64,000 nt of DNA. It comes from Mumia sp. Pv4-285 (lineage in GTDB: Bacteria; Actinomycetota; Actinomycetes; Propionibacteriales; Nocardioidaceae). Of this stretch, positions 1-64,000 are shown in pieces; positions within the stretch are counted from its first letter, which is position 1, and every line of letters starts with the position of its first letter. The notes beneath the pieces are model-generated. The model had not been told where the DNA came from. It saw only the letters and a program-made list of their open reading frames with translations, and ran no database searches. The position numbers and the translations under genes were made by a program. The stretch lies in assembly GCF_041320275.1 (NCBI RefSeq), contig NZ_CP162023.1, positions 2,356,001 through 2,420,000 of the forward strand, written 5' to 3'.

Positions 1-278
1 AGGGCTCGAGGTCGATCGGTGCGAGCTCGAACTCCTCACGACGGATGCGGTAGCCGCTCTCGTTGCCGTGGTACGACTCCGTGTCACGGACCTCGATCGT
101 GATGCCGATGGTCCGGAGGGCTTCCTTGTCGCGCTCGAACATCCGGTCGAACGCGGCGTCCTTCTGGCCGCGGTACGGCTCGATGATCTCGCGGATCCGG
201 GACTTGGGCAGGTAGGTGGGAGTCACCAGGAGGGCGATGAGGAGGTTCATCAGCCGCTCGGTCGTCCGGGGTGCCACC
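1..278 (-). CDS. pafB: PafB-type WYL-domain transcriptional regulator (N-terminal part, runs off the window)
   Basis: Only the first 92 codons are present; the gene continues beyond base 1. The reading begins MAPRTTERLMNLLIALL and continues through a winged-helix region ending in RTIGITIEVRD. This matches the N-terminal HTH of PafB/PafC WYL regulators, which control DNA-damage genes in actinobacteria and lie next to pafA. Two in-frame GTG codons (281 and 278) are possible. GTG at 278 is chosen because GAGGAG lies 6 nt upstream. It follows the FKBP gene on the same strand with an 80-nt gap. The WYL effector domain is outside the window, so PafB rather than a paralogue is inferred from position. 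Confidence 0.8.
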
Positions 279-358
279 ACTCGCTCCTCGTCGGGTCAGA
301 CCTGCAGGTCAGCCAACAACGTACAGGGTCGGACCCGACGCGGAGCGCCGGATATCGA

Positions 359-1321
359 CTACGGGGTCGGCGTGGCCGCAGGCGCGGGATCGGCCTTCTT
401 CACGAGGTCCACGACGAACACCAGCGAGTCGCCGCCGTTGATCCCTGCCTGCGGGTTGCCGGCGGTGCCGTAGCCGTCGGCGTAGGGGATCGTGACGAGG
501 ACGCGGCTGCCGATCTTCTGGCCGACGAGACCCGTGATGAAGCCCGGGATCATCGCGCCCTGCTGGAGCTGGAAGTCGACCGTGTCACCGCTCTTGTAGG
601 AGCTGTCGAAGGTCTTGCCGTCGCGGCCGTTGACACCGACGTAGCGGACGGTGACGGAGTCGTTCTCCTTGACCGTCACGGCCTTCTTGCCCTTGGCCGG
701 GATGACGACCTTGGACTCGGTCTTCGCGACCACCAAGGGCTTCGTGCCGAGGGTCACCGTCGGGAGCTTGCCCCAGGCGCCCTTGACGGAGACGTCGTCG
801 ATGGTGCCGGTCGGCTTGGGAGCCTCCCACTTGGAGAGCACGTCGGCCACGACGAGCATCGTCTCGTCGGCCTGCTCGGTGCCCTCCTGGGCGCCGAGGT
901 CCTTGCCGGTCGCACCGATCAGGACGCGGGTGCCGTACGACTCGCCGATCACGGCGGGAGCGATGATCTTGTCCTGCTCGGAGCTCATCGTGGTGGCGCC
1001 GCCGGCGTCGGACTCGAAGGTGTTGCCCAGCTCGGAGCCGTCCTTGCCGGCGATGATCACGTACTTCATGACGACGTCGTCGCCGTCGGCGATCTTGGCG
1101 CCGTCACCCTCGACCACGACGCGGGACGTGGTCTCGTCGACCGACACGCCCTTCGCACCGTCGACCTTCGGGTTCTCACCGACCTTGCCGGTGACCTTGA
1201 CGGAGTCGAAGGAGCCGGCGTCGGAGTCGTCGTCACCTCCCTCGCCACAGGCGGCGGTGAGCACGAGGAGCGGGACGATCACGAGAGCGGCGAGGCGACG
1301 CACGTTGGGAGGACCAATCAC
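359..1321 (-). CDS. FKBP-type peptidyl-prolyl isomerase, lipoprotein
   Basis: A 320-aa protein with a lipoprotein signal: hydrophobic residues about 9-23 end in the lipobox LTAAC, followed by a Gly/Asp-rich spacer. The C-terminal ~95 residues form a typical FKBP domain (VTVRYVGVNGRDGKTFDSSY and GAMIPGFITGLVGQKIGSRV, then an IPYADGYG segment). An upstream region (residues ~80-170) looks like a second, degenerate FKBP fold. It probably assists folding of exported proteins at the outer face of the membrane. FKBP genes commonly sit between pafA and pafB in this order, but no direct link to pupylation is known. The start is uncertain: GTG at 1321 or the internal GTG at 1303, which gives a cleaner signal peptide (MRRLAALVIVPLL). 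Neither has a good ribosome-binding site. Confidence 0.88.
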   Translation of the reverse strand: MIGPPNVRRLAALVIVPLLVLTAACGEGGDDDSDAGSFDSVKVTGKVGENPKVDGAKGVSVDETTSRVVVEGDGAKIADGDDVVMKYVIIAGKDGSELGNTFESDAGGATTMSSEQDKIIAPAVIGESYGTRVLIGATGKDLGAQEGTEQADETMLVVADVLSKWEAPKPTGTIDDVSVKGAWGKLPTVTLGTKPLVVAKTESKVVIPAKGKKAVTVKENDSVTVRYVGVNGRDGKTFDSSYKSGDTVDFQLQQGAMIPGFITGLVGQKIGSRVLVTIPYADGYGTAGNPQAGINGGDSLVFVVDLVKKADPAPAATPTP

Positions 1322-1395
1322 TGGGGGTCAGGGCAACGACTGCAACCGTAGCCGACGAACCTCAGAATTCTATGAGGACGGTGTGACGCCGGGTG

Positions 1396-2757
1396 TCACA
1401 TGCCGTCGATGAGCTTCTGGACGCGCTCGTCCTGGGCCCGGAACGGGTCCTTGCACAGCACCGTGCGCTGGGCCTGGTCGTTGAGCTTCAGGTGGACCCA
1501 GTCGACCGTGAAGTCCCGTCGACGCTCCTGGGCGCGCTTGATGAACTCGCCCCGGAGCCTCGCCCGGGTGGTCTGCGGCGGCTTGGACTTCGCCTCGAAG
1601 ATCGACAGGTCGTCGGTGACGCGAGCCACCGCTCCCTTGCTCTCCAGCAGGTAGTAGAGGCCCCGGTCCCGCAGGATGTCGTGGTACGCGAGGTCCATCT
1701 GCGCGATCCGCGGGTGGCTCCACGTGAGGTTGTTCTTCTCGCGGTAGCGGTCGAGGAGGCGGTACTTGATGACCCAGTCGATCTCGCGCTCGACGAGGGA
1801 CAGGTCCTCGGACTCGACGGCCTTGAGGGTGCGCTCCCACAGCTCCAGGGCGCGTACGGCGACCGGGTCGTCGGGGTTGTGGCGGTCGACGAAGGCGCGT
1901 GCCTTGCCGAGGTACTCGGCCTGGATCTCCAGGGCCGACAGCTCACGACCGTTGGCGAGCGCCACCTTGCGGCGGCCGGTCATGTCGTGCGAGATCTCGC
2001 GGATGGCGCGGATCGGGTTGTCGAGGGTCAGGTCACGCATCGGGATCCCGGCCTCGATCATCTGGAGCACGAGGTGGGTGGTCGCGACCTTCAGCAGCGT
2101 CGTCGTCTCGCTCATGTTGGAGTCGCCGACGATGACGTGCAGGCGGCGGTAGCGCTCGGCATCCGCGTGAGGCTCGTCGCGGGTGTTGATGATCGGGCGC
2201 GACCGCGTCGTGGCGGACGAGACGCCCTCCCAGATGTGCTCGGCCCGCTGGCTGACGGAGAACATCGCTCCCCGGGGCGTCTGCTGGACCTTGCCGGCGC
2301 CGCAGATGATCTGGCGGGAGACGAGGAACGGGATCAGGATGTCCGCGATGCGGCTGAACTCGCCGTCTCGGGACACCAGGTAGTTCTCGTGGCACCCGTA
2401 CGAGTTGCCTGCCGAGTCGGTGTTGTTCTTGAAGAGGTAGATGTCGCCGAGGATGCCGTCCTCGCGCAGGCGCGTCTGGGCGTCGAGGAGGAGGCCTTCG
2501 AGCACCCGCTCCCCCGCCTTGTCGTGCGTGACGAGCTCGACCACGTCGTCGCACTCGGGCGTCGCGTACTCGGGGTGGCTCCCGACGTCCAGGTAGAGCC
2601 GTGCTCCGTTGCGCAGGAAGACGTTGCTGCTGCGCCCCCACGAGACGACGCGGCGGAAGAGGTAGCGCGCCACCTCGTCCGGCGACAGGCGCCGCTGTCC
2701 CCGGAACGTGCACGTGACGCCGTACTCGTTCTCGATGCCGAAGATCCGTCGTTCCAC
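1396..2757 (-). CDS. pafA: Pup--protein ligase PafA
   Basis: A 453-aa protein, normal length for PafA. It couples the C-terminal glutamate of Pup to substrate lysines using ATP. The N-terminus carries the nucleotide-binding signature GIENEYG (residues 7-13). The segment [15 protein letters not shown] contains Asp57, equivalent to the catalytic base of PafA. The fold is shared with Dop and glutamine synthetase. The short C-terminal domain ends [11 protein letters not shown]. Start GTG 2757 is supported by TAGGGT six nucleotides upstream and no Shine-Dalgarno site, suggesting a leaderless mRNA. Unlike the compact mycobacterial order, pafA is separated from prcA by two oppositely oriented ABC exporter genes. 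Confidence 0.97.
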
Positions 2758-2763
2758 AGCTCC

Positions 2764-2769
2764 ACCCTA
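2764..2769 (-). promoter_or_regulatory. -10 hexamer of pafA (leaderless type)
   Basis: Read on the minus strand the hexamer is TAGGGT, followed by 6 nt and then the GTG start at 2757. The expected transcription start coincides with the start codon. No -35 is clear. Confidence 0.5.
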
Positions 2770-2858
2770 TGCCTGAAAGCGAAGCGCCACGTCGGACTCG
2801 CGGGTCACCGACCGACAAGTTAAGGAGTCGAATCCTGTCCTACCTGCGTGAGAAGATG

Positions 2859-2882
2859 TTCCTCTGTTCTTCCTAAGAGGAA
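2859..2882. promoter_or_regulatory. Dyad symmetry upstream of the ABC exporter genes
   Basis: TTCCTCT (2859-2865) and AGAGGAA (2876-2882) form a perfect 7-bp inverted repeat with a 10-nt centre, about 40 nt before the ATP-binding subunit and ~100 nt from pafA. It is AT-richer than its surroundings and has no T-tract. It could be an operator or a leader hairpin; no adjacent regulator gene identifies the partner. Confidence 0.3.
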
Positions 2883-2921
2883 TACGCGGCAACGAACGGC
2901 GACGAAGGAGTGATGGCGACC

Positions 2922-3913
<992 letters not shown>

Positions 3914-3917
<4 letters not shown>

Positions 3918-4744
3918 CCACCACCGAAGCCCCCGTAGCCGCCGAGAAGCTCGACGCCGTCCTCGCGACAGGACCACGCCCGCCCCGTGCGAGCGCTGTC
4001 ACCACGTCGCTGGCGTTCGGCTGGCGGGCGCTCCTGCGCATCAGGCACGTCCCCGAGCAGCTCTTCGACGTGACGCTGTTCCCGGTGATCTCCGTCCTGC
4101 TGTTCACCTACCTGTTCGGCGGCGCCATCGCCGGGTCGACCAGCGAGTACCTGCAGTTCGTCCTGCCGGGCATCCTCGTGCAGACCGTGGTCATGATCAC
4201 GATGTACACGGGCGTCGCTCTCAACACCGACATCGAGAAGGGCGTGTTCGACCGCATCCGCACGCTGCCGATCTGGCGGCCGTCGGCTCTCGTCGGAGCG
4301 CTCCTCGGCGACGCGGTCCGCTACACGCTCGCCTCCGTCTTCGTCGTCACCCTCGGACTCGTCCTGGGCTACCGGCCCGACGGCGGCTTCGTCGGCGTCG
4401 TTGCCGGAGTCGCCGTGCTGATGGCGTTCAGCTTCGCCTTCAGCTGGATCTGGACCTGGGTGGGCCTGCTCGCACGCAGCCCGCAGTCCGTGATGGGCAT
4501 CAGCATGATGGTGCTGTTCCCGCTGGCGTTCCTGAGCCCGGTCTTCGTCGACCCGTCGACGATGCCGGACTGGCTCCAGACATTCGTCGAGATCAATCCG
4601 ATCTCGCACGCCGTCTACGCCGTCCGCGGCCTGATGTCGGGTGACTCCGTCGGCGACGAGATCATGTGGACGTTCGTGGCGTCGGTCGTCATCATGGCGA
4701 TCTTCGCTCCGCTCACCATGCGGGCCTACAGCCGCAGGCGCTGA
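3914..4744 (+). CDS. ABC exporter permease (DrrB/ABC-2 family)
   Basis: A 276-aa integral membrane protein with six predicted membrane segments and the ABC-2 pattern. There is an N-terminal amphipathic stretch ([17 protein letters not shown]), the central ERGVFDR-like segment ([19 protein letters not shown]) and an FLSPVFVD segment before the last helices. It forms the export channel with the ATPase encoded just upstream. The ATG overlaps the upstream TGA, implying translational coupling. A strong hairpin follows the stop codon. Substrate unknown. No regulator gene is adjacent, although TetR, MarR or PadR genes often accompany such pairs. Confidence 0.92.
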
Positions 4745-4746
4745 CT

Positions 4747-4780
4747 CGTCGCCGCCCGGTCGGGGGTCCGGGCGGCGACG
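4747..4780. terminator. Bidirectional terminator hairpin between the ABC permease and prcA
   Basis: A perfect 13-bp inverted repeat (CGTCGCCGCCCGG at 4747-4759, its complement at 4768-4780) with loop TCGGGGGT. It lies between the convergent ends of the exporter operon and prcA. There is no long T-run, as is common for high-GC terminators. Confidence 0.7.
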
Positions 4781-4786
4781 CTTGCG

Positions 4787-5503
4787 TCAGTCGGTGCTCT
4801 CGTCGGGCGCCGAGGCAAGCGCGGCGTCGACCTGGGTGTTCGACAGCCGTTTGAACTTGCGCGGCTGGCTCCTGGTGCGGTCGAGCACCGCCACCTCGAG
4901 GTTGTCGGCCGTGAGCGTGCGCGGCGCCGTGTCGTCATGACCGAGCGCCTTCGCGGCGAGGGCGATCGCGGCATCGAGCGCCAGCCCGGCGCTGTAGTGG
5001 TCCTTGAGGTAGCCCTCGACGGCCTCCGCCTGCCCGCCCATCACGGCGTGACCGGAGATGTCGGCGACCGAGCCGTCGTACGTGAGGCGATAGATCTGGT
5101 CGAGGTCGGGTGTCGTACCGACCTCCGCCACGAACAGCTCCACCTCGTACGGCTTCTCGCCGCCCGACGAGAAGATCGTGCCGAGCGTCTGCGCGTACGC
5201 GTTGGCGAGGCCACGGCCGGTGACGTCGCTGCGGTCGTACGAGTAGCCACGCAGGTCGGCGAGGCGGACCCCGGCGATGCGGAGGTTCTCGAACTCGTTG
5301 TAGCGCCCCACCGCGGCGAACCCGATGCGGTCGTAGATCTCACTGATCTTGTGCAGGGCGTTGGACTGGTTCTCGGCGACGAACAGCACGCCGTCGGCGT
5401 ACTGGACGACCACGACGCTGCGGCCGCGCGCGATCCCCTTCCGCGCGAAGTCCGCGCGGTCCTTCATCAGCTGCTCGGGCGAGACGTAGAACCCTGCGCT
5501 CAC
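4787..5503 (-). CDS. prcA: 20S proteasome alpha subunit PrcA
   Basis: A 238-aa alpha subunit that forms the outer gated rings of the 20S core and docks the Arc/Mpa ATPase. The N-terminal gate region [16 protein letters not shown] and the following [11 protein letters not shown] segment are characteristic. [15 protein letters not shown] and the [12 protein letters not shown] loop also align with actinobacterial PrcA. It lacks a catalytic N-terminal Thr, as expected. Start GTG 5503 has GAGAGGA about 6 nt upstream. It follows prcB by 43 nt on the same strand, so pup-prcB-prcA form one transcription unit. The C-terminal tail is acidic (ASAPDESTD). Confidence 0.97.
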
Positions 5504-5546
5504 GTGCGTCCTCTCTGGTCAGCGGGTACGGCGGGTGCGGGCGGCG

Positions 5547-6362
5547 TCACTCCAGCGGAGCGGACGGGCCGTCAGGACGAGACATCCGGCCGCCGATCAC
5601 GCGGTCGGCGATCGCCGCGGTGGCGTCGTCGCCGTACGCGCGGAACCCGTCGGCGGTGATCACCGCGACCATCGGGAAGATGCGCCGGGTGAGGTCGGGG
5701 CCTCCGGTGGCCGAGTCGTCGTCTGCAGCGTCGTACAGCGCCTGGATGCAGGCGGTCACCGCCTCGGACTCCTCGAGGTCGGGGCGGTAGAGCTTCTTGA
5801 GGGCGCCGCGGGCGAACATCGAGCCGGACCCGACGGAGTGGAACGAGCGCTCCTCGTTGCGGTTGCCGGTGACGTCGAAGACGAAGATGCGACCGACTCC
5901 CGCGTCGAGGTCGAACGCCGCGAACAACGGCACCACGGCCAGCCCCTGCATGGCCATGCCGAGGTTGTTGCGGATGAGGGTCGAGAGGCGGTTGGCCTTG
6001 CCGTCCGTGGACAGCGGGGTGCCCTCGATCTTCTCGTAGTGCTCGAGCTCCAGCTGGAACAGGCGCGTCATCTCGACCGCGAGCCCGGCGGTGCCGGCGA
6101 TGCCGACCGCGGAGAACTCGTCGGCCGGGAAGACCTTCTGGATGTCTCGCTGGGCGATGACGTTGCCCATGGTCGCGCGGCGGTCGCCGGCCATCACGAC
6201 CCCGCCGGGGAACGTGGCGGCGACGATCGTCGTCGCGTGCGCCACCTGGTGCGCGACCGACGCGTCGGTGACCCGAGCGCCCGGGAGGAGCTCAGGCTGG
6301 TGTCGTGCGAGGAACTCGGTGAAGGAGGACGAACCAGCTGTCAGGAACGCCTCTGGCAGCAT
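5547..6362 (-). CDS. prcB: 20S proteasome beta subunit PrcB (proprotein)
   Basis: A 271-aa proteolytic subunit made with a ~43-residue propeptide. Autocleavage before Thr44 in the sequence [12 protein letters not shown] would expose the catalytic N-terminal threonine. The GDRRAT motif and Lys/Asp active-site context follow. It forms the inner rings of the core with PrcA. ATG 6362 overlaps the pup stop codon (TGATG), so translation is coupled. A GTG at 6365 is also in frame but less likely. Expression should be driven from the pup promoter. Length and order match prcB of other actinobacteria. Confidence 0.97.
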
Positions 6363-6571
6363 CACTGCCCGCCCTTCTGCACGAAGCTGCGGACGAACTC
6401 CTCGGCGTTCTCCTCGAGCACGTCGTCGATCTCGTCGAGGATGGAGTCGATGTCGTCGTCGAGCTTCTCCTTGCGCTCGGCGACGTCCTCCGAAGGCTCG
6501 ACCTGGACGTCGTCCTGCTCGTCGGTGCTCTTGCGTGTGGTCTTGTGCTGCTGCCCACCGTCGCGTGCCAT
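6362..6571 (-). CDS. pup: Prokaryotic ubiquitin-like protein Pup
   Basis: A 69-aa, very acidic, mostly disordered protein tag. The C-terminal half (about residues 28-60) forms the helix recognised by the Arc/Mpa coiled coil. The protein ends in KGGQ. The terminal Gln must be deamidated to Glu by Dop before PafA can attach it to lysines, so this organism uses the Gln form. ATG 6571 is chosen over GTG 6574 because GAGGAGG lies 5 nt upstream. It overlaps prcB and lies directly downstream of dop on the same strand, but has its own promoter (see 6609-6631). Confidence 0.97.
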
Positions 6572-6608
6572 CACAACCTCCTCGAGTCGGCTGTCTGTGC
6601 CGTGGACT

Positions 6609-6631
6609 CGACCCTATACCGGAGGGGTGAC
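6609..6631 (-). promoter_or_regulatory. Bipartite promoter of pup-prcBA, shared with arc
   Basis: On the minus strand: GTCACC, 7 nt, TATAGGGTCG. The same two blocks at the same spacing occur upstream of arc (15237-15259). TATAGG fits a -10 hexamer and would start transcription near 6606, about 35 nt before the pup ATG. There is no good -35, so GTCACC may be an activator or repressor site or part of a special promoter class. Confidence 0.6.
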
Positions 6632-6669
6632 CGAGCGGGTGCGACTTCCGGGCGGGCGAAGGAGACCGC

Positions 6670-8187
6670 TCAGCGTCGCGTGATGGCGTCGAACAGGCCC
6701 TGAGCGGTGTCGTGGGCGTCGAACAGCGCGCCGACGTGCTCGCGGGTCCCCCGGAGGGGCTCCATCGTCGGGATCCGCTGCAGCGTGTCGCGTCCGGGAA
6801 GGTCGAAGATCACCGAGTCCCACGAGGCGGCGGCGACGGCCTCCGGGTAGTGCGTGAGGCACTGGCCGCGGAAGTAGGCGCGGGTGTCCTCCGGCGGCTC
6901 CGTGACGGCCCGCTCGATCTCGGTGTCCGACAGCAGGCGCTTCATCCGGCCCGCGCGTACGAGGCGTTGGTAGAGGCCCTTCTCGGGACGCATGTCGGCG
7001 TACTGGAGGTCGACGAGGTGCAGCTTGGCGTGGTCCCAGTCGAGGCCGTCGCGCTCACGGTACGACTCGAGCAGCGACAGCTTGGCGACCCAGTCGAGCT
7101 CGTCGCGCAGCTGCATCGGGTCGTCGCCGAGCCGCGTGAGGACGGACTCCCACCGGTCGAGGACGTCCTTGGTCTGACCGGCGGCGGGGTCCTCGCCGTC
7201 GTGGCCCTGCTGGACGAAGGCGGCGGCCTTCTCGAGGTAGGCCCACTGGAGGTCGAGGGCCGTGATCGTACGGCCGTCGTCGAGGTCCACGGCCGTCTGG
7301 AGGGACGCGTCGTGCGAGATCGCGTGCAGTGCCTTGATCGGCTGCGCGAGCTCCAGACCGCCGCTGAGGAACCCTGCCTCGATCATCGCCAGGACGAGCG
7401 AGGTCGTGCCCATCTTGAGGTAGGCCGCGATCTCGGAGAGGTTGGCGTCACCGATGATGACGTGCAGGCGCCGGTACTTCGACGGGTCGGCGTGGGGCTC
7501 GTCGCGCGTGTTGATGATCGGCCGCTTGAGGGTCGTCTCGAGACCCACCCCGACCTCGAAGTAGTCGGCGCGCTGGCTGATCTGGAAGCCGCTCTCGGAG
7601 CCGTCCTGCTGGCGCCCCACACGACCTGCGCCGCACACGACCTGGCGCGACACGAAGAACGGCGTCAGATGCTCCACGATGGCCCCGAACGGCACGTCAC
7701 GGCGCATGAGGTAGTTCTCGTGGGCTCCGTACGAGGCGCCCTTGTTGTCGACGTTGTTCTTGTAGACGAGGAGCCCCGGCGAACCCGGCAGGTGGGACGC
7801 GAGCTCCGCGCCCCGCTGCATGACGAGCTCGCCGGCCTTCTCCCACAGGACGACGTCGCGCGGGGTCGTGCACTCCGGGGAGGAGTACTCGGGGTGAGCG
7901 TGGTCGACGTAGAGACGCGCACCGTTGGTCAGGATGACGTTGGCGAGACCGAGGTCCTCGTCGGTGAGCTGCGTCGGGTCGGCACGGTCGCGGCTCAGGT
8001 CGAACCCGCGCGCGTCGCGGAGCGGGTTCTCCTCCTCGAAGTCCCAACGGGCGCGGCGCGTCAGCCCGTGAGCGCTCGCGTACGCGTTCACGACCTGCGT
8101 CGAGGCCACCATCTGGTTCGCCGTCGGCTGCCCCTTGACGGAGATGCCGTACTCGACCTCGGACCCCATCACCCGTCGTACCGTCAT
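6670..8187 (-). CDS. dop: Pup deamidase/depupylase Dop
   Basis: A 505-aa homologue of PafA that converts the C-terminal Gln of Pup to Glu and also removes Pup from substrates. The nucleotide site signature GSEVEYGI is at residues 8-15. Asp95 in [14 protein letters not shown] is the catalytic aspartate position of the family. The Dop-specific insertion (the Dop loop, about residues 40-80) distinguishes it from PafA. The ATG start is preceded by TAGGCT at a 6-nt spacing, predicting a leaderless mRNA. It is divergent from a NUDIX gene with only ~48 nt between the starts. Confidence 0.97.
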
Positions 8188-8193
8188 GGACTC

Positions 8194-8199
8194 AGCCTA
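8194..8199 (-). promoter_or_regulatory. -10 hexamer of dop (leaderless type)
   Basis: Minus-strand TAGGCT, 6-nt spacer, then the dop ATG at 8187. The same TAGGCT hexamer precedes five other genes in this window (RecB-like, DUF3090, MoxR, DUF445 and close variants). Confidence 0.5.
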
Positions 8200-8235
8200 G
8201 TCACTGCAGCCCACGCCACTGGGATGATGACTCGC

Positions 8236-8757
8236 ATGGACGAGATCGTGGCGTTGTACGGGGACGACGGCCAGCCAGTGGGTGAGGCACCCCGATCGCG
8301 GGTCCGCGCGCAGAACCTGCACCACGCGGCGACTGCCGTCGTCGTCCTCGATCCCGCCGACCGGGTCTACGTCCACCGTCGCACGGACACGAAGGACGTC
8401 TTTCCCGGCATCTACGACGTGTGCGCAGGCGGCGTCCTCCTGGCCGGCGAGGACCCGTACGACGGCGCGGTCCGCGAGGTGGCCGAGGAGCTCGGTGTCA
8501 CCGGTGTCGAGCTGGGGCCGATCTTCACCGGACGGTACGCCGACGCACACACCTCGTACACCGCGTTCGGCTACGTCGTCGAAGCGTGGACCGGGCCGAT
8601 CCGGTGGCAGCCCGAGGAGGTCGCGTGGGGTGACTGGGTCGACCTCGCCGACCTGGTCGTACGCCTGAACGACCCGGACTGGCCGCTGGTGCCCGACTCC
8701 CGGGCCCTCGCCGGTCCGTGGCTCCGCGCCCGTGCGGCGCACGAGGTCGTCGAGTAG
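8236..8757 (+). CDS. NUDIX hydrolase (isopentenyl-diphosphate-isomerase-like)
   Basis: A 173-aa NUDIX protein. The Nudix box runs from GGVLLAGEDPYDGAV through REVAEELGV (about residues 72-94), with metal-binding glutamates intact. The N-terminal MDEIVALYGDDGQPVG and the VHRRTDTKDVFPG segment resemble the family of small hydrolases annotated as IDI-like. It probably hydrolyses a nucleoside diphosphate-linked substrate; the substrate is not readable. Start ATG 8236 is favoured: GATGAT lies 7 nt upstream on the plus strand. Two earlier in-frame ATGs (8224, 8227) add at most four residues. Divergent from dop. Confidence 0.88.
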   Translation: MDEIVALYGDDGQPVGEAPRSRVRAQNLHHAATAVVVLDPADRVYVHRRTDTKDVFPGIYDVCAGGVLLAGEDPYDGAVREVAEELGVTGVELGPIFTGRYADAHTSYTAFGYVVEAWTGPIRWQPEEVAWGDWVDLADLVVRLNDPDWPLVPDSRALAGPWLRARAAHEVVE

Positions 8758-8821
8758 GTCGTCGCTACGCCCGCGGCCGAGCGGCGGCGCGCCCCCTCGC
8801 CTCTCCCGTCACCCTCCCGCA

Positions 8822-8904
8822 TTTGAGGTGCTCACACCGGAAACGCCTCTGATGCACCTCAAAAATGAGGTGCACCAGAGAACTTGAGGTGTGAGCACCT
8901 CAAA
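8822..8904. repeat. Nested intergenic palindrome at the 3' ends of the NUDIX gene and metH
   Basis: Outer arms 8822-8838 and 8888-8904 are a perfect 17-bp inverted repeat (TTTGAGGTGCTCACACC and complement). An inner hairpin has 9-bp arms TGCACCTCA/TGAGGTGCA around AAAA (8853-8874). The right outer arm itself folds as TTGAGGTG-TGAG-CACCTCAA. The core AGGTG/CACCT therefore occurs four times. It sits between convergent genes, so it may terminate both, but its nesting is more like a REP/BIME-type repeat. Confidence 0.75.
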
Positions 8905-8938
8905 CGGGGAGTAAAGGGACGGTGACAGTCTGTGGACG

Positions 8939-12814
<3,876 letters not shown>

Positions 12815-12863
12815 GTCCGGGTGCCGGACGGTACGTCCACGATGTGAAAAATGGTCCCGGATC

Positions 12864-13343
12864 TCAGTGCAGGGTCTTGCCCAGGTAGACCGACAGCGGG
12901 TCCTCCGCGTAGTAGCCGAAAGGCTCGACGTCGGTGTAGCCCGAGGACCGGTACAACGCGATGGCCTCCGGCTGCAGCCGACCGGTCTCGAGGATGATTG
13001 TCACGGCCCCCGCCTCCCGCGCCGACTGCTCCAGCCACGCCAGCATGCGACGGGCGTAGCCACGTCCACGAGCGGCGTCGCGGACGTACATGCGCTTGAT
13101 CTCGACGCGCCCGTCGTCGTGCAGCCGCCAGCCGCCGGTCGCGACCGGGGCACCAGCCGCGTCGTACCCCACCGCGAACCGTCCTCCCGAGCCGTGGAAC
13201 TCGTCGACGTCCGTCGGGCCCTCGTCGGGCGATCCGTAGCGGCGGACGTACTCGGCCTGGACCTCGGCCACGAGGCGTGCGGCGTCGGCATGGTCGTAGC
13301 CGACGGTGCGGATGTCGAGCGGGAGCGTCGTACGCGCGGTCAC
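12864..13343 (-). CDS. GNAT family N-acetyltransferase
   Basis: A 159-aa single-domain GNAT protein. The acetyl-CoA-binding motif A is seen as [20 protein letters not shown], followed by [10 protein letters not shown] and [11 protein letters not shown]. It transfers an acetyl group to an unidentified amine. Start GTG 13343 is chosen because GACAAT lies 6 nt upstream, giving a leaderless pattern, and because the protein then begins directly with the first strand ([12 protein letters not shown]). It lies between arc and metH on the same strand, with about 40-50 nt on either side. Confidence 0.88.
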
Positions 13344-13386
13344 GGCTCCATTGTCCGTGACCGCGGCGTACGGCTTGCACGAGGCC

Positions 13387-15147
13387 CTACAGGTACTGAC
13401 CGGTGTTGGCGACCGTGTCGATCGACCGACCCGGCTCGCTGCCCTGCTTGCCGGAGATGAGGGTACGGATGAACACGATGCGCTCGCCCTTCTTGCCCGA
13501 GATCCGCGCCCAGTCGTCGGGGTTGGTGGTGTTGGGCAGGTCCTCGTTCTCCTTGAACTCGTCGAGGCACGCCTGCAGGAGGTGCTGGACCCGCAGTCCA
13601 CGCTGCTGGAGCTCGAGGAAGTCCTTGATGGCCATCTTCTTGGCACGGTCGACGATGTTCTGGATCATCGCGCCCGAGTTGAAGTCCTTGAAGTAGAGGA
13701 CCTCCTTGTCGCCGTTGGCGTACGTGACCTCGAGGAAGCGGTTCTCCTCGGTCTCGGCGTACATGCGCTCGACGGTGCGCTGGATCATGCCGTTGACGCA
13801 CGCTCCACGATCACCGCTGAACTCCGCCAGGTCGTCGTCGTGCAGCGGGAGTCGCGCGGTGAGGTACTTGGAGAAGATGTCACGCGCCGACTCGGCGTCG
13901 GGCCGCTCGATCTTGATCTTCACGTCGAGGCGACCGGGACGCAGGATCGCCGGGTCGATCATGTCCTCGCGGTTGGACGCACCGATCACGAGGACGTTCT
14001 CGAGGCCCTCCACGCCGTCGATCTCGCTCAACAGCTGCGGGACGATCGTGTTCTCGACGTCGGACGAGACTCCTGAACCGCGCGTGCGGAACAGCGAGTC
14101 CATCTCGTCGAAGAACACGATGACCGGGGTGCCCTCGCTGGCCTTCTCGCGAGCACGCTGGAACACCAGGCGGATGTGTCGCTCGGTCTCGCCGACGTAC
14201 TTGTTGAGGAGCTCGGGACCCTTGATGTTGAGGAAGTAGGAGCGTCCCTCCTCCCCCGTCTTGGCCGAGACCTTCTTGGCGAGCGAGCTGGCGACCGCCT
14301 TCGCGATCAGCGTCTTGCCACAGCCCGGCGGGCCGTAGAGGAGGACGCCCTTCGGTGGCTTGAGCTCGTGCTCGATGAAGATCTCGGGGTAGAGGTACGG
14401 GAGCTCGACGGCGTCGCGGATCGACTCGATCTGGTTCTGGAGCCCGCCGATGCTCGTGTAGTCGATGTCGGGAACCTCCTCCAGCACGAGCTCCTCGACC
14501 TCGGACTTGGGAACCCGCTCGTAGACGTAACCGGCACGGGAGTCGAGCAGCAGCGAGTCGCCCGCGCGCAGCTTGGTGTCCTTGAGAGAGTCGGCGATCC
14601 GGGCGACCCGCTCCTCGTCGGCGTTGCCGAGGACCAGGGCGCGCTCGCCGTCGGCCATCAGCTCCTTGAGCATGACGACCTCGCCCACGGTCTCGAAGTC
14701 GAGCGCGGCGACCACGTTGAGGGCCTCGTTGAGGATGACCTCCTGGCCTCGCCGGAGCTGGTCGGTCTCGACGGTCGGGCTCACGTTGACCCGCAGCTTG
14801 CGGCCCCCCGTGAACACGTCGACGGTGTCGTCGTCGTTCTGCTGGATGAAGGTGCCGAACCCGGTCGGCGGCTGTGCGAGCCGGTCGACCTCCTCCTTCA
14901 GGGTGAGGATCTGGTCACGAGCCTCGCGCAGCGTGTCGCCGAGCCGCGCGTTCTGGGCGGTGACGGCGGCGAGCCGGGCCTCGGTCTCGGCGAGCCTGGC
15001 GTCGACGGCGTTGTCGGGACGGCCGGTCGCGAGGCGCCGACGGAGGTGCTCGACCTCCGCGCGCAGGTAGTCGATCTCGGCCTGCTGCTGGAGCACGGTC
15101 TGCTCGGTCGCAGGCGGACGCCGGTCGGTGTGGTCGGACTCGCTCAT
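13387..15147 (-). CDS. arc: Proteasome-associated AAA+ ATPase Arc/Mpa
   Basis: A 586-aa hexameric unfoldase that captures pupylated proteins and feeds them to PrcAB. An N-terminal coiled coil (residues ~15-90) binds Pup. Two OB folds follow (about 95-225). The AAA+ module has Walker A GPPGCGKT (272-279), Walker [10 protein letters not shown] (342-350) and an SRH region ending GRLDVKI. The C-terminus ends GQYL, matching the tail that docks in PrcA pockets. ATG 15147 has GGGAGG 6 nt upstream. A promoter element identical to that of pup lies ~90 nt upstream. Confidence 0.97.
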
Positions 15148-15236
15148 GTCGTACCTCCCGCGAAGGCCGCGACACCGTCAGCCCCGGACACGCCCGGGAT
15201 CGACCCGTGTGCGCGGCGTTGTGGCTCCTCGTACAA

Positions 15237-15259
15237 CGACCCTATACGCCCGTGGTGAC
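15237..15259 (-). promoter_or_regulatory. Bipartite promoter of arc, shared with pup
   Basis: Minus-strand GTCACC, 7 nt, TATAGGGTCG, exactly the layout found upstream of pup. The TATAGG hexamer would start transcription near 15234, giving an ~87-nt leader that carries the Shine-Dalgarno site of arc. Confidence 0.6.
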
Positions 15260-15313
15260 GAACTGCTCACGTCCGCGCGCGGTTATCAGAATGAGATGCG
15301 CGTCTCGCGGGCG

Positions 15314-16210
15314 TCAGTCGGGAAGGTCAGCCGGGCGGGGTCCGGAGTAGTCCGGCCCGTACGCACCCGGGGCGGGGCGCCGCTTCTTGGCCAGCGCGCG
15401 CTGCCCGTGCGCCATCCGGCGCGCCGTCACGAGGAAGGCGGTGTGGCCGTTCATCGCGTGCTGAGGGCGGACGGCGAGGCCTTCGAGGTGCCAGCCGCGC
15501 TGCATCGTCTCCCAGGCGTCCGGCTCCGCGAACTCGCCGTGCGCGCGCAGCGTCTCGACGATCCGGGACATCTGCGTCGTGGTGGCGACGTAGCAGCAGA
15601 GGATGCCGCCGGGAGCGAGCACACGGCCCGCCAGCTCGACGTACTCCCAGGGGTCGACCATGTCGAGGATCATCCGGTCGACCTCGGTGTCGACGACACT
15701 CTCCCCGAGCTCGCCGACGGTCAGGCGCCACGCCGGGTGCGGTCCGCCGAAGAACTGCTCGACGTTGCGGGTCGCGATCTCGGCGAAGTCCTCGCGCTGC
15801 TCGTACGAGGACACGAGGCCGCCCTCGCCGACGGCCCGCAGCAGGAACGTCGTCAGTGCGCCCGAGCCTGCTCCCGCCTCGAGGACGCGCGCGCCGGGGA
15901 AGATGTCGGCGAAGGTGACGATCTGGGTCGCGTCCTTCGGGTAGATGACGGCGGCACCCCGCGGCATCGACGTCGTGTACTCGTGCATGAGCGGACGGAA
16001 CACGAGGTACTGGCCGCCGAGCGACGACTCGACCACGACGCCCTCGGGCTGGTCGATCAGCGCGTCGTGCGGGATCTCGCCGAACTTCGTGAAGAACTTC
16101 TTGCCGGCCTCGAGCTGGATGTTGTGGCGTCGCCCCTTGGCGTCCGTCAGGCGGACCCACTGACCGACCGCCATCGGTCCGCGGTGCACTCCTGAGAGAC
16201 GCTCATCCAT
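15314..16210 (-). CDS. trmI: tRNA (adenine-58-N1)-methyltransferase TrmI
   Basis: A 298-aa class I methyltransferase that makes m1A58 in the T-loop of tRNAs as a tetramer. The N-terminal beta domain (QWVRLTDAKGRRHNIQLEAG) is followed by the SAM-binding Rossmann fold with VLEAGAGSGALTTFLL and the conserved DMVDPWEYV segment. It is closely similar in layout to mycobacterial Rv2118c, which also neighbours mpa. ATG 16210 is used, with GGAAGG 7 nt upstream. The start overlaps the end of the site-2 protease gene by 8 nt, so the two are co-translated. Confidence 0.95.
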   Translation of the reverse strand: MDERLSGVHRGPMAVGQWVRLTDAKGRRHNIQLEAGKKFFTKFGEIPHDALIDQPEGVVVESSLGGQYLVFRPLMHEYTTSMPRGAAVIYPKDATQIVTFADIFPGARVLEAGAGSGALTTFLLRAVGEGGLVSSYEQREDFAEIATRNVEQFFGGPHPAWRLTVGELGESVVDTEVDRMILDMVDPWEYVELAGRVLAPGGILCCYVATTTQMSRIVETLRAHGEFAEPDAWETMQRGWHLEGLAVRPQHAMNGHTAFLVTARRMAHGQRALAKKRRPAPGAYGPDYSGPRPADLPD

Positions 16211-17405
16211 GGGTCTGCCTTCCTGCACTGCTCTGCTTCCGGGTCCGGCTCTGCTTGGTGGTCCTGACGCGCTCGGCGAACGCCTTGTCGACGTCAGCCA
16301 TCACCAGGACGCCGTACAGGCGGTCGCCGTCGATGACGAGGTACTCGCTGGACGGGGTCCGCTGCAACGCCCGGATCAGCGCCTCACCGGCGAGATCGAC
16401 GGACAGCGTGAGCCCCGGGGAGAGCGTACGCGCCAGGGTGCCGGCCTCGATCCACGGGCGTCGGGTCTCCGGCGTCGCCAGCACGGCGCGCTCGTCGACG
16501 ATGCCGTCGATCGCACCCGTCGGGCCGTGCACCACGATGGCTCCGGCCCCCGACTCGCGCGCCTGGTCGACGGCCTGCCCCACCGGCGTGGAGCGCGCGA
16601 CGTCGACGGCGCGACGGGCCAGCCCTCGCGCCGTGAGGGCGGGCAGTCCGCGCCGGATCCGCGCCGAGACGAGCGCCTGGGTCGCGCCGGTCCACAGGAA
16701 CATCGCGACGACGAAGGCGATGAGGTAGTCCAGGATCGTGATGTCCAGCCCGATCAGCTCACGGCCGACGAACGGGAACGCGAGCGCCAGCACGGCGACG
16801 GCCCGACCGCCGTACGCGGCAGCCACGGAGCCGGCGTAGGGGTTGCCGGACACCTTCCACACCGCCGCTCGGAACACGCGACCGCCGTCCAGCGGCAGTC
16901 CCGGGAGCAGGTTGAGCACACCCACGACGAGGTTCGCGAGCGCGAGAGCACGGAACGCGAAGAGCAGCAGGCCCGTGTCGGGGCCGAGGAGCGCGGCGAC
17001 CCAGGCGACACCGGCCACCGCCAGCGACGTCAGCGGGCCGACGACCGCGATCCAGAACTCGCGGCCCGGTGTGTCGGGCTCGCCCTCGATCTCGGTGACG
17101 CCACCGAGGAAGTTCAAGGTGACGGAACGGACCTCGTAGCCGAAGGCCTTCGCGACGAGGGCGTGGGAGACCTCGTGCAGCAGCACCGAGAGGTAGAGCA
17201 GGACGGCGAAGGCGAGGCCCGCGACGTACGTGAGCGCCCCGAGACCGGGAGCGATCACCTCGATGGTCGGCGCGAGGACGACGGCGATGAGCACGGCGAC
17301 CACGAGCCAGGACGACCGGACGAGCACGTCGACGCCCCCGATCTCGCCGATGCGGAGGGTCCCCGGCGGGCGGGGTCGGGAGGGGGGTGTGGACGAGCCG
17401 TTCAC
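16203..17405 (-). CDS. Site-2 protease, M50 family, with CBS domains
   Basis: A 400-aa intramembrane zinc metalloprotease. The active-site motif is HEVSH (in LLHEVSHALVAK), and the third zinc ligand lies in NLLPGLPLDGG. About five to six membrane helices precede a cytosolic pair of CBS modules (from about residue 255) that probably sense adenine nucleotides. Such proteases cleave membrane-bound regulators. GTG 17405 is chosen because TACGGT lies 7 nt upstream and the longer reading would overlap the divergent nuclease gene. It is coupled to trmI downstream. Confidence 0.92.
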   Translation of the reverse strand: MNGSSTPPSRPRPPGTLRIGEIGGVDVLVRSSWLVVAVLIAVVLAPTIEVIAPGLGALTYVAGLAFAVLLYLSVLLHEVSHALVAKAFGYEVRSVTLNFLGGVTEIEGEPDTPGREFWIAVVGPLTSLAVAGVAWVAALLGPDTGLLLFAFRALALANLVVGVLNLLPGLPLDGGRVFRAAVWKVSGNPYAGSVAAAYGGRAVAVLALAFPFVGRELIGLDITILDYLIAFVVAMFLWTGATQALVSARIRRGLPALTARGLARRAVDVARSTPVGQAVDQARESGAGAIVVHGPTGAIDGIVDERAVLATPETRRPWIEAGTLARTLSPGLTLSVDLAGEALIRALQRTPSSEYLVIDGDRLYGVLVMADVDKAFAERVRTTKQSRTRKQSSAGRQTHG

Positions 17406-17412
17406 ACCATCC

Positions 17413-17418
17413 ACCGTA
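17413..17418 (-). promoter_or_regulatory. -10 hexamer of the site-2 protease/trmI operon
   Basis: Minus-strand TACGGT followed by 7 nt and the GTG at 17405, the leaderless pattern. It faces away from the nuclease promoter at 17457-17462. Confidence 0.45.
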
Positions 17419-17456
17419 TCGGGTCGTGGCACGCCCGGACTGTCGGTCCGCTCGCC

Positions 17457-17462
17457 TAGGCT
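17457..17462 (+). promoter_or_regulatory. -10 hexamer of the RecB-like nuclease gene
   Basis: TAGGCT, 7-nt spacer, then ATG 17470. No Shine-Dalgarno site is needed if the mRNA is leaderless. Confidence 0.5.
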
Positions 17463-17469
17463 GACAGGC

Positions 17470-18360
17470 ATGAGGACGCAGACGGTCGAGCACACGGTGG
17501 TGGACGGCGTCACGGTGATCGGGTCGTTGTCCCCGAGCCGCGCGGGCGACTTCATGACCTGCCCCCTGCTCTACCGCTTCCGCGTGGTCGACCGGCTTCC
17601 CGAGGCGCCGTCGGCCGACGCCGTCCGCGGCACGCTGGTCCACGCGGTGCTCGAGGACCTCTTCGACGCGCCGGCCGCCGCGCGCACGCTCGAGCACGCC
17701 CGCTCGATGGTCGCGCCGGCGTGGGCCCGGTTGACGGAGCGCGAGCCCCAGGTCGCGGAGCTGTTCGAGGACGGTGCCGACCTCGCCGCGTGGCTCGAGA
17801 GCGCCGGCGCACTGCTCGCCTCCTACTTCGCGCTCGAGGACCCGCGTCGACTCGAGCCCGCCGAACGCGAGAAGTACGTCGAGACGGTGCTCGACGGCGG
17901 GCTGTTGCTGCGTGGGTATGTCGATCGCGTCGACGTCGCTCCGACCGGCGAGGTGCGCGTCGTCGACTACAAGACGGGCAAGGCGCCTCGGGAGGTCTTC
18001 GAGGCCAAGGCGCTCTTCCAGATGAAGTTCTACGCGCTGGTGATGTGGCGCACCACCGGCACGGTCCCTACGCTCCTGCAGCTGATGTACCTCGGCAACG
18101 AGGAGATCCTCCGCTACTCCCCCGACGAGCAGGACCTGCTGGCCACCGAGCGCAAGCTCCGCGCCCTGTGGACGGCGATCGAGCGCGCTTCGACCACCGG
18201 CGAGTGGCGACCCCACAAGTCGGTCCTCTGCGGCTGGTGCGACCACAAGGCGCTCTGCCCCGAGTGGGGCGGCACGCTGCCTCCCCTTCCCGAGCGGGAG
18301 TCGCTGCCGATCGAGCCGGCGGTCCAGTCGCCGTCGGAGAGCCCCGCCGCCGTGGACTGA
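17470..18360 (+). CDS. RecB/Cas4-type PD-(D/E)XK exonuclease with a four-cysteine cluster
   Basis: A 296-aa nuclease. The fold is shown by RGTLVHAVLEDLF (His of motif I), the Asp of RGYVDRVDV and the catalytic VVDYKTGK. One cysteine near the N-terminus (FMTCPLLYRF, residue ~37) and three near the C-terminus (CGWCDHKALC) match the Fe-S staple of Cas4/AddB-type nucleases. It probably binds a 4Fe-4S cluster and degrades or trims DNA ends. It lies next to trmI as in mycobacteria (Rv2119). No recombination partner or CRISPR genes are nearby. Confidence 0.9.
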   Translation: MRTQTVEHTVVDGVTVIGSLSPSRAGDFMTCPLLYRFRVVDRLPEAPSADAVRGTLVHAVLEDLFDAPAAARTLEHARSMVAPAWARLTEREPQVAELFEDGADLAAWLESAGALLASYFALEDPRRLEPAEREKYVETVLDGGLLLRGYVDRVDVAPTGEVRVVDYKTGKAPREVFEAKALFQMKFYALVMWRTTGTVPTLLQLMYLGNEEILRYSPDEQDLLATERKLRALWTAIERASTTGEWRPHKSVLCGWCDHKALCPEWGGTLPPLPERESLPIEPAVQSPSESPAAVD

Positions 18361-18383
18361 GCGCGTCAGAACCTCTTCGGCAA

Positions 18384-18417
18384 TTGCAAAGGATTCTTTG
18401 CAAAGAAGTCTTTGCAG
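18384..18417. promoter_or_regulatory. Tandem inverted-repeat operator and promoter of the ArsR-type regulator
   Basis: TTGCAAAG-gatt-CTTTGCAA (18384-18403) is a perfect dyad. It is followed by TTGCAAAG-aagt-CTTTGCAG (18398-18417), which shares its left half with the first. A promoter fits exactly: -35 TTGCAA at 18398-18403, 17-nt spacer, -10 TACGCT at 18421-18426, and GTG start 18434 at +1. The second dyad fills the gap between -35 and -10, so the bound repressor would block RNA polymerase. Confidence 0.75.
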
Positions 18418-18433
18418 TTCTACGCTGGGACAC

Positions 18434-19042
18434 GTGACCACTGAACCGAACGCCGTCGTCCTCGACGGGTCCTCGCTCAAGGCGCTCGCCCACCCGCTGC
18501 GTGTCTCGCTCCTCGGCGCACTCCGCCGGTTCGGCCCCGCGACCGCGACGCAGCTCGGTCAGCGGCTCGGCATCAGCTCCGGCTCGGCTTCGTACCATCT
18601 GCGCCAGCTCGAGAAGGCCGGGCTCGTCACCGACGACGTGAGCCGCGGCAACGCCCGCGACCGGTGGTGGCGTGCGGCGCACCGAGTCACGGAGCTGCGT
18701 GGCGAGGACATGGACCCGGCCGATGCCGATGCCATCGACGAGTACCTCCGCTCGGTCGCCGCCAGCTACACCCTGGTCCTGCAGCAGACGGTGAACGAGC
18801 GCGCGACCATGCCGCCTGACTGGCGCGACGCGATGGACATCAGCGACTACCTGCTGCGTCTCACGCCCGACGAGGCGAAGACTCTGGCCGTGCGCCTGCA
18901 CGCCGTCGTACGCGAGTTCCGGTACGACGTGCCGGAGAACCGCGCGCCCGAGGACGCCGAGCGCGTGACCGTGGTTCTCCAGATCCTTCCCCAGCCGCAG
19001 GGAGCGCTCGAGGACGGCGTGACCGAGGACGATCCCTCGTGA
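18434..19042 (+). CDS. ArsR/HTH-type transcriptional regulator
   Basis: A 202-aa winged-helix protein. The DNA-binding part, about residues 8-80, contains LKALAHPLRVSLLGALRRFG and the recognition helix region ISSGSASYHLRQLEKAGLV. The rest (residues 85-200) resembles the C-terminal domain of regulators paired with MFS drug exporters. Its GTG start overlaps the predicted transcription start. The stop codon overlaps the GTG of the downstream MFS gene (GTGA), so regulator and transporter form an operon. The tandem dyad upstream is the likely autoregulatory operator. There is no metal-binding cysteine pair, so metals are an unlikely signal. Confidence 0.88.
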   Translation: MTTEPNAVVLDGSSLKALAHPLRVSLLGALRRFGPATATQLGQRLGISSGSASYHLRQLEKAGLVTDDVSRGNARDRWWRAAHRVTELRGEDMDPADADAIDEYLRSVAASYTLVLQQTVNERATMPPDWRDAMDISDYLLRLTPDEAKTLAVRLHAVVREFRYDVPENRAPEDAERVTVVLQILPQPQGALEDGVTEDDPS

Positions 19043-20400
19043 GGGCGCAGGCGACCACGAGGGCCCCCCTTCGGCCGTTGGTCGGGCTGCTCGTCGCGAT
19101 GGCGGTGTCGCACTCGGGCACCCGGGTCTCCGCCATCGCCTTCCCCTGGTTCGTTCTCGCCACCACGGGCAGCGCGACCAAGACGGGCCTGGTCGCGTTC
19201 TGCGAGCTCACGCCGTACGTCGTCGTGAAGGCCTTGAGCGGCCCGTGGATCGACCGGGTCGGTGGGCGGGTCGTGTCGTGGAGCACCGACCTCGTGAGCG
19301 CAGCAGCCGCGGCCACGATCCCGCTCCTGTACTTCCTCGACAACCTGTCGTTGGTCGCCTTCCTCGCCCTCGTGGCGATCGTCGGCGCTGCTCGGGGGCC
19401 GGGCGACCTCGCGAAGGAGGTCATGGTCCCGGAGGCCGCCGACCGGGCACGTGTCCCGCTCGTGCGGGCGACGGGCCTGTCAGGCACGGTCGAGCGGCTC
19501 GCCTCGACCGTCGGTCCGGCCGCGGGCGGTGTCCTCATCGCTGTCGTGGGTCCGATCGCCGGCGTCGCGGTCAATGCGGTCTGCTTCGTGCTGGGGTCGG
19601 TCATCGTCGCGTTCGCGCTCCCGCGCGGCATGGGCGGACCGCACACGTCCACCGAACCCGGCGCCGACGACGCTGCCGCTGACCCAGATGTCGACGGCAC
19701 CGACGGCTATCTGCACCGGCTCGCGGAGGGTGTCACCTTCCTGCGTCGGGACGCGCTCCTCGTCGCCATCGTGGTCATGGTGGGGATCACGAACCTGCTC
19801 GACGTCGCCTATGCCGCGGTGCTCCTCCCGGTCTGGGCGCACGACTCCGGCAGCGGGGCAGCGGCCATGGGCCTCGTCCTCACGGTGATGAGCGCCACGG
19901 CCGTCGTCGGGAGCCTGCTCGCTGCGGCGCTCGCGCCTCGGATGCGCCGCCGGCCGGTGTTCTTCCTCGGATTCCTCGTCGCGGGCGCCCCACGGTTCCT
20001 CGTCCTGCTCGTCGATGTGCCCACGCCGGTGGTCATCGCGGTCTTCGCCGTCGCTGGTCTCGGCTCCGGGTTCCTCAACCCGATCCTCGGAGCGATCCTG
20101 TTCGAGCGCGTGCCGCGGCGCCTGTACGGCAGGGTCGGTGCGCTGGGCGATGCCGTGGCATGGGCCGGGATGCCGCTGGGCGGCCTCCTCGCCGGGGTGG
20201 CCGTCACTGCGGCGGGTCTCTCCCCCGTGCTCCTCGTCTGCGGCGTGGCCTACTTCCTCACGACCACGCTGACCGGTCTGCGGCCGGAGTGGAAGGAGAT
20301 GGACGCCCGCTCAGGTCGCGAGGAGAGCGGCGGCGTACGAGAGGAGAGCGACCACGCAGAGCAGCGCGCGGACGTGGTTGCCGAGGGTCCAAGGGCGTGA
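19039..20400 (+). CDS. MFS transporter (ENTS/MdfA-like multidrug family)
   Basis: A 453-aa protein with about 12 hydrophobic segments. The N-terminal half has LVGLLVAMAVSHSGTRVSAI and a motif-A-like loop after helix 2 (GPWIDRVGGRVVSW). A hydrophilic acidic loop follows helix 6 (residues ~205-225). It is probably a proton-driven exporter, translated with the ArsR-type gene by start/stop overlap and thus under that repressor. The last ~30 residues are polar and acidic, and their coding sequence overlaps by 90 bp the 3' end of the opposite-strand DUF1772 gene. Confidence 0.9.
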   Translation: MRAQATTRAPLRPLVGLLVAMAVSHSGTRVSAIAFPWFVLATTGSATKTGLVAFCELTPYVVVKALSGPWIDRVGGRVVSWSTDLVSAAAAATIPLLYFLDNLSLVAFLALVAIVGAARGPGDLAKEVMVPEAADRARVPLVRATGLSGTVERLASTVGPAAGGVLIAVVGPIAGVAVNAVCFVLGSVIVAFALPRGMGGPHTSTEPGADDAAADPDVDGTDGYLHRLAEGVTFLRRDALLVAIVVMVGITNLLDVAYAAVLLPVWAHDSGSGAAAMGLVLTVMSATAVVGSLLAAALAPRMRRRPVFFLGFLVAGAPRFLVLLVDVPTPVVIAVFAVAGLGSGFLNPILGAILFERVPRRLYGRVGALGDAVAWAGMPLGGLLAGVAVTAAGLSPVLLVCGVAYFLTTTLTGLRPEWKEMDARSGREESGGVREESDHAEQRADVVAEGPRA

Positions 20401-20787
20401 GTACGCGGTCCACGCGACCCCTGACGCGGCGGCGTCCTCGGCATCGACCGCATCGATCGCGTTGTTGCGCGGGATGTGGAACGCCGCGGTCAGCACGATC
20501 GTGAGCAGGTACGCGACCGATCCGGCGACCAACCACGTGCCCTCGGCGTCCTCGACGGCGAAGGCGACGACCAGCAGTGCCACGGCGGCGATCGCCGTCC
20601 CGGAGAACGCCAGCTGGAACGCCGGGCGCACGGCGTTGCGGTTGGTCTCCTGCATGAAGCCGACCGACTCACCGGGCCGGCGCCGGTCGAGCGCCGGCAT
20701 CACCATCACCGAGAACGCGACGTAGACGCCCGCCATCACGCCGGTGCCGACGGCACCGACCAGCGTGAGGACCGTAGCGGCCGTCAT
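20311..20787 (-). CDS. DUF1772 (anthrone oxygenase-like) membrane protein
   Basis: A 158-aa protein with four hydrophobic segments, matching the DUF1772 family (VGTGVMAGVYVAFSVMVMPAL near the N-terminus; AAFHIPRNNAID in the middle). A few family members act in anthrone oxidation, but most bacterial ones have no known function. ATG 20787 overlaps the stop codon of the upstream HAD gene (TGATG). The 3' end overlaps the convergent MFS gene by 90 bp. Confidence 0.8.
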   Translation of the reverse strand: MTAATVLTLVGAVGTGVMAGVYVAFSVMVMPALDRRRPGESVGFMQETNRNAVRPAFQLAFSGTAIAAVALLVVAFAVEDAEGTWLVAGSVAYLLTIVLTAAFHIPRNNAIDAVDAEDAAASGVAWTAYSRPWTLGNHVRALLCVVALLSYAAALLAT

Positions 20788-21479
20788 CACGTGGCGTCAG
20801 GTCGCCCGACGAGGGCGCCGAGGTCGTCCGGGCCGAGGTCGGCGAGAGAGTCTGCGAACGTGCGCCGCTCCCCCGACTCCACCGGCACGAGGTTGGGCAC
20901 CACGAGGACCTGGCACCCGGCAGCCGCGGCCGAGCGCGTGCCGGTGCCGGAGTCCTCGATGGCGACGCACCGCGCCGGGTCGACGCCGAGCGCCTCCGCC
21001 GCGGTGAGGTACGGCTCGGGGTGGGGCTTGCCCCGCGTGACGCTGTCGCCGGTCACGACCGCCCCGAACGGGTTCGACGGCATCCGGGTGATCATCGCCT
21101 CGGCGATCTCGGCGTACGACATCGTGACCAGAGCCTGAGGCACGCCGGCGTCGGCAAGGCGTGCGATCATCTCGACCGCCCCCGGCCGCCAGACGAGCTC
21201 GGCGTGACGCATGTGGTCGGCGACCGCGCTCACCATCGCCACCACGATCTCCTCGGGCGTCGGTGTGATGCCCATCCGCTCGCGCATGATGGCGGCGGCC
21301 TCGAGCAGGTCGCTGCCGATGAGGTCGAGGCCGTCCTCTTCCGTCCACACGCCGCCGAAGCGGCGCGCGAGGGCGAGCTCCGCTGCGAGCCACACGGGCT
21401 CCGTGTCGACGATGGTCCCGTCGAGGTCCCAGAGGACAGCATCAGGCAGGGTCGAACGCACACGGGTGTCGAGGCTCAT
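20787..21479 (-). CDS. HAD-superfamily phosphatase (beta-phosphoglucomutase-like)
   Basis: A 230-aa hydrolase with motif I DLDGTIVDTEP (nucleophile Asp and acid/base Asp), motif II in LVTMSY, the motif III lysine in RGKPHPEPYLTAAEALGV and motif IV AIEDSGTG. The all-alpha cap between motifs I and II (residues ~35-105) is of the C1 type. It dephosphorylates a small metabolite, probably a sugar phosphate. AAGGA lies just upstream of the ATG. It is co-transcribed with the DUF1772 gene. The PAC2 gene ends about 60 nt upstream on the same strand. Confidence 0.9.
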   Translation of the reverse strand: MSLDTRVRSTLPDAVLWDLDGTIVDTEPVWLAAELALARRFGGVWTEEDGLDLIGSDLLEAAAIMRERMGITPTPEEIVVAMVSAVADHMRHAELVWRPGAVEMIARLADAGVPQALVTMSYAEIAEAMITRMPSNPFGAVVTGDSVTRGKPHPEPYLTAAEALGVDPARCVAIEDSGTGTRSAAAAGCQVLVVPNLVPVESGERRTFADSLADLGPDDLGALVGRPDAT

Positions 21480-21538
21480 GGTCCTTGCTCGGCTCGTAGG
21501 TGAGGGAGGGTGAGACCCGGTCCTGGGTCAGGACGAGT

Positions 21539-22396
21539 CTAGGTGTCGGTGTCGTTGGACCGGCGCTTCAGATAGCGCTCGAACTCCCGGGCAATGGCGT
21601 CACCGGACGCCTCGGGAAGGTCCGAGGTGTCGCGGGCCTCCTCGAGGGACTCGACGTAGGCGGCGATCTCCTCGTCGGAGCTCGCGAGCTCCTCCACGCC
21701 GCGCTCCCACGCACGCGAGAGCTCACGCAGGTCTCCGAGCGGGAGGCTGATCTCGAGGACGTCCTCGAGGTAGCCGAGCAGCGCCAGGGTGGCCTTGGGG
21801 CTCGGCGACTGCGCCACGTAGTGCGGCACTGCCGCCCAGAGTGAGACCGTGGGCACGCCCGAGTCCGCGCTCGCGACGGCGAACACGCCGTTGATGCCGG
21901 TCGGTCCCTCGTACTGGGACTCCTCGACGTGCAGCCGCTCCGCCATGGCCGGGTCGCTCGTCGTGCCGGTGACCGGGATCGGACGCGTGTGGGGTGTGTC
22001 CGCCAGGAGCGCGCCGAGTGTGACGATGCCGCGTACGGCGAAGCGGTCGGCGAGGGCGAGGAGCTCGTCGCAGTACGCGAGCCAGCGCATGTTGGGCTCG
22101 ATGCCGCGGACGAGGAGCACGTCACGGTCGGAGCCGACGGGCCGTGCGACGAACACCCGCGTGGTGGGCCAGGTGATCGTGCGCTCGCCGGTCTCGTCGT
22201 CGCGGCCGATGTAGGGCCGGTTGACCTGGAAGTCGTAGTAGTCGTCGGGATCGAGCTCGGCGACAAGCTCCGCGTCCCACCAGTCGATCAGGTGGTCGAC
22301 GACGTCCGTGGCCGCTTCGGCTGCGTCGTTCCAGCCCTCGAAGGCGACGACCAGCCACGGGTCGACGACTGCGGGGAACTCGTTCTGCTCGCTCAC
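21539..22396 (-). CDS. PAC2 family protein (proteasome assembly chaperone fold)
   Basis: A 285-aa member of the PAC2 family. Diagnostic segments are PWLVVAFEGWNDAAEAATD at the N-terminus and VTLGALLADTPHTRPIPVTG in the middle. Although the fold is shared with eukaryotic proteasome assembly chaperones, no role in assembling PrcAB has been shown in actinobacteria. The gene is conserved near metH/mshC (as Rv2125). GTG 22396 has TAGAGT six nucleotides upstream. The C-terminal ~50 residues are acidic and probably disordered. Confidence 0.9.
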   Translation of the reverse strand: MSEQNEFPAVVDPWLVVAFEGWNDAAEAATDVVDHLIDWWDAELVAELDPDDYYDFQVNRPYIGRDDETGERTITWPTTRVFVARPVGSDRDVLLVRGIEPNMRWLAYCDELLALADRFAVRGIVTLGALLADTPHTRPIPVTGTTSDPAMAERLHVEESQYEGPTGINGVFAVASADSGVPTVSLWAAVPHYVAQSPSPKATLALLGYLEDVLEISLPLGDLRELSRAWERGVEELASSDEEIAAYVESLEEARDTSDLPEASGDAIAREFERYLKRRSNDTDT

Positions 22397-22402
22397 GCCT
22401 TC

Positions 22403-22408
22403 ACTCTA
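22403..22408 (-). promoter_or_regulatory. -10 hexamer of the PAC2 gene
   Basis: Minus-strand TAGAGT, 6-nt spacer, GTG 22396; leaderless layout. Confidence 0.45.
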
Positions 22409-22415
22409 TGACGCG

Positions 22416-23654
22416 TCAGACCACACCGAGCAGGGCGTCGACCGCGGAGCGGACGACCTGGCCGCTCGTCGGCCCACCGTCGGCCGCCCCGGAACCTGCC
22501 AGGGCGGCGTCGACCCAGGCGTCCACGGCGGTGATCGCGCCGGGCGTGTCGAGGTCGTTCGTCAGTGCTCGACGCAGCTCGGAGACGACGTCGGCGGCGG
22601 CGGGACCACCGCTCGCGAACGCCTCACGCCAGCGATCGAGCCGCTTGTGGGCGTCGACGATGTCGGAGTCGGCCCACTCCCACGGCGTGCGGTAGTGGTG
22701 GGCCAGCAGCGCGAGCCGGATCGCCATCGGGTCGTGGCCGTCCGCACGCAACCGGGAGACGAGCACCAGGTTGCCGAGGGACTTCGACATCTTCTCGCCG
22801 TCGTAGGCCACCATCGCCTGGTGGACGTACGCCTTCGCGAAGCGTGTCTCGGTCGCGACCTGCGCCTCGGAGGCCGACATCTCGTGGTGCGGGAAGATCA
22901 GGTCGGAGCCGCCGCCCTGGACGTCGAAGTCGTGCCCGAGCGTCTCCAGCGCGATCGCCGCGCACTCGACGTGCCAGCCGGGCCGTCCGCGCCCGAACGG
23001 GCTGTCCCAGGACGGCTCTCCCGGACGCTCGGCCTGCCACAGGAGACAGTCGAGCGGGTCGCGCTTGCCGGCGCGGTCGGGGTCTCCGCCGCGCTCGGCG
23101 AACAGGCGGAGCATCGTGTCGGCGTCGTAGCCGGAGACCGCGCCGAAGTCACGGTCGGCGTGCACAGAGAAGTAGACGTCGTCGTCGATCTCGTACGTCG
23201 CTCCGGCGTCACGGAGACGCTCGATCAGCGCGAGCGCCACCGGGATCGACTCGACAGCGCCCACGTAGTGGTCCGGTGCCAGGATCCGCAGCGCCGCCAT
23301 GTCCTCGCGGAACAGCTCGATCTCGCGCTCGGCCAGGTCGGTCCACGCGATGCCGGTCTCGTTCGCGCGCTCGAGGAGCGGGTCGTCGACGTCGGTGATG
23401 TTCTGGGTGTAGGTCACCTCCAGGCCACGATCGCGCCAGACCCGTTGCACGAGGTCGAACGTCAGATAGGTGGCGGCGTGGCCGAGGTGGGTGGCGTCGT
23501 ACGGGGTGATCCCGCAGACGTACAGGCGAGCGTGGTCCTGCGGGTCGACCTCCGTCACTGCACCGCTGGAGGTGTCGAACACCCGGACGGCGGAGCCCCG
23601 ACCGAGACCCAGGTCGGTGAGGTCGGGGACTTCGGGAGACGTCCAGGCGCGCAT
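22416..23654 (-). CDS. mshC: L-cysteine:1D-myo-inositol 2-amino-2-deoxy-glucopyranoside ligase MshC
   Basis: A 412-aa enzyme of mycothiol biosynthesis that joins cysteine to GlcN-Ins using ATP. It is a class I cysteinyl-tRNA synthetase relative lacking the anticodon domain. It has the zinc-site Cys in [10 protein letters not shown], the HIGH-type motif THLGHA (about 55-60) and KMSKS in [15 protein letters not shown]. Other conserved segments are the zinc-site [11 protein letters not shown] and the [10 protein letters not shown] helix. The length fits MshC and not CysS. ATG 23654 is preceded by TACCCT at 6 nt. Mycothiol is restricted to actinobacteria, which supports the taxonomic call. Confidence 0.96.
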
Positions 23655-23660
23655 GCCACG

Positions 23661-23666
23661 AGGGTA
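23661..23666 (-). promoter_or_regulatory. -10 hexamer of mshC
   Basis: Minus-strand TACCCT, 6-nt spacer, ATG 23654; an AT-rich TTATACCC context supports it. Confidence 0.5.
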
Positions 23667-23677
23667 TAAGGCGCCGC

Positions 23678-24499
23678 CTACAGCGGCGGCCACGGGATCG
23701 TGGGCCACCGGTCGCCGGGCTCCGGCATGACTCCCTCGGCCAGCAGGTCGTCGATCCGCTCCGCGAGCGCGAGGATCTCCGTGGGCGTCAGCAGCGGGTC
23801 GAGCGCGGAGCGCAACGGTCCGCGGACGATGTCGTCCAGCAGCGTCGTCAGCCGCGCTCGCTCGTCGCTCTCGAGCGACTCGCCGGACCATCCCCACAGG
23901 ACGGTGCGGAGCTTGAGCTCGGAGTGGAACGTCAGACCGTGGTCGCACCCCACCACGGGGCCGTCTGCGGGCTGACCCTTCTCCGGCAGGATGTGGCTGC
24001 CCTTGCGGTCGGCGTTGTTGACCACCGCGTCGAACAGCGCCATGGCCCGCAGCGAGGCCGACGCGCGGTGCAGCAGCTGCACGGGCCGGTCCTCGGCGTC
24101 GTATGCGTCGAGCACCGCGAACCACCCCGCCCGTGACGACTCCGCTGCCGGCGCGACGTCCACCTGCGGCTTGCTCACGTCGACGTCCACCCAGCGCTGC
24201 ACCATCCCGAACCCGAACGGCCCGTCACGCAGCACCGTGGGCGGTACGACGTGCCAGTCGGCGGCCTCGGAGACGAGGTACGCCGCGCGTTCGCGCGCCG
24301 CGAGCGTCCCGTCCGGGAAGTCCCACAGCGGGCGCTCACCGCGTACGGGCTTGTAGACGCACTCGACGGCGTCGCCCGCGGCGCTCACGGTGCCGAAGAA
24401 CGTCCCGTTCGAGGCTCGGACGAGCCGCCCCGTCACCTCCAGGTCGCCGTCGGTCAGCAGGTCGAGCATCGAGGTGTGCTCGGGCCCCGGGTCAGTCAC
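23678..24499 (-). CDS. SCO1664 family protein (phosphatidylinositol-kinase-like fold)
   Basis: A 273-aa protein of the SCO1664 family. Kinase-like features are [16 protein letters not shown] (Lys in the nucleotide site), [18 protein letters not shown] (catalytic loop with Asn/Asp) and [10 protein letters not shown] (DFG-like metal site). It may be an ATP-dependent transferase, but no substrate is known. Start GTG 24499 overlaps the end of the DUF3090 gene by 8 nt. It always travels with DUF3090 and a phosphomutase-like gene in actinobacteria, suggesting a common pathway. Confidence 0.85.
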
Positions 24500-25016
24500 G
24501 CGGAACCCGGCGGAAACCGTTCGCGCGCGGGCACAGGTGCCCCTCCGGCTCGACGACGCCCCCGCAGAACGGACACGTCGGCCGCCCGGCAGCCACGACG
24601 CTGCGAGCACGTTCGGCGAACTCGAGGGCGACCTCCGGCCGCAACGTGACGACGAGCACGTCGCTGGCCTCGGTGTCCTCGTCGTCGGTCACCGCGAAGG
24701 CCTCGACGACGACCTCGCCGTCGTCGGGCTCCCACGCCAGCGTCATGGCGCCGACGCGGAACTCCTCCTCGATCGGCTGGTCGAGGGGTTCCAGGTCGAC
24801 CGTCCGACCGGGCGCCGGGCCCGTGCCGGCGTCGCTGCCGACCTCGACCAGGAGCGCCTCGAGCCGCTCGGCGAGCACTTGCACCTGCGCCTTCTCCAGC
24901 GCGACGGAGGTGACCCGAGCGCCGTCGCTGGCCTGCAGGAAGAAGGTCCGTTCACCGGGCACGCCGACGGTTCCTGCCACGAACCGTCGCGGGCGCTCGT
25001 ACCGGTGGATCAGCAT
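24492..25016 (-). CDS. DUF3090 family protein
   Basis: A 174-aa protein matching DUF3090: MLIHRYERPRRFVAGTVGVP at the N-terminus, ALEKAQVQVLAERLEALLVE in the middle, and a small CXXC...C zinc-like module at the end (CPFCGGVVEPEGHLCPR). Its function is unknown. TAGGCT lies 7 nt before the ATG. The protein is co-translated with the SCO1664-family protein. The terminal cysteine cluster suggests a structural zinc site. Confidence 0.88.
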   Translation of the reverse strand: MLIHRYERPRRFVAGTVGVPGERTFFLQASDGARVTSVALEKAQVQVLAERLEALLVEVGSDAGTGPAPGRTVDLEPLDQPIEEEFRVGAMTLAWEPDDGEVVVEAFAVTDDEDTEASDVLVVTLRPEVALEFAERARSVVAAGRPTCPFCGGVVEPEGHLCPRANGFRRVPRD

Positions 25017-25023
25017 GGGTCCG

Positions 25024-25029
25024 AGCCTA
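25024..25029 (-). promoter_or_regulatory. -10 hexamer of the DUF3090-SCO1664 operon
   Basis: Minus-strand TAGGCT with a 7-nt spacer to ATG 25016. Confidence 0.5.
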
Positions 25030-25076
25030 GACAGGCCGACACCCCGCGGCGACTCCTGCCCCGTCCTCGCAGCACC

Positions 25077-25778
25077 TCACGCACCCCCGCCCACCGGAGC
25101 GTCACCGCTGGGGACGCCGTCGGCGGGCGCAGCGTCGGCCTGAGGCACGAAGCCCGAGAGGTCCGAACCCAGGTCGTTGACGTGGTGCACCGTCGGCCGG
25201 TGCATGCCGTACGTCACGATGCTCACCGACCCGGGCGCGACCGAGATGCGCTGGAACAGGTCGAGATGAAGGCCGAGGGCGTCGGCGATGATCGCCTTGA
25301 TCACATCACCGTGGCTCACCGCAGCCCAGACCGAGCGAGCCCCGTGGGCGCGGGCGACCTGTCGGTCGAACCGGCGTACGGCGTCGGTCGCGCGCGCCGA
25401 CATCTCCGCCAACCCCTCTCCCCCGGGAAAGATGGCGGCTGTCGGCTGTCGCTGGACGATCGACCACAGCGGCTCCTTCGCGAGCTCGCTCAGCTTGCGA
25501 CCGGTCCAGCGGCCGTAGCCGCACTCGACGAAACCCGAGTCCCGGCGCAGGGCGACGTCACTGCGCTGGGCGGCGACGACCTCGCGCGCGGTCTGCGTGG
25601 TCCGCAGCAGCGGGCTGCTCACGACGAGCGCGAGCGGGACCGCCGCGAGCCGCTGGCCGACGTTCTTGGCCTGCTCCTGACCGAGCGGGTCGAGGCCGAT
25701 GCCGCGGGTGCGCCCGGCGAGGATGCCGTCGGCGTTGGCTGCTGTACGCCCGTGGCGCACGAGGATCAGGGTCGGCAC
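25077..25778 (-). CDS. MSMEG_4193-family phosphomutase-like histidine phosphatase
   Basis: A 233-aa histidine phosphatase. The catalytic LVRHGRTAAN motif is at residues ~6-15, the second Arg in SSPLLRTTQTA, Glu in GFVECGYGRWTG and the second His in AVSHGDVIKAI. The cluster with DUF3090 and SCO1664 matches the group usually named MSMEG_4193 family putative phosphomutase. GTG 25778 gives a start directly before the catalytic strand, and TACGCT lies 6 nt upstream. The C-terminal tail (~30 residues) is Ala/Gly/Pro-rich and probably disordered. Confidence 0.9.
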   Translation of the reverse strand: MPTLILVRHGRTAANADGILAGRTRGIGLDPLGQEQAKNVGQRLAAVPLALVVSSPLLRTTQTAREVVAAQRSDVALRRDSGFVECGYGRWTGRKLSELAKEPLWSIVQRQPTAAIFPGGEGLAEMSARATDAVRRFDRQVARAHGARSVWAAVSHGDVIKAIIADALGLHLDLFQRISVAPGSVSIVTYGMHRPTVHHVNDLGSDLSGFVPQADAAPADGVPSGDAPVGGGA

Positions 25779-25784
25779 GCGTCG

Positions 25785-25790
25785 AGCGTA
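25785..25790 (-). promoter_or_regulatory. -10 hexamer of the phosphomutase gene
   Basis: Minus-strand TACGCT, 6-nt spacer, GTG 25778. Confidence 0.5.
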
Positions 25791-25827
25791 GTCGGCCCAG
25801 GCGCCTGCCACGGTCCAGAATGGCAAC

Positions 25828-26811
25828 GTGATCGTCGAGTGCGCGGCCTACCGAGACCGGACCATCGTCAAGACCGACGCGACGATGCACGACCTGAGCG
25901 AGCTCGCGAACGCGCAGACCGGGCCGGACGACTTCGTGTGGGTCCTGCTCCAGGATCCCGACTACGACGAGTTCACTGCACTCCAGAGCGCGTTCGGTCT
26001 CCATCCTCTCGCGGTCGAGGACGCGGTCACGGCGCAGCAGCGTCCGAAGATCGACGTCTACGAGGACTCCGCGTTCGTCGTGATGCGCACTCTCGAGTAC
26101 GACGACGACACCAGCACGGTCAGCGTGGGCGAGGTGTCGATGTTCGTCGGCCCTCACTACGCGATCACCGTCCGCCACGGCACCTGGCCGCGCCTCGACG
26201 ACATCCGCGAGCGCGCGGCAGCCCAGCCGGCCCTCCTCGAGTTCGGCTCGGTCGCCGCCGCGTACCACGTCGTCGACTCCGTGGTCGACGCCTACCTCGC
26301 GATCGCGGATGCGTTGACCGAGGACGTGGAGGAGGTCGAGGACGCCGTGTTCGCGCAGGCGTCGCCCGACTCCACCGCGCGCGTCTATCTGCTCAAGCGT
26401 GAGCTGGTCGCGTTCCGCAAGGCCGTCGTTCCCATCCACACTCCGATCACGGGTCTGCTCTCCCACCGCTCGAAGTGGCCCGTCAGGGAGGGGTTGCGCC
26501 CGTACTTCCGGGACATCGCCGACCACCTCGAACACGCCCGCGGCACGATCGACTCGCTCGACCACCTGCTGGACAACGTGATGGAGGCCCGCGCGACGCA
26601 GATCTCGGTCCAGCAGAACGACGACATGCGCAAGCTCGCCGCGTACGCCGCCATGATCGCGGGTCCGACGCTCGTCGCCGGCGTCTACGGGATGAACTTC
26701 GACGAGATGCCCGAGCTGCGGTGGACCTTCGGCTACCCGCTGGCGGTCCTGCTGATGGTCGTGATCGTCCTCGTGCTGTGGCGGGCGTTCAAGCGCTCCG
26801 GCTGGCTCTGA
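25828..26811 (+). CDS. corA: CorA family magnesium/cobalt channel
   Basis: A 327-aa protein with the CorA layout: a large cytosolic funnel domain (1-265), then two C-terminal helices with the selectivity motif YGMNF (GVYGMNFDEMPE) between them and a basic tail (WRAFKRSGWL). It forms a homopentameric Mg2+ channel in the membrane. GTG 25828 has CAGAAT 6 nt upstream, a leaderless layout. It is divergent from the phosphomutase gene and convergent with the SDR gene. Confidence 0.93.
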   Translation: MIVECAAYRDRTIVKTDATMHDLSELANAQTGPDDFVWVLLQDPDYDEFTALQSAFGLHPLAVEDAVTAQQRPKIDVYEDSAFVVMRTLEYDDDTSTVSVGEVSMFVGPHYAITVRHGTWPRLDDIRERAAAQPALLEFGSVAAAYHVVDSVVDAYLAIADALTEDVEEVEDAVFAQASPDSTARVYLLKRELVAFRKAVVPIHTPITGLLSHRSKWPVREGLRPYFRDIADHLEHARGTIDSLDHLLDNVMEARATQISVQQNDDMRKLAAYAAMIAGPTLVAGVYGMNFDEMPELRWTFGYPLAVLLMVVIVLVLWRAFKRSGWL

Positions 26812-26840
26812 CCCATCCGCGCGTCGGGGCCGACGAGGTC

Positions 26841-27557
26841 TCACCACGGCACGATGCCGTCACGTCCGTAGAACGCTCCGGTCGGCCCGTCCGGTGCGAC
26901 GGTCGCCGCTCGTACGCTCGCCTCCGCCCCCTCGGCGACGGTCTGGGTGCCACGGTGGTCGTTGAGGTCGGTCGCCGTGTACCCGGGGTCGACGGCGTTG
27001 ACGCGGAGCTCCGGCAGGGCCTTCGCGTACATCGTCGTCATCATGTTGAGCGCCGACTTCGACGACGGATAGACGAGGCTCACCAGAGTGGACTCGAGGC
27101 GGCTCGGGTCGGTCGTCACCCCGAACGAGCCCATGCCGCTGGAGACGTTCACGATCCGCGGATGCGCCGATGCACGGAGCATCGACAGGAAGGCGTTCGT
27201 GACGCGGACCGGTCCGAGGACGTTCACCCCGAAGACCGGGATGAAGTCCGCCGGCACGGTGTCCTCGGGCTCCACCCGCCGCCCGGTGATCCCGGCGTTG
27301 TTGACCAGGACATCGAGCCCGGTCCCGCCCTCCCCGACGGTCGCGACCGCAGCCGCCACCGACGCGTCGTCCGTCACGTCGATCGTGACCTGCCGGACGT
27401 CGAGACCGTCCTGTTGAACCGTCTCGGCCGCCTTCTTCCCGAGCTCGGGGTCGCGTGACCCGAGCCAGACCGTCCATCCGAGTTCGGCGAGGCGGCGGAC
27501 CGTCTCGAGGCCGATTCCCTTGTTCGCCCCGGTGACCAGGGCCGTCGTTGTCGTCAT
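26841..27557 (-). CDS. Short-chain dehydrogenase/reductase
   Basis: A 238-aa classical SDR. The cofactor motif TGANKGIG is at residues ~9-16, NNAG follows in the middle, and the catalytic Ser (VNVSSGMGSF) and YxxxK (YPSSKSA) are intact. The Arg in GSRDPE after strand 2 suggests NADP(H). The substrate is unknown. Its ATG is preceded by GACGCT at 6 nt, with a -35-like TGGAAC. It is divergent from an XRE regulator, and the dyads between them overlap its promoter, so it is the probable target of that regulator. Confidence 0.9.
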   Translation of the reverse strand: MTTTTALVTGANKGIGLETVRRLAELGWTVWLGSRDPELGKKAAETVQQDGLDVRQVTIDVTDDASVAAAVATVGEGGTGLDVLVNNAGITGRRVEPEDTVPADFIPVFGVNVLGPVRVTNAFLSMLRASAHPRIVNVSSGMGSFGVTTDPSRLESTLVSLVYPSSKSALNMMTTMYAKALPELRVNAVDPGYTATDLNDHRGTQTVAEGAEASVRAATVAPDGPTGAFYGRDGIVPW

Positions 27558-27589
27558 GCATCGAGCGTCGCCCCCGGCGTCGTGCCGTT

Positions 27590-27622
27590 CCAGGACCGGT
27601 TCGTCCTGGTACGGCCTGTACC
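27590..27622. promoter_or_regulatory. Paired inverted repeats between the SDR and XRE genes
   Basis: CCAGGAC-cggttc-GTCCTGG (27590-27609) and GGTAC-ggcct-GTACC (27608-27622) are both perfect and overlap by 2 bp. The first covers the predicted -35 (27587-27592, minus strand) of the SDR gene. It is the likely operator of the XRE/MmyB-type protein. Confidence 0.65.
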
Positions 27623-27668
27623 ACGCTGCGGCGTGGTGGGCGCCGCGCCGACGTGCCATCGTGGCGGT

Positions 27669-28517
27669 GTGGATCGCCGCGAGCTTGGCCGACTGGTCGT
27701 CCGTGCGCGCAGCCGGGTCACCCCGGCCGAGGTCGGGCTCCCCGAGGGGCCGCGTCGGCGGGTGCAGGGTCTGCGCCGAGAGGAGCTCGCCGTGCTGGCG
27801 GGCATCAGCGTCGACTACGTCACCCGCATCGAGCAGGGACGCGGTGCGCATCCCTCACCCTCGGTGCTCGCGGCGCTCGCGCGTGCACTGCGGATGACGG
27901 ACGACGAGCGCCGCGAGATGTTCGACCTCGCAGACGCGGCCTCGCCGCGCGACGGGCACGTCCCGATGCTGGTCCGAGCCAGCATCCTTCGGCTCCTCGA
28001 CCGGCTGGAGGACCAGCCGGTCGTCGTGCTCAGCGCGAAGGGTGACGTGCTCGCGTGGAACCCGCTCGCGGCAGCGCTCCTGGGCGACTTCTCGGCGGTC
28101 GCCCCGCCCCAGCGCAACATCGTGCGCCAGCGCTTCCTGGGTGCGCCGAGCCGTGTCTCGGTGTCGGCGGAGGAGGCAGCCGTCACCGCAGCGCAGTCCG
28201 TCACCTCGCTCCGCGCGGCGGCCGCGAAGTATCCCGCCGACCCGGACCTGCGACGCCTGGTCGACGAGCTCCGCGCGCGGAACCCGGAGTTCGAGCGGCT
28301 GTGGGTCGAGGCGCCGTCGCAGGTCTGGCGGAGCCATCGCAAGACCATCGAGCACCCCACGGTCGGCACGCTCACGCTCGACTGCGACGCGCTCGAGGTC
28401 GCCGAGACCGACCAGACCGTGATCGTCTACTCCGCCGAGCCCGGATCGCGCGACGCGGAGCTCCTGCAGCTCGTCAAGGTCGTCGGCACCCAGAGCCTCG
28501 GCGCCGACGTCGGGTGA
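27669..28517 (+). CDS. XRE-family regulator with MmyB-like ligand-binding domain
   Basis: A 282-aa regulator. The N-terminal HTH_31 region is seen in LREEL-type helices (GLRREELAVLAGISVDYVTRI, read in two parts around residue 38) with the typical EQGRG. The C-terminal MmyB-like domain (residues ~100-270) carries VVLSAKGDVLAWNPLAAALL, RNIVRQRFL and a final LDCDALEV segment; it probably binds a small hydrophobic ligand. Such genes usually sit divergent from an SDR gene that they control, as here. GTG 27669 has CATCGT 6 nt upstream. Confidence 0.9.
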   Translation: MDRRELGRLVVRARSRVTPAEVGLPEGPRRRVQGLRREELAVLAGISVDYVTRIEQGRGAHPSPSVLAALARALRMTDDERREMFDLADAASPRDGHVPMLVRASILRLLDRLEDQPVVVLSAKGDVLAWNPLAAALLGDFSAVAPPQRNIVRQRFLGAPSRVSVSAEEAAVTAAQSVTSLRAAAAKYPADPDLRRLVDELRARNPEFERLWVEAPSQVWRSHRKTIEHPTVGTLTLDCDALEVAETDQTVIVYSAEPGSRDAELLQLVKVVGTQSLGADVG

Positions 28518-28524
28518 CCAGCAG

Positions 28525-29364
28525 CTAGCCGACCGTCGTGCCGGCAGCGATCGTGCCGGTCGCGAGGAGCGCGAGGACGAGCGTCCCCAGGCCGATCCGG
28601 TAGATCACGAACGGCGTGTACGAGTGCTTGCTGACGTACTGCAGGAGCCAGTGGATCACCGAGATGCCGACGACGAACGACACCACGGTCGCGAGGATCG
28701 TCGCGCCGACTCCGTACGCGTTGTCACCCCCGGGGATCTCGGGCAGCTGGAACAGGCCGGCCCCGACGACCGCCGGGATCGCCAGCAGGAACGCATAGCG
28801 CGTGGCCGCAGCGCGGTCGTACCCGAGCGCGCGTCCCATGCTGATCGTGGCACCGGACCGCGAGACCCCGGGGATCAGCGCCATCGCCTGCGCGAGACCG
28901 AACAGTACGGCGTGCCTGACGGTGAGGTCCTCGATCTTGCGGTCGAGGCGTCCCAGCCGGTCGCAGATGCCGAGGACCACGCCCATCACGATGAGCATCG
29001 TCGCGATCACCCACAGGTTGCGGAAGTCGCTCTCGATGGCGTCCTTGAGCGCGATGCCGAGGACCACGATCGGGAGCGAGCCGATGATCACGAACCAGCC
29101 CATGCGCCACTCGAGCGTCGTGCGGGCTGCGGGCTTCACCAGGCCGCGCAGCCAGCCTCCGGCGATGTTCCAGATGTCGCGCCAGAAGTAGATGACGACA
29201 GCCAGCTCGGTCCCGATCTGGATGACCGCGGTGAACGCGGCGCCGGGGTCCTCCCACCCGAAGAACTTCGGGAAGATCGCCAGGTGGGCGGACGACGAGA
29301 TCGGGAGGAACTCGGTGAGCCCCTGGATGAGACCGAGGACGAGCGCTTGGAGGAGGTCGGTCAC
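28525..29364 (-). CDS. uppP: Undecaprenyl-diphosphatase UppP (BacA)
   Basis: A 279-aa, highly hydrophobic enzyme with about eight helices that dephosphorylates undecaprenyl diphosphate to recycle the cell-wall lipid carrier. Signatures are GLTEFLPISSSAHL (catalytic Glu and Ser) and PGVSRSGATISMG (Arg and Ser), both complete. The GTG start overlaps the stop codon of the LLM oxidoreductase gene (GTGA), so the two are co-translated. The position near the phosphomutase/DUF3090 cluster matches mycobacteria (Rv2136c). Confidence 0.96.
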   Translation of the reverse strand: MTDLLQALVLGLIQGLTEFLPISSSAHLAIFPKFFGWEDPGAAFTAVIQIGTELAVVIYFWRDIWNIAGGWLRGLVKPAARTTLEWRMGWFVIIGSLPIVVLGIALKDAIESDFRNLWVIATMLIVMGVVLGICDRLGRLDRKIEDLTVRHAVLFGLAQAMALIPGVSRSGATISMGRALGYDRAAATRYAFLLAIPAVVGAGLFQLPEIPGGDNAYGVGATILATVVSFVVGISVIHWLLQYVSKHSYTPFVIYRIGLGTLVLALLATGTIAAGTTVG

Positions 29365-30413
29365 TCGCCGGCACCCGAGGCGTCGAAGGCGTCGACGACC
29401 GTGCGGAGGACGTGCGCGCGCTCGTCGTGGGTCGCGCCGAACGTCGACACCGCGAGCGTCGTCACGCCGACCTCGGCGTACGCCTGCAGGCGCTCGGCGA
29501 TGCGCTCCTTGGGGCCGATCAGCGCAGTCTGGTCGATCAGCTCGAACGGGACCGCTGCCGCAGCCTCAGCCTGCTTCTTGTCGAGGTAGAGGTCTTGGAT
29601 CTTCTGCGCGGCGTCCTCGAAGCCCATCCGGCGAGCCAGCGCGTTGTAGAAGTTCTGCTTGCGGCTGCCCATGCCACCGACGTACAGCGCGGTGTACGCA
29701 CGGATCACCTGTGCGCACTCCTCGAGGTCGTCTCCGACGACGACCGGGACCGTGGGGACGATGTCGAACCCGTCCATCGACTTGCCGGCCTTCTCGCGAC
29801 CGACGCGGATGTGGTCGGTGGAGACCGCCGCCTGCTCGGGGTTGAAGAAAATCGCGAGCCAGCCGTCGGCGACCTCGCCGGCCAGCTCGAGGTTCTTCGG
29901 ACCGACCGCCGCGAGATAGATCGGGATGTCGGAGCGGTAGGGGTGGAGCATGATCTTGAGCGGCTTGCCCGGGCCGTCGGGCAGCGGGAGCGTGAAGTGC
30001 TCACCGGCGTAGTTGAGCGGCTCCTCGCGGGCGAGGATCGTGCGCACGATCTCGACGTACTCCCGGGTGCGGGCGAGCGGCTTGTCGAACTTGACGCCGT
30101 GCCAGCCCTCCGAGACCTGCGGGCCGGAGACGCCGAGCCCGAGGCGTACGCGGCCCTCCGACAGGCGGTCGAGCGTGGCGGCCGTCATCGCGGTCATCGC
30201 GGGCGTGCGGCCGGGGATCTGCAGGATCGCGGTGCCGAGCTCGAGGGTCGTGGTGCGCGCACCGATCCACGACAGCAGGGTCGGCACGTCAGAGCCGTAC
30301 GCCTCCGCCGCCCAGGCCGACGAGAAGCCCAACGACTCCGCGTAGACCGCGGTCTCGACCCGCTCCGCGACGTCCGGTCCGGCGACGTACCCGACGTTGA
30401 TACCCAGCTTCAT
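29361..30413 (-). CDS. LLM-class F420-dependent oxidoreductase
   Basis: A 350-aa luciferase-like TIM-barrel flavin/F420 enzyme. It begins MKLGINVGYVAGPDVAER, with the LGTAILQIPGRTP strand, LGLGVSGPQVSEGWHG loop and the IYLAAVGPKNLELAGEVADG core. These are typical of F420-dependent LLM proteins found next to uppP in actinobacteria. The substrate is unknown. ATG 30413 has GGGGAG 6 nt upstream. It is the first gene of an operon with uppP and divergent from the aldo-keto reductase gene. Confidence 0.9.
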   Translation of the reverse strand: MKLGINVGYVAGPDVAERVETAVYAESLGFSSAWAAEAYGSDVPTLLSWIGARTTTLELGTAILQIPGRTPAMTAMTAATLDRLSEGRVRLGLGVSGPQVSEGWHGVKFDKPLARTREYVEIVRTILAREEPLNYAGEHFTLPLPDGPGKPLKIMLHPYRSDIPIYLAAVGPKNLELAGEVADGWLAIFFNPEQAAVSTDHIRVGREKAGKSMDGFDIVPTVPVVVGDDLEECAQVIRAYTALYVGGMGSRKQNFYNALARRMGFEDAAQKIQDLYLDKKQAEAAAAVPFELIDQTALIGPKERIAERLQAYAEVGVTTLAVSTFGATHDERAHVLRTVVDAFDASGAGE

Positions 30414-30536
30414 GACCCGCTCCCCTCTCGATGGCATGGCGAGCCTAGCGGCACGCATGTGCAGACCTCGACTAGCCTTCCGACAGGGCCATCGGACGGG
30501 CCGCCACGCGAGGAGAGCTGTCTCCAGAGGAGAGAG

Positions 30537-31481
30537 ATGCACGAACGCTTCGTCGGGCGCAGCGGGCTGGCTGTGTCGAGGATCGGGCTCGGCACCGCGT
30601 CGTGGGGCCGCGACACCGACCAGCACGAGGCCGCCGAGCTCTTCCGGCTGTTCGTCGACGCGGGCGGCACCCTCCTCGACACCGCCGCGTCGTACTCCGC
30701 CGGGGACAGCGAGTCCCTGCTCGGCTCGCTGGTCGCCGACGTCCGACGCGACGACGTCGTGCTGGTCTCCAAGGCCGGCTCCGGTGCCGGCGCACGACGG
30801 CCGGGGACGTCCCGAGCCGCGATGCTGGACTCCCTCGACGCCTCGCTCGCCCGGCTCGGGACCGACCACCTCGACGTGTGGCTCGTCCAGGGCTGGGATC
30901 CACGTGTCCCGGTCGACGAGACCCTGGGCGCGCTGGAGCACGCGGTCACCACGGGACGTACCCGCTATGTCGGTGTGTCGAACTACACGGGTTGGCAGAC
31001 CGCGTACGCCCACACGCGCCAGGCGATGCGTGACCTCGGGGCGCCGGTCGTCGCCGCCGAGGTCGAGTACTCCCTGCTCGCCCGCCAGCCCGAGCGCGAG
31101 GTGCTTCCCGCCGCTGCCGACCTCGGGTTCGGGGTGCTGGCGTGGTCCGCGCTCGGCCGGGGTGTGCTCACCGGCAAGTACCGGTACGGCATGCCTGCCG
31201 ACTCCCGCGCCGCGTCCGACCACCTCGCCGGGTTCGTCGAGCCGTACCTCGACGAACCCGCTCGCCAGGTCGTCGAGGCGGTCTGCCGCGCCGCGGACGG
31301 GTTGCAGCTCACGCCGCTCGAGGTCGCGCTCGCGTGGGTCCGTGACCGACCTGGTGTCGCAAGCGCCCTCATCGGGCCCCGTACGGCGGCACAATTGAAG
31401 GCGGCCCTGGCAGTCGAGGAAGTCACGTTGCCGGTGGAGATCGTCGAGGCGCTCGACGACGTGTCGGTCGAGTGGATCTGA
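30537..31481 (+). CDS. Aldo/keto reductase
   Basis: A 314-aa NADPH-dependent TIM-barrel oxidoreductase. Catalytic Asp and Tyr lie in LLDTAASYSAGDSESLLG, Lys in VLVSKAGSG, and the family His is replaced by Gln in LDVWLVQGWDP. The cofactor-binding C-terminus has ASALIGPRTAAQLKAAL. The reaction is reduction of an unknown carbonyl compound. ATG 30537 has AGAGGAG 4 nt upstream. It is followed 12 nt later by the DUF5703 gene. Confidence 0.9.
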   Translation: MHERFVGRSGLAVSRIGLGTASWGRDTDQHEAAELFRLFVDAGGTLLDTAASYSAGDSESLLGSLVADVRRDDVVLVSKAGSGAGARRPGTSRAAMLDSLDASLARLGTDHLDVWLVQGWDPRVPVDETLGALEHAVTTGRTRYVGVSNYTGWQTAYAHTRQAMRDLGAPVVAAEVEYSLLARQPEREVLPAAADLGFGVLAWSALGRGVLTGKYRYGMPADSRAASDHLAGFVEPYLDEPARQVVEAVCRAADGLQLTPLEVALAWVRDRPGVASALIGPRTAAQLKAALAVEEVTLPVEIVEALDDVSVEWI

Positions 31482-31493
31482 CGGGAGGCTGTG

Positions 31494-31679
31494 TTGGCTG
31501 AGTACGAGTTCCAGCGGTTCTGGTTGCCCCGCACGGAGTCGCGCCAGACCGTACGCAGGCTGCTGACCGACGCCGCCGAGCACCACGGCTGGGAGCTCGA
31601 CCGTCTCCGGCTGTTCCCGGACGGGCGCCGCCGGGTGACACTGCGGCGCCGCGTGATCCGCGTCCGCAGCACGCTGTAG
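31494..31679 (+). CDS. DUF5703 family small protein
   Basis: A 61-aa basic protein: MAEYEFQRFWLPRTESRQ, then WELDRLRLFPDGRRRV and an Arg-rich end. It matches the DUF5703 family, found next to aldo-keto reductase and M20 peptidase genes in actinobacteria. Its function is unknown. The start is a TTG at 31494, with GGGAGG ending 5 nt upstream; GTG 31491 is too close to that site. A terminator-like palindrome begins at the stop codon. Confidence 0.85.
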   Translation: MAEYEFQRFWLPRTESRQTVRRLLTDAAEHHGWELDRLRLFPDGRRRVTLRRRVIRVRSTL

Positions 31680-31708
31680 CACTCTCCGTGGGGCCCAACG
31701 GAAAGTGC
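31679..31708. terminator. Palindromic terminator between DUF5703 and the M20 peptidase gene
   Basis: GCACTCTCCGT (31679-31689) pairs with ACGGAAAGTGC (31698-31708) with a single mismatch, centred on GGGCCC. It starts inside the TAG stop of the plus-strand gene and lies 8 nt from the end of the minus-strand gene, so it can serve both. Confidence 0.6.
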
Positions 31709-31716
31709 CGGCCAGG

Positions 31717-33039
31717 CTAGGCCAGGTCGAGCAGCCGGTGGAAGACGCGTGCCCCGAACTCCAGCGCATCCGTCGGGACACGCTCGTCCACCCCGTGGAA
31801 CAGCGCCGTGAAGTCGAGGTCGGCAGGCAGCCGCAGCGGCGTGAACCCGTACGACCGGATGCCGAGGCGGTCCCACGCCTTGGCGTCGGTGCCCCCCGAC
31901 ATGAGGAACGGCGCGACGTGCGCCTCGGGGTCCTCGGCGTGCAGGGCGACCGTCATCGCGTCGACCAGGTCGCCGCTGAACGGGTACTCCAGCGCCGGCT
32001 GGAGCGTCATGGGGTCGATCCTGACCGCGTCCCCGGCGAGCGCGCGCACCTCGGCGAGGAACGTGTCCTGCTGCCCCGGGAGGAACCGGCCGTCGACGTG
32101 CGCGGTCGCCTCCCCCGGGATGACGTTGACCTTGTAGCCGGCGTCGAGCATCGTCGGGTTGCTGATGTTGCGCATGCCGGCGCTGATCATCCGCGCGGCC
32201 GGTCCGAACTCGGCGAGCAGCTCCTCGACCGACGCGTCCGTTGCGCCGGTCAGGTCGCGCACCTTCGCGAGCAGGCTCTGCATCGACGGCCCCGGCGCGT
32301 ACGGCCAGTCGTGCTCGCCGATCGCCGCGACGGCCTTCGCGATGGCGGTGACGGCGTTGTTTTCGCGCACCATCGACCCGTGCCCCGCCGTGCCCTGGGC
32401 GGACAGCCGCATCCAGGCGAGCCCTTTCTCGCCGGACTCGAGGAGGTACAGGCGGCGGCCGCCGACATGCGTGGAGAATCCGCCGACCTCACCGACGGCC
32501 TCGGTGCAGTCGGCGACGAGATCGGCGTGGTGGTCGACGATCTTGTGCGCGCCGTGGACCGAGCCGGCCTCCTCGTCGGCGGTGAAGGCGAGCACGATCG
32601 TGCGCCGCGGGGGCATGGCAGCCCGCTGGCGAGCCCGCACGACCGAGAGGACCATCGCGTCGAAGTCCTTCATGTCGACGGCACCACGGCCGTACAGGTA
32701 GCCGTCGACGATCTCGCCGGCGAAGGGGTCGTACGACCAGTCGGCGGCCTGCGCCGGGACGACGTCGAGGTGACCGTGGACCAGCAGCGGTGGCAGCGCG
32801 GGGTCGGTGCCCTCCCAGCGCGCGATCACGTTGGTCCGTCCGGGCGTCACCTCGACGACCTCCGAGGCGATCCCGACCTCGGACAGCAGCTCGGCGACGT
32901 ACTCGGCCGCCTTCCGCTCCCCCGGGCCACGGTCGTCGCCGGTGTTCGTCGTGTCGATCCGGATGAGGTTCCGGCAGATCTCCACGACCTCTGCGGCAGG
33001 GTCGACGGGCAGGGTCTGAGGTTGGGCGGCGGCGGTCAT
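31717..33039 (-). CDS. M20/M25/M40 family metallopeptidase
   Basis: A 440-aa di-zinc hydrolase of the ArgE/DapE/CPG2 group. Zinc ligands and catalytic residues are visible in LLVHGHLDVVPAQ (His, Asp), YGRGAVDMKDF (Asp), LAFTADEEAGS (Glu-Glu) and the late SGGTDAKAWDRLG and ALFHGVDERV segments (His). The dimerisation domain lies between residues ~190 and 305. It cleaves a peptide or N-acyl amino acid in the cytoplasm. ATG 33039 has CAGGAT 6 nt upstream. Confidence 0.93.
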   Translation of the reverse strand: MTAAAQPQTLPVDPAAEVVEICRNLIRIDTTNTGDDRGPGERKAAEYVAELLSEVGIASEVVEVTPGRTNVIARWEGTDPALPPLLVHGHLDVVPAQAADWSYDPFAGEIVDGYLYGRGAVDMKDFDAMVLSVVRARQRAAMPPRRTIVLAFTADEEAGSVHGAHKIVDHHADLVADCTEAVGEVGGFSTHVGGRRLYLLESGEKGLAWMRLSAQGTAGHGSMVRENNAVTAIAKAVAAIGEHDWPYAPGPSMQSLLAKVRDLTGATDASVEELLAEFGPAARMISAGMRNISNPTMLDAGYKVNVIPGEATAHVDGRFLPGQQDTFLAEVRALAGDAVRIDPMTLQPALEYPFSGDLVDAMTVALHAEDPEAHVAPFLMSGGTDAKAWDRLGIRSYGFTPLRLPADLDFTALFHGVDERVPTDALEFGARVFHRLLDLA

Positions 33040-33091
33040 CCCCCCATCCTGCCCGCCCTGACTGCGTTGTCGCGAACAGGCGCACCCCCGT

Positions 33092-33122
33092 TTGGAGTTC
33101 ACCACCAGGGGTTTGCTAAAGT
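33092..33122 (+). promoter_or_regulatory. Promoter of the tRNA-Leu gene
   Basis: TTGGAG (33092-33097) and TAAAGT (33117-33122) with a 19-nt spacer, in a locally AT-richer stretch. Transcription would start near 33129, about 48 nt before the mature tRNA. Confidence 0.45.
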
Positions 33123-33176
33123 TCTGACGCACGGTGAACGACGCGGTCGTACGACGGCGGCGGGCACCGACACCCA

Positions 33177-33262
33177 GTCCGGGTGGCGGAATAGGTAGAC
33201 GCGCTAGCTTGAGGTGCTAGTGCCCGTATTAGGGCATGGGGGTTCAAGTCCCCCCTCGGACA
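33177..33262 (+). tRNA. tRNA-Leu (anticodon GAG)
   Basis: A complete class II cloverleaf of 86 nt. The acceptor stem GTCCGGG pairs with CTCGGAC (one G-T pair). The anticodon stem CTAGC/GCTAG closes the loop TTGAGGT with anticodon GAG. The variable arm TGCCC-gtatta-GGGCA is long, as in leucine tRNAs, and the T arm GGGGG-TTCAAGT-CCCCC is perfect. The discriminator base is A. CCA is not encoded. The gene stands alone. Confidence 0.96.
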
Positions 33263-33270
33263 CACCTGAG

Positions 33271-33313
33271 AAGTGGCCTCTGATCTGCGGAAACGCAGTC
33301 GGGGCCACTTTGC
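33271..33313 (+). terminator. Terminator after tRNA-Leu
   Basis: AAGTGGCC (33271-33278) pairs with GGCCACTT (33303-33310) and encloses an inner CTGCG-gaaa-CGCAG hairpin. Three T residues follow the base of the stem. It lies 9 nt after the tRNA. Confidence 0.75.
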
Positions 33314-33320
33314 ATTTGCG

Positions 33321-33460
33321 GCCAGGGAGCACATGCGGCCTACGGGGCGCACCGATGACACGCTCATGAGGGTCAGACTGCTGCACGAGCGGGTGACAGA
33401 TCGGTCAGGCAGCGAGTGCTGCTTGTGGGGTCATGATTCTCGAGCTCGATGGGGGAAGAC
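33321..33460. other. Short non-coding gap after tRNA-Leu
   Basis: About 140 bp between the tRNA terminator and the end of the DUF11 gene. I found no start with a ribosome-binding site, no repeat of the tRNA 3' end and no integrase remnant. Confidence 0.4.
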
Positions 33461-36400
33461 TCAGTCCGTGACACGGTCACGCCGAGACCGGCGCAGGAGT
33501 GCGGTGCCGCACGCGAGCGCCGAGAGGGCGAGCAGGACGAGCCACGCGATCGCGGGAGCGCCGGTCGATGGGAGCCAGCCGTCGCCATCGCCGCCATTGC
33601 CATCGCCGCCACCGCCGACGTCGTCCGCGTCGTCGGCGTCGTCGGCGTCGTCCAGCTCCGGCGCCGTCACCTGAATCGTGTCGTCACCGCTGGCGAGAGC
33701 AGCTCCGTCGGCGACCGCGGACGCGACGTTGCGCACTTCCTCGCCGGCATCGTCGGTCACCCGTGTGGTGACGACGATGGTGTCCTGCGCCGACGGTGCC
33801 AGCGTATCGATGACACACCGGACGGTCGTGCCGTCGCCGCCTGCCGACGTGGCGCACCGGTCGTCGGCCTCCCTGAGCTCGAGGCCACGCGGCAGCCTGT
33901 CCGAGACGACGACGTCCTCGAGCGCGGACGGTCCGGCGTTGCGCACGTCGAGCGTCCACCTCACGTCGTCCCCGACGCCCACCCGCGAAGCGGACGCACG
34001 CTTGTCGATCGAGAGCTGCCCCTCCCTGACGAAGACCACGCGAGCCGTGTCCGCGTCGTTCCCGGCCACCGGGTCGCCGGTGGACGAGGTCACCCGCATC
34101 GTGTTCTCGACGACGGTGCCGTCGGCGATGCCCGGGTCGCTGTCGACCGGCACCACCAGGGTCAGCGAGCTGCCCGGCATCAGCTGGGGGATCTGGCAGC
34201 GGAACCTCACGCCCCCGGTGGCGCAGTCGGGCGTTCCCCGCCCCCCGCGCACCAGTCCACCGGTCAGGCCGACGGCGGGCCCCTCGTCCTCGATCAGGAT
34301 GTCGTGGGCCGCCGAGGGCCCGTCATTGCGCAGGACCATGGTGTAGGTCAGCTGCGAGCCGGCCACGACACGCGTCGCGGACGGCGTCTTGGTGATCGAG
34401 AGGTCGGCGGACGCCTCCACGTCGGTGGTGACGGACTCGGGGTCCTGGGGCTCGGGGTCCGGCTGCTGCGACTCGGCCCCGGCGACGTTGTGCACCTGGG
34501 AGCCGTCACCGAGTCCCGGATGCACGAGCGCGCTGACCTCGAAGGACGTGCCGTCGCCGGGCGCCAGGGCTCCCTCGACGACACACGCAACCGCAGCCGG
34601 GTCGGACTCGCTCGGGGCGCATCGATCATCCGAGTCCTCCGGCACGAACGACGTCAGCGGAGGCAGGACGTCGCGCGCGGTCACGCCCGTGGCCACCGAC
34701 GGCCCCTCGTTGACCAGCGTGATCGTGTAGGTCATCGACTCACCGGCGACGACGGTGGCGGGTCCGGTCTTCGTGACGGTGAGGTTCGCCGACGGGGTGA
34801 GCAGCGTCCGGCCGAGCACGGTGTCGTCCGAGGTGTCCGAGTCCGCCGTCGCGGAGTCGACCGTGGCCACGTTCGAGACCGTCACGCCGAGTTCGCCGAC
34901 CGGCACCGCGTCCGCCGGTGACGGCGTCACGACGGTGACCGTCACCGAGTCGCCCGCCGCGATGTCGCCGAGATCGCAGTCGGCCGTGGTTGCCGTGGTC
35001 TCGCAGCTCCCGACGGACGGGGTGGCCGATCGCAGCGTCAGGGGCGCCACCACCTCGTCCACCACCGTCGCTGCCCTCGCCACGGACCGTCCCTCGTTCG
35101 TGACGGTGATGGTCCACGACACCGGCGAGCCCGCAGCCGTCGGCGACGCGGTCTTGGTGACGGCGAGGTCGGTCTCGGCCGAGATCACGGTCTCGGCGCT
35201 CGCGGTCGCCCGCGCGCCTGCCACCCCGGAGGTGAGCACGGCCGAGTTCTCGACCGTGCCGTCCAGGTCCACGGACGACGTCACGGCGATGGTCACCGGA
35301 CGCTCGTCGCCGGCTTCCATCGTGCCGAGGTCGCACGTCACCACCTGCGCCGCAGCCGCGCAGCCGTCGGTGCTCCCGTCCGCGTCGAACGTGATCCCGG
35401 CCGGGAGCGTGTCGACGAGGGTGACGTCCGTGGCGGTCGAGGGTCCGTCATTCCCGGCCAGGAGCTCGTAGCTGAAGGCGTCGCCCGCGACGACGGCGTC
35501 GGGGACCGACTCCTTGGCGAGGCTCAGACCGTTGACCTGCCGGACGTCGACGGTGCCCGAGCCGTTGACGCGGTCGCCCTGCGGGTTCTCGACGGTCACG
35601 TCGTTCACGAGCGGTCCGGCGGGCTGCCCCGCTGCGACGCGCCCGGTCACTCGGACCACGACGTCGTCTCCCGAGTCGATCGACCCGAGCGTGCAGCTCA
35701 GGGTCTCCAGCTCGCACGTGGCACCCGGGGCGGACAGGGAGGTGACGGTGAAGCCGGACGCGGGCTCCTCGTGGACCACCACGCCCTCGACGCCCGAAGG
35801 TCCTTCGTTGGTGACGGTGACGTCCCACGAGGCGTCGGCGCCGGCGGTCACCGTGTCGGTCGTGGGCTCCTTCTCCACGGTGAGCGTGGACGCGCGGTTG
35901 ACCGGCGTCGTCTCGGGCGCCTCCACGGAGGAGCCGGAGGCGTCGGACAGAACCGCGGTGTTGACGATCTCGTCGCCGGGCGCGGCGGCCGGGTCGACCG
36001 TGGCCGTCAGCGTGATGGTCACCTGGTCGGACGCGTCGGGGTCGGGAGGCAGCGTGCCGAGCTGGCACGTCACCCTGCCGTCGGCGACCTCGCAGGTCAC
36101 GCCGTCCGGAGCGTCGACGACCGGGTCGCTGAGTCCCGCCGGCAGCGTGTCGGTCAAGGTCACGCCCGTGGCGGTCGAGGGGCCGAGGTTGACCGCGTCG
36201 AGCGTGTAGGTCAGCCGCCCCCCGGCCGGCGCGGTGACCCCGGCGTCGTCCTTCGTCAGCTGGAGGCCGGTGGTAGCAGCGACCTCCACGGTGTCGGTGT
36301 AGGTGTTGTCCTCGTCGTAGTCGTCGGGATCGCCCGACTCGGCGCTGACCAGGTTCTCGATCACGGTGCCGGGCGCCGTCCCCGGGTCGACGCGACCCGT

Positions 36401-38929
36401 CAGCGTGATCGTGGACGTCTCATCGCCGGGCAGCGAGTCGATCGCGCACTCCATGTCGCCCTCGAGGATCGCGCAGGTGCCCTCGGGCCCCTCGGTAACG
36501 GCGGCCGAGGTCCACGTGACGCCGTCCACGGCGGGGTCGGTCACCACGACGTCCCGGGCCCTGGTGAAGCCGTAGTTGTAGACGTCGATGGTCCAGGTGA
36601 CGTCCTCCCCGGCGACCACGGGCTCGTCCCCGGCGTCCTTGCTCACCTCGAGGTCCACGTACCGCCAGACCGCCCGGCTGTTCTCGGAGGCGTTGTCGGA
36701 CTCGTCCGGATCGGGCTCGTTGCCCGAGACCCGGGCCCGATTGGTGATCGAGGTGAGGGACTCCGGGACGTCGAAGACGGCGAGGAAGCTGGCCCGCCCC
36801 AGCTCGCCGGAAAGCTCGCCGTCCGCCGTGCACGTGACGATCCCGTCCGCCTCGGCACACTCGGGCGACGACTCGTCCGGGTTGAAGGTCGTGCCCGCCG
36901 GCACCTCGTCGGTAACCGTGACGCCTGACGCGTTCGACGGCCCGTCGTTCGTCACGGTCAGGAGGTACTTCACGTACAGTCCGGCGATGGGCTCGATCTC
37001 CACGGTCTTCAGCAGGTCCAGGTCGGCCGACCGGGTCACGTCGACGTCCACCGACGCGGTGTCGTTGCCCCCGCTCGTGTCCTCCCCGCCCGTCGTGGTG
37101 ACCGTGGCGCGGTTCGTGAGGGTCGTCCCGGCCGCGACCGACGCGTCCACGGCGGCGGTCACCGTGACGGTGACGGACTGTCCGGCGCCCACCACGAGCT
37201 GACACCTCAAGGGCACCAAGGTGCACGGGACGTCCGTCCGGACCGCCTGCACTCCGCTGGGCAGCACGTCGGTGAGCGTCACGTCGGCGGCCGAGGGGCC
37301 GGAGTTCCGGACCACCAGTGTGGACTTGAACTCCTCGCCCGCGTGGACGGTGGAGACCTCCGCCGACTTGGTCACCGACACGTCGGACTGGCGCACGACA
37401 CTGAACTCGACGCTCGCCAGGTTGTTCCCCGGCACGGGATCGTCGATGCCCGCGGTGACGACGGCGGTGCTGGTACGGCTGCCTTCGGTGGCGTTGGGCA
37501 GCGCGCGGTAGACCAGGGAAAGCTCGCGCACGTCCCCCGACTCGAGCCCGAGGACGGAGCAGGTCACGGTGGCGCCCGCGACCGTGCACCCGGGAGTGGA
37601 CTCGTCCTCGGAGAACTCCAGGCCGGCGGGGACGGTGTCGGTGACCTCGGCCGCGGCCACGCGGTCGGGACCGAGGTTGCCGACGCGGACCGTGAGGGCG
37701 ATGGGCGCGCCCCCGGCCAGCACCGTCTCCGCCGCTGCGGACTTCTCGATCACGAGGTCGGCGACCACGAGCACGGAGATGGGCGCCGTGCCCGTCTGGC
37801 CGACGACGGACGTGCCCGGCGGCGCCGACCCGCCAACGTCGATCGTGAAGCGCCCGCTCGTCTCGGGCACGTCGACCCCGTAGCTGAGGGACACCTGCCC
37901 CCCGGCCGGAACCACGATGGCGCCCGCGAAGGTGAGCACCGAGCCCGCGAGCGTCGGGTCGGCCGTGGTAGCGCCGGTCGTCGACCCGGGACGGTAGGAG
38001 AACCCGGTCGGCAGGGTCGCCGTGATCGCGTCCAGCGTGACCGGCTCGGACGTGGGGTTGAACGCGGTGAGCGTGTAGCCGTTCGCCGCGCCGGCCTCGC
38101 TGACCGGATCGTGCGCCCTGGCGGTGATGTTCACCGGGGCCGCGCCGGAGGGCGAGAAGAGGGTGGACCAGGCGTAGGTCGCGGACTCGCCGGCACCGAG
38201 GTTCACCGGCCAGCTGACCGCGATGGCGTTGTCGACGTACTCGCTGCACCGGCACCTGTTCGGCAGGGCGTCCTGGCTGTCGACGGCGTTCCAGACCTCC
38301 TGGTACGTCCCCTCGAGATACTGGCTGCCGCCCGTGCGCGGGGTCACCTGCTCGACGCCCGCACCGGGAAGCGTCGAGGTCGAGCACGCGACCGCGGCGC
38401 CGGTGACCCGGCCGTAGCCCAGCGCCGAGCCCTCCAGCTGGCAGTCGCCCGCGGTGTAGACGTGGCCCCGCTGGACGCCGGCGCTCCCGTTGGTGATCCG
38501 CACGGTCGTCTCATACTCCTCGCGCCCCTCCACGTACGAGTCGCGCTGGGTCACGGTGACCCCTGCCCCGTTCCTCACCACCGTCACGACCACGTACGGA
38601 TCGGCCGCGGTCCCGCTGCCGAGCGGGGCGCTCTGGCTGACCGGCGTCCACCCAGTCTTCGTCATCGGGACCCCGCCGCCGACGAAGTCCTCCGGGCCGA
38701 ACAGCGTGCCGTTCAGTGCGGCGAAGGTGCCGCACGAGTAGCCGGCGAACCACTGGCGGGAGCCGTCGCGCTGGACGTTGCAGTTGAGGTCGCTGGTGGT
38801 GATGATCTCGGTCAGGGGACCGTCGGACTCGATCGCCCCTGACGCGGGCGCCGGCGTCAGGACGACCAGCAGGGCGACGACCAGCGAGGCGACTGCCGAG
38901 CCCAGCACCGCAGGCGTTGGTCTCCTCAT
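33461..38929 (-). CDS. Giant cell-wall-anchored DUF11 repeat protein (LPXTG)
   Basis: An ~1822-aa surface protein. The N-terminal signal peptide begins MRRPTPAVLGSAVASLVVAL and is cleaved after APASGA. About 350 residues of unrecognised N-terminal domain follow. Eleven DUF11 repeats come next, each starting like SADLxVTK and containing VTNxGPSxAxxVTxTDxLP. An Asp/Gly linker (ELDDADDADDADD) leads to the sorting signal LPSTG, a hydrophobic helix and the RRSRRDR tail. It should be exported by Sec and attached to the wall by a sortase, acting as an adhesin or stalk. ATG 38929 has GGGAGG 11 nt upstream. No sortase gene is in the window. Confidence 0.92.
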   Translation of the reverse strand: MRRPTPAVLGSAVASLVVALLVVLTPAPASGAIESDGPLTEIITTSDLNCNVQRDGSRQWFAGYSCGTFAALNGTLFGPEDFVGGGVPMTKTGWTPVSQSAPLGSGTAADPYVVVTVVRNGAGVTVTQRDSYVEGREEYETTVRITNGSAGVQRGHVYTAGDCQLEGSALGYGRVTGAAVACSTSTLPGAGVEQVTPRTGGSQYLEGTYQEVWNAVDSQDALPNRCRCSEYVDNAIAVSWPVNLGAGESATYAWSTLFSPSGAAPVNITARAHDPVSEAGAANGYTLTAFNPTSEPVTLDAITATLPTGFSYRPGSTTGATTADPTLAGSVLTFAGAIVVPAGGQVSLSYGVDVPETSGRFTIDVGGSAPPGTSVVGQTGTAPISVLVVADLVIEKSAAAETVLAGGAPIALTVRVGNLGPDRVAAAEVTDTVPAGLEFSEDESTPGCTVAGATVTCSVLGLESGDVRELSLVYRALPNATEGSRTSTAVVTAGIDDPVPGNNLASVEFSVVRQSDVSVTKSAEVSTVHAGEEFKSTLVVRNSGPSAADVTLTDVLPSGVQAVRTDVPCTLVPLRCQLVVGAGQSVTVTVTAAVDASVAAGTTLTNRATVTTTGGEDTSGGNDTASVDVDVTRSADLDLLKTVEIEPIAGLYVKYLLTVTNDGPSNASGVTVTDEVPAGTTFNPDESSPECAEADGIVTCTADGELSGELGRASFLAVFDVPESLTSITNRARVSGNEPDPDESDNASENSRAVWRYVDLEVSKDAGDEPVVAGEDVTWTIDVYNYGFTRARDVVVTDPAVDGVTWTSAAVTEGPEGTCAILEGDMECAIDSLPGDETSTITLTGRVDPGTAPGTVIENLVSAESGDPDDYDEDNTYTDTVEVAATTGLQLTKDDAGVTAPAGGRLTYTLDAVNLGPSTATGVTLTDTLPAGLSDPVVDAPDGVTCEVADGRVTCQLGTLPPDPDASDQVTITLTATVDPAAAPGDEIVNTAVLSDASGSSVEAPETTPVNRASTLTVEKEPTTDTVTAGADASWDVTVTNEGPSGVEGVVVHEEPASGFTVTSLSAPGATCELETLSCTLGSIDSGDDVVVRVTGRVAAGQPAGPLVNDVTVENPQGDRVNGSGTVDVRQVNGLSLAKESVPDAVVAGDAFSYELLAGNDGPSTATDVTLVDTLPAGITFDADGSTDGCAAAAQVVTCDLGTMEAGDERPVTIAVTSSVDLDGTVENSAVLTSGVAGARATASAETVISAETDLAVTKTASPTAAGSPVSWTITVTNEGRSVARAATVVDEVVAPLTLRSATPSVGSCETTATTADCDLGDIAAGDSVTVTVVTPSPADAVPVGELGVTVSNVATVDSATADSDTSDDTVLGRTLLTPSANLTVTKTGPATVVAGESMTYTITLVNEGPSVATGVTARDVLPPLTSFVPEDSDDRCAPSESDPAAVACVVEGALAPGDGTSFEVSALVHPGLGDGSQVHNVAGAESQQPDPEPQDPESVTTDVEASADLSITKTPSATRVVAGSQLTYTMVLRNDGPSAAHDILIEDEGPAVGLTGGLVRGGRGTPDCATGGVRFRCQIPQLMPGSSLTLVVPVDSDPGIADGTVVENTMRVTSSTGDPVAGNDADTARVVFVREGQLSIDKRASASRVGVGDDVRWTLDVRNAGPSALEDVVVSDRLPRGLELREADDRCATSAGGDGTTVRCVIDTLAPSAQDTIVVTTRVTDDAGEEVRNVASAVADGAALASGDDTIQVTAPELDDADDADDADDVGGGGDGNGGDGDGWLPSTGAPAIAWLVLLALSALACGTALLRRSRRDRVTD

Positions 38930-39028
38930 CGGCGTCTGTCCTCCCGAGGACCGATCGTATGGAACGCCATCCATCTCAGTTATAGACCGGTCGGCGCGAC
39001 TTGGCGCACCCAAGAGGTCTCGAGCAGA

Positions 39029-39044
39029 GTCCCGAGGGCGGGAC
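39029..39044. terminator. Small GC hairpin below the lipoprotein gene
   Basis: GTCCCG-aggg-CGGGAC, a 6-bp perfect stem about 45 nt past the lipoprotein stop codon and upstream of the DUF11 gene. It could separate the two transcripts. Confidence 0.35.
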
Positions 39045-39086
39045 CCAGCTGAGCCGGCAGTGTCTCCTGAGGGCCGGCGCCGCCGT

Positions 39087-39587
39087 CTACGACTCGCTGA
39101 ACGTGCGGGTCCAGATCACCGATTCGTCCGAGTTGAGATAGGTCCACGTCGCCGTCGGACTCGTGAACCCGGCACGCTTCATCTCGGGAGCGACCTGGGT
39201 GTCGAACGACGCCTGCAGGACCGCCACCGACGTGTCGAGCTGCTCTTCGACCCGGTCCGCGTCGAGAAGCTTCGAGTAGACGTAGACGTACTCGATACCG
39301 TTCGGGTAGATCGGCTCGATGCGGATCTCGGAGTACATCCCGTTGAAGCTGCCGAACTGGGAATCGATCTGGCGCTGTGCTGCCGCGGCGAAGGCGTCGA
39401 CCTCCGACCGGGACAGGCCGTCGCTCGAGTCGTCGCCTTCGACCTTCTCAGCGGTTGCCGACGCTGACGGATCGTCTGGACGCTCGTCTGGCTGCGTCGT
39501 CGCGTCCGTGGCCGAGCCGCAGCCGGACAGCAGGATCGCCGCGACGAAGCCGCCGACCGTGGCGGCAACAGACGTGCGCGTGAACAT
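39087..39587 (-). CDS. Small putative lipoprotein
   Basis: A 166-aa protein with a lipobox (FVAAILLSGCGSA), a Ser/Thr/Asp-rich linker (residues 25-60) and a compact mixed domain (residues 65-166) with YPNGIEYVYVYSKLLDADR and SPTATWTYLNSD. It looks like the extracytoplasmic DUF4854-type domain, but I am not certain of the family. It lies just upstream of the DUF11 gene on the same strand; the spacing and hairpin between them suggest separate regulation. It probably sits on the outer membrane face of the cytoplasmic membrane. Confidence 0.75.
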   Translation of the reverse strand: MFTRTSVAATVGGFVAAILLSGCGSATDATTQPDERPDDPSASATAEKVEGDDSSDGLSRSEVDAFAAAAQRQIDSQFGSFNGMYSEIRIEPIYPNGIEYVYVYSKLLDADRVEEQLDTSVAVLQASFDTQVAPEMKRAGFTSPTATWTYLNSDESVIWTRTFSES

Positions 39588-39696
39588 CAGACTCTCTCCA
39601 GCCTTCGGCGATCAGATCCTCGCAGAGGATACCGGCAGCACCGCGGGCGCGACCGGCGGTCTGCGCGGGCGCGCGTGATCCGGTTGTGTGGGACGC

Positions 39697-40659
39697 ATGA
39701 CGCGATACGGCTTCCACGCCAGCCACGAGCAGATCGCTCCGCGCCAGCTGCTCACCGACGTCCAGCACGCCGAGCAGGCGGGCTTCGAGATGGCGATGTG
39801 CTCGGACCACTTCTCTCCCTGGAGCCGCCGGCAGGGGCACTCGGCCTTCGCCTGGTCGTGGCTCGGTGCCGCGCTCGCCACCACGGACCTGACGTTCGGC
39901 GCCGTCAACGCGCCGGGCCAGCGCTACCACCCCGCCGTGGTCGCCCAGGCGGTCGCCACCCTCGGCTCGATGTTCCCCGGCCGCTTCTGGGTGGCGCTCG
40001 GCAGCGGTGAGGCCAGCAACGAGCACATCACCGGAGACGGATGGCCGCGCAAGGAGGTGCGTACCCGCCGCCTGGAGGAGTGCGTGGACGTCATCCGGCG
40101 GCTGCTCGACGGCGAGGAGGTCAGTCATGACGGGCTGGTCACCGTGGACCGCGCCCGGCTCTGGGAGGTTCCGGAGCCGCGCCCCCGCCTGGTCGGACCC
40201 GCTGTCTCGCTCGGCAGCGCCTCGCGGGTCGCCGCGTGGAGCGAGGGCATGGTCACCGTGAACCAGCCGACCGACCAGCTCCGACGCATGGTGGCGGCCC
40301 ACCGCGAGGCGGGGGGCAAGGGACCGCTCGCCCTGCAGGTGCACCTGTCGTGGGCGCCGACCGAGTCCGAGGCGGAGCAGGTCGCGCACGAACAGTGGCG
40401 GAGCAACGTTTTCGGTGCGCCCGTGTCGTGGGACCTCGAGACTGCGGAGGCCTTCGACACCGTGTCGGCGGACGTGACGGTGGAGAAGGTCCGCTCGGTG
40501 GTCGACGTCTCCGCGGACCTCGGGTGGCATCGCGAGCGGCTCGCCGCGTACGCCGACCTGGGCTTCGACGAGATCTACCTGCACCACGTGGGCCAGTCGC
40601 AGGAGCGCTTCATCGACGCGTTCGGCGAGCACGTGATCCCCCAGCTGAAGGGAGCCTGA
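39697..40659 (+). CDS. TIGR03885-type LLM flavin-dependent oxidoreductase
   Basis: A 320-aa luciferase-like barrel protein. MTRYGFHASHEQIAPRQLL, CSDHFSPWSRRQGHSAFAW and the VALGSGEASNEHITGDGWP stretch identify the TIGR03885 subgroup (probable non-F420 flavin oxidoreductases). The substrate is unknown. The downstream GH13 gene begins 2 nt after the stop, and its Shine-Dalgarno site lies inside this coding region, so the pair is an operon. Start ATG 39697 follows an in-frame GTG (39688) with no strong ribosome-binding site. Confidence 0.88.
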   Translation: MTRYGFHASHEQIAPRQLLTDVQHAEQAGFEMAMCSDHFSPWSRRQGHSAFAWSWLGAALATTDLTFGAVNAPGQRYHPAVVAQAVATLGSMFPGRFWVALGSGEASNEHITGDGWPRKEVRTRRLEECVDVIRRLLDGEEVSHDGLVTVDRARLWEVPEPRPRLVGPAVSLGSASRVAAWSEGMVTVNQPTDQLRRMVAAHREAGGKGPLALQVHLSWAPTESEAEQVAHEQWRSNVFGAPVSWDLETAEAFDTVSADVTVEKVRSVVDVSADLGWHRERLAAYADLGFDEIYLHHVGQSQERFIDAFGEHVIPQLKGA

Positions 40660-40661
40660 CC

Positions 40662-42338
40662 ATGGCACGGAGCGTGAGCACCGGTGACCTCTGGTGGAAG
40701 AACGCCGTCATCTACTGCGTCGACGTCGAGACCTACTTCGACTCCGACGGGGACGGGGTCGGCGACCTGGTCGGGCTGACCAAGCGCATCGACTACCTCG
40801 CCGAGCTCGGCGTGACCTGCCTGTGGCTCATGCCGTTCTACCCGACTCCTGACCGCGACGACGGCTACGACGTCACCGACCTCTTTGGAGTCGACAGCCG
40901 GCTGGGCACCCACGGCGACCTCGTCGAGCTCGTCCGGGCGGCGGACGACCGGGGAATCCGGGTGATCGCCGACCTCGTCGTCAACCACACCTCGGCGCAG
41001 CACCCGTGGTTCAAGGCGGCACGACGCAGCAAGGACAACCCGTACCGCGACTACTACGTGTGGCGCTCCGATCCCCCGCCGGACACCTCCGACAAGGTCG
41101 TCTTCCCCGACAAGGAGGACGGCATCTGGTCGTACGACGAACGCACCGGCGAGTGGTACCTGCACCACTTCTTCTCCCACCAGCCGGACCTGAACTTCGC
41201 CAACCCCGCCGTACGCGAGCACATCGCGAAGTCGCTCGGGTTCTGGCTGCAGCTCGGGCTGGCCGGCTTCCGCGTGGACGCCGTACCGTTCCTCATCGCC
41301 GACGTCGACACCGCTGCTGACGACGTACCCGGTGACCCCCACGCGTACCTGAAGGCGCTGCGGTCGTTCCTCGGCCGGCGTCGCGGCGACGCGATCCTGC
41401 TCGGTGAGGTCAACCTGCCGCACAAGGAGCAGCGCGCCTACTTCGGCGGCTCGGACGGCGACGAGCTCACGATGATGTTCGACTTCATCGGTATGGAGGC
41501 GCTCTACCTGTCGCTGGCTCGCGAGGACGCCCGGCCGCTGGCGAAGGCGCTCAAGGCGCGACCGAAGATCCATCCGGACTGCCAGTGGGCGACGTTCGTG
41601 CGCAACCACGACGAACTCACTCTCGACAAGCTCTCGGAGTCCGAGCGGCAGGAGGTCTTCGCGGCGTTCGGTCCCGAGCCCTCGATGCAGCTGTACGGTC
41701 GCGGCCTCAAGCGCCGGGTCCCGCCCATGATGGGGGGCGACCCTCGACGGGTGCGGATGATCTACAGCCTGCTGTTCAGCCTTCCCGGGACCCCGACGCT
41801 GTACTACGGCGAGGAGATCGGGATGGGCGAGGACCTCGAGGCCGAGGGTCGGATGGCGGTGCGAACCCCGATGCAGTGGGAGCCGACCCGCAACGGAGGG
41901 TTCTCGACGGCGCCGCCGCGTCGGCTGATCCAGCGGATGGTGCCCGACGGCTACGGGCCCGAGCACGTGAACGTGGCGGACCAGAAGCGCGATCCCGACT
42001 CGCTGTGGAACTTCATGCGTACGCTCGTCCAGACCTATCGCGAGTGCCCCGAGCTCGGCTGGGGCGAGTTCACGGTGCTCGCGCAGCCGCACAGGGAGGT
42101 GCTGGCCCACCGGTGCCACTGGGAGGGCAGCTCAGTCGTCGCCGTGCACAACCTGTCGGCGCAGCCGGCGAGCACCCAGCTGGCGATGGATCCGGGAGAC
42201 CTCGCCGCCGACGAGCCGGTCTGGCTCGAGGACCTGATCGCCCATGAGGCGCTCGAGGTCGGGACGGACGGAACGGTCGAGCTCGCGCTCGACGGCTACG
42301 CGCACCGCTGGCTCCGGGTGCGGCAGGGCACCCCGTAG
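40662..42338 (+). CDS. GH13 alpha-amylase family protein (trehalose synthase-like)
   Basis: A 558-aa (beta/alpha)8-barrel alpha-glucan enzyme. Conserved regions are DLVVNHTS, GFRVDAVPFL (nucleophile Asp), LLGEVNLP (acid/base Glu) and FVRNHDELTL (transition-state Asp). The N-terminal WWKNAVIYCVDVETYFDSDG and YYGEEIGMGEDL resemble trehalose synthase and related GH13_16 proteins. It may rearrange or hydrolyse alpha-linked disaccharides; sequence alone does not settle which. There is no signal peptide, so it is cytoplasmic. AAGGGAG lies 8 nt before the ATG. Confidence 0.9.
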   Translation: MARSVSTGDLWWKNAVIYCVDVETYFDSDGDGVGDLVGLTKRIDYLAELGVTCLWLMPFYPTPDRDDGYDVTDLFGVDSRLGTHGDLVELVRAADDRGIRVIADLVVNHTSAQHPWFKAARRSKDNPYRDYYVWRSDPPPDTSDKVVFPDKEDGIWSYDERTGEWYLHHFFSHQPDLNFANPAVREHIAKSLGFWLQLGLAGFRVDAVPFLIADVDTAADDVPGDPHAYLKALRSFLGRRRGDAILLGEVNLPHKEQRAYFGGSDGDELTMMFDFIGMEALYLSLAREDARPLAKALKARPKIHPDCQWATFVRNHDELTLDKLSESERQEVFAAFGPEPSMQLYGRGLKRRVPPMMGGDPRRVRMIYSLLFSLPGTPTLYYGEEIGMGEDLEAEGRMAVRTPMQWEPTRNGGFSTAPPRRLIQRMVPDGYGPEHVNVADQKRDPDSLWNFMRTLVQTYRECPELGWGEFTVLAQPHREVLAHRCHWEGSSVVAVHNLSAQPASTQLAMDPGDLAADEPVWLEDLIAHEALEVGTDGTVELALDGYAHRWLRVRQGTP

Positions 42339-42356
42339 CGCCAGGCTGCCGCGCCG

Positions 42357-42512
42357 CTATGCCCTCCGCCGGCCTCTCATGACGACGAACGCAGCGACGG
42401 CGGCTATGGCGGCGATGACCAGGACGATCCCGCCGACGGTGAACAGCAGCTCGTCGCCTCCCGGTGCGAGCGGGCTGAGCTCGGTGGCACCGATACGGAC
42501 GCCCTTCGACAT
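42357..42512 (-). CDS. Small single-pass membrane protein
   Basis: A 51-aa protein: a soluble N-terminus (MSKGVRIGATELSPLAPGGD), one hydrophobic helix (residues ~22-46, LLFTVGGIVLVIAAIAAVAAF) and a basic tail (MRGRRRA), giving an N-out topology. GGAGGAG lies 8 nt before the ATG, which makes it a convincing gene despite its size. It lies convergent to the GH13 gene and divergent from the glycoside hydrolase gene. Family unknown. Confidence 0.7.
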   Translation of the reverse strand: MSKGVRIGATELSPLAPGGDELLFTVGGIVLVIAAIAAVAAFVVMRGRRRA

Positions 42513-42746
42513 CTTCTCAGCTCCTCCACGACGAGCACGCAGCCGCCCGGGACGCGCAGCCAGCGCTGAGCCTATGCGACGCGAGCCGTTTCCTGCAGTG
42601 GACGAGGTCCGTTCTCGCAACGGTGTCGGCTCGGAATCGGGGCTGGCGGCTTCCAGGTGTGCGATCCCGAGTGGACACCTAGCGTGAGACGACGGGTCAC
42701 GGGACGAGCGGGCGTCGCCGTGACCGGACGACGGCAGGACGATCCG

Positions 42747-44318
42747 ATGACACTCGAGACCACGGGCACAGCCCGCAACCGGTTCGGCGGTGCACCACCG
42801 ACGACACTCCTCGGCATGGTGAGCGGGATACTCGCCCTCGTCGCGTCCTTCGCGCTGGTCCCGGAGAACGCTGCTTCCGGACAGACCTCGACGAGGCTCG
42901 GCCGCGAGCTCGTCACCAACGGGTCGTTCGAGGACGGACGCCGAGGATGGCGCGTCAAGCCCGACCGTCGGGCGCGGCTCAAGCTGGCCAACCCCACCGT
43001 TCGAAGCAAGAGGGCGGCCGTGCTCGTCGGGAAGCGGAGCGGACGAGTGACCCTGGACGACGTCGGGACCACCGTCGGCCGCGCGCAGGCAGGGACCTAC
43101 CGCGCGTCGGTCCTGCTGAAGGGCTCCCGGAGGGTCAAGGGAACACTCGTGGTCCAGCACCGGATCACGACAGGGCGGCAGGTCACCACGCGCACCACTC
43201 GACGGGCCGTCGCCGTCAGACGCGGCTGGTCACGCGTCGCGGTCGACTTCTCTGTGAGAGCCGGCACCGCGCTCGACGTGCGAGTCGTCGCCCGGCGGAT
43301 GAAGAAGGGGCGCACGTTGTCCGTCGACCAGGTCTCCCTGCGCCGACACCTGCCGCGGGCGGTCACTCCCCCGCCCACGACCAAGCCTCCGGTCCCCTCG
43401 CCGACGGTCCGCCCGACCCCGACAGCGAGCCCGACCACGGACGTACCCACGAAGACGCTCACGAACGGGTGCGCGTACTCCTCCCGCGGCATCCCGGCGT
43501 GCGGCACCTACGTCGGCCTGGCGGTGGGCTCGAACGACCTGCCGACAGACTTCGAGGAGTCGGCCGGTCAACCCCTCGGCGTGCACCGGACGTTCTGGCA
43601 GGGCAGCCAGGTCGACGGAGCGGTCGCGATGGCGACGAGGGACGTCGCCGACCGCAGCATCCCTTGGCTCAGCTTCAAGCTGCCCCACACCTGGCCCGAG
43701 ATGGCCGCCGGCGCAGGTGACGCCTGGGCACGCGACCTCGCGACCCGGCTGGCGCGGCTGCAGGGACCGGTCTGGGTGGCTTTCCACCACGAACCGGAGA
43801 AAGACGGCGACATCCGCCAGTGGACCGCAATCCAGGAACGTTTCGGCCCGATCGTGCGCGCCGCCGGACCCAACATCGGGTACTCCGTGATCCTCACCGG
43901 GTTCCACCAGGTCTTCGGCGAGACCGAGACGTACGGCCTGGACAAGATCTGGCCGAGGACGACCGTCGACGTCGCCGGCTTCGACGTCTACAACCGCTAC
44001 GGCGTCCCTGGATCCAGCACCACGTCACCCGCCGACCTGACCACCCAGTACTTCAAGCCCCTCGGTGGCTGGATGAAGGCTCGCAAGATCGCATGGGGCG
44101 TCGCCGAGACCGGCTACACCCACCAGACCGCCGTCGAGGATCCGCACTGGCTGCTCGACACGTACCACGGCCTGAGCATGAACGGCGGCATCGCCATGTC
44201 CTACTTCGACAGCCGACCTGCCAGCGCGACCGGCGACTGGCTGCTCACGGACCCGGTCCGCGGCCAGCAGTACCTCGACATCCTCCGCGGAAGCCCGCAC
44301 ATCCCGACCGCGCCGTGA
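42747..44318 (+). CDS. Secreted glycoside hydrolase with N-terminal carbohydrate-binding module (GH26-like)
   Basis: A 523-aa exported protein. A membrane/signal segment (residues ~22-45) is followed by a CBM4/9-like jelly roll (ELVTNGSFEDGRRGWRV to SLRRHLP, ~52-205). Next are a Pro/Thr linker (TKPPVPSPTVRPTPTAS) and a catalytic barrel (~250-523). WVAFHHEPEKDG carries the probable acid/base Glu, and WGVAETGYTH the probable nucleophile Glu, as in GH26 mannanase-type barrels. It probably cleaves a beta-mannan or related polysaccharide outside the cell. ATG 42747 has AGGA ~7 nt upstream. Confidence 0.82.
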   Translation: MTLETTGTARNRFGGAPPTTLLGMVSGILALVASFALVPENAASGQTSTRLGRELVTNGSFEDGRRGWRVKPDRRARLKLANPTVRSKRAAVLVGKRSGRVTLDDVGTTVGRAQAGTYRASVLLKGSRRVKGTLVVQHRITTGRQVTTRTTRRAVAVRRGWSRVAVDFSVRAGTALDVRVVARRMKKGRTLSVDQVSLRRHLPRAVTPPPTTKPPVPSPTVRPTPTASPTTDVPTKTLTNGCAYSSRGIPACGTYVGLAVGSNDLPTDFEESAGQPLGVHRTFWQGSQVDGAVAMATRDVADRSIPWLSFKLPHTWPEMAAGAGDAWARDLATRLARLQGPVWVAFHHEPEKDGDIRQWTAIQERFGPIVRAAGPNIGYSVILTGFHQVFGETETYGLDKIWPRTTVDVAGFDVYNRYGVPGSSTTSPADLTTQYFKPLGGWMKARKIAWGVAETGYTHQTAVEDPHWLLDTYHGLSMNGGIAMSYFDSRPASATGDWLLTDPVRGQQYLDILRGSPHIPTAP

Positions 44319-44328
44319 CCCGGCGGCC

Positions 44329-44700
44329 TCAGCCGTCCCCGAGCGGCGGCGCCCACGACGGCCTCGGGATCAGGCAGAACGGGTGACCGGCGGGATCCGC
44401 GTACACGTCTCCGCCCAGAGGAGCAGCACCGAGCCGTACGACCTCCGCCCCGACGGCGGCCACGTCGTCGACCATCACGTCGACGTGCATCTGCTGCGGG
44501 ACCTGCGGCGCGGGCCAGGTCGACGGTGACAGCCCTGGCGCCCGCTGAAACGCCATCCCCGAGGTCTCCTGGTCGGCGGAGACGACGACGAAGTCACCGT
44601 CGTCGTAGGTGATCGGCTCGCCGAGCAACGCCGACCAGAACTCCGCACACGCGTGCGGGTCCGGGGCATCGACGACGAGATGGTGGCGTCGGCCCATCAT
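44329..44700 (-). CDS. VOC family protein (glyoxalase/dioxygenase fold)
   Basis: A 123-aa single-domain VOC protein. Beta-alpha-beta-beta-beta units are seen from HHLVVDAPDPHACAEFWSALL and from MHVDVMVDDVAAVGAEVVRL, ending VYADPAGHPFCLIPRP. Metal-binding residues are plausible (His, Glu) but the reaction is unknown. ATG 44700 is chosen over the adjacent ATG 44697; TACGCT lies 6 nt upstream, predicting a leaderless mRNA. Convergent with the glycoside hydrolase gene, 10 nt apart. Confidence 0.88.
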   Translation of the reverse strand: MMGRRHHLVVDAPDPHACAEFWSALLGEPITYDDGDFVVVSADQETSGMAFQRAPGLSPSTWPAPQVPQQMHVDVMVDDVAAVGAEVVRLGAAPLGGDVYADPAGHPFCLIPRPSWAPPLGDG

Positions 44701-44706
44701 CTGGGC

Positions 44707-44712
44707 AGCGTA
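44707..44712 (-). promoter_or_regulatory. -10 hexamer of the VOC gene
   Basis: Minus-strand TACGCT, 6-nt spacer, ATG 44700. Confidence 0.5.
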
Positions 44713-44810
44713 CGACCGTCGACCGGTCACCGGCAGCACGTAGGGACGGACGGACTTCTGGGTACTCCGGGTGCGAGGGAACGAACGTCGTTCTCGGAGA
44801 GGCCGCCGCG

Positions 44811-45545
44811 ATGCACACCCTCGACGTCGCGCCCGGCGTGCACCGCCTCGCGCACGCCTCCACCGCCTGCTACCTCGTCGAGACCGACGACCACCTGCTC
44901 CTCGTCGATGCCGGTCTGCCCGCCTTCGCGTCCGACCTCGATCGCGTCCTCCGCATCATCGGGCGTACGACCGATGACGTGCGGCACGTCCTCCTGACGC
45001 ACGGCCACTTCGACCATCTCGGGCTGGCACGACGGCTGGAGGAGTCCGGTGCACAGGTGTGGGTCCACCGCGGCGACCGACACATCGCGGAGCACCCGTA
45101 CCGGTACGAGCCCGGCCGTCCACGCCTCGTGTACCCCTTCCGTCATCCCCGTTCGTTGCCGCACCTCGCCTCGATGGTGGGCGCCGGCGCGTTGTGGGTG
45201 CGGGGTGTGTCGGCGCCTCGGACGTACGACGAGGAGCTCCCGTTCGGCGATCTCGTGAAGGTCGTCCCCACCCCCGGCCACACGGACGGCCACGTCGCCA
45301 TCCTGCTTCCCGACCGCGACGCGGTGGCGACCGGTGACGCGCTCGTGACTCTTGACCCGTACACCGGGCGGACCGGGCCTCGCATCGTCGCCCGCGCAGG
45401 CACGCACGACGCGGGCGGTGCGGTGCGATCCCTCGACGCGATCGCGGCGACCGGCGCTCGGACGGTGCTGCCCGGGCACGGTGGGGTGTGGCGAGAAGGT
45501 GCCGACGTCGCGGCGTCGAGGGCGCGCGAGCGGCCCGTCGCCTAG
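44811..45545 (+). CDS. Metallo-beta-lactamase fold hydrolase
   Basis: A 244-aa MBL protein. The zinc motif is complete: THGHFDH (HxHxDH), the later His in TPGHTDGHV, Asp in VATGDALV and the final His in VLPGHGG. These features fit a glyoxalase-II-like hydrolase; the substrate is not readable. GGAGAGG lies ~9 nt upstream of ATG. The TAG stop shares a palindromic CTAG with the stop of the convergent MFS gene. Confidence 0.9.
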   Translation: MHTLDVAPGVHRLAHASTACYLVETDDHLLLVDAGLPAFASDLDRVLRIIGRTTDDVRHVLLTHGHFDHLGLARRLEESGAQVWVHRGDRHIAEHPYRYEPGRPRLVYPFRHPRSLPHLASMVGAGALWVRGVSAPRTYDEELPFGDLVKVVPTPGHTDGHVAILLPDRDAVATGDALVTLDPYTGRTGPRIVARAGTHDAGGAVRSLDAIAATGARTVLPGHGGVWREGADVAASRARERPVA

Positions 45546-47170
45546 ACCGCGCCGGGCGGTGCGCGCGCGGGGTCGGCTGCAGCGACGGGGCGTGTGGGCA
45601 GCAGTCGGGTGAAGTACAGCGCGAGGACGACGAAGAGGGCCAGGACGAGGAGACTGAGACGCAGACCGGCGACCCTCGCCTCGGTGTTCTCGTCGATCGC
45701 GGCCTGCGCCTGCGCCTCCGGCACGCCCGCCTCGGCGAGCGCGTCCTCGAGATCGACGTCGGACACGAACGGGATCCCGCCCGCGAGCTCCACACCGGCG
45801 GTGGACGCGACCTCGTCTGGGACCGCCGGGTTGTCCTCGATGCCGGCGAGGAAGGACACCGTCAGCGCTCCGATGAGCACGGAGCCCGCGAGCGCCGTGC
45901 CGAGGGAGGCACCGAGGTTGGTCGCGGTGTTCTGGAGGCCGCCGACCTCCGCGCTCTTCTCGTCGGGCAGGGCCGAGACCGTGACGGCGCCGAGCTGCGA
46001 TGCCAACGCGCCCACACCCAGGCCTGCGAGCAGCAGAGGCACGGTGACGACCTCCGGTCCGGCGCCGGCCTCCAGCGCGAGGACGAGCGACACGATGCCG
46101 GCGAGGAGGGCACCGAGTCCATAGGCGACCACCCTGCGCGGGGATGCGTCCGGCCACAGCCGAGGCACGCCGACGGCGGCCGCGAGCAGCGTGACGGACA
46201 GCGGAAGGAGCCGGACGCCCGTCTCCACGGCGCTCAGCCCGAGCGCCACCGACAGGTACAGCGGGATGGTGAAGAACAGCCCCGCCTGCACCAGGAACTG
46301 GAAGAAGAACATCGTGAGGCCGCCGACGAGACGCTTATTGCGCAGCATCGTCATGTCGACCAGCGGCTCCCGCCCCGCAGCGGTCACGTGCTCCTCCCAC
46401 GACACGAACACGCGGAGGACCACCAGGCCGCCGAGGATGCACCAGACCGTGGGCGACGTGCCGAGGATCGATGGGCCGCCGTCGGAGGGCCGGACCCAGC
46501 CCCACTCCCCCGACCGGAGCACGCCGAACACGACCAGCGCGAGCCCGGTCGCCGACAGCACGGCACCGATCCCGTCGAGCGACGTCGTGCCCGTGGGGCG
46601 TTCGTCGTGCATCCGACGAGCGAGCAGAAGGATCCCGACCACGACGACGACCTCGCCGGCGAAGACGAGGCGCCAGGTGAGATAGGTGGTGACTGCCCCG
46701 CCGATCAGCGGACCGGCGGCGACGGCGATCGCGCCGGCCGAGGCGACCAGCCCGTAGGCGCGCGGCCGCTGGTCCGGCACGAAGTTGGTCGCCACCAACG
46801 CCACGATCGCCGGCATGATCAACGCAGCGCCCAGCCCTTCGAGGAGCGACCAGCCGATGAGGAGCACGGTGAGGTTGGGGGCGAGGGCCGTCGTGAGCGA
46901 ACCGGCCCCGTAGATCACGCACCCGATGGCGAACGCACGGCGGCGCCCGATCATGCTGCCGATCTTGCCGCCGGTGACCATCGTCGCCGCCATCACCAGC
47001 GTGTAGAGCGTGATGGCGGTCTGGATCCCGGTGACGGTCGTGCCGAGGTCGGCGGCGACCTGTGCGATCGACACGTTCATCACGGAGCTGTCGAGCGTCA
47101 TCAGGAACTGGCCCGAGGCGAGCGTCAGGAGGACGACCCCGCTGGCGCCGGCCGCCCTCGCCTTCGTCAT
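45542..47170 (-). CDS. DHA2-family MFS multidrug transporter (EmrB/QacA type)
   Basis: A 542-aa, 14-helix exporter. Family marks are LASGQFLMTLDSSVMNVSIA in helix 1, GGKIGSMIGRRRAF (motif A) and LGAALIMPAIVALVATNF. It probably exports hydrophobic compounds with protons. A long loop rich in acidic residues (about 440-490) precedes the last helix. ATG 47170 is favoured over GTG 47176 because CACACT lies 6 nt upstream. No regulator gene is next to it. Confidence 0.93.
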   Translation of the reverse strand: MTKARAAGASGVVLLTLASGQFLMTLDSSVMNVSIAQVAADLGTTVTGIQTAITLYTLVMAATMVTGGKIGSMIGRRRAFAIGCVIYGAGSLTTALAPNLTVLLIGWSLLEGLGAALIMPAIVALVATNFVPDQRPRAYGLVASAGAIAVAAGPLIGGAVTTYLTWRLVFAGEVVVVVGILLLARRMHDERPTGTTSLDGIGAVLSATGLALVVFGVLRSGEWGWVRPSDGGPSILGTSPTVWCILGGLVVLRVFVSWEEHVTAAGREPLVDMTMLRNKRLVGGLTMFFFQFLVQAGLFFTIPLYLSVALGLSAVETGVRLLPLSVTLLAAAVGVPRLWPDASPRRVVAYGLGALLAGIVSLVLALEAGAGPEVVTVPLLLAGLGVGALASQLGAVTVSALPDEKSAEVGGLQNTATNLGASLGTALAGSVLIGALTVSFLAGIEDNPAVPDEVASTAGVELAGGIPFVSDVDLEDALAEAGVPEAQAQAAIDENTEARVAGLRLSLLVLALFVVLALYFTRLLPTRPVAAADPARAPPGAV

Positions 47171-47218
47171 GCCCACAGTGTGGCGGCACCGCGGACGGCT
47201 CGCAGACCCCTTTCACGA

Positions 47219-47255
47219 CGGAGGCCCTGCGACCGATGTGGTCGCAGGGCCTCCG
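47219..47255. terminator. Long perfect hairpin below the Gln/Pro-repeat protein gene
   Basis: A 16-bp perfect stem (47219-47234 with 47240-47255) and loop GATGT, between the 3' end of the minus-strand Gln/Pro gene and the 5' region of the DHA2 transporter gene. It is the strongest simple hairpin in the window and should end the upstream transcript. Confidence 0.75.
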
Positions 47256-47274
47256 TGTCGTCCGGGGTCCCCGG

Positions 47275-48135
47275 TCAGGGAGTCGGTGACGGCAGGTCGT
47301 CGAGGTCCGGGATGTCGGGTGTGTCGACGGAACCGAAGTCGTCGACCTTCCAGCCACCACCCTGCTTCTCCAGCTCGACCTCCTGGTCGACCGAGGTGCC
47401 CATCAGCTCGAGCGAGACGGTGACCGTCGCCTCGTCGCCGTCCTCCTTGGTGTCCTTGACGGTGAACTTCGCGTCGCGCAGCGACTTGAGCATGCCCGCG
47501 TCGCCGTCGTCGCCCTCGAGCGACTCCTTGCACTTGTCGGCACCCTCGCCGTTGCGGAAGTCGTCGGTCGTCACCTCGACGAGCGCGTCGCAGTCGCCGT
47601 CCTGGATCGCGTCGATGAACTGCTGGGTCGCGTCCTCGGGCGACGAGGCGCCGCCACCGCTGCCGTTGAACAGGAAGACGGCAGCGAGCACGATGGCCAC
47701 GAGTGCGACGAGCGCTGCACCGATGATCGCGATCAGCTTGCCCGCGCCACCCTTCTTGCCGCCGTCGGGTGCGTTCGGCGGCAGGTACTGCGGCTGCTGC
47801 CCGTACTGCTGGCCGTACGGCGGCTGCTGGGCGTAGCCCTGCTGCGGCGGCTGCTGGCCGTACGGCGGCTGCTGGGCGTAGCCCTGCTGCGGCGGCTGCT
47901 GGCCGTACGGCGGCTGCTGGCCATAGCCCTGCTGCGGCGGCTGCTGGCCGTACGGGGGCTGCTGACCCTGCTGCGGCGGCTGCTGGGCATACGGCGGCTG
48001 CTGGCCGTAGGGCTGCTGCGGCGGCGGCTGCTGGGCGTACGGCGGCTGCTGAGGCTGCTGCGGCGGCTGGCCCTCGCGCGGCTGCGGGTCCTGCGGATCG
48101 TCGTTGGACGGCTGATCGGGCGTCTGATCGCTCAC
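47275..48135 (-). CDS. Membrane protein with Gln/Pro/Tyr repeats and DUF4878-like domain
   Basis: A 286-aa protein. Residues 1-118 are cytosolic, disordered and extremely rich in Gln, Pro, Tyr and Gly. One membrane helix (residues ~130-152, LIAIIGAALVALVAIVLAAVF) leads to an external domain (165-275, SPEDATQQFIDAIQDGDCDALVEV ... WKVDDFG) that resembles DUF4878/NTF2-like lipoprotein domains; its two cysteines may form a disulphide. GTG 48135 has TACCGT 6 nt upstream. Function unknown. Confidence 0.85.
   Translation of the reverse strand: MSDQTPDQPSNDDPQDPQPREGQPPQQPQQPPYAQQPPPQQPYGQQPPYAQQPPQQGQQPPYGQQPPQQGYGQQPPYGQQPPQQGYAQQPPYGQQPPQQGYAQQPPYGQQYGQQPQYLPPNAPDGGKKGGAGKLIAIIGAALVALVAIVLAAVFLFNGSGGGASSPEDATQQFIDAIQDGDCDALVEVTTDDFRNGEGADKCKESLEGDDGDAGMLKSLRDAKFTVKDTKEDGDEATVTVSLELMGTSVDQEVELEKQGGGWKVDDFGSVDTPDIPDLDDLPSPTP
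47830..47964 (-). repeat. Three 45-bp tandem repeats inside the Gln/Pro-repeat protein gene
   Basis: Residues 58-102 are three near-identical 15-residue units QQPPYGQQPPQQGYA (the first ends in G). The DNA copies are almost identical, so slippage and length variation between strains are likely. Confidence 0.8.
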
Positions 48136-48141
48136 AGGCGT

Positions 48142-48147
48142 ACGGTA
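48142..48147 (-). promoter_or_regulatory. -10 hexamer of the Gln/Pro-repeat protein gene
   Basis: Minus-strand TACCGT, 6-nt spacer, GTG 48135. Confidence 0.45.
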
Positions 48148-48204
48148 CGCGACCGGAGGCGCACGTGTCGCGCAGCCACGACGGACGTCACACGCGGTGT
48201 GGCG

Positions 48205-49692
48205 TCAGCGCGAACGCATGAGGGCCGGCAGGCCACCGACGGCAGCGACGCCCAGCGCCGAGCGGGGCTCGTAGCCGACGCGCCAGAGGCCCCCGTGCGC
48301 CGCGCCCTCGGCGAACAGCTCCTCCGGGTTGTCGCGGACCGGCGGCGTACGGTGCAGGTCGTGCACGAGGAGCGCGGCCATCAGCGCACGCGTGGTCGCC
48401 GGCTCGAAGATCTCGATGCCGAAGTACTTCGCACCGCCGTACGCGGCCGCGAGCACCCGGTTCTTGGTCACCGAGTGGGTCCATGTCGCCGGTGCCACGT
48501 TGAACGAGACCCGTTGGCCCTGGTCCTCGGCGAGGATGCCGCGCCACCGCTGGAGCCGCTTGGCCATCGCGTAGTTGGGCCCCTGCTGCGGGACGAGGAT
48601 GTCGGCGACGCCGGTCCCGTCGGGCAGCACGGTCGCGTAGTTGGGGACGAACAGCCGGCCGCGACTCACGGCACGCAGCGGTGCCTGGACGAGGCGGACC
48701 GCGCCGCGCTCGCCGTACGCACGCTGGCTCGCCTCCACGACGTCCCCGGGCACGACGAACGCGTCGGTCGGGGTGGCGAGGTAGGCGATCGCCGTGTCGC
48801 GGCCGCTCGAGGCGAGGCGATCGGCGATGACGTCCGCTGCGGCCGTGACCAGGACGTGGGCACCGCCGTCGGCGTACGCGTACATCCCGACGACGAGGTC
48901 CTGGTGCGCGGCAGCGTCGCCGACCCAGCGGATGACGTCGCCCGTGCGGGTGACGAGGTCGGCGCCGGGCGTGCCGTCCGGTGACACCGGGTACGTCGTG
49001 GTGCCGGCTCCGCTCTCGGCGAGGGTGCGGATGCGGTCCCAGACCCGCGGCGACGGCACGTCGACGGCGAGGACGTCGGCACCCCACGAGGCGAGGGAGC
49101 CGAACGGGCTCATCTCCGCGGCCGCGCCGAGCAGCACGACCGTGCGACCGGGCACCGCGAGCCACTCCGGATGCTCGATCACGGCCTCGACGGCGGTGAC
49201 GAACGACTGCTCGACGATCCCCTCCACCTGCCACCGGTGCAGCTGGTCACGCAGGGCTTCGCCGCGAAGGGTGGAGCCGCCGTACGGGACGGTGAGCTCA
49301 CGTTCCGGGACGGACGTGCCCTGCACGACCTCCGTCCCGAACCCGTCGGCGCCCTCCTCCGGCACCCACCGGTCCAGCGGGACGTCTTCGGTCGGCGTCG
49401 CAGCGACCATGCGCGCACGCATCGATGTCACACCGCCCTCAGCGAGGCCGAGCGCAGCCTTCGGGGACTCCGCGGACGCGGCCGTCACCCGTCCGACGAG
49501 CGCCACGTAGTCGGATCGCCACTGGGCGGCGGCCTCGATGTCCACCGCGAGGTCGGGGTCGACGTCTCGGGCGGCGTCGACGAGGATGCCCTGCACGGTC
49601 GGCGTCGAGGGTCGGCGGCCGTCGACGGACGGGAAGGCGATCGTGGTCTGCTCCGGTGGCTGCACCCCACCAGTATCCGAGGTTCCCCTCAT
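48205..49692 (-). CDS. Conserved protein of unknown function, Rossmann-like core
   Basis: A 495-aa protein I cannot assign to a named family. A nucleotide- or SAM-binding-like segment is RTVVLLGAAAEMSPFGSLASWG followed by ADVLAVDVPSPRVW (residues ~175-215). A second glycine-rich part is TVLPDGTGVADILVPQQGPN. The C-terminus ends with AAYGGAKYFGIEIFEPATT and a hydrophobic helix. There is no signal peptide; it could be a cytosolic reductase or transferase. ATG 49692 overlaps the stop of the MocR gene (ATGA), so it may be co-translated with it. GTG 49665 is an alternative start. Confidence 0.8.
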   Translation of the reverse strand: MRGTSDTGGVQPPEQTTIAFPSVDGRRPSTPTVQGILVDAARDVDPDLAVDIEAAAQWRSDYVALVGRVTAASAESPKAALGLAEGGVTSMRARMVAATPTEDVPLDRWVPEEGADGFGTEVVQGTSVPERELTVPYGGSTLRGEALRDQLHRWQVEGIVEQSFVTAVEAVIEHPEWLAVPGRTVVLLGAAAEMSPFGSLASWGADVLAVDVPSPRVWDRIRTLAESGAGTTTYPVSPDGTPGADLVTRTGDVIRWVGDAAAHQDLVVGMYAYADGGAHVLVTAAADVIADRLASSGRDTAIAYLATPTDAFVVPGDVVEASQRAYGERGAVRLVQAPLRAVSRGRLFVPNYATVLPDGTGVADILVPQQGPNYAMAKRLQRWRGILAEDQGQRVSFNVAPATWTHSVTKNRVLAAAYGGAKYFGIEIFEPATTRALMAALLVHDLHRTPPVRDNPEELFAEGAAHGGLWRVGYEPRSALGVAAVGGLPALMRSR

Positions 49693-51188
49693 GTTTTGTC
49701 CAGTACCCCCTCGATGGAGTCGGCCACGAGGCCGATGCCCTCGGTGACGACACCCGGCGGGTGGGCCGCGTAGCCCATCACGAGTCCCGGCGCTCCCGGG
49801 AGCTGGCGGTGCAGCGACAGCGGGTGCAGCTTGACGCCGCGTTCGAGCGCCGCACGTGCGACCAGGGTGTCGTCGATGCCGTCCGGCAGCGTGACGACGA
49901 GGTGCAGCCCAGCGGCCGCGCCACGCACGGTCGCGTCCGGGAGTCGCTCCCCGAGTGCGGCGACCATCGCATCCCGGCGGTTGCGGTGACGGGTCCGGAG
50001 CGCGCGCAGCTGACGTTCCAGCGCTCCCGACTCCATGAGGTGTGCCAGGACCAGCTGGGCGAGAACCGGGTTGCCGAGGTCCACGTCACGCTTGAGCCGG
50101 ACCAACGACGACCGCAGGCTCCGGGGCGCGACCAGCCAGCCGGTCCGCAGCGCCGGAGCGAGCAGCTTGGAGACGCTCCCGACGTACGCGACCCCGTCCC
50201 CCAACGTGGCGCGGAGGGCAGGCACCGGCGCGCGGTCGTACCGGTGCTCGGCGTCGTAGTCGTCCTCCAGCACCAGTCCGCCTTCCTCGACCCACGCGGT
50301 GAGCTCGCGCCGGCGCGCCCCTCCGAGCACGACGCCGGTCGGGAACTGGTGCGCCGGTGTGGTCATCACCGCGCGCACGCCGCTGGTCCGGAGATCGTCG
50401 ACGCGCAGCCCGTCCGCGTCGACCGGCACGGGGACCGGGTCGAGCCCGAGCCGCCGGAGCTGCTGTCGGGCACCGAAGGAACCCGGCTCCTCCATGCCGA
50501 CCCGCGTCGTCCCACCCTCACGGAGCACGTGGGCGAGCAGGAAGAACGCCTGCGCGGCGCCTGCGACGACGAGAATGTCGTCAGGGTCGACGCTGATCCC
50601 GCGGTTGCGTGCGACCCACCGCGAGACGGCGCGGCGCAGCGCGGGAGCACCCCGCGGGTCGCCGTAGCCGAGGTCGGAGGCGGACCGCGCACCGAGGACC
50701 TCCCGCTCGGCCCGCAGCCACGCCGCCCGAGGGAAGGCCGTCAGGTCCGGGACACCTGGCGAGAGGTCGATGCGGGCCGGGACGGCACGGAGGCGGTCGA
50801 CGACGTCGTCGGCGCCGAGGTCGTCGAAGATGCCCGCCGCGCTGTCAGGTGTCGGCACGGGTCCGCTCGCAGGCGCGGACACCGGACGGGAGACCACGAC
50901 GGTCCCGCCGCGCCCACGACCGACCACGTGGCCCTCGTCGACGAGTCGCTGGTAGGCCTCGGTGACCACGCCGCGCGACACGCCGAGCTCAGCGGCCAGG
51001 GTCCGACTGGCGGGCAGGCGGTCGCCCGTGCCCAGGACCCCGTCGCCGATGGACTCGCGGATCCGGCCGGTGAGCCACGCCGTGCGCTCGCCCTGCGGCA
51101 CCTCCCCCAGTCGGAGAACCAGGAAGTCGGACCCGCTGCCATCGCGACGTTTGGACCCGTCCATCGGGTGTTGATTGGCACTGTGCAC
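49689..51188 (-). CDS. MocR-type (GntR/aminotransferase) transcriptional regulator
   Basis: A ~499-aa fusion: a GntR winged helix (residues ~15-90; DRLPASRTLAAELGVSRGVV, GHVVGRGRGGTVV) and a fold-type I aminotransferase domain. The latter has the PLP lysine in YVGSVSKLLAPALRTGW and the Asp/Tyr of VLEDDYDAEHRYD. Such proteins sense PLP or amino compounds and control neighbouring genes. GTG 51188 is supported by CAGAAT 6 nt upstream; ATG 51164 is an alternative. It is divergent from an EamA transporter gene, its likely target. Confidence 0.92.
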   Translation of the reverse strand: MHSANQHPMDGSKRRDGSGSDFLVLRLGEVPQGERTAWLTGRIRESIGDGVLGTGDRLPASRTLAAELGVSRGVVTEAYQRLVDEGHVVGRGRGGTVVVSRPVSAPASGPVPTPDSAAGIFDDLGADDVVDRLRAVPARIDLSPGVPDLTAFPRAAWLRAEREVLGARSASDLGYGDPRGAPALRRAVSRWVARNRGISVDPDDILVVAGAAQAFFLLAHVLREGGTTRVGMEEPGSFGARQQLRRLGLDPVPVPVDADGLRVDDLRTSGVRAVMTTPAHQFPTGVVLGGARRRELTAWVEEGGLVLEDDYDAEHRYDRAPVPALRATLGDGVAYVGSVSKLLAPALRTGWLVAPRSLRSSLVRLKRDVDLGNPVLAQLVLAHLMESGALERQLRALRTRHRNRRDAMVAALGERLPDATVRGAAAGLHLVVTLPDGIDDTLVARAALERGVKLHPLSLHRQLPGAPGLVMGYAAHPPGVVTEGIGLVADSIEGVLDKT

Positions 51189-51217
51189 CGGGCCATTCTG
51201 CCGACATCGTGAAGGAC
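51165..51217. promoter_or_regulatory. Compact divergent promoter region, MocR gene/EamA gene
   Basis: Minus strand: CAGAAT (51195-51200) 6 nt before GTG 51188. Plus strand: CATCGT (51205-51210) 7 nt before ATG 51218; an alternative is TTGATT-17-CATTCT (51171-51199). The two starts are only ~30 bp apart, so one bound MocR protein could control both. Confidence 0.4.
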
Positions 51218-52144
51218 ATGCACCATGAACCTCAACAGTCCTCCATCGCCGGCTACCTGCCCGGCGCCATCGGCATGGCTCTCGTCGGCGGCAGCGTCGC
51301 GGTGTCCCACGTGCTCGTGGACGCCCCGCTGATGACGGCGCAGACCATCCGGTACGCCGCAGCAGCCGTGCTGCTCGTGCTCTGTGCGCGCGTCCTCGGG
51401 CGTCCCGTGCCGATGCCACGAGGCTCCGAGTGGGCCCTCCTGGTGCTCCTGGCCGGATCCGGTCTGGTGCTCTTCAACATCGCCCTCGTCCGTGGTGCCG
51501 AGCACGCAGAACCTGCGGTGATCGCCGTGGCGGTCGCGTCCGTCCCCATCGTGCTGGGGCTGATCGGGCCGCTCCTCGAGGGCGGATCACCGACCCGGCG
51601 ACTGCTGGCCGCGGCGGCGCTGGTCACCGCCGGGAGCGTGCTCGTCCAGGGATTCGGGCGCACCGACGCGTACGGGGTGTTCTGGGCCGCCGTCGCGCTC
51701 GCGTGCGAGGCGGCGTTCACCCTCCTCGCAGTTCCGCTCCTGCCGCGCCTCGGGGCGTGGGGCGTCTCGGTCCACTCGGTGGTGGTCGGCACGCTCATGT
51801 TCGGCGTCCTCGCCCTCGTCGGAGAGGGCCCGACGGCGGTCACGCGGATCCAACCCGACCAGTGGGTGGCCATCGCCTACCTGGCCGCCCTGGTGACCGC
51901 TGTCGCGTTCGTGCTCTGGTACGCCACGGTGGCTCGCGTCGGTGCCGCCTCCGCGGGTCTCCTGACCGGCGTGGCACCCGTCGCGGCGGCCGGAGCCGGC
52001 ATCGTGGTCACCGGAGACGTGCCTTCGCCGTACGTGTGGATCGGCATCGCCGTCGTCGGTGCGGGTCTGGCCCTCGGACTCGCCCGACGCGCGACACGTC
52101 GGCGCTCCGCCGTCGGCATGGTCACCGCCTCTCTGGCACCCTAG
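51218..52144 (+). CDS. EamA/DMT family transporter
   Basis: A 308-aa protein with ten hydrophobic segments in two EamA halves (GALYA-type repeats: MALVGGSVAVSHVLVDAPLM and YGVFWAAVALACEAAFTLLA). It probably exports a metabolite or amino acid. ATG 51218 has CATCGT 7 nt upstream; GTG 51209 is also in frame. It is divergent from a MocR regulator, a common arrangement for exporter control. Confidence 0.9.
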   Translation: MHHEPQQSSIAGYLPGAIGMALVGGSVAVSHVLVDAPLMTAQTIRYAAAAVLLVLCARVLGRPVPMPRGSEWALLVLLAGSGLVLFNIALVRGAEHAEPAVIAVAVASVPIVLGLIGPLLEGGSPTRRLLAAAALVTAGSVLVQGFGRTDAYGVFWAAVALACEAAFTLLAVPLLPRLGAWGVSVHSVVVGTLMFGVLALVGEGPTAVTRIQPDQWVAIAYLAALVTAVAFVLWYATVARVGAASAGLLTGVAPVAAAGAGIVVTGDVPSPYVWIGIAVVGAGLALGLARRATRRRSAVGMVTASLAP

Positions 52145-52148
52145 CCAC

Positions 52149-53294
52149 GTGCCCGACTCACCGACCGAGAGCTGGTTCAGCGACGCGTTCCGCAACGCGT
52201 GGGAGACCGAGCAGCGGCGACTGGGACGCTTCAACCTCGCGATCTTCGGCAAGACCGGCGTCGGTAAGAGCACGCTGGTGAACGCGATCTTCGGTGACGA
52301 GATCGCAGCGACCGGGATCGGCGAGCCGGTCACCCGCGAAGAGCACCTCTATCTCCACAAGAGCGGCACGCTCGGCGTCCTCGACACGCGCGGCCTCGAG
52401 GTCGGCGTCGACAACGCCGCGATCATCGCGGAGGTCGGCGAGCACGTCGCCCGGATGCGGCACCGCCCTCTGGAGGAGCACCTGCACGTCGCCTGGTTCT
52501 GCGTCCGCGCCGGTGACCGCCGGTTCGAGGAGACGGAGGCCGAGTTCGTCCGGGAGCTCGCGCGTCTGGGCGTGCCTGTGCTGCTCGTGATGACCCAGGT
52601 GCCGCGCATCGAGGGACAGGTGCATCCCGACGCCCTCGCACTGGCTGCCGAGATCGAGCGGCGCGAGCTCCCGATCCACCGCAACCACGTGTACCTCACG
52701 ATGGCCCTCGCCGACCCGTTCGCCCGTCTCGAGGCGCACGGCCTGATGGACGTCCTCGATGCCACCTTTCGCAGCGCCCCGGAAGGGGTAGCCAACGCGA
52801 TCACGGCTGCCCAGCGCATCGACCTGGCGCGCAAGCGCAAGCGGGCGGGCGACGCGATCAAGCTGGCGACGAGTGCCGCGGGGACGGCCGGAGCAAGCCC
52901 CATCCCCTTCTCCGACGCCGCCGTGCTCGTGCCGATCCAGATCACGTTGATGGCCTCGATCGCCAGCACGTACGGGTTGAGTCTCGAGCGGTCGACCGCG
53001 GCGTCCCTCGCAGCGACGGCAGCCGCCACCGTCGCCGGTCGGACCGCCGTGACGAGCCTGCTCAAGCTCATCCCCGGGGCCGGCACCGTCGTCGGCGGGA
53101 CCGTCAACGCCGCCGTCGCCGGCACCCTGACGTACGCCGTCGGTCACGCCTGGACACGCGTCTGCGAGCGCCTCGCGCAGGGAGACCTCCAGACGGTGGG
53201 CGGTGCCCTGGACAGCGCGACCATCCGACGTGTGTTCATGGACGAGTTCGCCAAGCAGGCGAAGCGGCGACGCCCACCGGCCGTCGAGCGCTGA
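52149..53294 (+). CDS. Membrane-associated GTPase with DUF697-like C-terminus
   Basis: A 381-aa G protein of the Era/YeeP-like class. G1 is GKTGVGKST (residues ~34-42), G3 is DTRG (in GVLDTRGLEVG), and the switch I Thr lies in EPVTREEH. The usual NKxD is replaced by TQVP (LLVMTQVPRIEG), so base specificity may differ. The C-terminal half (residues ~240-350) has hydrophobic helices (KLATSAAGTAGASPIPFSDA, AATAAATVAG) as in DUF697/YcjF proteins. GTG 52149 has CACCCT 6 nt upstream. Confidence 0.85.
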   Translation: MPDSPTESWFSDAFRNAWETEQRRLGRFNLAIFGKTGVGKSTLVNAIFGDEIAATGIGEPVTREEHLYLHKSGTLGVLDTRGLEVGVDNAAIIAEVGEHVARMRHRPLEEHLHVAWFCVRAGDRRFEETEAEFVRELARLGVPVLLVMTQVPRIEGQVHPDALALAAEIERRELPIHRNHVYLTMALADPFARLEAHGLMDVLDATFRSAPEGVANAITAAQRIDLARKRKRAGDAIKLATSAAGTAGASPIPFSDAAVLVPIQITLMASIASTYGLSLERSTAASLAATAAATVAGRTAVTSLLKLIPGAGTVVGGTVNAAVAGTLTYAVGHAWTRVCERLAQGDLQTVGGALDSATIRRVFMDEFAKQAKRRRPPAVER

Positions 53295-53309
53295 GGCGCG
53301 CGCCGGGCT

Positions 53310-54455
53310 CTACCTCCGCCGACGCCGGCCACGGCTACGACGCGGCGGCCACGCAGCTCCACCGAGCGGGGCGATCGGCGGTGGTGCTGCCTCGTCCTGC
53401 GCCGGTACGGGCAGCACCCCCAGGATGCGGCGGAGGCTCACCACGACGGCACCTCCGGGGAACAGGCTCTCGCCCTGTCCGCTCGTGGCCACGACGAGGT
53501 CCGCCAGGCGCTGCACGCCGTCGACCAGCGGACGCGTGTCCTCGGGTCCCAGCGGATCGTCGCCGACCAGGCGGCGTACGACGTTGGCGAGCTCTTCGAG
53601 CACGTCGGCGACGGCGGGCGCACCCTCTCCCCCGGCGCGCAACCACGGGCGCTCTGACCCCTGGACCTCGCCGAGCATGTACGCGAGGTTCTCCACCAGC
53701 GCGGCGACACGCTCGAGGACGTCCGCCTCGTCCCGCCGGCGCTGGACCAGGTCACGCCACCTGGCGGCTCGGATGTTCCCGCGGAGCGACTCGTCGAGCG
53801 TCGAGAAGCTCTCTCGGAGCCGCAGGGCGTCGGGAAAGACCTCACGCGTCACGCCCTGCCAGGTCGCCTTCGGGTCGTCGCTGTCGCCACGCAGCACCTC
53901 GGCCATCTCGTCGAGCTGGTCGGCCACCTCCGCAGCGAGGGCGTCCAGCCGTCGGCGCGCCACCCGCGCGGGCACCGGCGGGAGCGCCAGCGTGAGCGCG
54001 ACCCCGACCGCCGCACCGAGCGCGACCTGGCCGACCAGGCCGGAGACGAAGCCCGAGGTGTCGATGTTGCCGAGGATGTAGGTGAACAGCGCCGCCGTGA
54101 TCACCCAGGTCCGACCGTCGCCGAGCAGGTCCCATCCAGCGAGCACGACCGCGACGAGCACCAGGAGGCCGACGCCGGCCCATCCGGGCAGCGGCAGCAC
54201 GTGGAAGACCGCGCCGACCGCCGCGCCGATCACGAGAGCGCCGAAGATCTGCGCCGACTCCCTCACCGAACCCGCAACGCTGGGGTGCACGGCGAGGACG
54301 GCACCCATCGGCGCGTAGTACGCGTAGTCCCCGACCGGGCTCGGGAGCAGGTTGCCGAGCTGCCAGGCAAGCGCGGCAGCGACGGCTGCCTTGATGGCGA
54401 TGTGGAGCCGCGACCCGAGGAGCGGGTCGCTGCTCGTCGTCGAGCGCATCAGCAT
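53310..54455 (-). CDS. FUSC family (aromatic acid exporter-like) membrane protein
   Basis: A 381-aa protein. The first ~165 residues are six hydrophobic helices (IAIKAAVAAALAWQLGNLLP, YYAPMGAVLAVHPSVAGSVR, WAGVGLLVLVAVVLAGWDLL). A helical cytosolic part follows (residues 170-345), and the end is very basic (RRSRGRRRRR). It matches the FUSC/ArAE family, thought to export aromatic acids or related compounds. ATG 54455 has TAGCGT 7 nt upstream. Confidence 0.88.
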   Translation of the reverse strand: MLMRSTTSSDPLLGSRLHIAIKAAVAAALAWQLGNLLPSPVGDYAYYAPMGAVLAVHPSVAGSVRESAQIFGALVIGAAVGAVFHVLPLPGWAGVGLLVLVAVVLAGWDLLGDGRTWVITAALFTYILGNIDTSGFVSGLVGQVALGAAVGVALTLALPPVPARVARRRLDALAAEVADQLDEMAEVLRGDSDDPKATWQGVTREVFPDALRLRESFSTLDESLRGNIRAARWRDLVQRRRDEADVLERVAALVENLAYMLGEVQGSERPWLRAGGEGAPAVADVLEELANVVRRLVGDDPLGPEDTRPLVDGVQRLADLVVATSGQGESLFPGGAVVVSLRRILGVLPVPAQDEAAPPPIAPLGGAAWPPRRSRGRRRRR

Positions 54456-54462
54456 GCCGTCC

Positions 54463-54468
54463 ACGCTA
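54463..54468 (-). promoter_or_regulatory. -10 hexamer of the FUSC gene
   Basis: Minus-strand TAGCGT, 7-nt spacer, ATG 54455. Confidence 0.45.
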
Positions 54469-54513
54469 GTCGGGTGCGTTCGCGCCAGCCGATCGCTCCC
54501 GCCACCACCGTGG

Positions 54514-54939
54514 TCAGCGGGCGCGGTGCTCGGCTGCCCCGGCGAAGGTGGCGGCCTCGCGGTCGACGAGTGCGCGGTAGTGCGTACCCCCGATCGCGCC
54601 GGTGATGCGCGCGAGCGGGCCGCTCTGCACGAGGCGCAGCTCCAGCCGGGAGCCGGACCCGCGGGGGACGAACCGGTGCGACGCCTCTGTCCGGACACCG
54701 AGGACCGACGAACGCCACGTGAAGCCCGCACCGGGTTCGACGTCGGTCACGAGCCACGTCAGTGCCCGCATCGACGGCTGACGGACGACGTAGCGCTGCC
54801 CGACGACGAGACCGCTCCCGTCCTTGGGCCGCACCTTGATGAAGCTGTCGGTGAGCAACGGCCACTCTGCCGGATCGGCAAGGACGGTCCACGCCACCTC
54901 GACCGGGGCGTCGACGTCAACCCCGACCTCGTACCTCAT
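54514..54939 (-). CDS. SRPBCC (START-like) family protein
   Basis: A 141-aa helix-grip protein (MRYEVGVDVDAPVEVAWTVL, then DPAEWPLL, WLVTDVEPGAGFTW and the C-terminal helix HYRALVDREAATFAGAAE). This fold holds hydrophobic ligands. ATG 54939 overlaps the TGA of the DoxX-like gene (ATGA), so the three genes CGNR-DoxX-SRPBCC are translated as a chain. The ligand is unknown. Confidence 0.88.
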   Translation of the reverse strand: MRYEVGVDVDAPVEVAWTVLADPAEWPLLTDSFIKVRPKDGSGLVVGQRYVVRQPSMRALTWLVTDVEPGAGFTWRSSVLGVRTEASHRFVPRGSGSRLELRLVQSGPLARITGAIGGTHYRALVDREAATFAGAAEHRAR

Positions 54940-55292
54940 GCGAACGACCACCAGGCGACGCCCACGCAGATCACCAGCATGCCGATCGCGTTGACGAACA
55001 GGTTGCGTCCCAGGTCGCGTGCCCGCACGTGCGCGGTGATCGCGGCGAGGAAGTAGGCGACGAGCGCGAGCGTCGTGACCAGCCCGAGGTACGGGATCCA
55101 GATCCCGGCGACGAGACCTGCTGCGGCGGCGAGCTTGAGCGGTGTCAGGACTGGCCACCACCGCCGCGGGAACCGGACGTCGGTAAGGCAGTCGCGGACG
55201 AACGGGAGGGGCTTGAGACAGAAGATGGCGTCGGCGAGCTGGATCACAGCCAGCACGACCACGGGCCATACAGGATCGGGGAGAGCACTCAC
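54936..55292 (-). CDS. DoxX-like membrane protein
   Basis: A 118-aa protein with four predicted helices (VVVLAVIQLADAIFCL, LTPLKLAAAAGLVAGIWIPY, LGLVTTLALVAYFLAAI, VNAIGMLVICVGVAWW). The FPRRWW turn and KPLPFVRD loop resemble DoxX_2-type proteins. Function unknown. GTG 55292 overlaps the stop of the CGNR gene (GTGA) and has AGGA 6 nt upstream. Confidence 0.85.
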   Translation of the reverse strand: MSALPDPVWPVVVLAVIQLADAIFCLKPLPFVRDCLTDVRFPRRWWPVLTPLKLAAAAGLVAGIWIPYLGLVTTLALVAYFLAAITAHVRARDLGRNLFVNAIGMLVICVGVAWWSFA

Positions 55293-55801
55293 ACGTCTTC
55301 CTCTCGTCGGCGTCGGCGAAAAGCGGTCACGCGCGCGCGACCCGCACACGTGTCGGAGCAGTAGCGCCGCGGGCGGCCTCGCGGTCGGTCGATCCACACG
55401 TCCACGCACGCCGCACCCTCGCAGGTGCCGATCGCGTCGGCTCCGCGTTCCACGAGCATGTCATGGACCGTGCGCAGCGCTGCGACGAGGAGAGCGTCGC
55501 GCGGGCTCGCCGGCACCCAGCCGTCCCGGACATGGCCGTCGACCAGGGCGACGCGGACCGTCGTCCCTGCGCCGGCGAGCAGCTCGTCGACGATGCGGAT
55601 GCGCTCGACCGGCGACTCCGCCGCGAACAGCGGGTGGAGCAGGTCGGCGACCCGCACGAGGTCGGGGTCGCTGAACGCAACGTCCGGCGCCACTTGCTCC
55701 GTCGGCGGAAACGCGCTGTCGGACTCGCCTGCCTCGACGCGTGGCGCCGTGCCCCACTCGTTCACGAGGGTCACGACGGCGTCGGGCTCCAGTACCAGCA
55801 C
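55289..55801 (-). CDS. CGNR zinc-finger (ABATE domain) protein
   Basis: A 170-aa protein. The N-terminal ABATE domain has LVNEWGTAPRVEAGESD and a helical core. The C-terminal zinc finger uses IGTCEGAACVDVWIDR and RRYCSDTCAGRARVTAFRRR (four Cys). The family is a probable DNA-binding regulator with a ligand-binding stress domain. GTG 55801 has TACACT 6 nt upstream. It is first of a coupled trio with the DoxX-like and SRPBCC genes and divergent from the LysE gene. Confidence 0.88.
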   Translation of the reverse strand: MLVLEPDAVVTLVNEWGTAPRVEAGESDSAFPPTEQVAPDVAFSDPDLVRVADLLHPLFAAESPVERIRIVDELLAGAGTTVRVALVDGHVRDGWVPASPRDALLVAALRTVHDMLVERGADAIGTCEGAACVDVWIDRPRGRPRRYCSDTCAGRARVTAFRRRRREEDV

Positions 55802-55843
55802 GCCATCAGTGTAACGGTAAACATCGCAGTATGGCGTTATGAT
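55800..55843. promoter_or_regulatory. Divergent promoter/operator, CGNR gene and LysE gene
   Basis: Two -10 hexamers face apart: TACACT (55808-55813, minus, 6 nt from GTG 55801) and TATGAT (55838-55843, plus, 6 nt from ATG 55850). A perfect 7-bp inverted repeat, ACGCCAT (55800-55806)/ATGGCGT (55831-55837), brackets the space. The local composition is AT-rich. A single protein, perhaps the CGNR product, could control both sides. Confidence 0.5.
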
Positions 55844-55849
55844 GGACCG

Positions 55850-56485
55850 ATGGTCGATCCGTCGGTCATTCCCGCGTTCGTCGCCGCAGTGCTCGCGGTG
55901 ACGCTCGCCCCTGGGCCTGACAACACCTACATCGCGGCCGTCGCGCTGCGTGACGGGCCGCGCGCCGGCGTGATCTCCGCTCTCGGGATGGCGCTCGGCA
56001 TGGTCGTCCACGTGCTCGCGGCGACCGCAGGGCTCGCCGCGCTGCTCGCCGTCGACCCTGCGCTCATCGTCGCCGTGCAGATCGCCGGTGCGGGCTACCT
56101 CGGATGGCTCGCCGTCGTCACCGTGCGCGAGCTCGGTCGATCTGCCGCCCAGACGCTCAGCCCTCGGTCGCGCGACGTCCTCGTGCGCGCGGTGATCACC
56201 AACCTCACCAATCCCAAGGTCATCCTCTTCTTCGCCGCGTTCCTCCCGGGCTTCGTCGTCGCAGGCCACGGGCCACCGGCACTGCAGATGCTGACCCTCG
56301 GGTCCACGTTCCTGCTCATCGGCCTCGCGTGCGACGCCGCGATCGGCGTCGCGGCCGGACGGCTCGGGCGCTCGCTGGACACGGGCGGTCGCGCCGGCAC
56401 CGCCCTCACGGTCGTCGCCGCCTGCGTCTACGCCGTCCTGGCGGCGCTCCTGCTGGTCGACGCACTCCGTACGATCTCTGCGTGA
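55850..56485 (+). CDS. LysE family exporter
   Basis: A 211-aa, six-helix exporter. LAVTLAPGPDNTYIAAVALRDG in helix 1 and the NLTNPKVILFFAAFLPGFV segment are diagnostic of LysE/RhtB transporters, which export amino acids or related metabolites. ATG 55850 sits 6 nt after TATGAT, so the mRNA is probably leaderless. The stop overlaps the GTG of the GrpB gene (GTGA). Confidence 0.93.
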   Translation: MVDPSVIPAFVAAVLAVTLAPGPDNTYIAAVALRDGPRAGVISALGMALGMVVHVLAATAGLAALLAVDPALIVAVQIAGAGYLGWLAVVTVRELGRSAAQTLSPRSRDVLVRAVITNLTNPKVILFFAAFLPGFVVAGHGPPALQMLTLGSTFLLIGLACDAAIGVAAGRLGRSLDTGGRAGTALTVVAACVYAVLAALLLVDALRTISA

Positions 56486-57129
56486 GCGTCCATCCCCTCT
56501 GGCGTCCGTACGAGACGCCCACCCAGGAGCAGACCGACCGCGCGTTCGTCACCGGCACCGAGCCCCGCCTGGCCGGCGGCCACGTCGACGTCGTCCCGTA
56601 CGACTCCGCCTGGCCTGCCACGTACGCGCAGGTTGCCGATCGCATCAGCGGCGCACTCGGCGATCTGGTCGTCGCCGTCCAGCACGTCGGTTCCACCTCC
56701 GTGCCCGGCCTGTCGGCGAAGCCGGTCCTCGACATCGACCTGGTCGTCGCCTCCCCCGCCGACGAGGCTTCGTACCTCCCGGCGCTCGAGCGGCTCGGAT
56801 TCGTCCTCAGGATCCGCGAGCCGTGGTGGGAGGAGCACCGGATGCTGCGCCTCGACGAGCCGATGGTGAACCTCCACGTCTTCGGTCCGGACGCCGCGGA
56901 GCCGCACCGCCACCGCATCTTCCGGGACCGTCTGCTGACCGACGGTGCGGACCGGGCGGCGTATGCGCGTCTCAAGGAGGAGATCGCCACCCGAGAGGTC
57001 GGGACCGTCATGGCCTACAACGCAGCGAAGTCGGCGCTGATCTACGAGATCTACGAGCGGGCGTTCGCCGCCGATCCCGAGCACCCCCACGACCCGCAGC
57101 CGATCGACCCGGGCATCGCCGGGACCTAG
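56482..57129 (+). CDS. GrpB family nucleotidyltransferase-fold protein
   Basis: A 215-aa GrpB-like protein. The nucleotidyltransferase signature is HVGSTSVPGLSAKPVLDIDL (GS and D.D metal ligands). VNLHVFGPDAAEPHRHRIFR and AYARLKEEIA are also conserved family blocks. The reaction is unknown; some relatives are annotated as dephospho-CoA kinase partners. It is translated with the LysE gene by a 4-nt overlap. The TAG stop shares a CTAG palindrome with the stop of the convergent VWA gene. Confidence 0.9.
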   Translation: MSVHPLWRPYETPTQEQTDRAFVTGTEPRLAGGHVDVVPYDSAWPATYAQVADRISGALGDLVVAVQHVGSTSVPGLSAKPVLDIDLVVASPADEASYLPALERLGFVLRIREPWWEEHRMLRLDEPMVNLHVFGPDAAEPHRHRIFRDRLLTDGADRAAYARLKEEIATREVGTVMAYNAAKSALIYEIYERAFAADPEHPHDPQPIDPGIAGT

Positions 57130-58523
57130 ACCGGCAGCAGGCGCCCGACGACACGGGAGAGCTGGTCGACCGTGCGGCACTCGTGCATGTCGACGACCTG
57201 CGCGTACGCCGGAGCGACCGAGTCGCCCAAGCCCCAGCGACCCTCGTGCTCGGGGTTCAGCCAGAACGTCCGCCTCGCTCGCCCGACGATGTCACGCAGC
57301 GCGTCGAGGTCGGGGTCGAGGTGGTTGGCGCGCGCGTCGCCGAGGATCAGGACGCTCGTCCGAGGGCCGATCACGGCGCCGTAGCGACTGACGAACGACC
57401 GCAGCGCGCGGCCGTAGTCGCTCGAGGCGTGCCAGGGGGCGACGTTCGCGTTCGCCGCGATGCGCTCGGCGAGCGCGCCCGGATCCGCCTCGCCGCCGGT
57501 GACGAGCTCGGTGACCTCGTCGGTGTGGTTGACGAACGCGAACACCCGCACCCTGCTGAACTGTTCGTGCAACGCCTGGACGAGCAGCATCGTGAATCCC
57601 GCGAACCCGGCGACCGACCCCGACACGTCGCACAGCAGCACCAGCTCGGGCCGCGCCTTGCGCCGGTGCTCGAACACCGGGTTCAAGGGCACGCCGCCGT
57701 ACGACATCGACCGGCGGAGGGTCCGCCGGATGTCGACCTGACCGCGGTTTCGCCGACGGCGTCGGGCCGACAGCCGGGTGGCGAGCCGTCGTGCGAGCGG
57801 CTGGACCGTACGCCGCAGCTCGAGCACCTGCTCACGGCTGGCGGCGAGGAACTCGACCTGGCTGGCGTCCGGGCGGACGGCGTACTTCGCGACCCGGTCG
57901 CGCCCGCGCACCTCGGCCGAACGACGGCTCGCCTCGGTCTGGACGAGCTCGCGGAAGCGCTCGACGTCGCGGCGGACCTCGTCGCGGTCGAGTCGCTCGA
58001 CGAAGCCCGTCGTGCTCCCCCGCTGTGCGAGGGCGCGCACGATCGCGGTCTGTGGGCGCAGCTGCTCCAGCGTCTGACGGGCCGACCATCCGGCGCCGGC
58101 CGTCCCGGGTCCTGAACCGGCCTGAACCGCACCCAGCGCGTCGACCGCCGCTGCGGCGACGTCTTCGAGCGCCTCCCGGCCGCCGTCGGCGAGTGCCGCG
58201 ACGAGGTCGTCGCGGAGGTCGGCGACGGTGCTCGGCTGCTCGGTCGACTCCGGCTCCTTCTCGCGGATGGTCTCCCGTGCCCCGACCGCGGCCGGGAAGT
58301 AGACGTCGAACACCGCGTCGAACACGCGGCGCTGCCCCGTACGCCGGATCAGGGCGGCGGCGAGACCCTCGCGGAGAAGGTCGCGGTCAGCGAGCGACAG
58401 GACGCCCATCACCCGGGCCGCGTCCACGGTCTCGCTCGTGCCGACGATCAGCCCGTGACCGCGCAGCGACTCGACCATCGCGACCAGGCGACCGGGCACC
58501 CCACGATTTGACGCGTTATCCAC
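57126..58523 (-). CDS. VWA domain protein (CoxE-like), partner of MoxR
   Basis: A 465-aa protein. The C-terminal VWA domain (residues ~265-465) has the MIDAS motif in LLCDVSGSVAGFAGFTM. The N-terminal ~250 residues are helical and charged, as in CoxE/ViaA-type proteins. With MoxR it probably forms a chaperone pair that inserts metals or matures complexes. GTG 58523 begins 3 nt after the moxR stop codon, in a palindrome. Alternatives are GTG 58499 and ATG 58478 beyond it. No metalloenzyme genes are adjacent. Confidence 0.88.
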   Translation of the reverse strand: MDNASNRGVPGRLVAMVESLRGHGLIVGTSETVDAARVMGVLSLADRDLLREGLAAALIRRTGQRRVFDAVFDVYFPAAVGARETIREKEPESTEQPSTVADLRDDLVAALADGGREALEDVAAAAVDALGAVQAGSGPGTAGAGWSARQTLEQLRPQTAIVRALAQRGSTTGFVERLDRDEVRRDVERFRELVQTEASRRSAEVRGRDRVAKYAVRPDASQVEFLAASREQVLELRRTVQPLARRLATRLSARRRRRNRGQVDIRRTLRRSMSYGGVPLNPVFEHRRKARPELVLLCDVSGSVAGFAGFTMLLVQALHEQFSRVRVFAFVNHTDEVTELVTGGEADPGALAERIAANANVAPWHASSDYGRALRSFVSRYGAVIGPRTSVLILGDARANHLDPDLDALRDIVGRARRTFWLNPEHEGRWGLGDSVAPAYAQVVDMHECRTVDQLSRVVGRLLPV

Positions 58524-58565
58524 CCGTCAGCCCCGCCGTTCGGTGGACAACCCGTCAAATCGTGG
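58501..58565. repeat. Long palindrome at the moxR/VWA gene junction
   Basis: Arms 58501-58524 and 58542-58565 pair over 24 nt with only two mismatches; the loop is 17 nt. One arm encodes the final part of MoxR (PRFDGLST), the other the first residues of the VWA protein (MDNASNRG) if its GTG 58523 is used. It looks like an inserted REP-type element that has been kept in frame. Confidence 0.75.
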
Positions 58566-59429
58566 GGTGTCGTCGAGCTGCAGGTGCTTGCGGGCGCGGG
58601 CGACGTCGTCGGTGTGCTTGAGGAGCACACCCAACGTCTCGTCGACGACCGACTCGTCGAGCGACTCCGCTCCGAGCGCGAGGAGCGTACGCGCCCAGTC
58701 GATGCTCTCCGACACCGACGGCGCCTTGCGCAGGTCGATCCGCCGCAGGGCGTTGACGACCCTGACCAACGACGTCGCGAGAGTGTCGTCCACACCCGGC
58801 ACGCGCGAGCGTACGATCCGCTCCTCGAGCTCCGCGTCGGGGAAGTCGATGTGCAGGAACAGGCACCGCCGCCGGAGCGCCTCGCTCAGCTCGCGCGTGG
58901 CGTTCGAGGTGAGCACCGTGAACGGTGCGTGCCGGGCGGTGATCGTGCCGAGCTCGGGAACCGTGATGGCGTAGTCGCTCAGGACCTCGAGCAGGAGCCC
59001 TTCGATCTCGAGGTCGGCCTTGTCGACCTCGTCGATGAGGAGGGTGCTCGGCCGCTCGGACCGGATCGCCTGGAGCAACGGACGCGCGAGGAGGAACTCG
59101 TCCGTGAAGATGTCGTCGCGCGTCGCGTCCCACGTCTCCCCGCGGCCGGAGGTGATGCGGAGGAGCTGCTTGGCGTGGTTCCACTCGTACAGCGCCCGCG
59201 CCTCGTCGACACCCTCGTAGCACTGCAGCCGGACCAGGCCCGCGCCCGTCGCCTGGGCCACGGCGCGGGCGAGCTCGGTCTTGCCGACGCCGGCCGGGCC
59301 CTCGACCAGCAGCGGCTTGTCGAGCCTGTCGGCGAGGAAGACGGTGGTCGCGACGGACGGCGAGGCCAGGTAGCCGTAGACGGCCAGCTGCTCGGTGACG
59401 TCCTCGACGGAGGAGAAGCGTTCGCTCAC
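58527..59429 (-). CDS. MoxR-family AAA+ ATPase
   Basis: A 300-aa ATPase. Walker A is GPAGVGKTELA (residues ~44-54), Walker B LLIDEVDKAD, sensor 1 LTSNATRELSEAL with the Arg finger nearby (RRRCLFLHIDFP). MoxR proteins act with VWA partners as chaperones in complex maturation. GTG 59429 has TAGGCT 6 nt upstream. The C-terminal ~14 residues lie in a palindromic repeat and differ from usual MoxR ends. Confidence 0.93.
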   Translation of the reverse strand: MSERFSSVEDVTEQLAVYGYLASPSVATTVFLADRLDKPLLVEGPAGVGKTELARAVAQATGAGLVRLQCYEGVDEARALYEWNHAKQLLRITSGRGETWDATRDDIFTDEFLLARPLLQAIRSERPSTLLIDEVDKADLEIEGLLLEVLSDYAITVPELGTITARHAPFTVLTSNATRELSEALRRRCLFLHIDFPDAELEERIVRSRVPGVDDTLATSLVRVVNALRRIDLRKAPSVSESIDWARTLLALGAESLDESVVDETLGVLLKHTDDVARARKHLQLDDTPRFDGLSTERRG

Positions 59430-59435
59430 GCGGTC

Positions 59436-59441
59436 AGCCTA
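59436..59441 (-). promoter_or_regulatory. -10 hexamer of the moxR-VWA operon
   Basis: Minus-strand TAGGCT, 6-nt spacer, GTG 59429. Confidence 0.5.
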
Positions 59442-59470
59442 CGCGGGCACCGCCCGCCGTCGTGCCCGCC

Positions 59471-60745
59471 TCAGAGCAGGTGCGAGAACGCGTGGATGGT
59501 CACCCCGGCGAGCGCGCCGACCACGGTGCCGTTGATCCGGATGAACTGGAGGTCGCGTCCGACGTGCAGCTCGATGCGCCGCGACGCCTCCTTGCCGTCC
59601 CACCGGTTGACCGTCTCCGAGATCACGGTCGCGATCTCGCTGCCGTAGTTCGTGACCACGAAGGCCGCGGTGTCGCTGGCCATCCGGTCGAGACGCGCCT
59701 GGAGCTCCGGCTCGGACACGATGCGTTCGCCGGTCTCGCAGAGGATCGCCACGAGCCGCGTGCGAAGCATGCCTGCGGACTCGTCGAGCGAGTCGAGGAG
59801 GGCGTGGCGCAACCCGCTCCACAGCGCGACCGCGACGTCGACGACCTGGGGCTGCGAGAGGATCCGCTCCTTGAGCGCCTCGGCGCGCGCCTGGGTCGCC
59901 GGGTCGTGCTGGAGGTCGTCGGAGAGCTGCACCAGGAACTCGTCGAGGGACTGCCGGACGCGGTGCTCCGGGTCGGCGCGCACGTCGTCGACCCACGACA
60001 GCGTCTCCCGGTAGAGCCGTGTGGAGATCTTGTCGTCGACCCAGTGCGGAGTCCACCAGGGCGCGCGGTCGGCGACCATTCCCTCCACCGTCTCCTGGTT
60101 CTCGAGGAGCCAGCGGTGCAGCTCCTCGACGCCGATGTCGACGAGGCCGTGGTGCGCGCCGTCACGCACGATCTCCCCGAGCGCCTGTCCGGCAGCCGGG
60201 CTGAGCTCCTCGGACTTGAGGCGGGGAACGATCACCTCACGGACGATCGCCGCCACGTCGTCGTCGCTGATCCGCGACAGACCGTCGCGCAGGATGCGGG
60301 AACCGATGTCGACCAACCTCCGCGCATGGGTGGGATCGGCGATCCAGCTGCCGATCCGCAGGCTGATGCGGGCCGACTCGACCCGCTCCCGGACGACGGC
60401 CTCGTTGAGGAAGTTGTCGGTGACGAACTCCTGCAGGCTCACACCGAGCGCGTCCTTGCGCTTCGGGATCAGCGCCGTGTGCGGGATCGGGAGGCCCAGC
60501 GGGTGCTTGAAGATCGCGGTCACGGCGAACCAGTCAGCCAAGGCGCCCACCATCGCGGCTTCCGCACCCGCGTTGACGTAGCCGAGGCCTCCCGCCTCGC
60601 CGTAGGTGAGCGCGTACACGATCGCGGCGAGGACCAGCAGGCCCGACGCGAGGGTGCGCATCTGCCGAAGCCCGCGTCGTCGTTCGGCGTCCGAACCACC
60701 CAGGGACTCCGGAACAGTGAAGCCGATGGTCCGCAACTCACTCAC
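59471..60745 (-). CDS. DUF445 family membrane protein
   Basis: A 424-aa protein of the DUF445 (YjiN-like) family. Two helices near the N-terminus (LASGLLVLAAIVYALTYG; AEAAMVGALADWFAVTAIF) carry the diagnostic ADWFAVTALF-type motif and HPLGLPIPHTALIPKRKD. A long alpha-helical part follows, with a final hydrophobic segment (VVGALAGVTIHAFSHLL). It resembles a membrane-tethered coiled structure of unknown function. GTG 60745 has TAGGCT 6 nt upstream. Confidence 0.92.
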   Translation of the reverse strand: MSELRTIGFTVPESLGGSDAERRRGLRQMRTLASGLLVLAAIVYALTYGEAGGLGYVNAGAEAAMVGALADWFAVTAIFKHPLGLPIPHTALIPKRKDALGVSLQEFVTDNFLNEAVVRERVESARISLRIGSWIADPTHARRLVDIGSRILRDGLSRISDDDVAAIVREVIVPRLKSEELSPAAGQALGEIVRDGAHHGLVDIGVEELHRWLLENQETVEGMVADRAPWWTPHWVDDKISTRLYRETLSWVDDVRADPEHRVRQSLDEFLVQLSDDLQHDPATQARAEALKERILSQPQVVDVAVALWSGLRHALLDSLDESAGMLRTRLVAILCETGERIVSEPELQARLDRMASDTAAFVVTNYGSEIATVISETVNRWDGKEASRRIELHVGRDLQFIRINGTVVGALAGVTIHAFSHLL

Positions 60746-60751
60746 GCGGGA

Positions 60752-60757
60752 AGCCTA
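60752..60757 (-). promoter_or_regulatory. -10 hexamer of the DUF445 gene
   Basis: Minus-strand TAGGCT, 6-nt spacer, GTG 60745. Confidence 0.5.
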
Positions 60758-60805
60758 GCCGGACCGGTCGGGCAGGTCCGTTCGCCGACAGTCGGACCCC
60801 GCACC

Positions 60806-60861
60806 TCGACCAGCGGGGGCGGGGGGTCGACCAGCGGGGGCGGGGAGCTCGACCAGCGGGG
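60806..60861. repeat. Three direct repeats TCGACCAGCGGGG between DUF445 and the metallopeptidase gene
   Basis: The 13-mer TCGACCAGCGGGG occurs at 60806-60818, 60827-60839 and 60849-60861, with periods of 21 and 22 bp (two helical turns). G-runs fill the gaps. It lies in the divergent region, so it may be a protein-binding array, or a copy of a short repeat scattered in the genome. Confidence 0.7.
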
Positions 60862-60902
60862 ATCGTGGAGTCCACCGACGGGATGCGGCGGGCCGATCGC
60901 CC

Positions 60903-60908
60903 TAGACT
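60903..60908 (+). promoter_or_regulatory. -10 hexamer of the metallopeptidase gene
   Basis: TAGACT, 6-nt spacer, ATG 60915; leaderless layout. Confidence 0.5.
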
Positions 60909-60914
60909 CCCAGC

Positions 60915-61814
60915 ATGACCTTCAACGAGGGTGCGGACCTCGACACCAGCCAGGTCCGCAGCGGTGGTTCGAGCCGGACGGGTGTCGCCATCGGCGGCGG
61001 CGCAGGAGGCATCATCCTCCTGATCATCGGCCTCCTCCTGGGGGTCAACCCGTTCGAGCAGGGTGGATCCGCGGGCGCGTTCGACACCTCGCAGGTCCAG
61101 CAGGCCGGCTCGACCGAGATGGACTTCTCGCAGTGCCAGACCGGAGCCGACGCCAACCGCGACGACGTGTGCCGCGTCATCGGCACCGTGAACAGCGTCC
61201 AGGACTACTGGCGCGAGGCGCTCCCGGCCGACGCGAACCGCCAGTACCGCGACGCGTACACGGTCATCTACTCCGGCCAGACCCAGTCGGCGTGCGGCAC
61301 CGCGAGCAACGCCGTCGGCCCCTTCTACTGCCCGACCGACGAGCAGGTGTACATCGACGCCTCGTTCTTCGACGAGCTGACCAGCCGGTACGGCGCGGAC
61401 GGCGGCGCGCTGGCGCAGATGTACGTCGTCGCCCACGAGTACGGGCACCACGTCCAGAACATCCTCGGCGTCCTCCAGTACGCCCAGCAGGACCGTGAGG
61501 GCCCCACCTCGGGCGCCGTCCGGGTCGAGCTGATGGCGGACTGCCTCGCCGGCGTCTGGGCGCACCACGCGTCGACCACCGAGGACGCTGACGGCACCAC
61601 ACTCATCCAGCCGCTCACCGAGTCCGACATCGAGTCCGCACTGTCGGCCGCGGCCGCCGTCGGCGACGACCGCATCCAGGAGTCGGCGACCGGACGCGTG
61701 AACCCGGAGAGCTGGACTCACGGTTCGGCGGAGCAGCGTCAGCGCTGGTTCATGACCGGCTACGAGTCGGGCAACCTCAACTCGTGCGACACGCTTTCCG
61801 CCCGGCAGCTCTGA
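60915..61814 (+). CDS. YpfJ-type neutral zinc metallopeptidase
   Basis: A 299-aa protein with one membrane helix (GGGAGGIILLIIGLLLGVNP, residues ~27-46) and an external domain. The zinc site is HEYGHH (VVAHEYGHHVQNILG), and the third ligand Glu lies in VRVELMADCLAG. Cysteines (SQCQTG, DDVCRV, SACGTAS, FYCPTD) may form disulphides. Its substrates are unknown. The same layout is found in YpfJ and mycobacterial relatives. Together with the CPBP gene 4 nt downstream it forms a probable operon. Confidence 0.93.
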   Translation: MTFNEGADLDTSQVRSGGSSRTGVAIGGGAGGIILLIIGLLLGVNPFEQGGSAGAFDTSQVQQAGSTEMDFSQCQTGADANRDDVCRVIGTVNSVQDYWREALPADANRQYRDAYTVIYSGQTQSACGTASNAVGPFYCPTDEQVYIDASFFDELTSRYGADGGALAQMYVVAHEYGHHVQNILGVLQYAQQDREGPTSGAVRVELMADCLAGVWAHHASTTEDADGTTLIQPLTESDIESALSAAAAVGDDRIQESATGRVNPESWTHGSAEQRQRWFMTGYESGNLNSCDTLSARQL

Positions 61815-61818
61815 CACC

Positions 61819-62613
61819 GTGACCGTGACGTTCCCCGGTCCGCTGGTCCCCGCACCGGACCGGGTCACGGCCCCGCAGCGCCGCCTGCTCGGCGTCGAGG
61901 TGTGGATCGTCCTGCTGCTGTCGCTGCTCCAGTCGGCGATCTACGCGACGGTCTCACTGGTCGCGAAGCTCACGCGCGGCCCCTTGTCGGACCAGACTGC
62001 GACGCTCAACGCCTCGCGCAGCGACCGGTCGTGGCTGGACCTCACCTACCAGCTCCTCGGCATCGGGTTCGCGCTGATGCCGGTGGTTCTCGTGCTCTAC
62101 CTCCTTGTCCGCTCGGGCGACGCACCGCGCCGCGTGATGGGCATCGGGCGTGGGTCTCCTGCCGGGGACGCCGGCTGGGGCATCGGCCTCGCGGCCCTCA
62201 TCGGGCTCCCCGGACTGGCGTTCTACTTCATCGGGCGCGCGGTCGGCATCACGGCGACGATCGTGCCGAGCGCGCTCGACGACCACTGGTGGCGTGTCCC
62301 CGTCCTGATCTCGTCGGCGCTGATGAACTCGGTCCTCGAGGAGGTCATCGTCGTCGGCTACCTCATGTGGCGGCTGACGCAGCTCGGGTGGGGCCGGTGG
62401 CAGGTTCTGGCGACGAGCGCGGCGCTGCGCGGGTCGTACCACCTCTACCAGGGGGTCGGCCCGGCGATCGGCAACGCGGTGATGGGTATCGTGTTCGGGT
62501 ACTTCTATCAGCGGACAGGGCGCATCGTCCCGCTGGTGATCGCCCACGCGATCCTCGACATCGTCGCGTTCGTCGGGTACGCCCTCCTGAAGGACGCCCT
62601 CAACCTTCCTTGA
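61819..62613 (+). CDS. CPBP family intramembrane protease
   Basis: A 264-aa membrane protein with about eight helices. The CPBP catalytic region is ALMNSVLEEVIVVGYLMWRL (EE motif), RGSYHLYQGVGPAIGN (His) and IAHAILDIVAFVGYALL (His). The usual Arg of EExxxR is replaced here by Gly. It probably cleaves prenyl- or membrane-bound proteins, or acts as a maturation factor. The GTG start is 4 nt after the metallopeptidase stop. Confidence 0.9.
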   Translation: MTVTFPGPLVPAPDRVTAPQRRLLGVEVWIVLLLSLLQSAIYATVSLVAKLTRGPLSDQTATLNASRSDRSWLDLTYQLLGIGFALMPVVLVLYLLVRSGDAPRRVMGIGRGSPAGDAGWGIGLAALIGLPGLAFYFIGRAVGITATIVPSALDDHWWRVPVLISSALMNSVLEEVIVVGYLMWRLTQLGWGRWQVLATSAALRGSYHLYQGVGPAIGNAVMGIVFGYFYQRTGRIVPLVIAHAILDIVAFVGYALLKDALNLP

Positions 62614-62638
62614 CACACACAGCCCTAGGGATTCTCGG

Positions 62639-64000
62639 ATGACGGTCGGTGAGCTGCGTACGCGCTTGCGCGAGGTGACGCTGCGCGACGAGCGCCGCCT
62701 GCGCCGCAGCCTCGACCGCGCGGCGTCGCAGCGCGACGCAGATCGCCGCAGCCACCAGCTGGCCGACGTCGAGAAGCAGGTCGCGGCCGCCGAGCGCCGG
62801 GTCGCGTCCCGTACGGCGGCGGTGCCGGCGCTCGAGTACCCGCCGGAGCTGCCCGTCTCGGACCGACGCGACGACATCGCTGCAGCGCTCGACGAGCACC
62901 AGGTGATCGTGGTCGCCGGCGAGACCGGCTCCGGCAAGACGACGCAGCTGCCGAAGATCGCGCTCGGCCTCGGTCGCGGCGTCCGCGGCACGATCGCCCA
63001 CACGCAGCCGCGTCGCATCGCCGCCCGCAGCGTCGCCGCCCGCGTGGCCGAGGAGACCAAGACGACGCTCGGCGAGACGGTCGGCTACGCCGTGCGCTTC
63101 GACGACCGCTCTGGTCCGGACACGCTCGTCCGCGTGATGACCGACGGCGTGCTGCTCGCCGAGATCCACGACGACCCGCTGCTGCTGCGCTACGACACCG
63201 TGATCGTCGACGAGGCCCACGAGCGCTCCCTGACGATCGACTTCCTGCTCGGCTACCTCCGCCGGCTCCTCCCCCGTCGTCCCGACCTGAAGGTCGTCAT
63301 CACGTCGGCGACCATCGACCCGCAGCGCTTCGCCGCCCATTTCGCCGACGCGGCCGGCAACCCCGCCCCGATCATCGAGGTCAGCGGGCGGACGTACCCG
63401 GTGGAGATCCGCTACCGCCCCCTCGCGGAGCGCGAGGACGGCGACGTCCTCGCCGCGATCGGCGACGCCGTGGACGAGCTGGGCCGCGAGTCGGACGGGG
63501 ACGTCCTGGTCTTCCTCTCCGGCGAGCGCGAGATCCGCGACACCGCCGACATGCTGCGCGACCGCAAGATGCGCCGGACCGAGATCCTCCCCCTGTACGG
63601 CCGGCTGTCCGCGGCTGAGCAGCACAAGGTCTTCGAGGCGCACACCGGTCGCCGGATCGTCCTCGCCACCAACGTCGCCGAGACGTCGTTGACCGTGCCG
63701 GGCATCCGTTACGTCGTGGACCCCGGCACGGCACGCATCTCGCGCTACAGCCAGCGGCTGAAGGTGCAGCGCCTCCCCATCGAGCCGATCTCGCAGGCGA
63801 GTGCGAACCAGCGTGCCGGGCGGTCGGGTCGTACGTCGGACGGCATCTGCATCCGCCTCTACGCCGAGGACGACTACGAGGGCCGCCCGGAGTTCACCGA
63901 CCCGGAGATCCTGCGGACGAACCTCGCGTCGGTCATGCTCCAGATGGCGTCTCTGGACCTGGGCCCGGTCGAAGACTTCCCGTTCCTCGACCCACCGGAC
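62639..64000 (+). CDS. hrpA: ATP-dependent RNA helicase HrpA (5' part, runs off the window)
   Basis: The first 454 codons of a DEAH-box helicase. Motif I is GETGSGKTT, Ia TQPRRIAARSVA, II DEAH (IVDEAHERSL), III SAT (VITSATIDPQRF). Later come ATNVAETSLTVPGI and QRAGRSGRT (motif VI). The protein starts MTVGELRTRLREVTLRDERR, with an ~80-residue charged N-terminus typical of actinobacterial HrpA. ATG 62639 is chosen; the reading frame is open to base 64000. Downstream domains (HA2, DUF3418) are outside the window. Confidence 0.95.
   Translation, partial: MTVGELRTRLREVTLRDERRLRRSLDRAASQRDADRRSHQLADVEKQVAAAERRVASRTAAVPALEYPPELPVSDRRDDIAAALDEHQVIVVAGETGSGKTTQLPKIALGLGRGVRGTIAHTQPRRIAARSVAARVAEETKTTLGETVGYAVRFDDRSGPDTLVRVMTDGVLLAEIHDDPLLLRYDTVIVDEAHERSLTIDFLLGYLRRLLPRRPDLKVVITSATIDPQRFAAHFADAAGNPAPIIEVSGRTYPVEIRYRPLAEREDGDVLAAIGDAVDELGRESDGDVLVFLSGEREIRDTADMLRDRKMRRTEILPLYGRLSAAEQHKVFEAHTGRRIVLATNVAETSLTVPGIRYVVDPGTARISRYSQRLKVQRLPIEPISQASANQRAGRSGRTSDGICIRLYAEDDYEGRPEFTDPEILRTNLASVMLQMASLDLGPVEDFPFLDPPD

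What the first reader, a model, noticed from the sequence alone, without database searches (positions are those of the whole stretch)
58501..58565. A long palindrome supplies the last codons of moxR and the first codons of the VWA gene
The 24-nt arms with two mismatches straddle the stop and start codons. They encode MoxR's PRFDGLST end and the VWA protein's MDNASNRG start, and neither looks like a family terminus. It looks like an intergenic repeat captured as coding sequence and would place a strong hairpin over the ribosome-binding region of the second gene. That could control the ratio of the two partners.
Basis: partly seen in the sequence, partly recalled or inferred. Interest (0 to 1): 0.52.

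Follow-up and report, generated by a model that had tools for sequence, protein, structure and literature searches.

The report
Nuclease-linked dispersed palindrome between two genes
The palindrome at the moxR/VWA gene junction is one stray copy of a DNA hairpin family scattered through this Mumia genome, and such hairpins flank, as matched pairs, genes for a nuclease in many actinobacteria, which looks like an undescribed kind of spreading repeat.

Summary
The palindrome is real (28-nt arms, 2 mismatches, window 58497-58569) and supplies moxR's last codons and the annotated VWA start. It is not unique: it belongs to a family of fixed-length (about 71 nt) hairpins with at least 23 places in this Mumia genome, mostly at gene 3' ends, often between convergent genes. 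None of five other Mumia genomes has it at this junction; there stop and start overlap as ATGA or GTGA.

The main result lies outside the window. The same palindromes flank genes for a ~300-aa protein with an AbiEi-like N-terminus and a Vsr-like (DUF559) nuclease domain. Of 26 such genes, 22 have palindromes on both sides, 21 with matching stems, against 2 and 1 of 186 control genes; in a class-wide sample, 21 and 18 of 30. Each gene lineage has its own palindrome. A solo palindrome sits where relatives carry the full palindrome-gene-palindrome unit.

Best reading: a REP/RAYT-like repeat system with a Vsr-like nuclease instead of a Y1 transposase. Dispersal and linkage are shown; mobilisation by the nuclease is inferred. 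My paper searches found no description.

The parts
58497..58569 (.). Palindromic repeat, solo copy (type A, model match 58498-58568), arms 58497-58524 and 58542-58569
   Evidence: the repeat finder; folds; model R1 78.4 bits
58525..58541 (-). 17-nt loop holding a G-rich stretch and the moxR stop codon TGA (58529-58527)
   Evidence: sequence; repeats; ORFs
58527..59429 (-). moxR-type AAA ATPase gene, 300 aa; its last codons are read from the palindrome
   Evidence: Pfam AAA_5 7e-12
57126..58523 (-). VWA/CoxE-type gene, 465 aa from GTG 58523; its first codons are read from the 3' arm
   Evidence: Pfam VWA_CoxE 2.4e-47
58497..58499 (-). Alternative in-frame GTG start of the VWA gene at the edge of the palindrome
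   Evidence: sequence; codon-score gene call chose it; similarity to relatives begins near here

Best explanation
The window palindrome is a solo copy of a dispersed palindromic repeat whose source unit is [palindrome - gene for an AbiEi-N + DUF559 (Vsr-like, PD-(D/E)XK) nuclease - palindrome]. Shown: the repeats are dispersed; most close homologues of the nuclease gene are bracketed by a matched pair of palindromes; palindrome sequence follows the nuclease lineage; full units and solo palindromes alternate at the same site in related species. Inferred: the nuclease recognises its own palindrome (as duplex, hairpin or cruciform), cuts at or beside it, and repair or copying spreads the palindrome or the whole unit, much as RAYT enzymes are thought to spread REPs. 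Insertions survive mostly at gene 3' ends. At moxR/VWA the copy replaced the ancestral 4-nt stop/start overlap but kept both frames open. Its loop carries the moxR stop and a GTG follows 3 nt later, so VWA translation probably still depends on ribosomes that have just finished moxR (inferred).
For: Dispersal: 23 places. Linkage: palindromes on both sides 22 of 26 nuclease genes, alike stems 21 of 26, control genes 2 and 1 of 186; class-wide 21 and 18 of 30. Specificity: left and right stems of one gene agree at 15.2 of 16, palindrome and protein similarity correlate (Mantel r 0.52, 0 of 2000); of 20 solo copies in G000, 9 are clearly closer to the flanks of gene #1, 10 to those of gene #2, 1 undecided; predicted dispersed copies of the third stem found, 26 matches against 6 for the reversed control. 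Alternation: G000 has one palindrome and no gene where five congeners have the full unit; G002 likewise at meaB/citrate synthase. Nuclease: E179, D212, E223 invariant in 31 of 31; nearest solved structures 3hrl and the mobile intron protein 3r3p. This junction: 1 of 6 Mumia genomes.
Against: No transposition event, target duplication or excised form was seen; at moxR/VWA the change is a replacement, not a clean insertion. 9 of 30 class loci and 4 of 26 near loci lack the pair. In G001 only 2 of 8 solo copies best match that genome's own nuclease flanks, and L232 has unlike sides. The protein's N-terminus resembles an antitoxin/regulator, which fits the operator rival as well.
Confidence: 0.58

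Rival explanations
1. Operator model: the AbiEi-like N-terminal domain binds the palindromes as a regulator. The flanking pair autoregulates the gene and the dispersed palindromes are further binding sites (regulon, roadblocks or insulators). The protein does not spread them.
For: AbiEi-like N-terminus; palindrome 55-160 bp upstream of nearly every homologue; AbiEi antitoxins bind inverted repeats at their promoters (recalled).
Against: A second palindrome lies downstream of the stop codon; solo copies sit mostly at gene 3' ends, not promoters (62 of 79 within 30 bp of a 3' end, 3 of 79 divergent); the nuclease residues are invariant; stems are far longer than usual operators, with a constant 17-18-nt loop; a solo copy replaces whole units at the same site.
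Confidence: 0.2
2. Bidirectional terminator or mRNA-end hairpins: long hairpins kept by selection at gene ends and spread by ordinary recombination; the nuclease gene is an incidental neighbour.
For: 40 of 79 solo copies between convergent genes against 8 of 51 window gene pairs; very stable folds; compensatory changes in the stem.
Against: No T-run after the hairpins (flanks); palindromes bracket nuclease genes far above control genes; stem sequence tracks the nuclease lineage.
Confidence: 0.14
3. Ordinary REP elements moved by a RAYT (Y1, HUH) transposase.
For: Dispersed extragenic palindromes flanking a gene is the REPtron layout (PMC3733652, passages).
Against: Y1_Tnp (PF01797) has no match in 6 of 6 Mumia genomes while the control search rings in 5 of 14 known genomes; the flanked gene is a Vsr-like nuclease; repeats are 69-72 nt with 17-18-nt loops, not 20-40 bp.
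Confidence: 0.03

Closest known systems
REP sequences with RAYT transposases (REPtrons); GTAG- and CGTC-tagged REPs (PMC3733652, passages read)
   Same: Dispersed palindromes, mostly extragenic, sometimes inside genes; a dedicated gene flanked by the same palindromes; lineage-specific repeat families.
   Different: No Y1 transposase; a Vsr-like nuclease gene instead; 69-72-nt hairpins with 17-18-nt loops against 20-40 bp; that paper reports REPs in other phyla and its text does not name Actinobacteria (0 occurrences).
Rickettsia palindromic elements (RPE) captured in reading frames (recalled; RPE-4 and RPE-6 named as CGTC REPs in PMC3733652)
   Same: A palindrome read as codons inside or at the end of genes.
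   Different: No shared sequence was tested; here a linked nuclease gene is identified, whereas PMC3733652 states that CGTC REPs lack a dedicated transposase.
Vsr-fold homing endonucleases (3r3p, mobile intron protein)
   Same: Nuclease domain related in sequence (E 0.0028).
   Different: No intron or intein; flanked by palindromes; AbiEi-like N-terminal half.
AbiE type IV toxin-antitoxin antitoxin AbiEi
   Same: AbiEi-like N-terminal half (PADLOC models, best 2e-14 and 2e-18).
   Different: Joined to a nuclease domain; ten neighbouring genes tested by Pfam are unrelated, with no AbiEii toxin among them.

Membership tests
REP/RAYT system | Y1 (HUH) tyrosine transposase | tested here: not met
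   PF01797: 0 of 6 Mumia genomes; control rings in 5 of 14
REP/RAYT system | Dedicated gene flanked by the dispersed palindromes | tested here: met
   22 of 26 nuclease genes against 2 of 186 control genes
REP/RAYT system | Short (20-40 bp) palindromes with terminal GTAG (or CGTC) tag | tested here: not met
   69-72 nt; type A has neither tag. Type B copies do begin with CGTC but are long with large loops (definition)
AbiE type IV toxin-antitoxin | AbiEi-type N-terminal domain | tested here: met
   PADLOC AbiEi models
AbiE type IV toxin-antitoxin | Adjacent AbiEii nucleotidyltransferase toxin | tested here: not met
   Ten neighbours at several loci are metabolic and other genes; gene maps of further loci show no obvious partner
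Vsr/DUF559 PD-(D/E)XK nuclease | DUF559 match above cut-off and conserved acidic residues | tested here: met
   DUF559 24.2 and 26.2 bits against cut-off 20.6; E179, D212, E223 in 31 of 31
Vsr/DUF559 PD-(D/E)XK nuclease | Nuclease activity | not testable with these tools
   needs biochemistry
Known structured RNA (Rfam) | Match above gathering score | tested here: not met
   window 58001-59000: 8 matches, all below gathering
Intrinsic (Rho-independent) terminator | Hairpin followed by a T-run | tested here: not met
   flanks of the copies are G+C-rich (read by eye)

The most novel reading that the evidence does not exclude
A class of selfish or domesticated DNA element, widespread in Actinomycetes, in which a Vsr-like nuclease with an AbiEi-like DNA-binding half recognises its own lineage-specific palindromic hairpin, spreads it to gene 3' ends and rewrites existing copies in concert, so that palindromes at the same site in different species follow the type of their own genome.
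Probability: 0.45. Interest if true: 0.85.

Novelty: new variant of a known kind. Interest (0 to 1): 0.66.

Why it matters
REPs are the best-known bacterial palindromic repeats with a dedicated enzyme, a Y1 transposase. A second, unrelated enzyme family linked to its own palindromes in many actinobacterial families would mean that this way of life arose more than once. It would also give the uncharacterised AbiEi-DUF559 fusion genes, often several per genome, a concrete hypothesis: each protein comes with its predicted substrate written on both sides of its gene, so the idea can be tested directly. For the moxR/VWA pair it shows how such a repeat can overwrite a gene junction and stay readable.

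Tried and rejected
Rejected: chance palindrome; known Rfam RNA; REP/RAYT; intrinsic terminator with T-run (flanks). A promoter/terminator scan was not run. Virus origin: viral-contig scan with the nuclease profile, 0 relatives; plasmids: 4 records with distant matches.

Mixed result: concerted evolution. The best own-genome copy beats the same-site copy in 41 of 46 comparisons, but that is a best-of-many; a random own-genome copy is closer in only 53% of 852 comparisons, and the same-site copy is top-ranked in the other genome in 12 of 46 (mean percentile 0.65). Homogenisation is suggested, not proven. Assignment of solo copies to own-genome nuclease flanks: G004 17 of 17 own; G003 19 of 22, G000 14 of 20 and G005 5 of 9 own or tied; G001 2 of 8 (G002 left out).

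Limits: context counts rest on a home-made codon-score gene caller; the 10 of 79 copies 'inside' genes may be caller errors. Copies for G001-G005 are those in the truncated list, so they are lower bounds. Three copies in other genera (L082, L083, L200) were dropped before the counts. Of the 26 near nuclease loci, 6 had been found through palindromes.

Literature: ten searches (open PMC library, no preprints, few subscription papers). None of the listed titles or abstract starts describes palindromes linked to DUF559/AbiEi genes. Only PMC3733652 was opened (passages); all others were seen as listings and abstract starts.

Full report
WHAT IS THERE. The palindrome is real: arms 58497-58524 and 58542-58569, 28 nt with two mismatches, 17 nt between; 85-nt RNA fold -51 kcal/mol, z -7.3. 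The two genes run on the minus strand: a MoxR-type AAA ATPase, 59429-58527, and a VWA/CoxE-type protein, 58523-57126. The 5' arm encodes PRFDGLST of MoxR; the loop holds its TGA; a GTG three nucleotides later opens VWA as MDNASNRG. A second in-frame GTG at 58499 lies at the edge of the palindrome, about where similarity to relatives begins, so the VWA start is not settled.

THIS JUNCTION IN RELATIVES. Named relatives place the genome in or next to Mumia (family Nocardioidaceae recalled). In G001, G002, G003 and G005 the moxR stop and VWA start overlap as ATGA, in G004 as GTGA (read by eye). No model match lies at the junction in any of these five. Between the conserved moxR end (CTCGACGA) and the conserved VWA start region the palindrome stands in place of a variable stretch, so this is a replacement and not a clean insertion. 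Its idea of a ratio control is open: a ribosome finishing moxR would open the hairpin and stop in the loop beside the GTG, so tight coupling is likely, by inference.

A DISPERSED FAMILY. The arm recurs, and a covariance model from 31 copies finds 23 places in this genome at E <= 1e-3. That is a lower bound, because a further copy at 3681103-3681174 was missed by that search. Copies are 69-72 nt long with conserved outer stems, compensatory changes (75 cells against a shuffled mean of 34) and variable loops. Of 90 copies examined in G000-G005, 79 are solo: 40 between convergent genes, 26 tandem, 10 inside predicted genes, 3 divergent; 62 of 79 lie within 30 bp of a gene 3' end; the window's own adjacent gene pairs are 8 of 51 convergent.

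A LINKED NUCLEASE GENE. Pairs of copies about 1 kb apart flank one gene. It encodes about 300 residues with an AbiEi-like N-terminus (PADLOC) and a C-terminal DUF559/Vsr-like nuclease domain. E179, D212 and E223 are invariant in 31 of 31 homologues; the nearest solved structures are 3hrl (endonuclease-like, 1e-5) and 3r3p (mobile intron protein, 0.0028). A sequence-blind palindrome search around 26 homologues finds palindromes on both sides in 22 and alike stems in 21, against 2 and 1 of 186 control genes. Six of the 26 had been found through palindromes; among the 20 taken by protein match alone (picked by hand from the matches) the numbers are 16 and 15. In 148 genomes of the class, 99 have a homologue at E <= 1e-25. 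Loci were returned for the best match of 30 genomes: 21 have palindromes on both sides, 18 with alike stems, in families labelled f1, f7, f15, f16, f20, f32 and f36. Of the nine misses two are contig ends (L289, L299). Three of the 21 (L285, L296, L297) have unlike stems and may be background.

EACH GENE HAS ITS OWN PALINDROME. Stems differ between paralogues yet agree between the two sides of one gene (mean 15.2 of 16, against 13.9 between the most similar proteins and about 11 between distant ones); protein and palindrome similarity correlate (26 loci, Mantel r 0.52, 0 of 2000). In G000, of 20 solo copies 9 are clearly closer to the flanks of gene #1, 10 to those of gene #2, and one (L138) is undecided; the window copy is of the #1 type (47 of 71 positions against 35). 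A prediction made for the distant paralogue #3 (30% identical) held: its stem has 26 matches in the genome against 6 for the reversed pattern, including palindromes at 1282452-1282540, 1292433-1292480, 2015565-2015612, 3050027-3050073 and 3718233-3718280. Against this, the rule is weak in G001 (2 of 8) and partial in G005 (5 of 9 own or tied), and L232 has unlike sides.

FULL UNITS AND SOLO COPIES AT ONE SITE. Between a pyruvate-carboxylase-type gene and a dihydrolipoamide-dehydrogenase-like gene (domains, names from my reading of them), five Mumia genomes carry palindrome-gene-palindrome (L231, L236, L183, L234, L167). G000 has one palindrome there, of its own #2 type (55 of 71 against 30), and no gene. 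Between meaB and citrate synthase, G000, G003 and G004 carry the unit and G002 one palindrome; G001 has a different, shorter palindrome, and in G005 I saw none in the 210 bp after meaB. This is the pattern of solo terminal repeats, or of unoccupied targets.

MECHANISM. Most likely the nuclease recognises its palindrome and drives its spread, with copies tolerated at gene ends. Shown are dispersal, linkage, specificity and site alternation. Cutting, copying and the direction of change are inferred. The chief rival, a DNA-binding regulator with many operators, is not excluded. Y1 transposases have no match in 6 of 6 Mumia genomes; relatives are absent from viral contigs and nearly so from plasmids (4 records).

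NOVELTY. It works like REP/RAYT but fails the enzyme, size and tag tests. Ten searches of an open-access library listed no description; preprints and most subscription papers were not searchable, so a prior description cannot be ruled out.

Noticed in passing
L232 1481-1536 and 2536-2599 (G001): The two palindromes flanking this nuclease gene are of different types, as if one side had been exchanged.
   Followed up: partly
L057 1779-1850, L064 1618-1688, L069 1535-1605, L077 1585-1655: The TGA inside CGATTTGA of the stem serves as stop codon of the neighbouring gene, giving protein ends such as PTI or PAI.
   Followed up: partly
L247 1226-1450 (G005); L245 1264-1346 (G000): Repeated palindromes or arms in a row upstream of the nuclease gene, spaced 83 bp in L247.
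   Followed up: no
L063 1519-1589, L073 1528-1599, L155 1505-1576: A palindrome between a tyrosine recombinase gene and a parA-type gene is kept at the same place in three Mumia genomes, with different stem types.
   Followed up: partly
L091 3844-3914 (G003): Another family copy lies upstream of moxR in a relative, in the same neighbourhood as the window copy.
   Followed up: no
L284, L286, L288, L290 (family f20): Nuclease genes bracketed by TTGATCTTGGAG-type palindromes, a stem unrelated to the Mumia types.
   Followed up: no
L314 1424-1482 (G001): At the meaB/citrate synthase site a different short palindrome GTGAGCTGGTGCGG stands alone, resembling the type of the distant paralogue in G004.
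   Followed up: no
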